From Thermoanaerobaculia bacterium (lineage in GTDB: Bacteria; Acidobacteriota; Thermoanaerobaculia; UBA5066): DNA of 47,327 nucleotides. The notes beneath the pieces were generated by a model. It had not been told where the DNA came from and ran no database searches. It saw nothing but the letters and a program-made list of their open reading frames with translations. A program made the translations under genes and the position numbers. Positions 1 to 47,327 of this stretch are shown in pieces. The DNA is taken from assembly GCA_022071945.1 (NCBI GenBank), contig JAJVIN010000038.1, forward strand, positions 1 through 47,327, in the 5' to 3' direction. Within the stretch, counting starts at the first letter, position 1; the number at the start of each line of letters is the position of its first letter.

Positions 1-296
1 CGACGTTGCCCCTCGGGACTTCCTGCCGCTTGACGGCTCATAACGGCCTCCTGATCTCCATCAAGAGGTTACCGCTCGGCCGGGTCCCCCTTCATGTCTC
101 GTCGGTCTGAGGCGGAGCCTCGTTAGGTCTAGGCCCAAGGACAAGAGCTGGGCTCTGATACAGTTGTCCATTGGCGATCGGGCGGCCCTGTCTGCTCTGT
201 CCGCAGCCCTTTGGGAGCTCTCAGACACCCGATCGGGAAACCAGCAGGTTCACGATTTCAAGTCGAGGGCGTCTTGCCCATGGAGGTTGAGATTCG
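1..296. promoter_or_regulatory. Upstream region of first efflux operon with paired CGATCGGG motifs
   Basis: No gene is recognised in this leading stretch. The only structure seen is a pair of complementary 8-mers, CGATCGGG at 175-182 and CCCGATCG at 228-235. The second lies inside the perfect 10-bp palindrome CCCGATCGGG (228-237). They sit 60-120 bases before the first adaptor gene and could be regulator sites for the efflux operon. No convincing -35/-10 pair was found. A Shine-Dalgarno-like GGAGG lies just before the ATG at 297. The regulatory role is inference. Confidence 0.3.
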
Positions 297-1529
297 ATGA
301 GATTCCAAGGAATCGGACAGGGTCACCGAGAGGCGAGCCGTCTCATGATCGCGTTGCTGACGGCGGCTCTTGGCGCCGCGGTCTCCGGCTGTGCCAAGAA
401 GGAAGCTCCGCCTCCGCCCCCGCCAGTAGCAGTCAAGGTCGGGACCGTGCTCCAGAAGGACGTTCCCATCTACGTGGAGGCGATCGGCCAGACGCGGGGT
501 TCCACGGAGATCGAGGTCCGCGCGCGCGTCGAGGGCTTCATCCAGACGATCGACTTCAAGGAAGGCAATCCGGTAAAGAGGGGTCAACTCCTTTACACAA
601 TCGACTCCCAGCCGTTCGAGGCGGCCCTGGCCCAAGCCAAAGGCTCTCTCGCCGAGGCCCAGGCACAGTTCGCGCGCGCCCGGCAGGACGTGGTCCGGTA
701 CGAGCCGCTGGTGGCCAAGAACGCGATCTCGCGGCAGGAGTACGAGACCGCGGTGGCCGTTCAGCAGGCGGCGGAAGCCTCGGTTGACGCGGCAAAGGCG
801 GCGGTCCAGCGAGCCGAGGTCGACCTGAGCTACACCAAGGTGGTTGCCCCCGAGGACGGCCTCGTGGGCAGGACCGAGGTCTACCCCGGTACGCTCGTCG
901 GACGGGGGCAGAGCACCCTGCTCACCCACATCTCGCAGATCGAGAAAATCCACGTTCGTTTCACGATGACGGAAAAGGACTATCTCTATTTCGCGCGCCG
1001 GCGTGAGCAGCGGGGAACGTCTGAGCAGGCGCCGACAACGTCGCTCGAGCTCGTCTTGGCGGACGCGTCGGTCCACCCGGAGAAGGGCCGGATCGTGTTT
1101 GCCGATCGCAACGTGGACCCGACGACAGGAACGATCATGATGGAAGCGGCTTTCGAGAATCCGGGCTCGATCGTGCGGCCAGGACAGTACGCCCGCGTGC
1201 GCGCTGCCGTGGACATCAAGAAGGATGCCCTGCTCGTGCCTCAGAGGGCCGTCTCGGAACTCCAGGGCATCTACAACCTGGCGGTCGTCGGGACCGACCA
1301 GACCATCGAGATCCGGCCCGTTCAGATGGGGGCGCGGGTCGGGACCCTCTGGGTGGTCGAGTCCGGTCTCAAGGCCGGGGAGAACGTCGTGGTGGAAGGT
1401 CTGCAGAAAGTGCGGCCCGGCGTCAAGGTCACGCCCGAGATGGTGAAGATCGAGGAGGGCAGCGGTGCGCCTCCTCCGCCGGCGGCCCCCGCCAAGGCGA
1501 AGGCCGAGGCGAAGGGCGCCCAGGGATAG
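297..1529 (+). CDS. RND efflux periplasmic adaptor (membrane fusion lipoprotein), set 1
   Basis: This 410-residue protein is a membrane fusion protein of the AcrA/MexA type. It bridges an inner-membrane RND pump to an outer-membrane channel in the periplasm. The N-terminus is a lipoprotein signal with a lipobox ending at Cys32 (VSGC), so the mature protein is probably lipid-anchored. A Pro-rich linker follows, then a biotinyl-lipoyl half-motif (EVRARVEGFIQ), an Ala/Gln-rich coiled-coil hairpin at about 95-165, the second lipoyl half (TKVVAPEDGLVGRTEV), and beta-barrel and membrane-proximal domains (RPGQYARVRAAV). The tail is Pro/Ala/Lys rich. The start at 297 follows GGAGG; an in-frame ATG at 345 would give a shorter signal. 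The pump gene starts 6 bases after the stop, so they form one operon. Substrates cannot be read from the sequence. Confidence 0.95.
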   Translation: MRFQGIGQGHREASRLMIALLTAALGAAVSGCAKKEAPPPPPPVAVKVGTVLQKDVPIYVEAIGQTRGSTEIEVRARVEGFIQTIDFKEGNPVKRGQLLYTIDSQPFEAALAQAKGSLAEAQAQFARARQDVVRYEPLVAKNAISRQEYETAVAVQQAAEASVDAAKAAVQRAEVDLSYTKVVAPEDGLVGRTEVYPGTLVGRGQSTLLTHISQIEKIHVRFTMTEKDYLYFARRREQRGTSEQAPTTSLELVLADASVHPEKGRIVFADRNVDPTTGTIMMEAAFENPGSIVRPGQYARVRAAVDIKKDALLVPQRAVSELQGIYNLAVVGTDQTIEIRPVQMGARVGTLWVVESGLKAGENVVVEGLQKVRPGVKVTPEMVKIEEGSGAPPPPAAPAKAKAEAKGAQG

Positions 1530-1535
1530 CGGGCC

Positions 1536-4500
1536 ATGGCGGATTTCTTCATTCGTCGCCCGATCGTGGCGATCGTCATCGCCATCATCATCGTGCTCCT
1601 GGGTCTCAACTCCCTTCGAGGGTTGAGCTTCGAGCAGTATCCCTTCCTCGCTCCCCCCACCATCCGCGTAACGGCCAACTACCCGGGTGCCTCGGCGGTG
1701 GCTGTCGAGCAGTCGGTCGCCACTCCGATCGAACAGGAGGTCAACGGCGTCGAGGGACTGATCTACATGAAGTCCTCGAACACCTCCGACGGCCGAATGC
1801 TTCTCGACGTCAACTTCCAGGTCGGAACCAACCAGGACATGGCGAACGTTCTGACCCAGAACCGCGTGTCCTCGGCACAGTCGCGTCTCCCCCAGGAAGT
1901 CGTCCAGCAGGGCATCACCGTCAAGAAGCAGAGCCCCAGCATCTTGATGCTGATCTCGGTCTACTCGCCGAAGGGAACCTACGACGCCAACTTCCTGACC
2001 AACTACATGGGCATCAACATCCGCGACCAGATCCTCAGAATTCCGGGCATCGCCCAGGTCGACCTCTTCGGCGGTACCGACTACGGAATGCGGATCTGGC
2101 TGCGCCCCGACAGGATGGCGAAACTGGGGCTGACCCCCTCCGACATCATGTCGGCCATCAAGGAGCAGAACCTCCAGGCCCCTGCCGGCCGTATCGGCAT
2201 GCGTCCATCGCCGCAGGACCAGGAGTTCACCTACACCGTCAGCGCTCCCGGACGCCTGATCACCGAGGAGGAATTCGCGAACATCATCGTTCGTGAGACC
2301 GAGACCGGCGGCCAGGTCCGCATCAAGGACGTGGGTCGCGTGGAGCTGGGCTCCCAGGACTACAACTCCTTCGGGCGCCTGAACGGAAAGCCGGCAGGTG
2401 CCGTGGCCGTGTACCTCCTGCCCGGAGCGAACCAGCTGAAGGCCGCCGAGACGATCTACGAGACCATGAAGACGGCGAAGACGTTCTTCCCGACGGACAT
2501 GGATTACACGATCGTCTACGACACGACGCCGGCCGTCGAAGCCTCGATCGAGTCGATCTTCCACACGTTCCTCGAGGCGGTCGTGCTCGTCACCCTCGTC
2601 GTGTTCATCTTCTTGCAGAACCTGCGGGCCACGATCATCCCGCTCCTGACGGTTCCGGTGTCGCTCATCGGAACCTTCATCTTCTTCCCGCTCCTCGGTT
2701 TCTCGGTGAACACGCTGTCGATGTTCGGCCTCGTCCTGGCGATCGGAATCGTGGTCGATGATGCAATTGTCGTGGTCGAGGCGGTCATGCACCACATCGA
2801 GCACGGCATGACGCCGAGAGATGCCACGGTCCAGGCGATGAAGGAAGTCTCCGCGCCTGTCGTCGGCATCGCGCTCATCCTCTGCGCCGTGTTCATCCCG
2901 GTCGCCTTCATCCCCGGCCTGACCGGACAGATGTACCAGCAGTTCGCGCTCACGATCGCGATCTCCGTGCTGCTCTCGGCCTTCAGCGCGCTCTCCCTCT
3001 CGCCGGCGCTCTCGGCGATGCTGCTGAAGCCCCCCAAGCCGGCCCGGGGCCCCATCGGCTGGTTCTTCAAGAGCTTCAACAAGGTCTTCGACAAGACGAC
3101 AAACGCCTACGTCAAGGGCGCGCAGATCCTCGTGCGCCGGTCGATCCTCACCATCATCCTCGTGGCAGTGGTGGCGGTGGGTGCCGGATTCTTCGGCGGG
3201 AAGCTCCCCGCCGGCTTCATTCCCGAGGAGGACCAAGGCATCCTGGGAGTGAACGTCACGCTGCCGCCAGGAGCCTCACTCGAGCGCACGAACGCCGTGC
3301 TCACGAAGGTCGAGGAGATCCTGGCGAAGACGGACGGAGTCGAGTCATACCAGACCGTGGGCGGACTCGGCATCGTCACGAACACCTTCCAGCCCAACTT
3401 TGGAACCATCTTCATGCGCCTCAAGCCCTGGAAGGAGCGGCACGGTGGCGCGTTACATGCGAAGGGCATCATGGCCAAGGTACAGGCCGAGGTCGCGCGG
3501 ATCCCCGAAGCCATCATCTTCCCGTTCAACATCCCCACCATCTCTGGCTTCGGCGCCTCGGCCGGCTTCAACTTCGTGCTCCAGGATCGAAGCGGAAGCC
3601 TGAGTGTCGAGCGGCTTGGAGAACTCGGGCAGCAGTTCGCGGCCGCCGCGCGGAAGCGTCCAGAGGTCGGGAACATTTTCACGTCGTTCGATCCTCGGTA
3701 TCCCCAGGTGAACGTCGTCCTCGACCGTGAGAAAGCCCGCAAGATGGGCGTGCCGGTGAACGAGGCTTTCCAGGCCCTCGCATCGTGCCTGGGTGGAAGC
3801 TACGTCAACGACTTCAACCGCTTCGGGCGCCTCTTCCGCGTTTACGTCCAGGCCGAGGCTGACTACCGTCGCAAACCCGAGGACATCAGCAACATCTGGG
3901 TGCGCAGCAAGACCACGAACGACATGATCCCCCTCGGGACGCTGGTCACCGTCACATCCCAGGGCGGGACGGAGTTGACGAACCGGTTCAACCTGCTTCG
4001 CTCGGTCGAGCTCAACGGGGTTCCGGCAAAGGGTTTCGCCTCGGGACAGACGATGGCTGCGCTCGAGCAGGTCTTCAAGGAGACGATGCCCGCGGAGATG
4101 GGCTTCACCTACGCCCAGCTCTCCTACCAGGAGAAGATCGCCCCGCCCGCCGGCCCGACCTTCGTGGCCGCGATCGTTTTCGTCTTCCTCCTGCTCGCCG
4201 CCCTGTACGAGAGCTGGAGGCTGCCGTGGGCTGTTCTCCTCGGATCCCCCCTCGTGGCCCTCGGGGCCTTTTTCGGCGTCTGGCTCGCCGGCTATGACAA
4301 CAATGTCTACGTCCAGATCGGCAACATCATGCTCATCGGCCTCGCCGCGAAGAACGCCATTCTCATCGTCGAGTTCGCCAAGGCGAAGAACGACGAGGGG
4401 ATGAGCGTGCAGGAGGCCGCCCTCACATCGGCCCGCCTCCGCTTCCGTCCCATCCTGATGACCGCGTTCGCCTTCATCCTCGGCGTCATTCCCCTCATGA

Positions 4501-4700
4501 AGGCTTCTGGAGCCGGTGCCGGTGCCCAGAACGTCATGGGTACGGCCGTGTTCTGGGGAATGCTGGTCGCGACCGCACTCGGGGTCTTCCTGATCCCGGG
4601 CAACTTCGCTTTCGTCGAGACACTCGGCCGCAAGAAGAAGTCGGGCGAGGAGCCGGCACCTCCAACTCTGCCGGAACCGTCCCACGGAGGAGGGCACTGA
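1536..4700 (+). CDS. RND multidrug efflux pump, HAE1 family, set 1
   Basis: This 1054-residue inner-membrane permease is the normal length for an AcrB/MexB-type pump. It opens with the family hallmark (ADFFIRRPIVAIVIAI, first membrane helix). It has two large periplasmic loops and twelve expected membrane helices. The proton-relay residues are present: Asp408-Asp409 in VVDDAIVVVEAV and Lys939 in AAKNAILIVEFAK. It should exchange protons for hydrophobic or amphipathic compounds and pass them to the outer-membrane factor encoded next. The adaptor gene ends 6 bases upstream, and the outer-membrane gene starts one base after the TGA. The C-terminus is a short charged Pro/Gly/His tail. Family assignment is secure; the substrate range is unknown. 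Confidence 0.97.
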   Translation: MADFFIRRPIVAIVIAIIIVLLGLNSLRGLSFEQYPFLAPPTIRVTANYPGASAVAVEQSVATPIEQEVNGVEGLIYMKSSNTSDGRMLLDVNFQVGTNQDMANVLTQNRVSSAQSRLPQEVVQQGITVKKQSPSILMLISVYSPKGTYDANFLTNYMGINIRDQILRIPGIAQVDLFGGTDYGMRIWLRPDRMAKLGLTPSDIMSAIKEQNLQAPAGRIGMRPSPQDQEFTYTVSAPGRLITEEEFANIIVRETETGGQVRIKDVGRVELGSQDYNSFGRLNGKPAGAVAVYLLPGANQLKAAETIYETMKTAKTFFPTDMDYTIVYDTTPAVEASIESIFHTFLEAVVLVTLVVFIFLQNLRATIIPLLTVPVSLIGTFIFFPLLGFSVNTLSMFGLVLAIGIVVDDAIVVVEAVMHHIEHGMTPRDATVQAMKEVSAPVVGIALILCAVFIPVAFIPGLTGQMYQQFALTIAISVLLSAFSALSLSPALSAMLLKPPKPARGPIGWFFKSFNKVFDKTTNAYVKGAQILVRRSILTIILVAVVAVGAGFFGGKLPAGFIPEEDQGILGVNVTLPPGASLERTNAVLTKVEEILAKTDGVESYQTVGGLGIVTNTFQPNFGTIFMRLKPWKERHGGALHAKGIMAKVQAEVARIPEAIIFPFNIPTISGFGASAGFNFVLQDRSGSLSVERLGELGQQFAAAARKRPEVGNIFTSFDPRYPQVNVVLDREKARKMGVPVNEAFQALASCLGGSYVNDFNRFGRLFRVYVQAEADYRRKPEDISNIWVRSKTTNDMIPLGTLVTVTSQGGTELTNRFNLLRSVELNGVPAKGFASGQTMAALEQVFKETMPAEMGFTYAQLSYQEKIAPPAGPTFVAAIVFVFLLLAALYESWRLPWAVLLGSPLVALGAFFGVWLAGYDNNVYVQIGNIMLIGLAAKNAILIVEFAKAKNDEGMSVQEAALTSARLRFRPILMTAFAFILGVIPLMKASGAGAGAQNVMGTAVFWGMLVATALGVFLIPGNFAFVETLGRKKKSGEEPAPPTLPEPSHGGGH

Positions 4701-4701
4701 G

Positions 4702-6135
4702 ATGGTGCGCCGACTGACTGCCCTTTCTCTGGTCCTTCTCACCACCGGGTGCACCCTCGGACCGAACTACCAGCGTCCGGCCGTGCCCGCCCCCCAGGCC
4801 TGGCGCGAAATCCCGAAGGCCGACGCCCAGAGCTTCGCCAACACGCCGTGGTTTGAGGTCTTCGATGATCCAAAGCTTCAAGAGCTGATCCGCGTCGCGC
4901 TCGCGGAAAACAAGGATCTCAAGATCGCGATCGAGCGGATCGAGGAAGCCCGGGCTTTCTACGGGATTGCGAAGGCCGACCTGTGGCCCAAGGTTGACGT
5001 CACCGCGGGCGCCGGGCGCGGCCGGGTCCCCCTGGCCAGCGGCGGATCTGGCACCGACGTCTCCCAGTTCTCGCTCAGCGCCGACGTCTCGTGGGAGATC
5101 GACTTCTTCGGGCGCATCCGCCGGACGACGGAGGCGCAGCAGGCACTCTTCCTCGGCACGCAGGAGGCCCGGCGGGCCACCGTCATCGCCCTCGTCGCCG
5201 ACGTCGCCCGCGCATACTTCGAACTCCGCGACTTCGACCGGAGGCTGGCCATCACACGCGCCACCATCGAGTCGCGGCGCGAGTACCTGCAACTGGCCAA
5301 GGACCGCTTCGAGGGAGGCGTCACCGCCGAAATCGACTTCCGCCAGGCCGACGCGGAACTCCGTCGCGTCGAGGCCCTGGTGTTCGATTACGAGCGCCTG
5401 ATCGCCCTGAAGGAGAACGAGCTTTCCGTGCTCCTCGGCCGCAACCCTGGACCGATCCTTCGCGGCCGGGAGTTGGACAAGATGAAGCTGCCGGCGGCGG
5501 TCCCCGCCGGCTTGCCGTCCGATCTCCTCGAGCGGCGCCCTGACGTCCGCGCGGCCGAACAATCACTCGCCGCCGCGACCGCCAACATCGGCGCGGCCAA
5601 GGCTCTTCTCTTCCCCCGCATCGCCCTGACCGGTTCCCTGGGTGTCTCGAGTTCCGAGCTAGACACGCTCTTCAACAGTCCGGCGCAGGCCTGGAGCATC
5701 GCCGCCGGGCTCCTGCAACCAATCTTCAACGCTGGCAAGAACAAGCGCCGCGTCGAGGTCACGGAGTCCCAGCAGCGGCAAAGCCTCTACGCCTACGAGC
5801 AGGCGATCTTGCAGGCTTTCCGCGAGACCGAAGATGCTCTCGTCTCCTACCAGAGAACGGGCGAGCAGAAGAAGGCGCAGTCCCTGCGCGTCGACGCTGA
5901 ACGGAAGGTCCTCGATCTGGCCGAAATCCGCTACCGGGGCGGCGTCGCGGCCTATCTCGAGGTCCTCGACGCACAGCGCTCGCTCTTCAACGCCGAGATC
6001 GACGAGGCCCAGACACTCGGGGGCCATCTCCTCTCGCTCGTCCGTCTCTACAAGGCCCTCGGCGGCGGGTGGCAAGAACCCGCGCCGGCCGCGGCACCTG
6101 CCGCTCCGGCGGCCGAGGCACCCGTCTCGAAGTAA
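4702..6135 (+). CDS. Outer-membrane efflux lipoprotein (NodT/OprM type), set 1
   Basis: This 477-residue TolC-like outer-membrane factor completes the first tripartite efflux system. A lipoprotein signal ends at Cys17 (LLTTGC) and is followed by LGPNYQRPAVPAP, the hallmark start of NodT-type efflux lipoproteins. Two repeated helical/beta halves follow, each with the family pattern (DLLERRPDVRAAEQSLAAA in the middle; RYRGGVAAYLEVLDAQRSL near the end). The Ala/Pro-rich tail is probably unstructured. The ATG lies one base after the pump stop codon, with GGAGGAGGG inside the pump 3' end as ribosome site, so the two are translationally coupled. A factor-independent terminator follows at 6164. Confidence 0.95.
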   Translation: MVRRLTALSLVLLTTGCTLGPNYQRPAVPAPQAWREIPKADAQSFANTPWFEVFDDPKLQELIRVALAENKDLKIAIERIEEARAFYGIAKADLWPKVDVTAGAGRGRVPLASGGSGTDVSQFSLSADVSWEIDFFGRIRRTTEAQQALFLGTQEARRATVIALVADVARAYFELRDFDRRLAITRATIESRREYLQLAKDRFEGGVTAEIDFRQADAELRRVEALVFDYERLIALKENELSVLLGRNPGPILRGRELDKMKLPAAVPAGLPSDLLERRPDVRAAEQSLAAATANIGAAKALLFPRIALTGSLGVSSSELDTLFNSPAQAWSIAAGLLQPIFNAGKNKRRVEVTESQQRQSLYAYEQAILQAFRETEDALVSYQRTGEQKKAQSLRVDAERKVLDLAEIRYRGGVAAYLEVLDAQRSLFNAEIDEAQTLGGHLLSLVRLYKALGGGWQEPAPAAAPAAPAAEAPVSK

Positions 6136-6163
6136 CTCTTCCGGGGAGGTCCCGTTCAGGCAG

Positions 6164-6196
6164 AAAGGGGCGGTTTCCACCGCCCCTTTCCGTTTT
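6164..6196 (+). terminator. Intrinsic terminator of efflux operon 1
   Basis: A perfect 10-bp stem (AAAGGGGCGG at 6164-6173 with its complement at 6180-6189) has a 6-base loop. It is followed by CCGTTTTCG, a weak T tract. It lies 28 bases after the outer-membrane factor stop codon and separates the two efflux operons. Confidence 0.8.
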
Positions 6197-6284
6197 CGTG
6201 CTCCCCCGCGAGATTCGCGGTTCGACTCCGGGCAAAGTCCGAAATCCGGTTGATCGAATCACACGTGCGCTGGAATGCCGCTGC

Positions 6285-6310
6285 TATGATCTTCTGGTCA
6301 GGGTCTGACC
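6285..6310 (+). promoter_or_regulatory. Candidate -10 and operator of efflux operon 2
   Basis: TATGAT at 6285-6290 matches the sigma70 -10 box at five of six positions. It is followed at once by a 6-bp inverted repeat GGTCAG-GGT-CTGACC (6296-6310), placed where transcription would begin. No good -35 was seen at 16-18 bp. The arrangement suits a locally repressed promoter, but this is inference from position alone. Confidence 0.35.
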
Positions 6311-6376
6311 GCGCCGATGCCGAGCCGGTGGACTTCGCCGGCGGGCACCCTCAAGCGACCCCAGGAGGAGGACTTG

Positions 6377-7606
6377 ATGCCTCACACGGGATGTCTGGCG
6401 ACCGCCCGAAAAACCCCCCTTCACTCCATCCGACGAACGCGAAGCGTGGGCATCGCCCTGCTGAGCGTTCTGGTGGGCACCGGCTGCGCGAAGGCCAAGC
6501 CGCCAGCCGCGCCGCAGACTGCCGAGGTCACGGTCGTGACCGTGGCCGCGCGCGACGTCCCCGTCTCGGTGGAGTACGTCGCCCAGACGCAGAGTTCGCG
6601 CCAGGTCAGCATCCAGGCGCGAGTGAGCGGCTTCCTCGACAAGCGGGTCTACACCGAAGGCTCCCTCGTCAAGGAAGGGGACGTGCTCTTCCTGATGGAC
6701 AAGAAGCCCTTCCAGGTCCAGGTGGACGCAGCCAACGCGGCGCTGGCCCGGCAGCAGGCCTCGCTCGAAACGGCCAAGCTGAACCTCGAGAGGACCCGGC
6801 CCCTCACCGCCGAGAACGCCCTGTCGCAGAAGGATCTGGAGGACGCGAGCGGCCACTACCAATCCACCGCCGCCGCGGTGGAGCAGGCCAAGGCGGAGCT
6901 GGCCGGTTATCAGCTGAACCTCTCGTACTGCACCATCACCTCACCCGTCACCGGCGTCGCCGGCGCCGCCCTTCAGCAGGACGGCACGTACATCAGCGGG
7001 CAGAACAGCCAGCTCACGACGGTGGCCGTCCTCTCACCGATGTGGGTCAACTTCAGCATCTCGGAAAACGAGATGCAGCGACTAAGGGACCGGATCGCCA
7101 AAGGCCAGATCGTGCCGCCCAAGGGCGGGCAATACGGCGTCGAGGTCTTGATGGCGAACGGCACGGTCTTCCCGCATCGCGGAAGGATCACGTTCGCCGA
7201 CCCGTCCTTCAACCCGGCCACCGGGACCTTCCTCGTGCGGGCCAGCGTCGACAATCCCGACGGGATCCTCAGGCCCAACCAGCACCTGAGAGCCCGCATC
7301 GTCGGAGCAGTCCGTCCGAAGGCCATCCTGGTTCCCCAGCGGTCCGTCCAGCAGGGAGCCAAGGGGAGCTTCGTCTGGGTGGTGAGCGCAGACGGGAAGG
7401 CTGAACTGCGCCCCGTGGTCGCCGCGGGATGGCACGGAGACGACTGGTTCATCGACGAGGGGCTGGCGCCTGGCGACCGCGTCGTGGTGGACGGCGGCCT
7501 GACTCTGCGCGCCGGGATCCCTGTGACGGTGAAGAACGTCGAGCCCGGCGCCGCACCGCCAGGCTCCAGTCCGCCCAAGACCGCTGCCGCTCGGACCGCT
7601 GGCTAG
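6377..7606 (+). CDS. RND efflux periplasmic adaptor (membrane fusion lipoprotein), set 2
   Basis: This 409-residue membrane fusion protein is paralogous to the adaptor at 297. The start at 6377 is chosen because AGGAGGAGG lies at 6363-6371; an upstream in-frame ATG at 6317 has no such site. A basic N-region (IRRTRSVG) and hydrophobic stretch end at a lipobox Cys37 (VGTGC). Lipoyl halves (SIQARVSGFLDKRV and CTITSPVTGVAGAAL) flank a coiled-coil hairpin at about 105-175. A beta-barrel domain follows (ILRPNQHLRARIVGAV). It should link the pump encoded 18 bases downstream to the outer-membrane factor at 10800. The C-terminus is Pro/Ala rich, as in set 1. Confidence 0.95.
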   Translation: MPHTGCLATARKTPLHSIRRTRSVGIALLSVLVGTGCAKAKPPAAPQTAEVTVVTVAARDVPVSVEYVAQTQSSRQVSIQARVSGFLDKRVYTEGSLVKEGDVLFLMDKKPFQVQVDAANAALARQQASLETAKLNLERTRPLTAENALSQKDLEDASGHYQSTAAAVEQAKAELAGYQLNLSYCTITSPVTGVAGAALQQDGTYISGQNSQLTTVAVLSPMWVNFSISENEMQRLRDRIAKGQIVPPKGGQYGVEVLMANGTVFPHRGRITFADPSFNPATGTFLVRASVDNPDGILRPNQHLRARIVGAVRPKAILVPQRSVQQGAKGSFVWVVSADGKAELRPVVAAGWHGDDWFIDEGLAPGDRVVVDGGLTLRAGIPVTVKNVEPGAAPPGSSPPKTAAARTAG

Positions 7607-7624
7607 GGCGCGAGGACCTGCGCC

Positions 7625-10600
7625 ATGTTCTCGAGATTCTTCATCGAGAGACCCATCTTCGCGACCGTCGTCTCCCTGATCATCGTCATCGCCGGCGGGG
7701 TCGCCATGCTTTCCCTGCCGGTCGCCCAGTACCCGGCCATCACCCCGGTACAGGTCACCGTTTCGGCCATCTATCCCGGCGCTGACTCCCGAACCGTCGC
7801 CGACGCCGTCGCCGCCCCGATCGAGGCCCAGATCAACGGCGTCGACAACATGCTCTACATGTCCTCGACGAGCAGCAGCAACGGGATGATGACCCTCACC
7901 GTCTACTTCTCGCTCGACACCAACCCCGACATCGCGCAAGTCCAGGTGCAGAACCGGGTCAACCTGGCGCTGCCGCAGCTGCCTGACATCGTCAAGGGGC
8001 AGGGGGTCACCGTCCAGAAGAAGTCGTCGAACATGATGATGATCATCGCCCTCTACAACAAGGACGGGCGATACAAGCCGGAGTACGTCGCGAACTTCGC
8101 AAACGTCTACGTGCTCGACAGCATCAAGCGGGTGAACGGCGCCGGAGACGCGGCGGTCCTCGGCACGCCGGACCAGGCGATGCGGATCTGGATGAACCCG
8201 GAGCGGATGGCCTCGCTGGGAATCACCACGAGCGACCTGCAGGGCGCCATCGCCAACCAGAACGCACTCTTCGGCGCCGGACAGATCGGGCAGCGTCCCG
8301 GTGAGGGAAAGGTCGAGCAGACCTTCCCGGTCGTCACCCAGCCGCGGTTCGCGGAACCCTCGGAGTACGAGAGGATCATCCTCCGGACGAGCCAGGACGG
8401 CAGCGCCATCGTGAAGCTCAGGGACGTCGCCCGCGCGGACGTCGGCCTGAGGCTCTACACAAACGAAAACAAGCTCGACGGCGCCCCCGCCACCCTCATC
8501 GCCGTCTACCAGCAGGCGGGTGCAAACGGCCTCGAGGTCTCCAAGGGTGTCCGGGAAACGATGGAGGGCCTGAAGAAGACGATGCCCAACGGCATCGAGT
8601 ACCTCATCGCCCTCGACACGACGGACTTCGTGAGGATCTCGATCGAGGAGGTCATCGACACCCTGTTCGAGGCGGTCCTCCTCGTCATCCTGGTCGTCTA
8701 CCTGTTTCTCCAGAGCTTCCGGGCGACGATCATCTGCACGACCGCGATCTTCGTGGCCCTCATCGGCACGTTCAGCGGCATGGCCGCACTGGGTTTCTCC
8801 ATCAACCTCCTGACCCTCTTCGGCATCATCCTGGCCATCGGCATGGTGGTCGACGACGCCATCGTCGTGGTGGAGAACGTCGAACGGAACATGGAGAAGC
8901 TCCACCTGCCGCCGAGGGAGGCTACCCTCCGCGCCATGGACGAGATCGGGACGTCCCTCGTGGCGGTCGTCCTCGTCATGGCGTCGGTCTTCATCCCGGC
9001 GGCGTTCTTGCCCGGCACGACCGGGCAGCTCTACAAGCAGTTCGCGATCACCATCGTGATCTCCGTGGCCCTCTCCGGGTTCGTGGCTCTGACCCTGACG
9101 CCCGCGATGTGCGCCCTGATGCTGAAGCACCGGACGCCCCCGCAAAAGGGCTTCTTCGCCTGGTTCAACAGGCAGGTCGACCGGATCACCGTCCTGTTCG
9201 GGGACGCGGTCAACCTCGTCATCAAGCGGACCGCCGTGGCCTTCGTCCTGCTCGGCTTTCTGATCTACGCCATCTTCCATCTGTTCAAGACGATCCCGAC
9301 CGCCTTCGTCCCGAACGAGGACCAAGGCTACGTCTTCGCCGGCCTCGTCATGCCGGACGCCGCGAGCCTCGACCGGACGGTGGAAACGTCCGACCAGGTG
9401 GATGCCCTCTTCGCGAATCACCCGGCGGTCGCCCACCGGATGCCGGTCAACGGCTACAGCATTCTCGACGGGCAGGTCAAGACGAACGCCGCGACACTCT
9501 TCATCTCTCTGAAGCCTTTCGAGGAACGGTACGAGTCGATGAAGCGGGCGCGCGACGAGAACGCCAAGGCCGTCCTCATGTCCGTCTACGAGGGGAGCAA
9601 GAAGATCCACACCGGCGCCGTCCTTCCGATCGCACCGCCCGCCATCCCGGGCATCGGCACCACCGGCGGTTTCGAACTCTGGATCCAGGACAAGCTCGGC
9701 GGAGACCCGACGGTGCTGGGCGAACTCACGGAGAAGTTCATCGCCGAGGCCAAGAAGAGACCTGAGTTGACCTCGGTTCACAGCACCTTCCGGGCCACCT
9801 CCCGGCAGCTGAAGGTCACGGTCGATCGCGAGAAGGCCATGCTCCTCGGGGTCCCGGTCCAGGACGTCTACAACGCCCTGCAGGCCCAGTTCGGCTCTCT
9901 CACGGTGAGCCAGTTCAACCAGTACAGCCGCGTCTGGTACGTCATCATCCAGTCCGACGCGCGATTCCGGCAGGACCCGGCCGACGTCACCCGCCTCTAC
10001 ACGCGCGCAAGCAGCGGCCAGATGATCCCGCTCTCGGCGCTCGTGACGACCGAGTACGTCACCGGCCCGGACCTCTTGCCTCACTTCAACGGCTTCCCGG
10101 CCGCCCAGGTGACGGGTGGCGCCTCACCAGGATTCAGCTCCGGACAGGCGATCGAGGCCATGGAAGACATCGCCAAGAAACTCCTCCCCTCGGGATACGA
10201 CATCTCCTGGTCAGGAATGGCCTTCGAGGAGAAGAAGTCCGGTGGCACCTCCGCGGTCGCGTTCGCGTTCGGGCTCGTCATCGTGTTCCTGGTCCTCGCG
10301 GCACAGTTCGAATCGTGGATTCTCCCGGGCTCGGTCATGACGGCGATCCCGTTCGGCGTTCTCGGAGCGCTCGTTCTCAACTGGCTCCGGGGCCTCAACA
10401 ACGACGTCTACTTCCAGATCGGCCTGCTCGTCCTGATCGGTCTCGGCGCCAAGAACGCCGTCCTCAGGGTCACCTTCGCCGTGGAACTCCGGAAGAAGGG
10501 ACTCTCGATCATGGAGGCCACCATCCAGGCTGGCGAGGAGCGGCTGCGTCCGATCATCATGACGTCGCTGGCCTTCATCTTCGGCGTCCTTCCGCTCGCC

Positions 10601-10798
10601 ATCGCGGTCGGTGCCGGAGCGAACGCGCGCCACTCGATCGGCACCGGCATCATCGGCGGCATGCTGGGCGAGACGACTCTCGCGATGCTCTACGTGCCGC
10701 TCTTCTTCTACCTGTTCGAGAAGCTGGCAGAACGGAGCAAGAGCAAGAAGGAGCCGGCACCGGAGCCACATCCGGCAGCGGCGGAGGAAGGAGGCTGA
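7625..10798 (+). CDS. RND multidrug efflux pump, HAE1 family, set 2
   Basis: This 1057-residue AcrB-type inner-membrane proton/drug antiporter starts with FSRFFIERPIFATVVSLI, the first membrane helix. Asp410-Asp411 (VVDDAIVVVENV) and Lys943 of the proton relay are present. The helix-10 motif reads AKNAVLRVTFA where the family normally has AKNAILIVEFA. Thus a membrane-buried Ile position is Arg948 and the usual Glu is Thr950, right beside the relay Lys. The rest looks intact (GGFELWIQDK in the porter domain, ARHSIGTGIIGG near helix 11). The adaptor gene ends 18 bases upstream; the outer-membrane gene begins one base after the TGA, exactly as in set 1. Whether the substitutions alter proton coupling or substrate cannot be told from sequence. 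Confidence 0.96.
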   Translation: MFSRFFIERPIFATVVSLIIVIAGGVAMLSLPVAQYPAITPVQVTVSAIYPGADSRTVADAVAAPIEAQINGVDNMLYMSSTSSSNGMMTLTVYFSLDTNPDIAQVQVQNRVNLALPQLPDIVKGQGVTVQKKSSNMMMIIALYNKDGRYKPEYVANFANVYVLDSIKRVNGAGDAAVLGTPDQAMRIWMNPERMASLGITTSDLQGAIANQNALFGAGQIGQRPGEGKVEQTFPVVTQPRFAEPSEYERIILRTSQDGSAIVKLRDVARADVGLRLYTNENKLDGAPATLIAVYQQAGANGLEVSKGVRETMEGLKKTMPNGIEYLIALDTTDFVRISIEEVIDTLFEAVLLVILVVYLFLQSFRATIICTTAIFVALIGTFSGMAALGFSINLLTLFGIILAIGMVVDDAIVVVENVERNMEKLHLPPREATLRAMDEIGTSLVAVVLVMASVFIPAAFLPGTTGQLYKQFAITIVISVALSGFVALTLTPAMCALMLKHRTPPQKGFFAWFNRQVDRITVLFGDAVNLVIKRTAVAFVLLGFLIYAIFHLFKTIPTAFVPNEDQGYVFAGLVMPDAASLDRTVETSDQVDALFANHPAVAHRMPVNGYSILDGQVKTNAATLFISLKPFEERYESMKRARDENAKAVLMSVYEGSKKIHTGAVLPIAPPAIPGIGTTGGFELWIQDKLGGDPTVLGELTEKFIAEAKKRPELTSVHSTFRATSRQLKVTVDREKAMLLGVPVQDVYNALQAQFGSLTVSQFNQYSRVWYVIIQSDARFRQDPADVTRLYTRASSGQMIPLSALVTTEYVTGPDLLPHFNGFPAAQVTGGASPGFSSGQAIEAMEDIAKKLLPSGYDISWSGMAFEEKKSGGTSAVAFAFGLVIVFLVLAAQFESWILPGSVMTAIPFGVLGALVLNWLRGLNNDVYFQIGLLVLIGLGAKNAVLRVTFAVELRKKGLSIMEATIQAGEERLRPIIMTSLAFIFGVLPLAIAVGAGANARHSIGTGIIGGMLGETTLAMLYVPLFFYLFEKLAERSKSKKEPAPEPHPAAAEEGG

Positions 10799-10799
10799 A

Positions 10800-12254
10800 A
10801 TGCGCCGCATAGCCATCCTGGGCCTCGTCCTCTTGACGACCGGGTGCACGATGGGGCCGGATTACGCACGTCCAGCCGTCGCGCCGCCGCCGGCCTACGC
10901 GAATGCTCCCCTGGACACTCAGGAAACCGCCAACAAGGCCTGGTGGGGTCAATTCCAGGATCCCGTCCTCGACGGGCTGATCGTCGAGGCCCTCACGAAC
11001 AACCGGAACGTGAAGATCGCGGCGGCCAATGTCGAGGCGGCTGCCGCGGTGCTGACGCAGACGAAGGCTCCCCTCTACCCGGAGGTCGGCTACGGCGCGA
11101 GCGCGACCCGCCAGAAGGCGAGCGAGCTGAACGCCACGGGGTGGAACTCCCTCATCCCGAATCCTCAGAACGTCTTTCAACTCGCTGGCAGCGCGAGCTG
11201 GGAACTCGACCTCTGGGGCCGGGTTCGGCGGCTGACAGAGGCCGCGCGGGCCGACCTCCTGGCGACCGAGGAGGCGCGCCGCGGCGTGATCCTCTCACTC
11301 GTGGCGACCGTCGCCGGGAACTACCTCCAACTGCGCGGGCTCGATGAGCAACTCGAGATCGCCCGCAGAAGTCTCGCAACGTACGGCGAGTCGGTCCGGA
11401 TCTTCGAACTCCAGTTCAAGCACGGCCTCGTCTCGCAGATGACGGTCCAGCAGGCGCGCACGCAGTACGAGACGGCGGCCGCGGCGATTCCCCAGATCGA
11501 GAGCCAGATCGTCCAGACCGAGAATGGCCTCTCGATTCTCCTCGGCAGACACCCGGGCACGATCCCCAGGGGGAAGTCGGTGCGCGACCTGACGATGCCG
11601 GCCGTCCCGGCCGGCCTGCCGTCCCATATCCTCGAGAACCGGCCCGATCTGAGGCAGGCCGAGCAGAGCCTGGTGGCTGCCAACGCGCGGATCGGGGCGG
11701 CAAAGGCCCTCTACTTCCCGACGATCTCCTTGACGGGCGTCCTCGGCACCTCCAGCGCGGAACTCGCCGACCTCTTCAAGGGACCAGCGGGCGTCTGGAG
11801 CTACGCCGGCTCGATCACGGGCCCCCTCTTTTCGGGCGGTGCCATCAAGGGTGCCGTGAAGCAGACGGAAGCTCTTCGCCAGGCCGCTCTCCTCACGTAT
11901 CAGAACGCGATCGAGAGCGCGTTCGCCGACGTCGAGAACGCCCTCGTTTCACGTACGAAACTCCTCGACGAGACGGAGGCCCGCGCAAGGCTCGTTGGCG
12001 CGGCACGGGAGTACGAGCGGCTGGCGACGCTTCAGTACAAGGGGGGTTACGCGCCGTACTCGACCGTCCTGCAGGCCCAGGAGAAGCTCTTCCCGGCGGA
12101 ACTCGACTGGGCACGGGCCCGGACCTCGCTCCTCGGTTCGTTCGTCTCGATCTACAAGGCGATGGGCGGCGGCTGGGTTTCGGAGGCGGAGGCCATGACG
12201 TCTGGCCGAGCGCCTGATTCCCCCCCAAGGGCCGCCGGGACCACAGGACCGTGA
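10800..12254 (+). CDS. Outer-membrane efflux lipoprotein (NodT/OprM type), set 2
   Basis: This 484-residue TolC-like channel protein is for the second efflux system. The ATG at 10800 lies one base after the pump TGA and is preceded by GGAGGAAGGAGG; longer upstream reading is a frame artefact over the pump gene. The signal ends at Cys16 (LLTTGC) followed by TMGPDYARP, nearly the same as the set 1 protein. Both internal repeats are seen (HILENRPDLRQAEQSLVAA; QYKGGYAPYSTVLQAQEKL). The close likeness of both outer-membrane proteins and the same one-base spacing to the pump gene suggest the two operons arose by tandem duplication. No clear terminator was seen directly after the stop. Confidence 0.94.
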   Translation: MRRIAILGLVLLTTGCTMGPDYARPAVAPPPAYANAPLDTQETANKAWWGQFQDPVLDGLIVEALTNNRNVKIAAANVEAAAAVLTQTKAPLYPEVGYGASATRQKASELNATGWNSLIPNPQNVFQLAGSASWELDLWGRVRRLTEAARADLLATEEARRGVILSLVATVAGNYLQLRGLDEQLEIARRSLATYGESVRIFELQFKHGLVSQMTVQQARTQYETAAAAIPQIESQIVQTENGLSILLGRHPGTIPRGKSVRDLTMPAVPAGLPSHILENRPDLRQAEQSLVAANARIGAAKALYFPTISLTGVLGTSSAELADLFKGPAGVWSYAGSITGPLFSGGAIKGAVKQTEALRQAALLTYQNAIESAFADVENALVSRTKLLDETEARARLVGAAREYERLATLQYKGGYAPYSTVLQAQEKLFPAELDWARARTSLLGSFVSIYKAMGGGWVSEAEAMTSGRAPDSPPRAAGTTGP

Positions 12255-12387
12255 GGACGCCCGAGGATCCAGGGCCGGGAAGGCCGGTCGAAACTCGGAG
12301 GTCCAGAGCTTCCCGAAAGCGCCAACAGGGCCGCGGTCAGGCAGAATGGGAGGGACCGGGTACTCCCGGCCGTCTGGAGCAACAGCT

Positions 12388-12861
12388 ATGAGTTCTCCCG
12401 CGGAGTCCCTCCGCACCGCCTGGAAGACACTCTCCCCCATTCCGGGCGGTCGTTTCCTCTTCAGCCGGTTCCTCGGGTGGTTCGTCCCTTACTCGGGCTC
12501 GATCTCTCCCGAGATCGACATCCTCGAACCCGGTTTCGCCCGCGTGGCGGTGAGCGACCACCGGGCCGTGAGGAACCACCTCGACTCGATCCACGCGGTC
12601 GCCCTCATGAATCTCGGAGAACTCTCGACTGGGCTCGCCCTGATGCTCGGACTCCCCGGCGACGCGAGAGCCATCCTGACGGGCCTCTCCATCGAGTACC
12701 TGAAGAAGGCCCGCGGGACCATCACCGCAGAGTGCCGATGCGAGCCTCCGAAGACCTCCAAGAAACGGGAGTACGAGATCGAGGGGGTCCTGACCAACGA
12801 GGCGGGTGAGGTGGTCGCCCGCGCCCGGGCCCGCTGGCTCGTCGCCCCGGCCAAGGACTGA
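12388..12861 (+). CDS. Hotdog-fold DUF4442-like thioesterase family protein
   Basis: This 157-residue protein resembles the DUF4442/PaaI-like hotdog family, whose members are often acyl-CoA thioesterase-like. Visible family features are an N-terminal helix region ending GRFLFSRFLGWFVPYSG, then AVSDHRAVRNHLDSIHAVALMNLGE, in which the N-H-x-x-S-x-H segment sits where hotdog thioesterases hold their active site. After it comes a beta-rich C-terminal half (VLTNEAGEVVARARARW). The start at 12388 is chosen over an in-frame ATG at 12346 because the family begins near here and TGGAG lies just upstream. It stands alone, facing the convergent yjbQ gene. The true substrate is unknown. Confidence 0.75.
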   Translation: MSSPAESLRTAWKTLSPIPGGRFLFSRFLGWFVPYSGSISPEIDILEPGFARVAVSDHRAVRNHLDSIHAVALMNLGELSTGLALMLGLPGDARAILTGLSIEYLKKARGTITAECRCEPPKTSKKREYEIEGVLTNEAGEVVARARARWLVAPAKD

Positions 12862-12889
12862 AAGCCGTCGATCGAGGCGGAGGTCACCG

Positions 12890-12907
12890 GGGCGGCGTCC
12901 GCCGCCC
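12890..12907. terminator. Hairpin between convergent genes
   Basis: A 7-bp GC stem GGGCGGC (12890-12896) pairs with GCCGCCC (12901-12907) around the loop GTCC. It lies between the hotdog gene stop and the end of yjbQ, where the two transcripts meet. There is no T run on either side, so efficiency is uncertain. Confidence 0.5.
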
Positions 12908-13335
12908 TATTGCCTGGTGCCGGTGATCTGAACGACCAGCCGCCGGGTGCGCGCCCGGTTGTCGAAGTCGATCAGGACGATCTGCTGCCAGGTCCCGAGC
13001 AGGAGCCGGCCGTCCTTGAAGGGCACGGTCAAGGAGGGTCCGAGGAGCGAGGCGCGGACATGCGAGTGGCCGTTGCCGTCGTGCCAGGCTTCCTCGTGGT
13101 GGTACCGGATTCCGCGTGGTGCGATCCGGTCGAAGAATTCCGGGAAGTCTCGAAGGAGCCCGTCCTCGTACTCGACCGTCGTCAGCGAGGCCGTCGAGCC
13201 GGGAACGAAGAGCAGCACCTGGCCTTCGCGGAAGCCACGCTTTTCCAGAAGCGCTCCGGTTTCCGCGGTGACATCGACGATGTGCGTGTTGCCCCGGGTG
13301 CGCACCTCGATGGAGTCGGTGAGGATCTCGATCAT
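12907..13335 (-). CDS. yjbQ: YjbQ/UPF0047 family protein
   Basis: This 142-residue protein has the full length and motifs of the YjbQ (UPF0047) family. Members have been linked to a secondary thiamine-phosphate synthase activity, but their physiological role is unsettled. Visible hallmarks are the N-terminal TRGNTHIVDVTAE, the LFVPGSTASLTTVEYEDGLL core, the HHEEAWHDGNGHSHVRASLLG region with conserved His residues that could bind metal, and the GTWQQIVLIDFDNR motif before the last strand. The start is the ATG at 13335. The yqgE gene ends 15 bases upstream, so it is the last gene of a leftward operon beginning at 14600. Confidence 0.92.
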   Translation of the reverse strand: MIEILTDSIEVRTRGNTHIVDVTAETGALLEKRGFREGQVLLFVPGSTASLTTVEYEDGLLRDFPEFFDRIAPRGIRYHHEEAWHDGNGHSHVRASLLGPSLTVPFKDGRLLLGTWQQIVLIDFDNRARTRRLVVQITGTRQ

Positions 13336-13350
13336 CGCGCCAGGCGCGGG

Positions 13351-13920
13351 TCAGTTGACCCCGCCGGCGGGCGGAGCGGAGAAGCGGTCGGGCGAAATGC
13401 CGAGACGCTCCAGGGACTGCAGCCAGACGGCATCCGCCTCCGCCGGGAAGGCGATTTCCTCCATGTACGGCAACACCAGCCAGGACCCCTCGGACATCTC
13501 CCGCTCGAGCTGCCCCGGTCCCCACCCCGCGTATCCGAAGATCAGGAGGCCCGGTGGCGAGGTCTTCCCAGGCCTGTGGTGGAAGAGACGCGGGAGGCTG
13601 TCCGCCGAGGAACAGATGAAGACGCCTTCCCCCAGGGCCGTCGACTCGATCCCCTCGATCGGCTTCCGGTGGATGACGAGGAGCCCGGGAGTCATGACGG
13701 GTCCACCCACCCTCAGGGGCGTGTCGGGGTGGAGCCCCTCCTTCACCGAATCGGGGAGGAGGGACGCGACACCACCGTCGAGGACCCGGTTCACGATCCA
13801 GCCGAGCGCGCCCTCGGAGGTGTGGAAACCCATCAGGACGACGGACCTGTGGAAGTTGGGGTCCGACAGCTCCGGCGCAGCGAGCAGGAGGTACGGGGTC
13901 CGGAGCGATTCGACGGTCAC
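13351..13920 (-). CDS. YqgE/AlgH family protein
   Basis: This 189-residue protein belongs to the YqgE/AlgH (UPF0301) family. It matches at the start (TPYLLLAAPELSDPNFHRSV), the GALGWIVNR segment, the LRVGGPV motif, and the conserved FGYAGWGPGQLEREM region. AlgH was named from alginate regulation in Pseudomonas, but the biochemical function is not established. A GTG start at 13920 is used; no better in-frame ATG lies near. It sits between a TonB-C-like gene (49 bases upstream) and yjbQ (15 bases downstream) and is probably co-transcribed with them. Confidence 0.93.
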   Translation of the reverse strand: MTVESLRTPYLLLAAPELSDPNFHRSVVLMGFHTSEGALGWIVNRVLDGGVASLLPDSVKEGLHPDTPLRVGGPVMTPGLLVIHRKPIEGIESTALGEGVFICSSADSLPRLFHHRPGKTSPPGLLIFGYAGWGPGQLEREMSEGSWLVLPYMEEIAFPAEADAVWLQSLERLGISPDRFSAPPAGGVN

Positions 13921-13969
13921 GGCTGGAAGAGTAGAACGAGCGGGTGCCCGTGAAAAGCCCGGCCCCGCC

Positions 13970-14368
13970 TCACGGGACGAGTGCCACGTGAAAGTGGACC
14001 TCGAGGGTGGGATAGCGATACCCCGCCGGAAGAGGGTCGTAGGGGGCTGCCTTGCGGACGGCGGCGAGAGCCGCCTCGTCCCACTTCTTCGAGCCTGACT
14101 CCATCGACACGAACGCGTTCTTCAGCTTCCCGTCCTTCTCGAATATGGCCTGAACCACGGTTTTCGAGTTGACCTTCGGTAATTCGGCCGGTGCCTTCCA
14201 CGCCGCGACGACCTTCTGGAAGACCTTCTTCTGATAGGCCGCGTCCTTCAGCGTCGACTGGAAATAGACGTTCAAAGACGGCCGCCCTGCCGCCAGGAGC
14301 GGCAGGGCGGCGAGGATGACCAGCAGAAGACCTGAGGCTTCAGCCCTTGTTCGGAGCTTGCTTCGCAT
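13970..14368 (-). CDS. Secreted TonB/TolA C-terminal-domain protein
   Basis: This 132-residue protein has a Sec signal (basic MRSKLRTRAEAS, then hydrophobic GLLLVILAALPLLAAG). The single recognisable domain is TonB/TolA C-terminal-like: YQKKVFQKVVAAWKAPAEL, then VVQAIFEKDGKLKNAFV, SKKWDEAALAAVRKAAPY and a closing strand LEVHFHVALVP. Unlike true TonB it lacks a long Pro-rich spanner and has almost nothing before the domain, so it is more likely a small periplasmic partner than an energy transducer. The chosen start overlaps the end of the upstream small gene by 29 bases on the same strand. Longer upstream reading would be antisense-like low-complexity Arg/Pro and is rejected. Confidence 0.75.
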   Translation of the reverse strand: MRSKLRTRAEASGLLLVILAALPLLAAGRPSLNVYFQSTLKDAAYQKKVFQKVVAAWKAPAELPKVNSKTVVQAIFEKDGKLKNAFVSMESGSKKWDEAALAAVRKAAPYDPLPAGYRYPTLEVHFHVALVP

Positions 14369-14600
14369 CGGTCGCCGGCTTGGCCGGGGCCTCCGCAGGC
14401 TTCTCGGCGGTCGCCTTGCTGTCCTTGGCGTGGTCGCAGCTGGCCCCGTCCTTGGAAGCGGAAGCCGTGCCCTTGTCCTTGGCGCAGCAGCTCGCCTTGT
14501 CCTTGTTGGAGGCGCCCTTGGCACCGCAGGCGAAGACCGGAGACGCCGCGAAAGCGGCAATCGTGAGACAGAGGATCGAAAAAGTGGCGAGTCGCTTCAT
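14340..14600 (-). CDS. Small secreted Cys/Lys/Ala-rich protein
   Basis: This 86-residue protein of unknown function starts with a Sec signal (MKRLATFSILCLTIAAFAAS) and a likely cleavage near Ala24. The mature part begins at Cys25 and is Lys, Ala, Asp and Ser rich. Cys38-Cys39 sit in the motif SCCAKD and Cys55 with His57 in SCDHAKD; the tail is a low-complexity Ala/Pro/Lys stretch. The clustered Cys/His could bind a metal, but this is a guess from composition. Start support is good: AAGGAG lies 8 bases before the ATG and a sigma70-like promoter lies at 14653-14681. It is the first gene of the leftward operon with the TonB-C protein, yqgE and yjbQ. Confidence 0.75.
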   Translation of the reverse strand: MKRLATFSILCLTIAAFAASPVFACGAKGASNKDKASCCAKDKGTASASKDGASCDHAKDSKATAEKPAEAPAKPATDAKQAPNKG

Positions 14601-14652
14601 GGGCTTTCTCCTTCCCGCCGGAGAACCGGAGGGTTACTTCTGAAAACCTATT

Positions 14653-14681
14653 AATGTAGTCCGGGCCGGACACGGCGTCAA
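14653..14681 (-). promoter_or_regulatory. Sigma70-like promoter of the leftward operon
   Basis: On the minus strand TTGACG (14681-14676; five of six to the -35 consensus) is followed after exactly 17 bases by TACATT (14658-14653; four of six to the -10). Transcription would start near 14646, about 45 bases before the ATG at 14600. The AT-rich -10 stands out in GC-rich surroundings. Confidence 0.65.
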
Positions 14682-14900
14682 TCAGAGCAGAAAGCGCTCC
14701 GGGGGGGCGCATCCAGCGAGACGGCATCGGAGCGAGCCTCGCTCCGTTCGCGTTCTGTCCGTTCCGACCCGTCTTCGCGCGGAGTTCCCTTCAGCCCGCG
14801 TCAGCGAAGAGCCCGGCCACACGCAGAAACAGACCCGGGTCCTCCGATGATCCTCTGACCCGCCAGGGTCATTTGATGACCCGGAAGCCACACCCAAAAC

Positions 14901-14924
14901 CGCGTAATCACGGCAAATTACGCG
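14901..14924. promoter_or_regulatory. Perfect inverted repeat upstream of lipase gene
   Basis: CGCGTAAT (14901-14908) and ATTACGCG (14917-14924) form a perfect 8-bp inverted repeat with an 8-base spacer, about 75 bases before the lipase start. The dyad and spacing look like a binding site for a dimeric regulator, distinct from the second dyad at 14962. The rest of the 14601-14999 gap holds the leftward promoter at 14653 and no gene that I recognise. Confidence 0.45.
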
Positions 14925-14961
14925 CTCTTACGCCTGGCATGGAACTCGCGTATCTCGTATT

Positions 14962-14984
14962 TGAGTGAGCGGTCACTCAGTGAC
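14962..14984. promoter_or_regulatory. TetR/FadR-type operator-like palindrome before lipase gene
   Basis: TGAGTGA (14962-14968), GCGG, TCACTCA (14973-14979) is a perfect 7-bp dyad with a 4-base spacer. It overlaps a second dyad GTCACT-C-AGTGAC (14972-14984). The TGANTGA-N4-TCANTCA layout is that known for Bacillus-type FadR, a TetR-family repressor of fatty-acid degradation. It lies just downstream of possible -10 hexamers (TATCTC at 14951 or GTATTT at 14957) and 20 bases before the lipase ATG, where a bound repressor would block transcription. The identity of the regulator is inference. Confidence 0.55.
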
Positions 14985-14999
14985 GAGTGGGAGGGTTCG

Positions 15000-15836
15000 A
15001 TGAACAGGTTCTTCAAGACGATGATGGCGGTGGCGGGACTTCTGGGTCTCACCCTGACGCTTTCGGCCGAAGCGAAGACGGGCGTGGTCTTCATCCACGG
15101 AAAGGGCGGGACGTCGCTTGCCCAGACCAGCGTGGCCCGGGCTTACTGGACCGAGGACATGATCAGCGCCACGACCAAGGGGAACACGATTCCGTCCCTC
15201 GTCTGCCACTACGACGGCACGCAGTACATGTGGGTGGCCGGCAACACGGTCGCCTCGCAGATCTACCCCTGGATGATGAACAACGGGATCGATGACATCG
15301 TCGTCGAGACGCACTCATTCGGCGGCGTCGTGATCCGCTGGATCCTCTCGAACCCGACCTACAACAGCCAGTATCCGGCGATCATCAGCCGGATTCGCTG
15401 GGTCAACTCGCTCGCCCCGCCGAACAAGGGCTCCGAGGCCGCCAATCTCGCCGGCACGCTCTCCGGCTCCTGGCTGACGGGCTGGCTCGTCGACCTCGTC
15501 GGGCAGAACAACAACTCCACCAAGAACTGCACGACGTCCTCGATGTCCTACTACAACCAGTACTACCTGAAGGGGACGTCCGGCCGCCCGGCCCTGCCCA
15601 AGACGGTCTACAACATCGCCGGGACGGGACTCTGGAACGACTTCTGCGTCGAGTGCATCGGTCTCGCGACCCTCTCCGGAGTCGCCGGGATGCCGGGTGA
15701 GGACGACGGGATGGTCTCCCAGTACAGCGCCCAGGGCGCCGGGACGGTCTGGTTCACGACGGACGCCAACCACCACTACAACCGCCGCAACAGCTACCGC
15801 AAGCTCGGCAACACCCTCGCCACGGACTTCAACTGA
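15000..15836 (+). CDS. Secreted alpha/beta-hydrolase, lipase-like
   Basis: This 278-residue secreted alpha/beta-hydrolase fold protein starts at 15000, where GGGAGGG lies just upstream. A Sec signal (MNRFFKTMMAVAGLLGLTLT, then LSAEA) leads into VVFIHGKGG, the oxyanion-hole loop. The nucleophile is Ser106 in ETHSFGG, Asp235 or Asp236 lies in GEDDGMVS, and His258/His259 in NHHYNRR completes a triad in the proper order. The segment LAPPNKGSEAANLAG resembles the loop after the nucleophile in lipases and PHB depolymerase-like esterases. A role in extracellular ester or lipid hydrolysis is likely; the exact substrate is not known. It forms a two-gene operon with the protein at 15857 (20-base gap), under operator-like dyads at 14901 and 14962. 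Confidence 0.85.
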   Translation: MNRFFKTMMAVAGLLGLTLTLSAEAKTGVVFIHGKGGTSLAQTSVARAYWTEDMISATTKGNTIPSLVCHYDGTQYMWVAGNTVASQIYPWMMNNGIDDIVVETHSFGGVVIRWILSNPTYNSQYPAIISRIRWVNSLAPPNKGSEAANLAGTLSGSWLTGWLVDLVGQNNNSTKNCTTSSMSYYNQYYLKGTSGRPALPKTVYNIAGTGLWNDFCVECIGLATLSGVAGMPGEDDGMVSQYSAQGAGTVWFTTDANHHYNRRNSYRKLGNTLATDFN

Positions 15837-15856
15837 AAGGCACGAGGAGCGGAACC

Positions 15857-17119
15857 ATGAAGAAGATCATCATCCTGACCTCGACCCTCCTCCTCTCCGC
15901 CTCTCCCGTGCTTCTCGGCGCGGGCCGGAACGTCCAGGTCGGCGCCTTCGCCGAGGGTGAGACCGTGGCCCCGATCGACAACAAGGCTCCCGTCGCGAGT
16001 TCGCGTAATTTCGTGAAGTTCGTGACCCCGTCGGACTCCTCTCGCGCCTCCGTCGACATTCCATCGACCGGAACGAGCGGCCTGATCGTCTGGACGATCC
16101 CGATGGCCAGCGTCCCCGGTGCCCGCCGTGCTGGGTCCGGTAGTGAAAGTGACGTCCCGAAGAGCCAGCTCCGCTCGCCCTCCGGCAAGGTCCTCGCAGC
16201 CGAGTCCGCCGAGAGCACGGACGTTCGGGCTCGCCGCTTCGCGATCAACGACTTCTCCCCAGAGGAGTTCGGTCTGGGCGTCTCCCGTCAGCAGGAAGTC
16301 TTGCACGTCGACGCGGCCGAGCCCGGCATCTACACGCTCGACCTTGCCATGCCCGCCCACGGTGCGGCCTACGCCGTCGTCACCGCGGAGCCGGACAGCC
16401 CCATCGCCCTCGAGACCTGGGCGGCGCCTCTCTCTCGCCGATCGAGCGACCCCATCTCCCTTCACGCCCGCATCCAGAACGGCACCTCGGGCGTCGCGGG
16501 CGGCCGCGTCGTCGCGCAGCTCGCTCCGGGCAACGGTCCGGCCATGATGTCTGTCGACCTGTTCGACGACGGCAAGCACCAAGACGGAGCGGCCAACGAC
16601 GGTCACTTCGCCGCCCAGATAGTCAGCCTTCCCAAGGGCGCTCCGACCGGTCAGTGGTCGGTGAAGTTCGACGCATCCGGGACCGCCGGTGACACGGCCT
16701 TCCTTCGCACGGGTTCCTCCGGCTTCGTCTCCGAACCGGATCACGCTCGCCTCGTTGCCGGCAACACCCGGGCCGAGGCCGTCGAATCCGAGAACGGCGA
16801 GCGGTTCCTGCGCGTGTCGTGCGTTGCCCAGGTCGAGCAGCCCGGCACCTACCGGTTCGACGTCCTCGTCGGGGGCGACCAGAATCCCGACGGCAGCCGC
16901 GCCGGCGTCGCCTGGGCCGAGTCGACCGAGACGCTTGCCACCGGCCGCCAGACGCTGTCTGTGGACATCCCGATGAACCTCGTCGCCGGGGCGGCGAGGA
17001 AGGGCGTCAACATCGACGTCCGCCTTCTCGGCCTCGACCCGATGGGGGTCGCTGGCCGAGAGACCATCGACTTCAGCCTCGCCCAGAGAGGTGGCCAGGG
17101 CGCGAAGGTCCGCGAGTAG
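15857..17119 (+). CDS. Secreted beta-rich protein with DDG/NDG motif (choice-of-anchor X-like)
   Basis: This 420-residue exported protein has the Sec signal MKKIIILTSTLLLSASPVLL. It is beta-rich, with no enzyme motif seen. The middle contains VDLFDDGKHQDGAANDGHFA (about 235-255), an Asp/Asn/Gly-rich loop of the kind found in choice-of-anchor X and DUF4785-like secreted proteins; it could bind calcium. Before it lies a segment like an extracellular beta-sandwich (EPGIYTLDLAMPAHGAAYAV). It starts 20 bases after the lipase gene with GAGGAGCGG upstream and ends before a strong terminator, so the pair is one operon. It may be a partner or foldase-like helper of the hydrolase, or an unrelated surface protein; context alone suggests a link. 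Confidence 0.75.
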   Translation: MKKIIILTSTLLLSASPVLLGAGRNVQVGAFAEGETVAPIDNKAPVASSRNFVKFVTPSDSSRASVDIPSTGTSGLIVWTIPMASVPGARRAGSGSESDVPKSQLRSPSGKVLAAESAESTDVRARRFAINDFSPEEFGLGVSRQQEVLHVDAAEPGIYTLDLAMPAHGAAYAVVTAEPDSPIALETWAAPLSRRSSDPISLHARIQNGTSGVAGGRVVAQLAPGNGPAMMSVDLFDDGKHQDGAANDGHFAAQIVSLPKGAPTGQWSVKFDASGTAGDTAFLRTGSSGFVSEPDHARLVAGNTRAEAVESENGERFLRVSCVAQVEQPGTYRFDVLVGGDQNPDGSRAGVAWAESTETLATGRQTLSVDIPMNLVAGAARKGVNIDVRLLGLDPMGVAGRETIDFSLAQRGGQGAKVRE

Positions 17120-17157
17120 GGCTGCCGCCGCGGAGGCACCCATTTTCGGAAGGTCCG

Positions 17158-17187
17158 GAGGGCAGGCGAGCTAGCCTGCCCTCTTTT
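17158..17187 (+). terminator. Intrinsic terminator of lipase operon
   Basis: A perfect 10-bp stem GAGGGCAGGC (17158-17167) with its complement (17174-17183), loop GAGCTA, is followed by TTTT. It lies 39 bases after the stop of the secreted beta-rich protein. The rest of the stretch to 17321 shows no gene. Confidence 0.88.
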
Positions 17188-17321
17188 CATGATGGCCGGT
17201 TGGTCATTCGGACCGCGAAGGACGGGTTTGTCGCATTCCATCAATCCCTGGCGGCCTGGTCCTGGGCCCGAAACGTTGAGCCGCGGGTGGCCGAACAAGA
17301 ACGGCGTGCTCTCCATCCCCC

Positions 17322-17720
17322 TCAGGTTCTGGTGGGTCCTGCGACGAGCCTGAGGCCTGTGCGAGAGGCCACTTTCGCGAAGACACGATCCTCCGTCAGC
17401 AGTTCTCCATCCAAGTCGAGGGCGCATTGAGCGACGTGCGCGTCTGGAGTCGAGAGCGAGACGCCGGCCCTTCGCAGCGTTCCCCTGAGGCTACCCACGC
17501 GAAACCAATGCGCCAGATCCAGAGGACACAGGGGAAGGTCTTCGAGGAGGTCCTCGAGAGCGGACCGGTCTTCTTCATTGAGTGTTCCATTCAGAAGCTC
17601 CGCCGCCACGATGACGGGCAAGAAGACACGGCCTTCGCGGAGAGCCTCGTCGATTCTGGAATCCCCCCGCCCGGCGAACCACGAGACCCAGCTCGACGTG
17701 TCAACGACGAGAGCGCTCAC
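17322..17720 (-). CDS. vapC: VapC-type PIN-domain toxin ribonuclease
   Basis: This 132-residue PIN-domain RNase is the toxin of a type II toxin-antitoxin pair. The acidic Mg2+-binding residues are in place: Asp7 (VVDTSSW), Glu41 (VIVAAELLNG), Asp93 (STPDAHVAQCA) and Asp111 (LLTEDRVF). Length is normal. The start is a GTG at 17720 lying inside the 3' end of the antitoxin gene (20-base overlap), so the toxin is translated by coupling. By family knowledge VapC toxins cleave tRNA or rRNA; the target here is not predictable. Confidence 0.93.
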   Translation of the reverse strand: MSALVVDTSSWVSWFAGRGDSRIDEALREGRVFLPVIVAAELLNGTLNEEDRSALEDLLEDLPLCPLDLAHWFRVGSLRGTLRRAGVSLSTPDAHVAQCALDLDGELLTEDRVFAKVASRTGLRLVAGPTRT

Positions 17721-17910
17721 GCGAGACCTCGAGGTCGATGTCGAGTTGGAGCTTCCCCTTCAGGCGGGCGGCCTTACTCGCCGCCCCAGATCGCCGGACG
17801 AGCTCCAGACCTTGTACGAGAGTCTCGGTCAGGCCTCTGCCGGTGATTCGGGTCGCTTCCTCGAGAAGACTCACGGGAAGGTTCGCTGTCACCCTGCGCG
17901 TCGCATTCAT
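17701..17910 (-). CDS. vapB: VapB-type ribbon-helix-helix antitoxin
   Basis: This 69-residue antitoxin lies directly upstream of the PIN toxin. The N-terminal half (RRVTANLPVSLLEEATRI, then GLTETLVQGLELVRR) is a ribbon-helix-helix DNA-binding pattern. The basic/acidic C-terminal part (LKGKLQLDIDLEVSRER) would wrap the toxin. Such antitoxins repress their own promoter; the AT-rich stretch just upstream (about 17911-17935, TATGACGGTATG on the minus strand) is where an operator would lie. There is no clear Shine-Dalgarno site before the ATG. Confidence 0.88.
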   Translation of the reverse strand: MNATRRVTANLPVSLLEEATRITGRGLTETLVQGLELVRRSGAASKAARLKGKLQLDIDLEVSRERSRR

Positions 17911-17998
17911 ACCGTCATACTAATCATCATTCGCATCGCGGTCGAGCGGTGGCCTGCCTGTCAGCGCCTCCGGGACCTGAATGGGTTAGCCTTTTCCG

Positions 17999-18433
17999 AT
18001 GCCAGAGGACATCCAGGTCACGGACAGCGTCCGGATCCCCGAGCTCGCCATCGAGGTCCGGTCCGTCCGTTCGTCTGGCCCGGGCGGCCAGAACGTCAAC
18101 AAGGTCGCCTCGAAGATCGAACTCCTGATCGACCTCGCCAGGATAGAAGGCCTCCCCGCGGACGCCGCCGAGAGGCTCGGGAAGCTCTGCGAAAAGAGGC
18201 TCGATTCCGAGGGCCGGCTCCGCGTCACGGCGCAGGAAAGCCGTGACCGTTCCCGCAACCTCGAGACCGCCCGGGAGAAGGCGAAAGCCCTCGTCTTGAA
18301 GGCCCTCGTCGCCCCGAAGAAGCGGCGGGCCACGCGCCCGTCGAAGTCCGCCAAGGAAGCCCGGCTCTTCGAGAAGAAACGGGATGCGCGGGTCAAGGCA
18401 CGTCGCAAGGACGTGCCGAGCGACTCAGACTGA
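17999..18433 (+). CDS. arfB: ArfB/YaeJ-type ribosome-rescue hydrolase
   Basis: This 144-residue protein matches the class I release factor-like rescue hydrolase ArfB. The catalytic GGQ motif is at residues 29-31 (SSGPGGQNVNKVASK), and the long basic C-terminal tail (KKRRATRPSKSAKEARLFEKK and beyond) is the part that enters the mRNA channel of stalled ribosomes. It releases peptides from non-stop complexes. The gene is single; its end overlaps by 9 bases the end of the convergent thioesterase gene. The ATG lies shortly after an intergenic stretch without an obvious promoter. Confidence 0.95.
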   Translation: MPEDIQVTDSVRIPELAIEVRSVRSSGPGGQNVNKVASKIELLIDLARIEGLPADAAERLGKLCEKRLDSEGRLRVTAQESRDRSRNLETAREKAKALVLKALVAPKKRRATRPSKSAKEARLFEKKRDARVKARRKDVPSDSD

Positions 18434-18838
18434 CGCCGCTTCGCGTCTCGTGATCGGGGTGGGACGGCGGTCTTCTCCGACGTTGACGTAGACGATGTCC
18501 GCGTCCGTGACCTTGACGAAGGTCCCCGGATCCCCGTACCGCTGCGCCTCGACGGCGACGTGAACCGTGATCGACGTCCGGCCGATCTTCGTGACCGAGG
18601 TGTAGAAGGAGACGACGTCCCCGACGTAGACCGGCTCGTGGAAGATCACCTCGGTCATCTTCACCGTCACGACCAGATCGCAGTGGGGGCGCGTCGCGAT
18701 GGCCCCGGCGATGTCCAGGTGCGCCAGGAGGATGCCGCCAAAGATGGTGCCGTGGACGTTGGTGTCCTTCGGCATCAGCGAAACGCGGAGAGCGAGGTTG
18801 CGGCCGAGCGGGGCCGGCGCCCCGGAGAGGTTCGACAT
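18425..18838 (-). CDS. YciA-like acyl-CoA thioesterase (hotdog fold)
   Basis: This 137-residue hotdog acyl-CoA thioesterase is of the YciA/BACH type. The catalytic helix motif NVHGTIFGGILLAHLDIAG has the conserved His-Gly, Gly-Gly and Asp. VKMTEVIFHEPVYVGDVVSFYT and KIGRTSITVHVAVEAQ are typical strands of the family. It hydrolyses acyl-CoA to free acid and CoA, probably with broad chain-length range. The ATG at 18838 is chosen because the family starts about 20 residues before this motif; a further upstream GTG at 18889 would overlap the divergent ATPase start. The gene starts lie about 40 bases apart, divergently. Confidence 0.9.
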   Translation of the reverse strand: MSNLSGAPAPLGRNLALRVSLMPKDTNVHGTIFGGILLAHLDIAGAIATRPHCDLVVTVKMTEVIFHEPVYVGDVVSFYTSVTKIGRTSITVHVAVEAQRYGDPGTFVKVTDADIVYVNVGEDRRPTPITRREAASV

Positions 18839-18879
18839 CACTCGATTATGCCGCCGCCAGGCGAGCTTAAACTTCCTCC

Positions 18880-21102
18880 ATGGTGACACGCTCAGGACTC
18901 TTCCTCGGCCGCCCGGTCGACCCCGTCAGCGGGACCGCCCGGCCGGAGCCCCTCTTCCTCAACCCGACCGACCTGACGACCCACGGCGTGATCGTCGGAA
19001 TGACCGGAAGCGGAAAGACCGCACTCGGAATCGTCATGATCGAGGAACTCCTCCTTGCTGGAATTCCCGTCCTGGCGATCGACCCGAAGGGAGACATCGG
19101 GAACCTCCTGCTGAATTTCCCGGGGCTGACGCCCGAGGAGTTTCAGCCCTGGGTCCCCCAGGCTCCCGGCGTCACGGCCGAGGGAGAGGCGAAGAAGTGG
19201 AGAGAGGGACTCGCCGGCTGGGGTCTCGGGAACACGGATCTCGGCGCGCTCCAGGCCTCGCGAGACGCGGCCATCTACACGCCGGGCTCGAGCGCGGGCA
19301 CTCGGCTCGATCTCCTCGGTTCGTGCGCGAAGCCGGAAGGCGGCGAGATGGAGGAGGCCCGCGAAGTCATCACGTCGTTTGTCTCCGGCATCCTCGGGCT
19401 CCTGGAGATCGACGCCGACCCCGTCAAGTCCCGCGAGCACATCCTCCTCTCCCGGTGCATCCAGGCCATCTGGGAACGGGGCGAGATGGCAACGCTCGAG
19501 GCGATCCTGACCACGGCGGCGGATCCTCCGTTCGCCACGGTCGGGGCTCTCTCCCTCGAGAGCTTCTTCCCCGCGAGCAAGCGCCAGGATCTCGTCATGA
19601 TGCTGAACAACCTGCTGGCGTCCGGCTCGACGGAGTCCCTGCGCCGGGGGGTTCCGCTCCGGATGGACGACTTCCTCGGCCGTCCGGGAGGGGGCAAACC
19701 GCGCCTCTCCATCGTTTCCGTGGGACACCTCTCAGACGCGGAGCGGATCTTCGTCGTCTCGACTCTCCTTTCGCACGCCGTGGCCTGGGTCCGCCGGCAA
19801 TCCGGCAGCTCGACCCTCAGGGCCGTCATCTACATCGACGAGATCTTCGGTTTCTTCCCTCCCAGCGGCGAGCCGGCGACCAAGCGCCCACTTCTGACCC
19901 TTCTCAAGCAGGCCCGCGCCTTCGGCCTCGGAGTCGTCCTGGCAACGCAGAACCCGGTGGACCTCGACTACAAGGGCCTCGCCAACTGCGGCGCCTGGTG
20001 GGTCGGCACTCTGCAGACGGAGCGGGATCGCTCCCGTCTCGAGGAAGGTCTCTCGAGCGCCTCCGGCTCGGGCGACGCGGTCGCTCTTCTTTCCAAGACG
20101 CGCAAGCGCGTCTTCCTCCTGCACGACGTTCACCGCCCCGCCCCGGCCCTCGTCGAGACGCGCTGGGCAATGAGCTATCTGCGGGGCCCGATGACGCGGG
20201 AGGAGATCTCACGGCTGAAGGCCTCGAGCCCCTCGCCGGTTCGCCCGCTCGGAAGCGCTCCGGTCGCCGGCGCCACGCCGCCGCCGCCCCCGCCTCCACA
20301 TCCGGCGCCCTCGGTCGCGCCGGTCGTTCCGAACCCGTGGACCGCTCGCTGGTGCGACCTTCGAGGCGGCGACATGGCCAAGCCGTACCTCTGGATCCGC
20401 TATGCCGTCCGCTACAAGCAGGGTAAGGCCCAGACGGACGAGGTCACCGGCATGAGGCTCTATCCGCTCGGCGTCTCCTCGGCTTCGGAGGTCATGGAGC
20501 AGGACCCCAGAGATGGCGATCCGGACACGCTCGAGGAGTCCGCTCCGTCCCGGCCGGTCCGCTACGAAAGCCTCCCCTCCTGGCTCGGCGCCCAGGGCGT
20601 CAAACAGCTCGAGAAGGTCGTGAAGGAGAGGCTCCCGGACAAGCTGGCGGAGACGCTCTTCCTCGATCCCGTCACGGGAAAACTCTCTAACCCGGGCGAG
20701 GACGAGGATTCCTTCGCGGCCCGTGTCGCAGCGACGGCGTCCGTGCCGCCGGCCCTCGTCGAGAGACTGGAGAAGAAGAAGCGTGAGCTTGCCAAGGCCG
20801 TCGAGGAGGAAAAGGCCCGCTCGATGGACACGATGGCCTCGATGGCAAGCGCCGCCCTCGATTTCGCCAGTGGATTCCTTGGAAAGAAGAAGACGCTGAA
20901 AGTCGGGAAGGTCTCGACGGTCCTCGGCAAGAAGCGGATGGAAGGAGCCGCCGAGCAGAAGATCGAGATCTTGCAGCAGGAGATCGCGGAACTCGAGGCC
21001 AAGGCGGGAGCCCCCGACCCCTCACGGTTCCAGAAGGTCGAGGTGGTCCCCGCCAAGACTCAGATCGACCTGATCGGGATCGGAGTCGCCTGGGTGAGCT
21101 GA
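18880..21102 (+). CDS. HerA/FtsK-like P-loop ATPase with DUF87 domain
   Basis: This 740-residue P-loop ATPase has Walker A at residues 40-47 (GMTGSGKT) and Walker B near 318-325 (AVIYIDEIFGFF), followed by an LATQNPVDLDYK sensor-like motif. This is the arrangement of HerA/FtsK-type or DUF87 ATPases that form hexameric DNA or protein translocases. The region after about 440 is Pro-rich, then comes a folded part and a Lys/Glu-rich coiled coil (EKKKRELAKAVEEEKARS; KIEILQQEIAELEAK). No nuclease (NurA) or membrane anchor is seen next to it, so its partner and substrate are unknown. Its start is 41 bases from the divergent thioesterase gene. Confidence 0.85.
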   Translation: MVTRSGLFLGRPVDPVSGTARPEPLFLNPTDLTTHGVIVGMTGSGKTALGIVMIEELLLAGIPVLAIDPKGDIGNLLLNFPGLTPEEFQPWVPQAPGVTAEGEAKKWREGLAGWGLGNTDLGALQASRDAAIYTPGSSAGTRLDLLGSCAKPEGGEMEEAREVITSFVSGILGLLEIDADPVKSREHILLSRCIQAIWERGEMATLEAILTTAADPPFATVGALSLESFFPASKRQDLVMMLNNLLASGSTESLRRGVPLRMDDFLGRPGGGKPRLSIVSVGHLSDAERIFVVSTLLSHAVAWVRRQSGSSTLRAVIYIDEIFGFFPPSGEPATKRPLLTLLKQARAFGLGVVLATQNPVDLDYKGLANCGAWWVGTLQTERDRSRLEEGLSSASGSGDAVALLSKTRKRVFLLHDVHRPAPALVETRWAMSYLRGPMTREEISRLKASSPSPVRPLGSAPVAGATPPPPPPPHPAPSVAPVVPNPWTARWCDLRGGDMAKPYLWIRYAVRYKQGKAQTDEVTGMRLYPLGVSSASEVMEQDPRDGDPDTLEESAPSRPVRYESLPSWLGAQGVKQLEKVVKERLPDKLAETLFLDPVTGKLSNPGEDEDSFAARVAATASVPPALVERLEKKKRELAKAVEEEKARSMDTMASMASAALDFASGFLGKKKTLKVGKVSTVLGKKRMEGAAEQKIEILQQEIAELEAKAGAPDPSRFQKVEVVPAKTQIDLIGIGVAWVS

Positions 21103-21108
21103 AGCTAC

Positions 21109-21174
21109 GACCAGACGGAGAATCAACCTCGGGTTACCTCGCGGGCTTCTCGGTCCCGCGAGGTTGATCTGGTC
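21109..21174. terminator. Nested hairpins between convergent genes
   Basis: Between the ATPase stop and the HD-GYP stop, three paired segments lie in 66 bases. GACCAG (21109) pairs with CTGGTC (21169) and ATCAACCTCG (21122-21131) pairs with CGAGGTTGAT (21159-21168). Inside, ACCTCGCGGG (21136-21145) pairs with CCCGCGAGGT (21155-21164). The last two share the base run 21159-21164, so they cannot form together. It is likely a bidirectional transcription stop; there is no T run. Confidence 0.6.
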
Positions 21175-22342
21175 ACGGCGCGCTCGCAGTCGCAAACTGG
21201 CTCGCCTGAGCTTTCCCTCGCACGTCGACGAACCGCGACTGAATGGCCTCGACCTGCTCCCGGTTGGCTCGAAGCGCCCGGACGCATTCGGCGTCCAGCT
21301 TGGCCCCGGCGAGGCGCGCCAGTTCCCCGAAGGCCTCGTCATTCGTCCAGACCCCCTTGTAGGGCCGGGGGCTCGTCAGGGCGTCGAAGACGTCGGCAAC
21401 CGCGACGATCCTGGCCTCCGGCGGGATCTCGTCGCCAAAGATGCCGCGAGGATATCCGGTGCCGTCGAGCGCCTCGTGGTGGCAGAGCGCAATGTTTCGG
21501 AGGACATCGAGCCCGGGTATTCCGCCGAGTCCGAAGTTCATGAGGATCTCGTCGATCATCTGAACTCCGCGCTCCGGATGGCGTTGCATCTCCTCGAGTT
21601 CCGCCGAGTCGAGCCGGCCCGGCTTGAGAAGAACACGGTCCGGAATGCCGATCTTGCCGAGATCGTGAAGCGGCGCGAAAAGGAAGAGCTGTTCGACGGC
21701 CTCGTCCGTGAAGGGCACGATCCCGTCGGCGGAGAGCTGCCTTGCGATCAGGCGTGAGAACTCAGCCATCCGGTCGAGGTGCGCGCCCGTCTCCGGATCT
21801 CTGAAGTGGACCATCTCGTGAGCGGTCCTGACGGCGGCCGCCAGGGTTCTGATCGCGGCGAGTTCTCGGGCGACGAGCCCCCCGATGAGATGCCCGAATG
21901 CATCGAGAGATCCCAGCACCTCCTCTGAGAACACCCCGGCCGTGTAGGAGTTGAAGAACAGGAAACCCCAGAGGCTTCCTCCGCTCGTCATCGGCAACGT
22001 GTAGCTGGCCCGATACCCCTGAGAGCCGATCGCTCTGGTGTGTTCGTGAGGACCCGCGTGGAAGATCGAGAGATCGTTGACGACCCTCGGCCGCCCCGTC
22101 TTCAGAATCGATTCGAGCGAGGGTGCCTCGGAGAGGGGCGCCTCGTACCGCACGAGAGGGCGATCGCTTCCGCTGCTCGCCAGGAACGTCTTCAGGAGGT
22201 TTCGCTTTTCGTCGTACGCCGCGACGGCGATGCGAGAGACGAACGGGAACCGCTCCTTGAGCACCCCGTGCACCACCTCGAGCCTCTCGGAAAGGGGAAG
22301 ATTCTCCTCGATGCGGGCGAGGCGGTCTTCGTGCTCGAACAT
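21173..22342 (-). CDS. GAF and HD-GYP domain protein, c-di-GMP phosphodiesterase candidate
   Basis: This 389-residue protein has an N-terminal GAF-like sensor (about 10-155) and a C-terminal HD-GYP domain (about 170-370). HD is at His226-Asp227 (LHDLGKIGIPDRVLLKPG), further His at 288-289, and GYP at 296-298 (ALDGTGYPRG). HD-GYP enzymes hydrolyse cyclic di-GMP, so this should lower that messenger in response to a ligand or redox signal. The start at 22342 follows GGAGGG. The same frame stays open far upstream across the BNR gene, but that is a shadow. The BNR gene ends 89 bases before, on the same strand, so co-transcription is possible. Confidence 0.92.
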   Translation of the reverse strand: MFEHEDRLARIEENLPLSERLEVVHGVLKERFPFVSRIAVAAYDEKRNLLKTFLASSGSDRPLVRYEAPLSEAPSLESILKTGRPRVVNDLSIFHAGPHEHTRAIGSQGYRASYTLPMTSGGSLWGFLFFNSYTAGVFSEEVLGSLDAFGHLIGGLVARELAAIRTLAAAVRTAHEMVHFRDPETGAHLDRMAEFSRLIARQLSADGIVPFTDEAVEQLFLFAPLHDLGKIGIPDRVLLKPGRLDSAELEEMQRHPERGVQMIDEILMNFGLGGIPGLDVLRNIALCHHEALDGTGYPRGIFGDEIPPEARIVAVADVFDALTSPRPYKGVWTNDEAFGELARLAGAKLDAECVRALRANREQVEAIQSRFVDVRGKAQASQFATASAP

Positions 22343-22431
22343 CCGCGCACCCTCCGAAGGAATGCTAGCGCCAGCCCCTTGCGGCGGCGCGAGAATCTTC
22401 GATTCGCCGCGCCCACGAGAGGGACGGGGCG

Positions 22432-25400
22432 CTACCTGACCAGCACGTCCACAGGCTCCATGCCGGCCTCCTTCAGCGCCCTGTTGAAATTCGGCACCTC
22501 CTCGGCCGTGATCGACTGGAGCGTCGAGAGCACCTGCTCGAGTTCCTTCTTCAGGGCTTCGAAATAGGCAGCAGAACCGGCCGTCGGCGCCGCGGCGGCC
22601 GACGAGACGGTAGAAGCGATCCCGGCGAGCTGGTGGTCGAGACCAGGCGTGAAGTTCAAGACGTCCTGCTCTGCCACGAGCTTCGGATTCACGAGCTTCT
22701 CCTCGATCGGCGAGAGTTTCTCGTTCAGGGACTTCTGGTGCGCCTTCAGCGGTTCCGCCTTGCCGGGCTTCTCCGCCCGCTTCACGAAGTTCTCGACCTG
22801 CGTCTTCAGATCCCGGATCTGCCGGACAGCGAAGTGCACGTCGGACATCCGGTCGCGGATCTCGGCCAGCATCGATGCCTGGGCCTTCAACGCCTCCGGG
22901 GAGACCGCAACCGCCGGGTTCGGGACGGTTTCGAACGACTTGGTCAGGACTTTTCCTCCCGCCGTGAGCCTGACGGAGTAGGTCCCCGCGCCGACTCTCG
23001 GTCCGCGCTTGTCGCCCCAGAGGACCGCCTTGGGAAGGAGGTCCGGACGGAAGCTGCGAAGGTCCCAGATGAACCGGTTCACTCCGGGTAGGAGTTCGAG
23101 CGGCTTCTCCCCTTCGGCGGCCGGCTCCTTTTCCTCCTTCTTCTCGCTCGTGAACGTCCGGAGGACCTTCTCCCCGTCGAGGATCTCGAGCTTGACGGGT
23201 TCCTTCAGCCCGGGCTTCTCCTTCAGCCAGAAATCGATGACCGCGCCTCCCGGGGCGTTCTTTCCCGCGGCCGGGTATTCCCTGTCCTTCTCCAGGGAGC
23301 CACCGGGGTAGAGGATCGCCCTGCCGGGCTGAAACAGGAAGGCCGGCTCGGACGCAACGGACTCGGTCCACTGACGGAGTGGGGAGAGGTCGTCGAGGAT
23401 CCAGAAGCCCCGTCCCTGTGTTGAAAGGACCAAGTCGTCGCCCTTGACCACCATGTCGGTGACCGGCACGGCGGGGAGATTGCGCTGGAAGGGTTCCCAG
23501 CGGGCACCCGAGTTGAAGCTCACGTAGACGCCCGTCTCCGTGCCGGCGAAGAGAAGACCCTTCCTCCCCGGATCCTCGCGCACGACACGCGTGAACGTGT
23601 TCTCCGGGATGCCGTTCACGATCTTCGTCCAGCTCTTGCCGCCATCGCTCGTGCGGTAGAGGTAGGGGCGGAAATCGTCGAACTTGTAGCGGGTCGCGGC
23701 GATCGTGACGGTGTCCTTCTCGTGCGGGGAAACGTCGATGGCGTTGATCTGGATCTCCTGCGGCATCTCCCTCGGGGTCACGTTCTGCCAGTTCTTTCCC
23801 CCATCCCGGGTGACGTGGACGAGGCCGTCGTCGGTCCCTGCCCAGAGGACCGCTTTCTCGTGCGGGGACTCGGCCAGGTAGAAGATCGATCCGTACACTT
23901 CGACGCCGGTGTTGTCGCGGGTGATCGGCCCGCCGGAGTAGCCCTGCTTTGTCTTGTCGTTCCGCGTCAGGTCCGGGCTGATTTCCTCCCAGGTCTGGCC
24001 TTCGTCGCGGGAGCGAAGGAGGACTTGGGCGGCGTGGTAGATCACGCCGGGCTCGTGACGCGAGGCGAGGATCGGGGCATTCCACTGGAACCGGTACTTG
24101 AGGTTCTTCGGAGCCTGTCCAACGGCGAGCTGGGGCCAGGCCACGATCTCGCGCTCCTCTCCCGTGCGGTGGTCGTACCTCGTGATGGACCCGCCATAGC
24201 AGCCCGCGTAGACGATCTCGGGATCTCCCGGCTTCGGGGCGATCCAGCCGCTTTCGCATCCCCCGACGGTGTACCAGTTCGTCCGCGCGATGGACCCCTC
24301 TCTCACCCGGCTCGGGATCGCGACGGTCGAGTTGTCCTGCTGGGCACCGTAGACCCAGTAAGGGGTCCGGTCATCGGTGATGACGCGGTAGAACTGGCCC
24401 GTGGGTTGATTCTCGAGCGTGGACCAGTTCCGTCCGCCATCGAAGGAGATGGCGGCCCCGCCGTCATCCCCCTTGATGAGGTGCGAAGGATCGTCCGGGT
24501 CGATCCAGAGGTCGTGGTTGTCCCCGTGAGGATCGGGGAGGACCTGGAACGACTTGCCGCCGTCGATGGACTTGTGAAGTCTCACGTTGGTGACGTAGAC
24601 GGTGTCGGCGGCCTTCGGATCGGCGTAAACGCCGGTGTAGTACCAGGCCCGCTGGCGGAGACTGTTGTCCTCATTGACGCGCGTCCAGGTGTCCCCGTAG
24701 TTGTCGCTCCGAAAGAGCCCGCCCTTTTCGGCCTCGATCAGGGCGAAGACCCGGCCGGGCCTGGCGCCGGAGACGGAGACTCCCACCTTTCCCACGACGC
24801 CTTCCGGCAGGTCCTTCGTCAGCTTCTTCCAGGTGTTGCCGCCGTCCATCGAGCGGAAGAGCCCGCCCGCGGTCCCCCCGCTCGAGAGCTCCCAGGGCTT
24901 TCTCTCGACGGTCCACATCCCCGCGAAGAGGATGCGAGGGTTTCTCGGGTCCCAGGCGAGATCGCTCGCGCCGGTCCTGTCGTCGACAAACAGGAGACGG
25001 GACCAGCTCTTGCCGCCATCGGTCGAGCGGTAGATGCCCCGCTCGGCGCTCGGGCCCCAGACGTGTCCCTGGGCGGCCACGTAGACGGTGTCGGGGTTTT
25101 TCGGGTGGACCAGAACCTTCGAAATCTGGTGGGAGTCCCTCAGGCCCACGTTCGAGAAGGACCGCCCGCCATCCGTCGACTTGTAGACCCCGTCACCGTG
25201 AGAGACATTTCCGCGGATCGGGGCTTCCCCCATCCCGGCGTACACGACCTCGGGATCGGTCTCGCAGATGGCGATGGCTCCCACCGAGCCCGTCTTGAAG
25301 TCCCGCGAGCCGAGAGGGATCCAGGATCCGCCCCCATCGGAGGTCTTCCAGACTCCCCCTCCGGTCGCCCCCATGAAGAACGTGAGGGGCTGCCCGCGCA

Positions 25401-25581
25401 CTCCCGTCACGGTCGTGACCCGTCCCCCGCGGTTCGGCCCGAGGCTCCGGTAGTCGATTCCCTCGAATGAATCCGAGAGGAGCCTTGGCGGAGCCGGTGG
25501 AGCGGCTTCACGGGCAGAGATCGGCAACGCGGCGGCGAGAGCCACGGCGAGACTGGCGAGGGACACACAGCGTCGGATCAC
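22432..25581 (-). CDS. Secreted BNR/sortilin-like beta-propeller protein
   Basis: This 1049-residue secreted protein has a Sec signal (MIRRCVSLASLAVALAAALP) and a GTG start at 25581 preceded by AGGAGG. Residues about 40-720 hold many BNR/Asp-box repeats (forms of S-x-D-x-G-x-x-W, such as SDGGGSWIPL, TDGGKSWSRL, RDGGKNWQNV), as in VPS10/sortilin-like propellers and some glycosidases. The C-terminal 300 residues contain a beta domain and helical tail (KTQVENFVKRAEKPGKAE). Such long proteins of this family are common in Acidobacteriota and Bacteroidota and mostly lack a proven function; no catalytic motif of glycosyl hydrolases is seen. It shares its strand with the HD-GYP gene 89 bases downstream. 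Confidence 0.88.
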   Translation of the reverse strand: MIRRCVSLASLAVALAAALPISAREAAPPAPPRLLSDSFEGIDYRSLGPNRGGRVTTVTGVRGQPLTFFMGATGGGVWKTSDGGGSWIPLGSRDFKTGSVGAIAICETDPEVVYAGMGEAPIRGNVSHGDGVYKSTDGGRSFSNVGLRDSHQISKVLVHPKNPDTVYVAAQGHVWGPSAERGIYRSTDGGKSWSRLLFVDDRTGASDLAWDPRNPRILFAGMWTVERKPWELSSGGTAGGLFRSMDGGNTWKKLTKDLPEGVVGKVGVSVSGARPGRVFALIEAEKGGLFRSDNYGDTWTRVNEDNSLRQRAWYYTGVYADPKAADTVYVTNVRLHKSIDGGKSFQVLPDPHGDNHDLWIDPDDPSHLIKGDDGGAAISFDGGRNWSTLENQPTGQFYRVITDDRTPYWVYGAQQDNSTVAIPSRVREGSIARTNWYTVGGCESGWIAPKPGDPEIVYAGCYGGSITRYDHRTGEEREIVAWPQLAVGQAPKNLKYRFQWNAPILASRHEPGVIYHAAQVLLRSRDEGQTWEEISPDLTRNDKTKQGYSGGPITRDNTGVEVYGSIFYLAESPHEKAVLWAGTDDGLVHVTRDGGKNWQNVTPREMPQEIQINAIDVSPHEKDTVTIAATRYKFDDFRPYLYRTSDGGKSWTKIVNGIPENTFTRVVREDPGRKGLLFAGTETGVYVSFNSGARWEPFQRNLPAVPVTDMVVKGDDLVLSTQGRGFWILDDLSPLRQWTESVASEPAFLFQPGRAILYPGGSLEKDREYPAAGKNAPGGAVIDFWLKEKPGLKEPVKLEILDGEKVLRTFTSEKKEEKEPAAEGEKPLELLPGVNRFIWDLRSFRPDLLPKAVLWGDKRGPRVGAGTYSVRLTAGGKVLTKSFETVPNPAVAVSPEALKAQASMLAEIRDRMSDVHFAVRQIRDLKTQVENFVKRAEKPGKAEPLKAHQKSLNEKLSPIEEKLVNPKLVAEQDVLNFTPGLDHQLAGIASTVSSAAAAPTAGSAAYFEALKKELEQVLSTLQSITAEEVPNFNRALKEAGMEPVDVLVR

Positions 25582-25709
25582 GGGGCCTCCTTCGTCCGAT
25601 TCTCCATCCGGCGGCTTCTCCTGTCTCGGAGGATCGATAGGGCAGAGAATCAGCCTACCGTCCGGCCGCCACGGACGGAAAGGGATTCTTTGCGCCAGGA
25701 GGTTTCTCG

Positions 25710-26837
25710 ATGAAGTGGTCGTTCTCGATCGCGCGGGTTTTCGGAATCGACATCCGGATCCACGCGTCGTTCGTCTTCGCTCTGATGATCGGTGCGATGT
25801 GGGGACTGGAGTTCGGGCAGAAGGGGGTCGCCTTCGGGCTCCTCTTCACGATCCTGCTCTTTGCCTGCGTCGTCCTCCACGAACTGGGACACAGCCTGGT
25901 GGCGAAGGCGTTCAAGATCCCGGTGAGGGAGATCGTCCTTCTGCCGATCGGGGGCGTGGCCCAGATGGAGAAGAACCCGGAAAAGCCGGTCCACGAGCTC
26001 TTGATAGCGGTCGCCGGTCCCCTCGTGAATGTCGTGATCGCAATCGGCATCTGGGTGGCATTCGGAAAGACCCTGCTCTCGGGAATCGACCTGAAGGCCC
26101 TCACCTCGCCTCAGAGCGTCCAGCCGAGTGCCCAGGCTCTCGTCTTCTGGCTCCTGACCGCCAACGTGTCGCTCGCGGTCTTCAACATGATCCCGGCCTT
26201 CCCCCTCGACGGCGGCCGGGTGCTCCGGGCCGTTCTCGCGATGTTCATGGGTTTCTCTCAGGGCACCAGGGTGGCGGCCGGGATCGGCCAGTTCATCGCC
26301 ATCCTCCTGGGGCTCTTCGCCGTCATGACGGGTCAGGTCCTGATGGCGCTGATCGCCTTTTTCATCTTCCTGGGCGCGGGCCGGGAGCGGGCCGAGGAGC
26401 AGGCGAGAACCGTTCTGCACACCCTCAGGGTCGGGGACGCCTACAACAAATTCGCGCTCACACTGGCCCCGGGAGACCACGTTTCCAGGGTCGTCGACTA
26501 CATCCTGACGAGCTACCAGCCCGACTTTGCCGTCCTGCAAGGGGCGCAACTCCTCGGCGTGGTGACGCGGAGCGAAGTCCTGCAGGCCCTGGCGACGGAC
26601 ACGCGCGACCTCTATGTGGCCGGAGTCATGAACCGTCAGGTCGAGAAGGTCCAGTCCACCCAGTCCCTGGACGACACCCGCAAGCACATGGAGCAGAAGG
26701 AGATCCGGATCGTTGCCGTCTACGAGGGAGAAAGGTACCTCGGCCTGGTTTCCCTCGAGGACATCGCCGAGGCCCTGCTCGTGAGCACGTTCGTCGAACG
26801 CCAGAACCAGCTCCGCAAGATGGAGGCGGCGGCCTGA
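25710..26837 (+). CDS. M50 site-2 protease with CBS pair
   Basis: This 375-residue integral membrane zinc metalloprotease is of the SpoIVFB/S2P type. The zinc site HELGH is at residues 57-61 (VVLHELGHSLVAKAF), and the third ligand motif is FPLDGGRVLRA with Asp167. Multiple hydrophobic segments fill residues 10-235. The C-terminal 130 residues (about 245-365) form a pair of CBS domains (LTLAPGDHVSRVVDYILTS, LGVVTRSEVLQAL, LGLVSLEDIAEALL), which usually bind adenine nucleotides and could gate the protease by energy state. The start at 25710 follows AGGAGG. The substrate is unknown; an anti-sigma factor is a common one in the family. Confidence 0.93.
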   Translation: MKWSFSIARVFGIDIRIHASFVFALMIGAMWGLEFGQKGVAFGLLFTILLFACVVLHELGHSLVAKAFKIPVREIVLLPIGGVAQMEKNPEKPVHELLIAVAGPLVNVVIAIGIWVAFGKTLLSGIDLKALTSPQSVQPSAQALVFWLLTANVSLAVFNMIPAFPLDGGRVLRAVLAMFMGFSQGTRVAAGIGQFIAILLGLFAVMTGQVLMALIAFFIFLGAGRERAEEQARTVLHTLRVGDAYNKFALTLAPGDHVSRVVDYILTSYQPDFAVLQGAQLLGVVTRSEVLQALATDTRDLYVAGVMNRQVEKVQSTQSLDDTRKHMEQKEIRIVAVYEGERYLGLVSLEDIAEALLVSTFVERQNQLRKMEAAA

Positions 26838-26907
26838 ACCAACCCCTCGTACTATTTTCTTCGGGGTACTGAGAATCCGTCTCGTCCTAAGATACCGTAG
26901 GGGAAGT

Positions 26908-27582
26908 ATGAGCACGAAGGGCGTAGGCCGTCCCAAAGAAGGCAATCCGGAAGAAACGCGCCGCGCGATCCTGCGCGCCGCCGTCGACAGCTTTGCTCGG
27001 GCGGGCTTCGCGGGAGCCACGACCCGGAACGTCGCGTTGAAGGCCGGGGTGAACGTGGCCACTCTCCACTATCACTTCGGCAGCAAGGAAGGGCTCTACC
27101 GCGCGGTCTGGGATGACGTCTTTCGCGAGAAGCCGGCCGTGAACGGATACGGCCTCGGGCCGGGCGAGAGGCTGCTGTCGGTCCTGACGACGCTCCTCGA
27201 GCACGGCATCCGGCGCCCCTGGCTCTCACGGCTGGCCCTCCAGCAGCTCCTGTCACCGGTCGCCGTCGCGGGGGGGCTGCCCGAAGACCCTCGCGTCCCG
27301 GCTCTGCAGGAGGCCCTCCGTGATGTCTCCCCCTCCACTGGCGAAGGAGACACCGGGACAGCGGACCTTGCGCGCCGCATCGTGGCTCTCCTGGACGCCA
27401 CCGTGGTTTCCCTGGCCCAGGCCGGTGGTTCCAGCTCTTCCGGGGAAGGCGCCGCCCCGGGTCAGCCCGGTGATTCCACGCTCTCCCTCCCGCAGGAGGC
27501 CCGGCGCCTCCTGGAGGCGGCGGCGGTCACTCTGGCACGGCCCGCGCTCGTCCCGCGAACCGGATACCGAGAAGTAGCGTAG
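26908..27582 (+). CDS. TetR family transcriptional regulator
   Basis: This 224-residue regulator has a TetR N-terminal DNA-binding domain: TRRAILRAAVDSFARAGF, then GATTRNVALKAGVNVATLHY and HFGSKEGLYRAV form the helix-turn-helix core at about residues 18-68. The C-terminal ligand domain has no clear family match (leaving the ligand unknown) and ends with an Ala/Ser/Gly-rich stretch. GGGGAAG precedes the ATG. It overlaps the 3' end of the convergent symporter gene by 56 bases. Its target might be the neighbouring symporter/amidohydrolase pair or remote genes such as the lipase, whose promoter carries a TetR-like palindrome; neither is shown. Confidence 0.9.
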   Translation: MSTKGVGRPKEGNPEETRRAILRAAVDSFARAGFAGATTRNVALKAGVNVATLHYHFGSKEGLYRAVWDDVFREKPAVNGYGLGPGERLLSVLTTLLEHGIRRPWLSRLALQQLLSPVAVAGGLPEDPRVPALQEALRDVSPSTGEGDTGTADLARRIVALLDATVVSLAQAGGSSSSGEGAAPGQPGDSTLSLPQEARRLLEAAAVTLARPALVPRTGYREVA

Positions 27583-28870
27583 CGGCGTTCACGCCCGTCC
27601 CGACGAGAACCGGGTCCCAGCTCACCTGCAAGAGGCCGGCCTTGGCGGCGAGTGCGGCGGCCCCTCCCGCGGCCATGGCGGCTCCCGCCATCCGGGGTAG
27701 AACCCTGACGCCCGGCAGGAACGTGACGAGCACCGGGAGGATGAGGGCCGACGCAAAGAGCGTGTAGCCGAGCCGGAAAGTCTCGATCAGGTCACGCATC
27801 CAGAGCGCCACGCCGAGACCGAGAAGTCCGTAGACGATGACGAGACCCCGGACGGTCCGGGCTCCGCCTCGCCCGCGAAGAAGGTCGTGAGAGGTGGACG
27901 CGGCGGCCGTGAGGAGGACGGAGTCCGAAGAGGACTGCATCGTGGCGATCATCGCCACGAGAACGAGGGGAGCGACGATGGGACCGGAGAGGGCGAGGAG
28001 CGTCTTCGGAAAGATGGCCGGCCCGGCCTCCATGCCGAGAGAAACCCCGGCGAGCCCGATGGCCGCCACGGCCGCGGTAAAGACAACCTTTGAAGCGGCT
28101 GCCCCCAGGGCGGCCGCCTTCGCCGTCGCCGGGTCCTTGGCGGACAGGAGCTTGCTCCAGACGTCGCCTCCGACCATGTGAGGCAGCCCGACGAGGACGA
28201 GAAAGGCCGCGATATCGAGGACGCCGACCTTCGGCCCTGTCGGGAAGGTCAGGAGCTCGGTGGGCCAGCCTGTCCGGCCAAGCGACAGGAGAGCCAGCGG
28301 AAGTCCCACGAGGACGATCCCGGACACCATCAACGCGAACTGGATCAGGTCGGTGCCGATGACGGCGCGTTGCCCGCCTGCCGCCGTGTAAGCGACGAAG
28401 ACCGCGGCCGTGGCGCAGAGAACCCCGGTCGAGGGCCAGGACGTCGCGGCCGTGATGACGGTCTCCGTGGCCTGGGTCAGGAGGGCGAACCAGACGATCT
28501 CGGCCATGACGATGAGGACGGCCCCGATCATCCGGACGCGGGGCCCGTAGGCGCGGCCGATGATTTCCGCCAGGGTGACGGCCCCCGTCGCGCGAACCCG
28601 CGAGGCTAGCCACAACCCCAGAACGACGAGGCCCAGGGCCCCCGAGAGCTCGAGCCAGGCGGCCGGCAGTCCCCTGGACGCCACGAGGGCAGCCTGGACG
28701 AGCGTCGAGGTCCCGCCCGTCGTCGTCGAGGAGAGGGCGGCCCAGCTCGCGAGAAAGCCGAAGCTCCTCTCGCCCAGGATGAACGAGCTCTCGGATCGCG
28801 AGGCGGCTCTCGCGCTGAAGACGCCCACGCCCACCATCAGCAGGCCGTAGACGAGGAGTGCGACCGTCAA
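27527..28870 (-). CDS. Sodium/solute symporter (SSS family)
   Basis: This 447-residue membrane transporter belongs to the solute:sodium symporter family. About thirteen hydrophobic segments are seen, and family motifs include SESSFILGERSFGFLASWAA (helix 1 to 2), GGQRAVIGTDLIQF in the middle and MIATMQSSSDSVLLTAAAS, the Na+-site region with adjacent Ser residues. The start is TTG at 28870, overlapping the M20 stop by TTGA, which implies translational coupling; an ATG at residue 12 is the alternative. The partner amidohydrolase upstream suggests import of the product or substrate of amide cleavage. Substrate is not predictable from sequence. Confidence 0.9.
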   Translation of the reverse strand: MTVALLVYGLLMVGVGVFSARAASRSESSFILGERSFGFLASWAALSSTTTGGTSTLVQAALVASRGLPAAWLELSGALGLVVLGLWLASRVRATGAVTLAEIIGRAYGPRVRMIGAVLIVMAEIVWFALLTQATETVITAATSWPSTGVLCATAAVFVAYTAAGGQRAVIGTDLIQFALMVSGIVLVGLPLALLSLGRTGWPTELLTFPTGPKVGVLDIAAFLVLVGLPHMVGGDVWSKLLSAKDPATAKAAALGAAASKVVFTAAVAAIGLAGVSLGMEAGPAIFPKTLLALSGPIVAPLVLVAMIATMQSSSDSVLLTAAASTSHDLLRGRGGARTVRGLVIVYGLLGLGVALWMRDLIETFRLGYTLFASALILPVLVTFLPGVRVLPRMAGAAMAAGGAAALAAKAGLLQVSWDPVLVGTGVNAATLLLGIRFAGRARAVPE

Positions 28871-30039
28871 GCCTCGGCCAGATACGCCCGCGCCACCCGG
28901 GAATGGAGCTCGGCAGCCGTCATCAGCGCCCTCTCGTCGAAGTCGAAGTGCGGGGAGTGGTGCGCGGGCCCGAGCCCGTGCTCGGGCTTCGCGGCTCCGA
29001 CGAAGATGAAGGCGCCCGGAACCCGTTCGAGAAACGCGGCGAAGTCCTCGCCCCCCATCGTGTGGCAGTTCTCGATGATGCCGTCCCGGCCGACGAGGGC
29101 GATGCCCTCTCTCTGGACGAGCTCGGCCTCGTCACGGTGGTTGATGACCGCGCGACTCAACTGGATGTACTTCACCCGGGCGCTGCACCCCAGGACTCGA
29201 GCCGCGCTCTGGGCCGTTTCCTCGAAGAGGGCGGGCAGCCGGTCCCAGACGATCTTCTCGAAGGAGCGGCACGTCCCCCTCAGGACGGCCGTTTCCGGGA
29301 TGACGTTGAAGGCGGAGCCGCTGTGGATGGACGTCACCGAGACGACGACGGGGGAGACGGGAGCGATGCGGCGCGAGGGGATCGTCTGCAAGGCGAGGAT
29401 GACGTGCGCGGCCGCCACCACCGGATCGCGCGTCTCGTGGGGCGAAGCCCCGTGTCCTCCCGACCCCGCGATCTCGATCTCGAACTCGTCGACCGCCGCC
29501 ATCATCGGGCCGTTCCTCACGCCGATCGTTCCGAGGGGCAGCGAGGTCCAGAGGTGGATCCCGAACGCGGCGTCGACTTTCGGATTCGAGAGAACCCCGT
29601 CCGCGATCATCGAAAGGGACCCGCCCGAGGCTTCCTCGGCGGGCTGGAACGCGAACACGATCTTCCCCTGGGCCGGAGGGTCGAGGGCCAAGAGATCCGC
29701 CGCGGCGTCCAGGGCCGCGATGTGTCCGTCGTGCCCGCAGGCGTGCATCTTCCCGTTCGTTGCGGCAAACGCGAGCCCGGTTTCTTCCTTGATGGGGAGC
29801 GCATCCATATCGGCGCGCAGAAGGACCGTCTTGCCCGGCTTGCCGGTATCCAGCACGGCCATGACCCCCGTCTTGCCGAGCCCCTTCCGGACGGTAAAGC
29901 CGCGCTCGCTCATGCGGGAGGCGATGAGGGCCGCCGTCTCGTGCTCCTCGTAGGCGGTCTCGGGGTGTCCATGGAGGTGCCGTCGCAGCTCGACGACGGC
30001 CTTCTCGATCTCTTTTCTGTTCTTGGCGAGACTCTTCAC
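28867..30039 (-). CDS. M20-family metal-dependent amidohydrolase
   Basis: This 390-residue peptidase family M20D amidohydrolase resembles hippurate or N-acyl-amino-acid hydrolases. Metal-site features are HACGHDGH (His99-His106), the Glu pair in FQPAEEASGG, GHGASPHETRDPV (dimer-domain His) and the C-terminal NCHTMGGEDFA. It cleaves an acyl group from an amino acid or related amide in the cytoplasm. The start is GTG at 30039. Its stop overlaps the symporter start by four bases, so transport and hydrolysis are linked; scavenging of acyl-amino acids is a reasonable inference. Confidence 0.94.
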   Translation of the reverse strand: MKSLAKNRKEIEKAVVELRRHLHGHPETAYEEHETAALIASRMSERGFTVRKGLGKTGVMAVLDTGKPGKTVLLRADMDALPIKEETGLAFAATNGKMHACGHDGHIAALDAAADLLALDPPAQGKIVFAFQPAEEASGGSLSMIADGVLSNPKVDAAFGIHLWTSLPLGTIGVRNGPMMAAVDEFEIEIAGSGGHGASPHETRDPVVAAAHVILALQTIPSRRIAPVSPVVVSVTSIHSGSAFNVIPETAVLRGTCRSFEKIVWDRLPALFEETAQSAARVLGCSARVKYIQLSRAVINHRDEAELVQREGIALVGRDGIIENCHTMGGEDFAAFLERVPGAFIFVGAAKPEHGLGPAHHSPHFDFDERALMTAAELHSRVARAYLAEA

Positions 30040-30086
30040 GGCCCGAATGATACGTGTCGGCCTCGCGGGCGGGTTAGGATCGGTCC

Positions 30087-30434
30087 ATGGCGGCAGGCAA
30101 GAACCGGATCTTCACTCTCGAGGAGGCGAGGGCCCTCATACCCCTCATCCGCGAGCGGACGCGTCAGGCCCTGGAGCAGATCGGCCAGCTCGAAATGCCC
30201 GACGAGGATGAAGAACCCTCCGCCGAGGAGCGGCAGGCCTACGAAGCCAGGTCGAGGCAGATCCTCCTGCAATGGGCTCACGAGATCGAGAGGCTGGGGA
30301 TCGAGGTCAAGGGTCCCTGGCTCATCGACTTCGACTCGGGCGGCGGCTATTACTGCTGGCGATGGCCCGAGGAGTCACTCGAGTTCTTTCACGGCTACGA
30401 CGAGGGCTTCTCCGGCCGGATGCGGCTCCAGTAG
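30087..30434 (+). CDS. DUF2203 family protein
   Basis: This 115-residue protein has the features of the DUF2203 family: the N-terminal FTLEEARALIPLIRERTRQA helix, an acidic middle and the hallmark KGPWLIDFDSGGGYYCWRWP followed by EESLEFFHGYDEGFSGR. The function of the family is not known. It is divergent from the M20 gene (47-base gap), and its 3' end is convergent with, and touches, a broken VapC gene. Length is complete. Confidence 0.88.
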   Translation: MAAGKNRIFTLEEARALIPLIRERTRQALEQIGQLEMPDEDEEPSAEERQAYEARSRQILLQWAHEIERLGIEVKGPWLIDFDSGGGYYCWRWPEESLEFFHGYDEGFSGRMRLQ

Positions 30435-30557
30435 GGGATCACCAGCGTTCTCCGTCAGCCTGTCGGCGGCCCACTCGCCGTGGGGTTCGGAGAACAAGAT
30501 GGCCAGCAATGCGGATGTATCGACGACCACCCGTTCCTCACGCCCAGAGATCGTCAT
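30375..30557 (-). pseudogene. vapC: Truncated VapC-like PIN toxin remnant
   Basis: The reading frame begins as a PIN toxin (REERVVVDTSALLAILFSEP, about 36 recognisable residues, with the first catalytic Asp) and starts inside the antitoxin end with a 20-base overlap, as in the intact pair at 17.7 kb. After about position 30445 the family match is lost and the frame ends at 30375 inside the DUF2203 gene. The conserved Glu and the two later Asp of the PIN site are absent. The remnant should be inactive. Confidence 0.75.
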
Positions 30558-30774
30558 CCGACCCGAATCTCGGCGAGGGGTTCTGAGGTGCACTCACCGC
30601 CAGACCCAGCCACTCGTGAAAGTCCGTCTTCCGCTGCTGGTCGAGCAGTCTCTCGAGGCTCTCCTGCACCGCCACACGGATCGTCTCGGATTTCGTCTTC
30701 AAACCTCTGAGCCGCATCAACTGGGCGAGGTTCCTCTCAAACTCGGGGTTCATCTGAATGTTGAGCTGGCTCAC
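30538..30774 (-). CDS. vapB: VapB-type antitoxin, partner of truncated toxin
   Basis: This 78-residue antitoxin-like protein starts at the GTG at 30774, seven residues after an upstream ATG, because GGGAG lies just before it. The N-terminal part (QLNIQMNPEFERNLAQLMRL, then KTKSETIRVAVQESLERLL) fits a ribbon-helix-helix or related antitoxin fold. The C-terminus ends PSPRFGSDDDLWA, a signature toxin-binding tail of this antitoxin group. The toxin gene that follows is truncated, so this is an orphan antitoxin. Confidence 0.8.
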   Translation of the reverse strand: MSQLNIQMNPEFERNLAQLMRLRGLKTKSETIRVAVQESLERLLDQQRKTDFHEWLGLAVSAPQNPSPRFGSDDDLWA

Positions 30775-30847
30775 GGACCACTCCCTACAGAACATATATA
30801 GGTCTTCCGTAGAACGAGGTCAACGGCCTCTCTGAACCCTGAGTTCC

Positions 30848-30879
30848 GCTCCTCCCCGGCCTTCTCGCCGGGGAGGAGC
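30848..30879 (-). terminator. 13-bp GC hairpin after fadA
   Basis: GCTCCTCCCCGGC (30848-30860) and its perfect complement (30867-30879) form a 13-bp stem with a 6-base loop, 14 bases beyond the fadA stop. There is no T run, so it is a hairpin-type stop or mRNA 3' stabiliser of the fadBA operon. Confidence 0.65.
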
Positions 30880-30892
30880 GTTGTGATCAGGT

Positions 30893-34220
<3,328 letters not shown>

Positions 34221-34345
34221 CGGGATGTTCTCCTCGCTTGATGGGCGCGGGACCCAGGCCCGCACCCTCGCGCCAATGATAGTGCGAGAAATGAATCGTG
34301 GCTCATCTCCCGCTGATTTCCTTTCCGGTTCTTCCGGGACGGGTT

Positions 34346-37300
34346 TCAGAAGGCGTCTCGCTTCTTTCTCCTCTCGATCCGGCTCGGGATCCTCACCGTG
34401 AAGACCGATCCCTGTCCCGGCTCGCTCTCGACTCCGATCGAGCCTCCCATCAGCTCGCAGAACCCCTTCGAGATGACGAGGCCGAGGCCCGTCCCGCCGG
34501 CCTTTCTCGCCTTCTCGTCGCCCGTCTGGGTGAAGGCCTGGAAGAGCTGCGCGAGCTGATCGGCCGTCATGCCGGCGCCGGTGTCGGTGACCTGGAAGAC
34601 GAGATCGGGAACGGGCTTGCCTGCTTCTTCGCGGGCCGCGAGACGGATCGTGCCCTTCTCCGTGAATCGAGCGGCGTTGGAGACCAGGTTCAGGAGGATC
34701 TGTTTCGTCTTGATCAGATCTCCGAGGACGAGTCCGGGAGGGCAGTCGTTCTCGATGTGGAAGTGGTTCCCGTGCTTCTCGACGATCGGGAGCGCGATGG
34801 ACCGAACCTCCTCGAGCAGCGGAGCGATCTCGTATTCCTCGAGATGGAGCTCCATCTTCCCGGCCTCGAGCTTGGAGAGATCGAGGATCGAGTTGATCAG
34901 ATTGAGGAGGTGGTGGCTCGCGGCCTGGATCTTGTCGAGGTCGGAGACCCAGTCGGCTCTTCCCATCTCCCTTGCGTCTTCTTGCAGCATCTCCGAATAG
35001 CCGAGGATGGCCGACAGCGGGGTCCGGAGCTCGTGGCTGGTACTCGAGAGGAAGGCACTCTTGGCGCGGTCGGCCTGCTGGGCAGCCGCGCGGGCCTTCT
35101 CCGCCTCCTCACGGTGGCGCTCGGCGTCGTCGAGGGCCTCGGCGAGGCTGGCGGTCCGGTTACGGACGATCTCCTCGAGCTCGGCGCGCCTCGTCCGGAG
35201 CCTCCGTACCCGCAGCGCCGCCACCCCGGCGAGCACCCCGGCCGCCGCCAGGAGACCTCCGAGCCGGACGGACCGCCTCTCGTGCCAGGTTGCCTGGATC
35301 TGGAACGCGACCGAGGCGGGCTCGGGAGACCAGATTCCATCGAGGTTCGCGGCCATGACCTGGAACGTGTAGGCACCGGCATGGAGCCCGGTGTAGTAGG
35401 CCGTGCGCCTGTTGCCCGACTCCACCCACCTCTCGTCGAAACCCTTCAGCCGGTAACGGAACTGGACGCGCTCCGGAGTCAGGAGGCTCAGACCGTCGTA
35501 CTGGAACTCGAGGTGAGTCGTTCCGGCAGGGAGGGAGACCCCGTCTTCCAGGGAGACAAGCCGGCCATCGGCCCGTGCCGAATCGATGACGATGGGAGGA
35601 GGGAGGAGGTTCTTGCGAATGCGCCGGGGATCCACAGCCGTCGCCCCGTTCAAGGTCGGGAACCAGAACCGCCCGTCCCTCGACCGCCAGCCGGTGGGCT
35701 GCGTGGCCCCGTTGCACTGTGTCGACGCCATCCCCTCGGATCGGCCGAAGGCCTCGGTGGGAACGATCTGGACCTTTCCGGTCGCGGCGGCCAGAAGATC
35801 GGAGCGCTTGACGTGGAAGATCCCGCGGTTGCTGCTCATCCAGTACCCCGCCACACCATCGGAGAGGATCCGAAAGACCTTGTCGGCCACAAGGCCATGA
35901 TCGGCCGTCAAGGGACGATGGATGCGCCCCTCCGAATACCACTGGAGCCCCCCGCTGGTTCCGAACCAGAGGGACCCGTCCGGGTCGGGGTGGATCTCGA
36001 AGACAGTGTCTCCGGCCAGGCCCCCTCGCTCGAAGCCGGTGCGGAAGCGGCCGTTCTCGAGCTTGAAGGCCCCGCTGTCCGTCCCGGCCCAGAGGGTCCC
36101 GCGGGCATCCTCGGCGATCACGCGGACGTTCAGACCGATGAGTCCCTCGTCCGTCCCGAAACGCGAGAGGGTCCCGTTCCGCAGGCGGCAGAGCCCCCCG
36201 CCGTAGGTTCCGATCCACAGAGTGCCATCCCGGCTCTCGTAGAGGCTGTTGAGCACGTTGGATCCGAGCCCGTCCCCGGTCGTCAGGAGTGTGGCCTTTC
36301 CTTCCCGGACGCGGGCCAGACCGGCTCCGTTGGTGCTCAGCCAGACCGTTCCGTCGCGGGCGGCGAGAACGGCGCGGAAGTAGCGGTTCGGAATCTCCTC
36401 GGAGCCAGGGAGGGAGACGACCCGGCCCTCCCGGATGCCATTCACCCCTCCGTCTCCCGCCAGCCAGACCGTTCCGTCCGGAGCCTCGGAGACCGAGCGG
36501 ACCGACTGAAAGGAGAGGCCGTTGCGGCGGGTATAGGTGACGACCTTCTGGTCCTTCAGCCGGTCGAGTCCTCCGTTCGTCCCGATCCAGAGACTCCCCT
36601 CCCGATCCTCGTGGATGGAACGGATGAGAGCCTGAGAGATTCCCTCGAGGGGGTTGTAGGACTCAAGGACTCCGCCGGCGTAGCGAACCAGCCCCCCGGT
36701 GTCGGTCCCGATCCAGAGGACTCCGTGCCGGTCGACGAGGAGGGAGTAGACGAGGTCGATCGGGAGCCCGTCCCTCGTGGTGAAGGTCTTGATCTGACCG
36801 TTCTCGAGGCGGACGAGGCCCCCGCCGTAGGTTCCGATCCACATCGCCCCCGAGAGATCCTCGGCCAAGGCGTAGACAGAGTCCGAAGGGAAGCCGGCGG
36901 CCCGGTTCAGGATCGAGGTCCCCGAGGCTCCGATCCGGAAGAGGCCGTGCGCGGCCGTCGCCACCCAGAGGGTCCCGTTCCGGTCTCGACGAACGGCCCG
37001 GACGGTCTTGCCCGTCAGCGATTCTGCTTCGGGGAACGGAAGGACCCCGCTGGCGGAGAGCCGTGCGAGACCGTTCTCGGTCCCGGCGAGGATCGTCCCG
37101 TCGGCGTCCTCCCACAGACTGTAGACGGTGCGGCCGGGGAATCCGGACGCCTGATCGAAGGCGCGGAAGGTCCCGTTCTCGCGCAGGACGAGTCCGGCGC
37201 CGGCGGTGCCCATCCAGAACCTCCCCTTGGTGTCCTCCAGGAGACTCCAGACGCTGCTCGTCTTCAAGGCCGGAGTCGTCCGGCGGTCGAAGACGGTGAA

Positions 37301-37522
37301 CGAGACGCCGTTGAACCGGACCAGTCCCTCGTAAGTCCCGAGCCAGAGGTAGCCGTCCTTCGTCTGAGTGATCGCGTGGATGCTGTTCTGCGGCAGTCCG
37401 TCCTGCCAGACGTCGTGGCCGTACTCGGCGAGCGGCGTAACCGGGTCCAGAGCCCGGACTGGGGTCGAGAACCCGGCCAGGAAAGCAACCAGGACGAGGG
37501 CTGTTCGCGGCAGGCGTCGCAT
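34346..37522 (-). CDS. Propeller-sensor histidine kinase (Reg_prop/Y_Y_Y type)
   Basis: This 1058-residue membrane sensor kinase has a Sec-type N-terminus ([17 protein letters not shown]) and a periplasmic region of about a dozen two-component regulator propeller repeats (forms of [17 protein letters not shown]). Next come a Y_Y_Y-like domain at about 660-730, one membrane helix at about 752-770 ([18 protein letters not shown]), HisKA with His830 ([14 protein letters not shown]) and a HATPase domain ([36 protein letters not shown]). It ends there: the receiver and AraC domains of the Bacteroidota hybrid kinases are missing and no response regulator is adjacent. The start at 37522 is chosen for the signal. 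It is divergent from the sigma factor gene. Confidence 0.93.
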
Positions 37523-37544
37523 GGTCGGCAGCTCTGTCCACCCC

Positions 37545-37572
37545 ATCATCGCCCCGTCCCTGCTTTTTTCAA
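37545..37572 (-). promoter_or_regulatory. Sigma70-like promoter of the sensor kinase gene
   Basis: TTGAAA (37572-37567), 16-base spacer, GATGAT (37550-37545) on the minus strand resembles a -35/-10 pair (five and four of six matches). It would give a very short leader before the ATG at 37522. A matching promoter for the divergent sigma factor gene was not seen. Confidence 0.5.
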
Positions 37573-37748
37573 GAGGTTTGAACCTGGTCTGGGCAATCCC
37601 TGCCACTCGAGATCGACGACACTCGGACCCGCCCCGCTTCCACCGTGGAGGAGGCTGCTCTTGCGCCTCGATTGAGTTTCCCGGCGCCAACGAGTAAGGT
37701 TCGCCCCTCCCGATCGAATCGAACAGAAGTGACGAGAGAGGCTCTTTC

Positions 37749-38480
37749 ATGCCCCTGTTTCCCTCGACACAGTGGTCCGTCCTCGCCGCCATCCGTGCGG
37801 GAGACGCCTCTGAGAAGGCGCGGGCGCTCGAGACCCTCTCGGCGGTCTACTGGAGGCCGGTGTATCTCTACCTGCGGACGCGCTGGGAGCGCTCGCCCGA
37901 GGAGGCTGCCGACCTGACGCAGGAGTTCTTCGTGGAGCTTCTCGCTCGGGGACTCCTCGAGAAGTACGAGGGGGAGAAGGGGCGTCTGAGGACGTACCTC
38001 AGGGTCTGCATCGACGGGTTCGTCGCCAACGAGATCCGGGCGGCGGAAAGACAGAAGCGGGGCGGAGGATTGACCTTCCTGCCGATCCACCTCGACGCCT
38101 GCCAGGAGGAGATGGAGACGAGCCTTTCCAGCCGGAGGGAGACGCCCGAGGACGCGTTCGAGAAGGAGTGGGCACGGAGCCTCATCGGCGTCGCCCTGAA
38201 GAGGATGAAGTCCGATTTCGAAGAGAAGGGCCGGTCGATCCACCTTTCTCTCTTCGAGATCTGCGACCTCGGAACGGCATCGGGAGAAACGCCTTCCTAC
38301 GCCGAGCTGGCGGAGAGGTTCGGTATCCGGACGAGCGACGTCACCAACTGGCTTGCTCTTGCGCGGCGGGAGTTCCGGAGAAACGTCATCGAGGTTCTGC
38401 GCGAGCTGACCGGCAGCGAGCGAGAGTTTCGTCAGGAGCTTCGCGCCCTCTCGGGCCGCGAGGCCGGCCGGGTCTCGTGA
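37749..38480 (+). CDS. FPxTxW-type RNA polymerase sigma factor
   Basis: This 243-residue sigma-70 family (ECF-like) factor has the start FPSTQWSVLAAIRAGD, the hallmark of a sigma group found mainly in Acidobacteriota, Planctomycetota and Verrucomicrobiota. Region 2 includes YWRPVYLYLRTRWERS and EEAADLTQEFFVELLARGLL; region 4 is near the end (SYAELAERFGIRTSDVTNW, then LALARREFRRNVIEVL). Its stop overlaps the GTG start of the Ser/Thr kinase (GTGA), so the two are made together. That group of sigma factors is thought to be controlled by a Ser/Thr kinase instead of an anti-sigma protein. Target genes are unknown. Confidence 0.92.
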   Translation: MPLFPSTQWSVLAAIRAGDASEKARALETLSAVYWRPVYLYLRTRWERSPEEAADLTQEFFVELLARGLLEKYEGEKGRLRTYLRVCIDGFVANEIRAAERQKRGGGLTFLPIHLDACQEEMETSLSSRRETPEDAFEKEWARSLIGVALKRMKSDFEEKGRSIHLSLFEICDLGTASGETPSYAELAERFGIRTSDVTNWLALARREFRRNVIEVLRELTGSEREFRQELRALSGREAGRVS

Positions 38481-39439
38481 CACCGCTGAACGACGAGAAG
38501 CTGGCCGCGCTTCGGGCGGCTCTTCTCGAACCGGATCTCTCCGGGACGAAGTACCGCCTCGTTTCCCAGATCGGGGCCGGCGGAATGGGCACGGTGTGGG
38601 AGGCCGAGGACGGCGAGCTCGGCCGCACCGTTGCCGTGAAAACCCTCGACGACGGCGACAGGGACTCGCCCCTCGGACAGAGGCTGCTGCAGGAAGCGCG
38701 GGTTCTCGCCCGCCTCGAACACCCGGGACTCGTGCCGGTTCACGATGTCGGGACCCTCCCGGACGGCCGCCCCTACTACGTCATGAAGATCGTCAGGGGA
38801 GCCCGGCTGGACGAGCACGTTTCCGCGGTCTCGTCGCTCTCCGAGCGGTTGCGGCTCTTTCACCGCCTGTGCGAGCCTGTTGCCTTTGCGCACGCCCGGG
38901 GCGTTCTGCACCGGGATCTGAAGCCCCAGAACGTCATGGCCGGCCCTTTCGGAGAGGTCCTGGTGATGGACTGGGGACTCGCGAAGGTTCTGGGAGAAAA
39001 GGAAGTCCGTGCCGCAGGCCAGAATCCCGGCGCGGCCGGACTGACCGGGGCGGGGGTGGTCCTCGGGACTCCAGGTTTCATGGCCCCCGAGCAGTCCGCC
39101 GGGGATCCTGGAGCGATCGACCCCCGGTCGGACGTCTACAGCCTGGGCGCGATCCTGGAATTTCTCCGGAACGAGCCGGGGCTCTCGGACCGTGGCAACC
39201 GGCGGCTTTCCGCGATCGTGGCGAAGGCCATGGCACCTCTCCCCGATGAGAGGTACCCGGATGTGCCGTCCCTCATGGCGGATGTGGCGGCTTACCTTGA
39301 AGGGGCCTCCATCTCGGCCTACCGGGAAAGGCCATGGGAGCGCCTTTTCCGGCTCGCCCGGCGGCATCAGACCGCTCTTGTCTTGCTGCTGGCCTACCTG
39401 GTGGCGCGGGCCTTCGTCTTTTTCGTCTACCGGCGCTAA
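38477..39439 (+). CDS. Membrane-tethered Ser/Thr protein kinase
   Basis: This 320-residue Hanks-type kinase starts at the GTG at 38477, inside the sigma factor stop. Its motifs are a glycine loop IGAGGMGTV (residues 32-40), Lys55 in TVAVKTL, HRDLKPQNVM with Asp147, DWGLAKV with Asp165 (DWG instead of DFG, common in this branch), an activation segment ending GTPGFMAPEQ, and DVYSLG. After the kinase core only one hydrophobic helix remains (ALVLLLAYLVARAFVFFVY), so there is no extracellular sensor and it must be regulated from the cytoplasm or by partners. Coupling suggests that it phosphorylates the sigma factor encoded before it. Confidence 0.94.
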   Translation: MTPLNDEKLAALRAALLEPDLSGTKYRLVSQIGAGGMGTVWEAEDGELGRTVAVKTLDDGDRDSPLGQRLLQEARVLARLEHPGLVPVHDVGTLPDGRPYYVMKIVRGARLDEHVSAVSSLSERLRLFHRLCEPVAFAHARGVLHRDLKPQNVMAGPFGEVLVMDWGLAKVLGEKEVRAAGQNPGAAGLTGAGVVLGTPGFMAPEQSAGDPGAIDPRSDVYSLGAILEFLRNEPGLSDRGNRRLSAIVAKAMAPLPDERYPDVPSLMADVAAYLEGASISAYRERPWERLFRLARRHQTALVLLLAYLVARAFVFFVYRR

Positions 39440-39484
39440 ACGAAACCTTTTCGACGGTGAATCTGTAAGAGAAGGAGGACAAGG

Positions 39485-39838
39485 ATGAATCGGATCGTTC
39501 TCGGATTGCTTGTGGGTGGAGGACTCGGGATCCTCGACGGCCTGACGGCGTGGTTCACGCCGGAGGTGCGTGCGGAGCTCTTGGGCATCGTCCTGGGCTC
39601 GACGTTCAAGGGGCTCGTCGCGGGGCTCCTGATCGGTTTCTTCGCACGAAAGGTGGACAAGCTCACCCCGACCCTGGTCTTCGGCGTTCTCGTCGCGGGC
39701 CTCTTCGCCTTTCTTGTCGCCCACATGCAGGGCAAGTACTACTTCGAGATCATGCTCCCGGGGAGTCTGGTCGGACTCCTGACCGGGTACGCCACCATGC
39801 GCTACGGAAAGAGCCCTCAGCTTCAGCCCGCGGGCTGA
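39485..39838 (+). CDS. Small membrane protein of unknown function
   Basis: This 117-residue protein has three to four hydrophobic segments (IVLGLLVGGGLGILDGLTAW; LVAGLLIGFFARKV; LVFGVLVAGLFAFLVA; PGSLVGLLTGYATM). AGGAGG lies before the ATG. It is unlike any family I can name with confidence. It begins 45 bases after the kinase gene and may be part of the same transcript, so a link with the kinase or sigma factor is possible but not shown. Confidence 0.7.
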   Translation: MNRIVLGLLVGGGLGILDGLTAWFTPEVRAELLGIVLGSTFKGLVAGLLIGFFARKVDKLTPTLVFGVLVAGLFAFLVAHMQGKYYFEIMLPGSLVGLLTGYATMRYGKSPQLQPAG

Positions 39839-39873
39839 GTATCGAGTGACCACTAAAGAAGGAGATTTGGACA

Positions 39874-40359
39874 ATGGCAGACGTCAAGCCCATCCCCGAG
39901 GGATACACCGCCATCACCCCCTACCTCGTCATCGCCAATGCCAGCGAGGCGATCCGCTTTTACGAGAAGGCGTTTGGCGCCAAGGAGCGCTTTCTCATGC
40001 CGGGCCCCGGCGGCAAGGTCATGCACGCCGAGATCGAGATCGACGGCGCGATCGTCATGTTCTCGGACGAGTTCCCCGAGTGGGGGCAGAAGTCCCCGCT
40101 CTCGCTCGGCGGGACCCCGGCCAGCCTGTTTCTGTACGTGACGGACTGCGACGCCCGGTTCAAGCAGGCCGTTGACGCCGGCGCCAAGCCCACCATGCCG
40201 CCTCAGGACATGTTCTGGGGCGACCGGTTCTCCAAGGTCACCGACCCGTTCGGTCACGAGTGGTCGATCGTCACGCACATCGAGGACGTCTCCCCCGAGG
40301 AGATGGCCAAGCGAGGCGCCGAGGCGATGGCGCAGGGCTGCGAGGGAGAGAACAAGTAA
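39874..40359 (+). CDS. VOC-fold PhnB-like protein
   Basis: This 161-residue vicinal-oxygen-chelate (glyoxalase/bleomycin-resistance) fold protein is of the PhnB type: GYTAITPYLVIANASEAIRF, then FYEKAFGAKE, HAEIEIDGAIVMFSDE, and FWGDRFSKVTDPFGHEWSIV near the end. The fold repeats a beta-alpha-beta-beta-beta unit; metal ligands are partly conserved in the first half. Such proteins are often demethylases, epimerases or drug-binding proteins; the substrate is unknown. AAGGAG precedes the ATG. It is followed by a tandem repeat region. Confidence 0.9.
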   Translation: MADVKPIPEGYTAITPYLVIANASEAIRFYEKAFGAKERFLMPGPGGKVMHAEIEIDGAIVMFSDEFPEWGQKSPLSLGGTPASLFLYVTDCDARFKQAVDAGAKPTMPPQDMFWGDRFSKVTDPFGHEWSIVTHIEDVSPEEMAKRGAEAMAQGCEGENK

Positions 40360-40370
40360 GGATCACGAAG

Positions 40371-40432
40371 CGGCCAGGGAGCCTGGACGGCCAGGGAGCC
40401 TGGACGGCCAGGGAGCCTGGGCGCCCTGGCCG
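40371..40432 (+). repeat. Three 17-bp tandem repeats with complementary tail
   Basis: The unit CGGCCAGGGAGCCTGGA occurs three times head to tail (40371-40387, 40388-40404, 40405-40421; the last base of the third copy is G). Just beyond, CCCTGGCCG (40424-40432) is complementary to the CGGCCAGGG start of every copy. Any one copy can pair with it, giving a hairpin with a variable loop. It lies 11 bases after the VOC gene, so it may act as a terminator-like structure. Nothing else was seen in the gap to 40591. Confidence 0.85.
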
Positions 40433-40591
40433 CCTGTCATCGGGTGTACGGCTGAAGAGCGGTGGGGCGTGCCCTCACCCCGCGAGAGCGGAGAGAGGGT
40501 GGCCGCAGCACCGGGTGAGGGGAATCCGCGGAAGCATCTCACGACCGCCTCCCGTGCGATGATGGATCAACCGTCAGGCAGGAGGCAGAAG

Positions 40592-41248
40592 ATGAGGAAA
40601 GCGACCATCGTTTCCGTGGTGCTGGGGCCCCTCCTCCTCGCCAGCACCGCGTCCTCTCAGCCGGCAACGTCGAGCGCCCAGGGTGAGGCTCGCATCATCC
40701 GGGGCACGTATAGCTCACGCGGAGGGACGAGCTTTTTCACCTCTTGCGGGAGCAAGACCCGGCTCCGGGCCTCGGACGAGACCCCCGATGGCTCGGTCAC
40801 GGCCATGTATGCCGACATCTCGCGCGACAACCCCTCGGGCCAGGTCTTCACGGAGGTCTCCGGGATCAAGACGGCCCAGGCGGTCCGCATCCTGAGTGTC
40901 GAGAAGATGTACCGGGACGGACCGGGCTGCAAGGAGGATCTGTCGGGAATCGTCTGGAAGGGCCGGGGCTACGAGCCTGCCTTCTGGCTCGAGGCCGATG
41001 CTCTCTCGGTGAGGTTTCAGCCGATGAGCGAGTCGAGTCCTCTCCAGTTCGAGAGCGGAGGAATCCTGGAGGAGGGGGCCTCGCGGGTGCTGAGCGCCGA
41101 GTCCAGCGCGGGCAAGATCCTCGTTCGCATCCTCCCCCACCGCTGCAAGGACGATCTGACCGGCGGCATCTACTCGTGGCGCATGGAGATCACGTTCGGC
41201 GACCAGAAGTTCACGGGCTGTGCGTATCCGGGGGACGTGAGGCGGTAG
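40592..41248 (+). CDS. Secreted protein with COG3650/HslJ-like C-terminal domain
   Basis: This 218-residue secreted protein has the Sec signal MRKATIVSVVLGPLLLASTA. The start at 40592 is preceded by CAGGAGGC; an upstream extension of the same frame has repeat-derived sequence and is rejected. The C-terminal half has GRGYEPAFWLEADALSVRFQ and HRCKDDLTGGIYSWRMEITF, then FTGCAYPGD. The pattern resembles the RGxEPxWxLEI...C-x-D...GCA layout of the COG3650/HslJ and lysozyme-inhibitor-like lipoproteins of the periplasm. Four Cys in the mature part could form two disulphides. Function is unknown. Confidence 0.65.
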   Translation: MRKATIVSVVLGPLLLASTASSQPATSSAQGEARIIRGTYSSRGGTSFFTSCGSKTRLRASDETPDGSVTAMYADISRDNPSGQVFTEVSGIKTAQAVRILSVEKMYRDGPGCKEDLSGIVWKGRGYEPAFWLEADALSVRFQPMSESSPLQFESGGILEEGASRVLSAESSAGKILVRILPHRCKDDLTGGIYSWRMEITFGDQKFTGCAYPGDVRR

Positions 41249-41293
41249 GGACGAGGGAGCCAGTCGAGCGGGAACTGGAGGCTGGGACGGGGG

Positions 41294-41345
41294 CTACCAA
41301 GGTCTCTGGGGCCTGGTAGTACCGAGCAACCGAAGCCGCTATCAT
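41294..41345 (+). promoter_or_regulatory. Candidate promoter region of CRISPR-Cas operon
   Basis: TATCAT at 41340-41345 (five of six to the -10) lies 30 bases before the cas3 GTG start. No good -35 was found. Just upstream, CTACC (41294-41298) and GGTAG (41315-41319) bracket an imperfect hairpin that could be a stop for the gene before or a regulator site. Evidence is weak. Confidence 0.3.
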
Positions 41346-41374
41346 GACTCCGAGATTGCCGGTTCGGAGGTGGC

Positions 41375-44029
41375 GTGCGCCCGCCGATTCGTGGGGTCTG
41401 GGCGAAGCTGAGTCAGAACGAGGATGGCGAGGTTGTCGGCTGGCACCCGCTTTCCCACCACGCGGCTGATGTCGCTGCGTGTTGTGAGGCGCTCCTCGAG
41501 CGGACTCTCCTCGGTCGTCGCCTTGCGACTCTCGCAAACGTGAGGGTCCTGTCTCGGCGACAAGTCGCCAGGCTGTGCTTCATTGCGGCAATTCACGATT
41601 TGGGCAAGCCGAACCACGGGTTTCAGAACAAGGCCTTTCCCGGCAGGACGCCGCTGGCCGGACACGTCCGGGAAGTCGCCGCGCTCTTCGGAGATCATGT
41701 CGGCCCTCTGCAGGAGAAACTGCTGAGAGCAATTCGCTGGGACACCATCGAGAAGTGGTCCCAGGACGATGGAACCTGCCGGCTTCTGATCGCGGCCATC
41801 TCCCATCACGGCAAGCCCCTTGCGACCCGCGAGCCTGTTCAGGAGGCTCACTGGAAGACTCTGGAGGGTCGTGATCCGTTCGCCGAAATTGGGGCACTGG
41901 TGGGGCTCGCTGCGGACTGGTTCCCCGATGCCTTTTCCGGGGGCACTGATTCCCTACCGGCATCAGCATCTTTCCAGCACGCGTTCAGTGGCCTCGTCAT
42001 GCTGGCGGACTGGCTCGGCTCCGACACCAGGTTCTTCCCGTTTTCCGAGGAAGGCGACTCGAGCCGAATCGAATTCGCTCGGGCACGCGCGCTCGAGGCT
42101 TTGAAATCGATTGGATTGGAGACCACAGCTGCCAGAAACTCGCTTGGAACCGAGCCGATTGCCTTTGGACAGATCAGCCCTCATCCACCGAGGCCTCTCC
42201 AAGAAGCAATCATGCGACTGGAGGTTCCGGGTTCGCCTTCCGTGACGATCCTCGAGGCAGAGACAGGATCAGGAAAGACAGAGGCGGCCCTCGCGTACTT
42301 CCTGCGGCTCTTCAAAGAGAGAGCAGTCGATGGCCTCTACTTCGCGCTTCCCACTCGGACGGCAGCAACCCAGATCCATGGACGCCTCGTGGAATCTTTC
42401 AAACTGGCATTTCCGTTCGCAGAGGATCGACCACTGGTGGTGCTTGCCGTACCGGGCTATCTCGTTGTGGACGAGAGCGAAGGTCATAGACTGCCCCATT
42501 TCGAGGTGCTCTGGAACGACGATCCACTCGCCCGGTACCGTTATCGTGGTTGGGCAGCTGAACACCCCAAGCGATACATGGCTGCGTGCACCAGCACGGG
42601 GACGATCGATCAGGTCCTCCTCGGCGCTTTGACGGTGTCTCACGCGCACATGCGCATGACAGCCCTCTCGCGCCTTCTCCTGATCGTCGACGAGGTACAC
42701 GCCTCCGACGCCTACATGAACAGGCTCCTCGAGGAGGTTCTCCGCCGACATGCGGCAGCTGGCGGCCACGCTTTTCTGATGTCGGCCACGTTGGGTTCGG
42801 CTTCACGGAGTGCGTTTGCCGGGATCCTCGACCGACAGGCTCCCCCGCTCTCGCCAGAGAAGGCCGCAGCAAAACCATATCCGCTGATCACCCGAGCGAC
42901 CAGATCAACCCGTGCAGAAGAGATCGCCGTCGAGGGCGCCGGCCTCGAAAAGAGGGTTCGGATCGAACTCGTTCCACTGGTCGACGACGCGAACAGGGTT
43001 GCCGCCAAGGCGCTGGCAGCTGCGATGCGGGGGGCGAAGCTCGTGGTCCTGCGGAACACGGTTGCTGATTGCCTTCTGGTCCAGCGTGAACTCGAAGGGC
43101 TGCCGCCAGGCAAGGACTCTCTCCTTTTCCGGTGCGGCGGACTGGCCTCCCCGCACCACTCCCGGTTTGCAAAGGAGGACCGGGAGCAACTCGACACTGC
43201 ACTGGAAGACAGTTTCGGCAAGGACAGAACAGCCGGCGGCCTGATTTGCTGCGCGACGCAGACGATTCAGCAGAGCCTGGATATCGACGTCGACTTCATG
43301 ATCACCGATCTCTGCCCGATGGACGTGCTTTTGCAGCGCATTGGCCGCCTGCAGAGGCACCAGCGGAGCCGTCCCGTGGGTTTCGAGAATGCCACCTGTG
43401 TGGTCTTGGTTCCGGCTGTTCGAGACCTGTCAGGCCTCATTCGTCCCAGCGGGGAAGCCCTGGGACGGCACGGGTTCGGCTCGGTCTACGACGACCTTCG
43501 AATCCTCGAGGCGACATGGCGCTCCCTCGAGGAATCACCGGCCCTCCGTATTCCCGGAATGAACCGAACTCTCGTCGAGAAAACGACGCATCCGGAGGTT
43601 CTCAAGTCACTCGCTTCGGAACTCGGCGGTGTCTGGAAGAAGCACGCGGAGTACGTGGTTGGACTCTGGTACGCGCATCGACGGCAGGCCGGCGCCACAT
43701 TGATCGACTGGAGCCAGCCCTTTGGCGACTACCAGTTCCCCTCGGAGGGACTCCAGCGCCGAATAGCGACGCGCCTTGGAGAGTCGGATCGCCTCATCGA
43801 TTTCCCATTCCCTCTCCGCGGAGCGTTCGGCGGCCTGATCTCACGGATCAGCATACCGGCCTGGATGGCACGGGGCATTCCTGATGATCCTCTCGTCGAA
43901 GTCGAGAAGACCGAAGGTGGGAGCTTCCGCTTCAAGGCTGGCCCGTCCGAGTTCGAGTATGGGAGGCTGGGGCTGAACATTGTGAAAAACACGGACATGC
44001 GAGGGGGAGATGAAGAAGCTGATGCCTGA
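41375..44029 (+). CDS. cas3: CRISPR-associated helicase/nuclease Cas3
   Basis: This 884-residue HD nuclease and DExH helicase is recruited by Cascade to shred target DNA. The HD part holds His29 and Asp32 (WHPLSHHAADVA), His75-Asp76 (AAIHDLGKPNHGFQNK) and ISHHGKP at 143-149. The helicase has Walker A EAETGSGKT (294-302), DEVH at 439-442 (LLIVDEVHASDAYM), SATL and the motif VI QRIGRLQRH. The start is GTG at 41375 preceded by GGAGG. The gene overlaps cas8e by 20 bases. The domain order and the genes that follow fix the type as I-E. Confidence 0.96.
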   Translation: MRPPIRGVWAKLSQNEDGEVVGWHPLSHHAADVAACCEALLERTLLGRRLATLANVRVLSRRQVARLCFIAAIHDLGKPNHGFQNKAFPGRTPLAGHVREVAALFGDHVGPLQEKLLRAIRWDTIEKWSQDDGTCRLLIAAISHHGKPLATREPVQEAHWKTLEGRDPFAEIGALVGLAADWFPDAFSGGTDSLPASASFQHAFSGLVMLADWLGSDTRFFPFSEEGDSSRIEFARARALEALKSIGLETTAARNSLGTEPIAFGQISPHPPRPLQEAIMRLEVPGSPSVTILEAETGSGKTEAALAYFLRLFKERAVDGLYFALPTRTAATQIHGRLVESFKLAFPFAEDRPLVVLAVPGYLVVDESEGHRLPHFEVLWNDDPLARYRYRGWAAEHPKRYMAACTSTGTIDQVLLGALTVSHAHMRMTALSRLLLIVDEVHASDAYMNRLLEEVLRRHAAAGGHAFLMSATLGSASRSAFAGILDRQAPPLSPEKAAAKPYPLITRATRSTRAEEIAVEGAGLEKRVRIELVPLVDDANRVAAKALAAAMRGAKLVVLRNTVADCLLVQRELEGLPPGKDSLLFRCGGLASPHHSRFAKEDREQLDTALEDSFGKDRTAGGLICCATQTIQQSLDIDVDFMITDLCPMDVLLQRIGRLQRHQRSRPVGFENATCVVLVPAVRDLSGLIRPSGEALGRHGFGSVYDDLRILEATWRSLEESPALRIPGMNRTLVEKTTHPEVLKSLASELGGVWKKHAEYVVGLWYAHRRQAGATLIDWSQPFGDYQFPSEGLQRRIATRLGESDRLIDFPFPLRGAFGGLISRISIPAWMARGIPDDPLVEVEKTEGGSFRFKAGPSEFEYGRLGLNIVKNTDMRGGDEEADA

Positions 44030-45590
44030 AGGCACGTTCAACCTCCTGAGGGAGCCGCTCATTACCGTGGACGACGAGAACGGAGAGTGGCAGCCACTGA
44101 CGCTTCCCGGGATCCTCGCCCGGCTTTCTCGCCGGGTGCCCAGCGAGTTCCCCCGGTTGCAAGCCCATCAGTTCCAGGCGTGGCACGCGTTCCTCGTGCA
44201 ACTGGGTGCGATCGCGGTGGACGGGCACGGCGAATCAGCCCTCCCTGAGGACGACGACACCTGGCGGGCCTGGCTTCAAGACCTCAGCCTGGGATTGGAG
44301 GAGGCGTGGAGCTTGGTCGTCGATGATCTCTCCCAGCCTGCATTCCTGCAACCTCCTGTCCCGGAAGGAACCCTGGCTGGATGGAACGGGCCCATCACGG
44401 AGCCTGACGACTCGGATCTCGACCTGCTCGTTACGGCGAAGGCGCACGACATCAAGCCGGGGAGAATGCTCAACCCGAGACCCGAGCACTGGGTGTTCAG
44501 TCTGGTGACCCTCCAGACGATGCAGGGATACTCAGGAAAGGCCAACTATGGCATCGCGAGGATGAATGGCGGATATGGCTCTCGCCCCTCCCTCGGCCTC
44601 GCTCGCTCGGATCGGCTCTCGGACCGCTTCGCGCGGGAGGTTGGCGTATGGCTCGGGCAGAAGGAAAACATCCTGCAGAACTACCCTCTCTCCGGGTCCG
44701 GCCTCTCCTTGCTGTGGCTCGAACCCTGGGACGGAAGTGAATCCCTCCCAGTTTCCGACCTGCACCCTTTCTTCATCGAGATCTCCCGGCGGGTCCGATT
44801 AAGGGCCGAGGGCCCCAGGGTCTCGGCATCCAGAAAGACGACAGCGGCCCCCAGGATCGACGCCGAGACTCTCAAGGGCGACACCGGCGACATCTGGACC
44901 CCGGTGCAGCCCACGGACAAGGGAACAAAGGCGTTCAGCTCCTCGCAGGAGGGGTTTTCCTACAGAGTCTTGCAGGCGCTTCTGTTTGGAGGTGACTGGA
45001 GGCAGCCCGCCGCCCTCTCGCTCAGTTCTGGGGAGACCCAAGCTCCGGTTTTCGCTGGGCGGACTCTGTCCCGAGGACAGGGTCAGACCCAGGGCTTTCA
45101 CGAGCGGGTCTTACCGGTCCCGGCGCGCGTGGCCCGGATGCTGGGAGCGCGCGAGTCGCGGGACATCATCGGGACCCTGAGCCGCGAGCGAGTCGCCAAC
45201 GTCGACGAGCTGCGGAAAAGAGTGCTGCGGCCCGCCCTGATTCGGTTGCTACAGGGCGGCCCTGACAAACCCAAGAATGATGATGACCGGATCGACGCAT
45301 GGTCCGCTCTTCTGGACGCCCACGTCGACTCGATCTTCTTCCCTCGGCTCTTCGATGCTGTCGAAGATCCTGCTGGGCGGCGGGTCGCCTGGCAGCAGGA
45401 AACCCTCGATATCGCGTCGGGAATACTTCGGACCGCCATGGCATCCCTCCCCATTCCATCAGCTCGGAGATACCGTGCGATTGCGGCTGCCGAGGCCGCG
45501 TTCTGGAAGGGCGCTCGGAACTGGGCTCCCGATCTTTTCGAGAAAGGAGAAGCGAATGGAACCAGCGACGCCATCCAGGCCGCTTCCTGA
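44010..45590 (+). CDS. cas8e: Cascade large subunit Cas8e (Cse1/CasA)
   Basis: This 526-residue large subunit of type I-E Cascade recognises the PAM and recruits Cas3. Family marks are FNLLREPLITV at the start, LVTLQTMQGYSGKANYGIAR with the nearby NGGYGSRPSLGL, and GSGLSLLWLEPWDG. It starts inside the cas3 end (20-base overlap) after GAGGGGG and overlaps cse2 by 35 bases. It is slightly longer than the E. coli protein (502). The C-terminal four-helix bundle seems complete (HVDSIFFPRLFDAVED to the end). Confidence 0.93.
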   Translation: MKKLMPEGTFNLLREPLITVDDENGEWQPLTLPGILARLSRRVPSEFPRLQAHQFQAWHAFLVQLGAIAVDGHGESALPEDDDTWRAWLQDLSLGLEEAWSLVVDDLSQPAFLQPPVPEGTLAGWNGPITEPDDSDLDLLVTAKAHDIKPGRMLNPRPEHWVFSLVTLQTMQGYSGKANYGIARMNGGYGSRPSLGLARSDRLSDRFAREVGVWLGQKENILQNYPLSGSGLSLLWLEPWDGSESLPVSDLHPFFIEISRRVRLRAEGPRVSASRKTTAAPRIDAETLKGDTGDIWTPVQPTDKGTKAFSSSQEGFSYRVLQALLFGGDWRQPAALSLSSGETQAPVFAGRTLSRGQGQTQGFHERVLPVPARVARMLGARESRDIIGTLSRERVANVDELRKRVLRPALIRLLQGGPDKPKNDDDRIDAWSALLDAHVDSIFFPRLFDAVEDPAGRRVAWQQETLDIASGILRTAMASLPIPSARRYRAIAAAEAAFWKGARNWAPDLFEKGEANGTSDAIQAAS

Positions 45591-46092
45591 AATCATCAGT
45601 TCGCTGGCCCGCGACATCGAGTTCAGGCTGGCCCCTGGCGACGTGGCAGAACTCCGTCGACTCGCGCCCGGTGAAGGGCCGCCGCCGGCCTTCTGGAAGA
45701 TCGTGGTGGCGAACCCCGAGATCGAGGGCGCCCTCGCGCGCGGAGGGGAGGACGCCGAGCGGCGCTGGGCAGTCATCATGAACGGGCTCGCCATTCTCCG
45801 GGGCCTCCACCGTCCTGGACTTCGCGCGGGACGCGCCCTCTTCGACGCCGGCGTCAAGGAACTCCGGTTCGTGAGGCTCGTCCGAGCCCGGGGTCCCATC
45901 CTCGCCTCATCTGTCCGAACCGTCACGAGGGCGCTCGCATCCGCCGGGCAACTCCTGGACTTCACCGGCCTGGCAGCTCTCGTCCTCTCCGACGGCGGGG
46001 AGAACGAAGAGGCAGCCCGCCGCCAGCTTTCCCGCGATTACTACGCGGCTACTTATCGCCAGGAAAAGGAACTCGAGGAGGCTTTCGAATGA
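45556..46092 (+). CDS. cse2: Cascade small subunit Cse2 (CasB/Cas11e)
   Basis: This 178-residue helical protein at the position of the type I-E small subunit contacts the non-target strand and stabilises the R-loop. It is recognised by position, size and sequence: WAVIMNGLAILRGLHRP, then FVRLVRARGPILASSV and FTGLAALVLSDGGENEEAAR. The ATG at 45556 with GAAAGGAGA upstream is chosen; longer reading would lie in another frame of cas8e. Its stop overlaps the cas7e start as ATGA. Confidence 0.88.
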   Translation: MEPATPSRPLPEIISSLARDIEFRLAPGDVAELRRLAPGEGPPPAFWKIVVANPEIEGALARGGEDAERRWAVIMNGLAILRGLHRPGLRAGRALFDAGVKELRFVRLVRARGPILASSVRTVTRALASAGQLLDFTGLAALVLSDGGENEEAARRQLSRDYYAATYRQEKELEEAFE

Positions 46093-47261
46093 CGCGATCT
46101 CGCTTTCTGCAGATTCACACCCTGACTTCCTACCCGGCATCCCTGCTGAATCGCGATGATGCCGGATTCGCCAAGCGGATTCCCTTCGGCGGGGCGAGCC
46201 GGATCCGCATCAGCTCCCAGTGCCTCAAGCGGCACTGGAGGACCTTCGACGGCGAGAATGCGATCGTCGAGATCCCGGCGGAGTTGGCGGACGGACGGAC
46301 CGACTTAGGCTCGATTCGTTCCCGCTACACCTTTGAGAAGTTCGTTCTCGAACCACTCGTCCGGGAGAAGGGAGTGGATTCGACCATCGCCCGAGAGGTG
46401 ACCGAAACACTCATGAAGGAGGTTCTCGGAGAGAGCGCCAAGGCAAGACAAGCCAAGGACGCAGCGGAGGGCAAGAAACAGAAAGGGAAGGCGAAGGCGG
46501 GCCCTGCCGAGAAGGATGAGCCGCTGCAGACACCCCAGCTCACCGTCCTGGGTCGACCCGAGCTACGGTACATCCTCGAAGAAGCCTCAGAGATGGCCCG
46601 GCTCCGGCTTGAGGGCAAGAGCCTCGAGGAGGTTGAGAAGTCGCGGATGTCGAAGGCTTGGAAGGAGAACATCAAGCAGCTCCGCACCGGGGCTGGTCTC
46701 GACGCCGCGATGTTCGGAAGGATGGTGACGAGCGACGTTCTCGCCCGTGGCGATGCAGCCATCCATGTGGCGCATGCGTTCACGGTTCACGCGGAAGAAA
46801 GCGAATCCGACTATTTCTCCGCGGTAGACGATCTTCAGCGGGAAGCGGGAGACTCCCATCTCGGAAGCGCCCACATCAACGCGACCGAACTTTCCTCCGG
46901 CCTGTTCTACGGATACGTGGTGATCGACATCCCGCTTCTGATTTCGAACATCGAGGGCTGTGATCGCGTGAGCTGGCAGGGAGCTGACGCGACACTGGCA
47001 TCGGAGGTGGTCCGGAGATTCATCCATCTCGTGGCGACGGTGTCACCCGGAGCCAAGCTGGGATCGACCGCGCCCTATGCATACGCGCATCTGGTCCTGG
47101 CAGAGGCAGGAACGGCCCAGCCCCGAAGCCTGGCAAACGCCTTCTTGCGGCCCGTCAAGAGCCATCCGGACGTCCTGGGTGACGCCTTCGCGAGCCTCGC
47201 GTCTTCAACGCTCGCCAGAAGTGATCCACGTGTGCTCGTGAGAAGTGATCCACCCGTGTAG
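46089..47261 (+). CDS. cas7e: Cascade backbone subunit Cas7e (Cse4/CasC), C-terminally truncated
   Basis: This 390-codon frame encodes the RNA-binding backbone subunit of type I-E Cascade. Its start (FLQIHTLTSYPASLLNRDD) and AGFAKRIPFGGASRIRISSQ are typical, as are SSQCLKRHW, GRMVTSDVLARGDAAIHVAH and SSGLFYGYVVIDIPLLISNI. A Lys/Ala-rich linker fills residues 117-146. The conserved end (SLANAFLRPV at about 350) runs on for about 20 residues and is then replaced at 372-376 by RSDPRVLVRSDPPV, coded by the direct repeats at 47217 and 47241. The normal C-terminal helix with its MYG-like motif is absent, about 30-50 residues. The protein is probably non-functional or impaired. Confidence 0.88.
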   Translation: MTRSRFLQIHTLTSYPASLLNRDDAGFAKRIPFGGASRIRISSQCLKRHWRTFDGENAIVEIPAELADGRTDLGSIRSRYTFEKFVLEPLVREKGVDSTIAREVTETLMKEVLGESAKARQAKDAAEGKKQKGKAKAGPAEKDEPLQTPQLTVLGRPELRYILEEASEMARLRLEGKSLEEVEKSRMSKAWKENIKQLRTGAGLDAAMFGRMVTSDVLARGDAAIHVAHAFTVHAEESESDYFSAVDDLQREAGDSHLGSAHINATELSSGLFYGYVVIDIPLLISNIEGCDRVSWQGADATLASEVVRRFIHLVATVSPGAKLGSTAPYAYAHLVLAEAGTAQPRSLANAFLRPVKSHPDVLGDAFASLASSTLARSDPRVLVRSDPPV

Positions 47262-47327
47262 AGAGGGTTCTGATCAGCATCATCCGCCGAAGGCGCCTGA
47301 GGCGGGTCGACAGGACGGCCAGGGAAT
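47217..47327. mobile_element. Probable end of an insertion element (IS21-like repeats), partial
   Basis: AGAAGTGATCCAC occurs twice at 47217-47229 and 47241-47253, 24 bases apart, and both copies are followed by GTGT-containing sequence. Repeats of AAGTGxTCCAC kind near the ends are a known feature of IS21-family elements. They interrupt the cas7e frame, and beyond them no Cascade sequence is seen up to the window end. The exact terminus and a target duplication cannot be fixed, because the rest lies outside the window. The family call is inference from these repeats. Confidence 0.5.

Follow-up and report, generated by a model that had tools for sequence, protein, structure and literature searches.

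With a probability of about 0.92, a multicopy IS21-like element has transposed into codon 372 of cas7e, interrupting the type I-E operon cas3-cas8e-cas11-cas7e, and the I-E system of this bacterium has very probably been switched off by the insertion. The window in which the junction lies, 47,327 nt in length, is the whole of contig C45, and position 47327 is the contig end. The genome is a draft of 69 contigs and 6.17 Mb that is 96% complete, with a shortest contig of 9,393 bp.

The cas operon and the truncated Cas7e

Four cas genes follow one another on the forward strand in the order of a type I-E gene set, cas3, cas8e, cas11 and then cas7e. The first (41375-44029) encodes an HD nuclease plus helicase of 884 aa matched by Pfam Cas3_HD (109.7 bits), Cas3-like_C_2 (88.6) and TIGR01587 (157.4 bits), in which the motifs HDLGK, GSGKT, DEVH, SAT and QRIGR are all present. 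It is followed by cas8e (cse1/casA, 526 aa; 44010-45590; TIGR02547, 77.4 bits with a cut-off of 70.05) and by cas11 (cse2/casB; 45556-46092, with the start set at the ATG at 45556; PF09485 and, at 51.3 bits, TIGR02548). The open frames of these three genes are intact, and for each of them at least one model is matched above its curated cut-off.

The cas7e ORF runs from 46089 to 47261 (390 aa), and it is the first 371 codons (46089-47202, forward strand; PF09344, 302 bits; TIGR01869, 274.8 bits) that are cas7e proper before the gene is cut off by the element. An initial annotation, made from the letters of the DNA, had the protein matching its family to about residue 372, and this is borne out by Pfam Cas_CT1975, which covers residues 7-372 and halts at position 314 of the 361 in the profile. 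Host sequence ends at 47202, and the boundary with the element is base 47203, inside codon 372. The fusion tail SSTLARSDPRVLVRSDPPV and its stop codon (47202-47261, forward strand; residues 372-390) are translated from the element end. That the tail is foreign and is a translation of the repeat-bearing end had been recognized; the sequence then given for it, RSDPRVLVRSDPPV, was slightly short, the tail being longer because the boundary is at 47203.

Alignment of the end of the protein with its homologues, a check proposed with the initial annotation, shows full-length Cas7e of other genomes to be 35-50 residues longer with a C-terminus unlike that of the window, and SSTLARSDPRVLVRSDPPV is absent from all aligned homologues. 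Of roughly 400-420 residues, 371 are left, followed by an element-derived tail of 19, and the last ~50 are gone. In an AlphaFold model of Cas7e from L024, the closest of the relatives with an intact gene (56% identical; pTM 0.69, an overall confidence that is moderate), the break falls within the helix at 364-383, and the strand at 387-393 and the helix at 409-421 are lost, block pLDDT in this region being mostly 86-95. Also lost is R389, an invariant column in the Cas7e alignment. The element boundary is inside a cas ORF and conserved sequence is missing beyond it, as befits an insertion that inactivates a cas gene.

Judged from the alignment and the model, the truncated Cas7e would be unable to build the Cascade backbone, and genes beyond the element would be cut off from the operon promoter; through the two effects together I-E interference would be off, which agrees with the earlier proposal that Cascade is disabled here. 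The expected failure of the truncated protein is made more credible by a published case in which a strain with IS10 in its I-E cas7 lost interference (PMC10359306). Because the upstream cas genes are intact and copies of the element are nearly identical, the insertion in cas7e looks recent.

The element, its ends and its sibling copies

The right, istB-side end of the element begins at 47203, and its first 125 bp are present before the contig ends at 47327. Two direct repeats of 13 bp with the sequence AGAAGTGATCCAC, R1 at 47217-47229 and R2 at 47241-47253 (forward strand), lie 24 bp apart from start to start, just as first described. The genome has 26 copies of the 13-mer, far more than chance would give, all in 24-bp-spaced pairs at 13 junctions; the reversed 13-mer, taken as a control, has 0 genome occurrences. 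A genome search with cas7e and its tail gave one cas7e match and 12 further matches, to the last 124-127 bp only, that are 97-100% identical and directly abut a contig end in 11 cases and lie 1.2 kb from one in the other. All 13 right ends have differing flanks and one sharp boundary, after which the sequence continues as CTTCA(A/G)CGCTCGCCAGAAGTGATCCAC. The open frame of 19 codons after the boundary might be taken for a natural variant of the Cas7e C-terminus with no insertion, yet the tail has no counterpart in any aligned homologue and is translated from a repeat that occurs at 12 unrelated junctions. The presence of the right end at 13 junctions, together with the paired 7-bp duplications considered next, refutes this reading, whose chance is practically nil.

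Eight contig ends form a second group, beginning CTTGACCGCTCGTCAGAAATGACCC, and this is the left end of the element (CTTGACCGCTCGTCAGAAATG). Left and right ends are identical at 40 of 56 bases, a value reached by 0 of 20,000 shuffles, and the left end bears a degenerate repeat pair, AGAAATGACC and AGGAATGGTCC, with the same 24-bp spacing as R1 and R2. Pairing of the 13 right with the 8 left ends yields four exact duplications of 7 bp, where 0.006 would be expected, and none of 8 bp. When the flanks of each pair are joined and one copy of the duplication is kept, a long ORF across the site is restored in all four. These duplications and restored frames show that the element transposes and that both of its ends are defined. 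The four sibling insertions (C1/C56, C3/C32, C44/C40 and C50/C6) interrupt ORFs whose products, going by sequence resemblance, look like a cytochrome c, a 2-oxoacid:ferredoxin oxidoreductase, a TonB-dependent receptor and a REP-type transposase. The other nine of the 13 right ends are without a left partner in the assembly.

By the precedent of these four siblings, CTCGCGT at 47196-47202 would be one copy of the target-site duplication at the cas7e site; its partner flank is not among the eight left ends, and the left end and transposase genes of this copy are likewise absent from the assembly. As it is the right, istB-side end that faces the operon start, the genes of the element would point toward cas7e and run against the cas genes. 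Since just 125 bp are visible at the cas7e site, the insertion could be thought to be less than a complete element, either an end by itself or a miniature derivative that is non-autonomous. However, the end there is 100% identical over ~125 bp to several other copies, and the one copy readable further in, a variant on C9, carries istB, which makes the idea quite improbable; cas7e would be truncated in any case.

Many of the contig ends of C1-C69, when grouped, stop ~125 bp into a common sequence, and a large share of the assembly breaks lies at repeats. The ends fall into many such groups, several of them mobile-element-like. That the cas7e junction coincides with the end of a contig, in a draft that is fragmented, lends something to the suspicion that it is an assembly chimera or comes from a minor strain, with cas7e intact in most cells. 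Against this, the boundary is on the same base as at 12 other junctions, four of which are validated by the 7-bp duplications and restored ORFs, and stopping ~125 bp inside a repeat is what would be expected of a k=127 assembly graph cut at a true repeat boundary. While the assembly may derive from a mixed population in which there is an intact cas7e allele as well, an artefactual or minority junction is most improbable, and transposition into cas7e is the reading followed here.

It is the C9 copy, which reads on into istB, that permits the element to be identified as IS21-like. The right end of that copy is 97% identical over the common 125 bp and is readable for a further 1,184 bp inward, through an ORF of 112 aa and then istB (PF01695, 195 bits), on the strand pointing to the right end. 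The 112-aa ORF (L015:1659-1997), which separates istB from the right end, has no Pfam match and may be an accessory gene in elements of this group. The istB gene, then, is found in the sibling on C9 and not in the cas7e copy itself. Both ends have direct repeats ~23-24 bp apart, exact at the right end and degenerate at the left, and the short target-site duplication, of 7 bp in all four pairs, is within the 4-8 bp of the IS21 family. Although 3'-CA termini are common in DDE elements, they are not taken as defining here: both ends start 5'-CTT (3'-AG), and this is invariant in the 13 right and 8 left ends. The earlier proposal that an IS21-like element interrupts cas7e is upheld by the repeat-bearing ends, the target duplications and, on C9, the istB gene that adjoins the right end.

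A search for istA and istB had been suggested, and it succeeded for istB as described, while the assembly yielded no istA for this element, and none of its contigs reads through the element to istA. The model NF033546 does find IstA at other elements (C53 and C1) and in weak remnants. The IstA and IstB on C53 were considered as the element's own genes and rejected, as a copy of the element in cas7e has inserted into the one on C53. What is there (L060, 33.9-36.06 kb) is a different IS21 element, with IstA as a 477-aa open frame plus IstB, interrupted near the istA start, a nested insertion. In related genomes and plasmids there is no DNA match to a close copy of the element, only distant IstB proteins of up to ~39% identity, and the closest plasmid relatives of its IstB, at 36-39% identity, are annotated as istB of IS21-like elements. 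‘IS21-like’ is preferred to IS21 as a name because istA is unseen and the termini are AG instead of CA.

In studies of IS5376 and its IstA, the IS21 family is described as having ends with two direct repeats ~23-24 bp apart, istB and a short target duplication (PMC10122671), and the present element shares all of these. It departs from that description in its 7-bp duplication, that of IS5376 being 5 bp, in 3' termini that are AG and not CA, in the 112-aa ORF separating istB from the right end, and in its istA being unseen (PMC10122671).

The remainder of the I-E locus and the other CRISPR systems

An array had been expected beyond the cas genes, and a type I-E array is indeed present, on another contig, C63, which starts inside an IS3-like element. 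The array (C63:136-1134; region L135:1-1134) has 17 repeats of GTCTCCCCCGCGTCCGCGGGGATCGACC, with 28-bp repeats and 33-bp spacers as usual for type I-E, and its final repeat is decayed; repeat 13 lacks one base, and the length of spacer 9 is 31 bp. From their matching type we infer that C63 and C45 are parts of one locus. The first 127 bp of C63 match, at ~88% identity, the end on the orfA side of an IS3-like element of C14 (orfA, PF01527; orfB, PF00665), and on C63 the boundary of this sequence is 8 bp before the first array repeat. The sequence ahead of the array was considered as the I-E leader and rejected, being the end of this IS3-like element, which as a second insertion beside the array has probably damaged the leader as well.

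No cas5e, cas6e or Cas1e was found in the assembly, with profile-model searches used for cas5e and cas6e, and no cas2e at the contig ends, where alone it was sought. When Cas7e, Cas5e, Cas6e, Cas1 and Cas2 of relatives served as queries, no continuation of the operon was detected at any contig end, and the 3' end of cas7e, whose recovery past the element had been put forward as a check, was not among the sequences at those ends. By the spacing in the relatives L024, L057 and L030, the missing piece, consisting of the cas7e 3' end, cas5e, cas6e, cas1, cas2 and the leader, would be ~3 kb, and since C45 ends in the IS21-like and C63 begins in the IS3-like element it is flanked by a repeat at each end.

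Beyond the insertion itself, then, the whole downstream module could have been deleted, for instance by recombination or adjacent deletion via the two elements, leaving the I-E locus a permanent remnant. The absence of cas5e, cas6e and Cas1e from a 96%-complete assembly speaks for this, as does the ending of both surviving pieces in mobile elements, and yet deletion is unlikely. Right ends without a partner are the rule in this assembly, and a piece of ~3 kb is far below the length of the shortest contig, so that it may be unbinned rather than deleted; for these two reasons the absence of the module is no proof of deletion. Furthermore, because C63 ends in the IS3-like element and not in an IS21-like left end, no simple deletion junction from the IS21-like element to the leader is seen.

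The suggestion that the organism may have lost interference does not hold, as the genome has two complete type I-G systems, on C29 and C24, each with cas3g, cas8g, cas7g, csb2 and a Cas4-Cas1 fusion, and with long arrays of 49 and about 73 repeats, respectively. A general loss of CRISPR interference is not supported, whatever the state of the I-E system. The two Cas1 genes were considered as I-E genes and rejected, being the Cas4-Cas1 fusions of type I-G. The repeats of the two I-G arrays (L213 for C29, L214 for C24) are near-identical, and that on C24 has adjacent duplicated spacers at 36/37 and 39/40, with a repeat-like copy standing apart at L214:2070.

The hits on the I-E locus by two elements, IS21-like in cas7e and IS3-like by the array, might reflect selection against I-E activity and not random hits in an IS-rich genome, though this is very doubtful. 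If true, autoimmunity or a clash with a plasmid or prophage of use to the cell would be the source of the selection, with protection still given by the two type I-G systems. Comparison of the I-E and I-G spacers with the host sequence examined gave no self-match beyond short chance ones.

Relation to known insertions in cas genes

Natural insertions of this sort are on record. In complete genomes from CRISPRCasdb, Sheng and colleagues found 163 natural IS insertions in cas genes, involving 20 IS families and 57 genera, and in Erwinia amylovora 7-3 it was shown experimentally that IS10 in I-E cas7 abolishes interference (PMC10359306). With insertions into cas genes, including I-E cas7, already published, the cas7e insertion is a fresh instance of a documented event, of the same kind as those in the survey though in a draft instead of a complete genome; the main text of PMC10359306 does not name ‘IS21’. 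The resemblance to E. amylovora 7-3 (PMC10359306) extends to a natural insertion sequence in cas7 of an I-E operon and to a target duplication, and the differences are IS10 there and an IS21-like element here, 9 bp against 7 bp, a complete genome as distinct from a locus split over contigs, and a loss of interference that was demonstrated by experiment there and is predicted here.

While no new mechanism is opened by it, the case is a well-supported natural example of a CRISPR-Cas operon disrupted by a mobile element; the lineage is little known, and the genome retains other CRISPR systems. From the perspective of draft genomes, contig ends can be paired by their target duplications, which proves insertions and separates ‘missing’ genes from lost short contigs.

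Elsewhere in the window, two RND efflux sets stand in succession at 297-10798 (HlyD-type, AcrB-type and one OEP), and just 3' of a glyoxalase-family gene there is a perfect 17-bp tandem repeat, CGGCCAGGGAGCCTGGA, in 2.9 copies (40371-40420).
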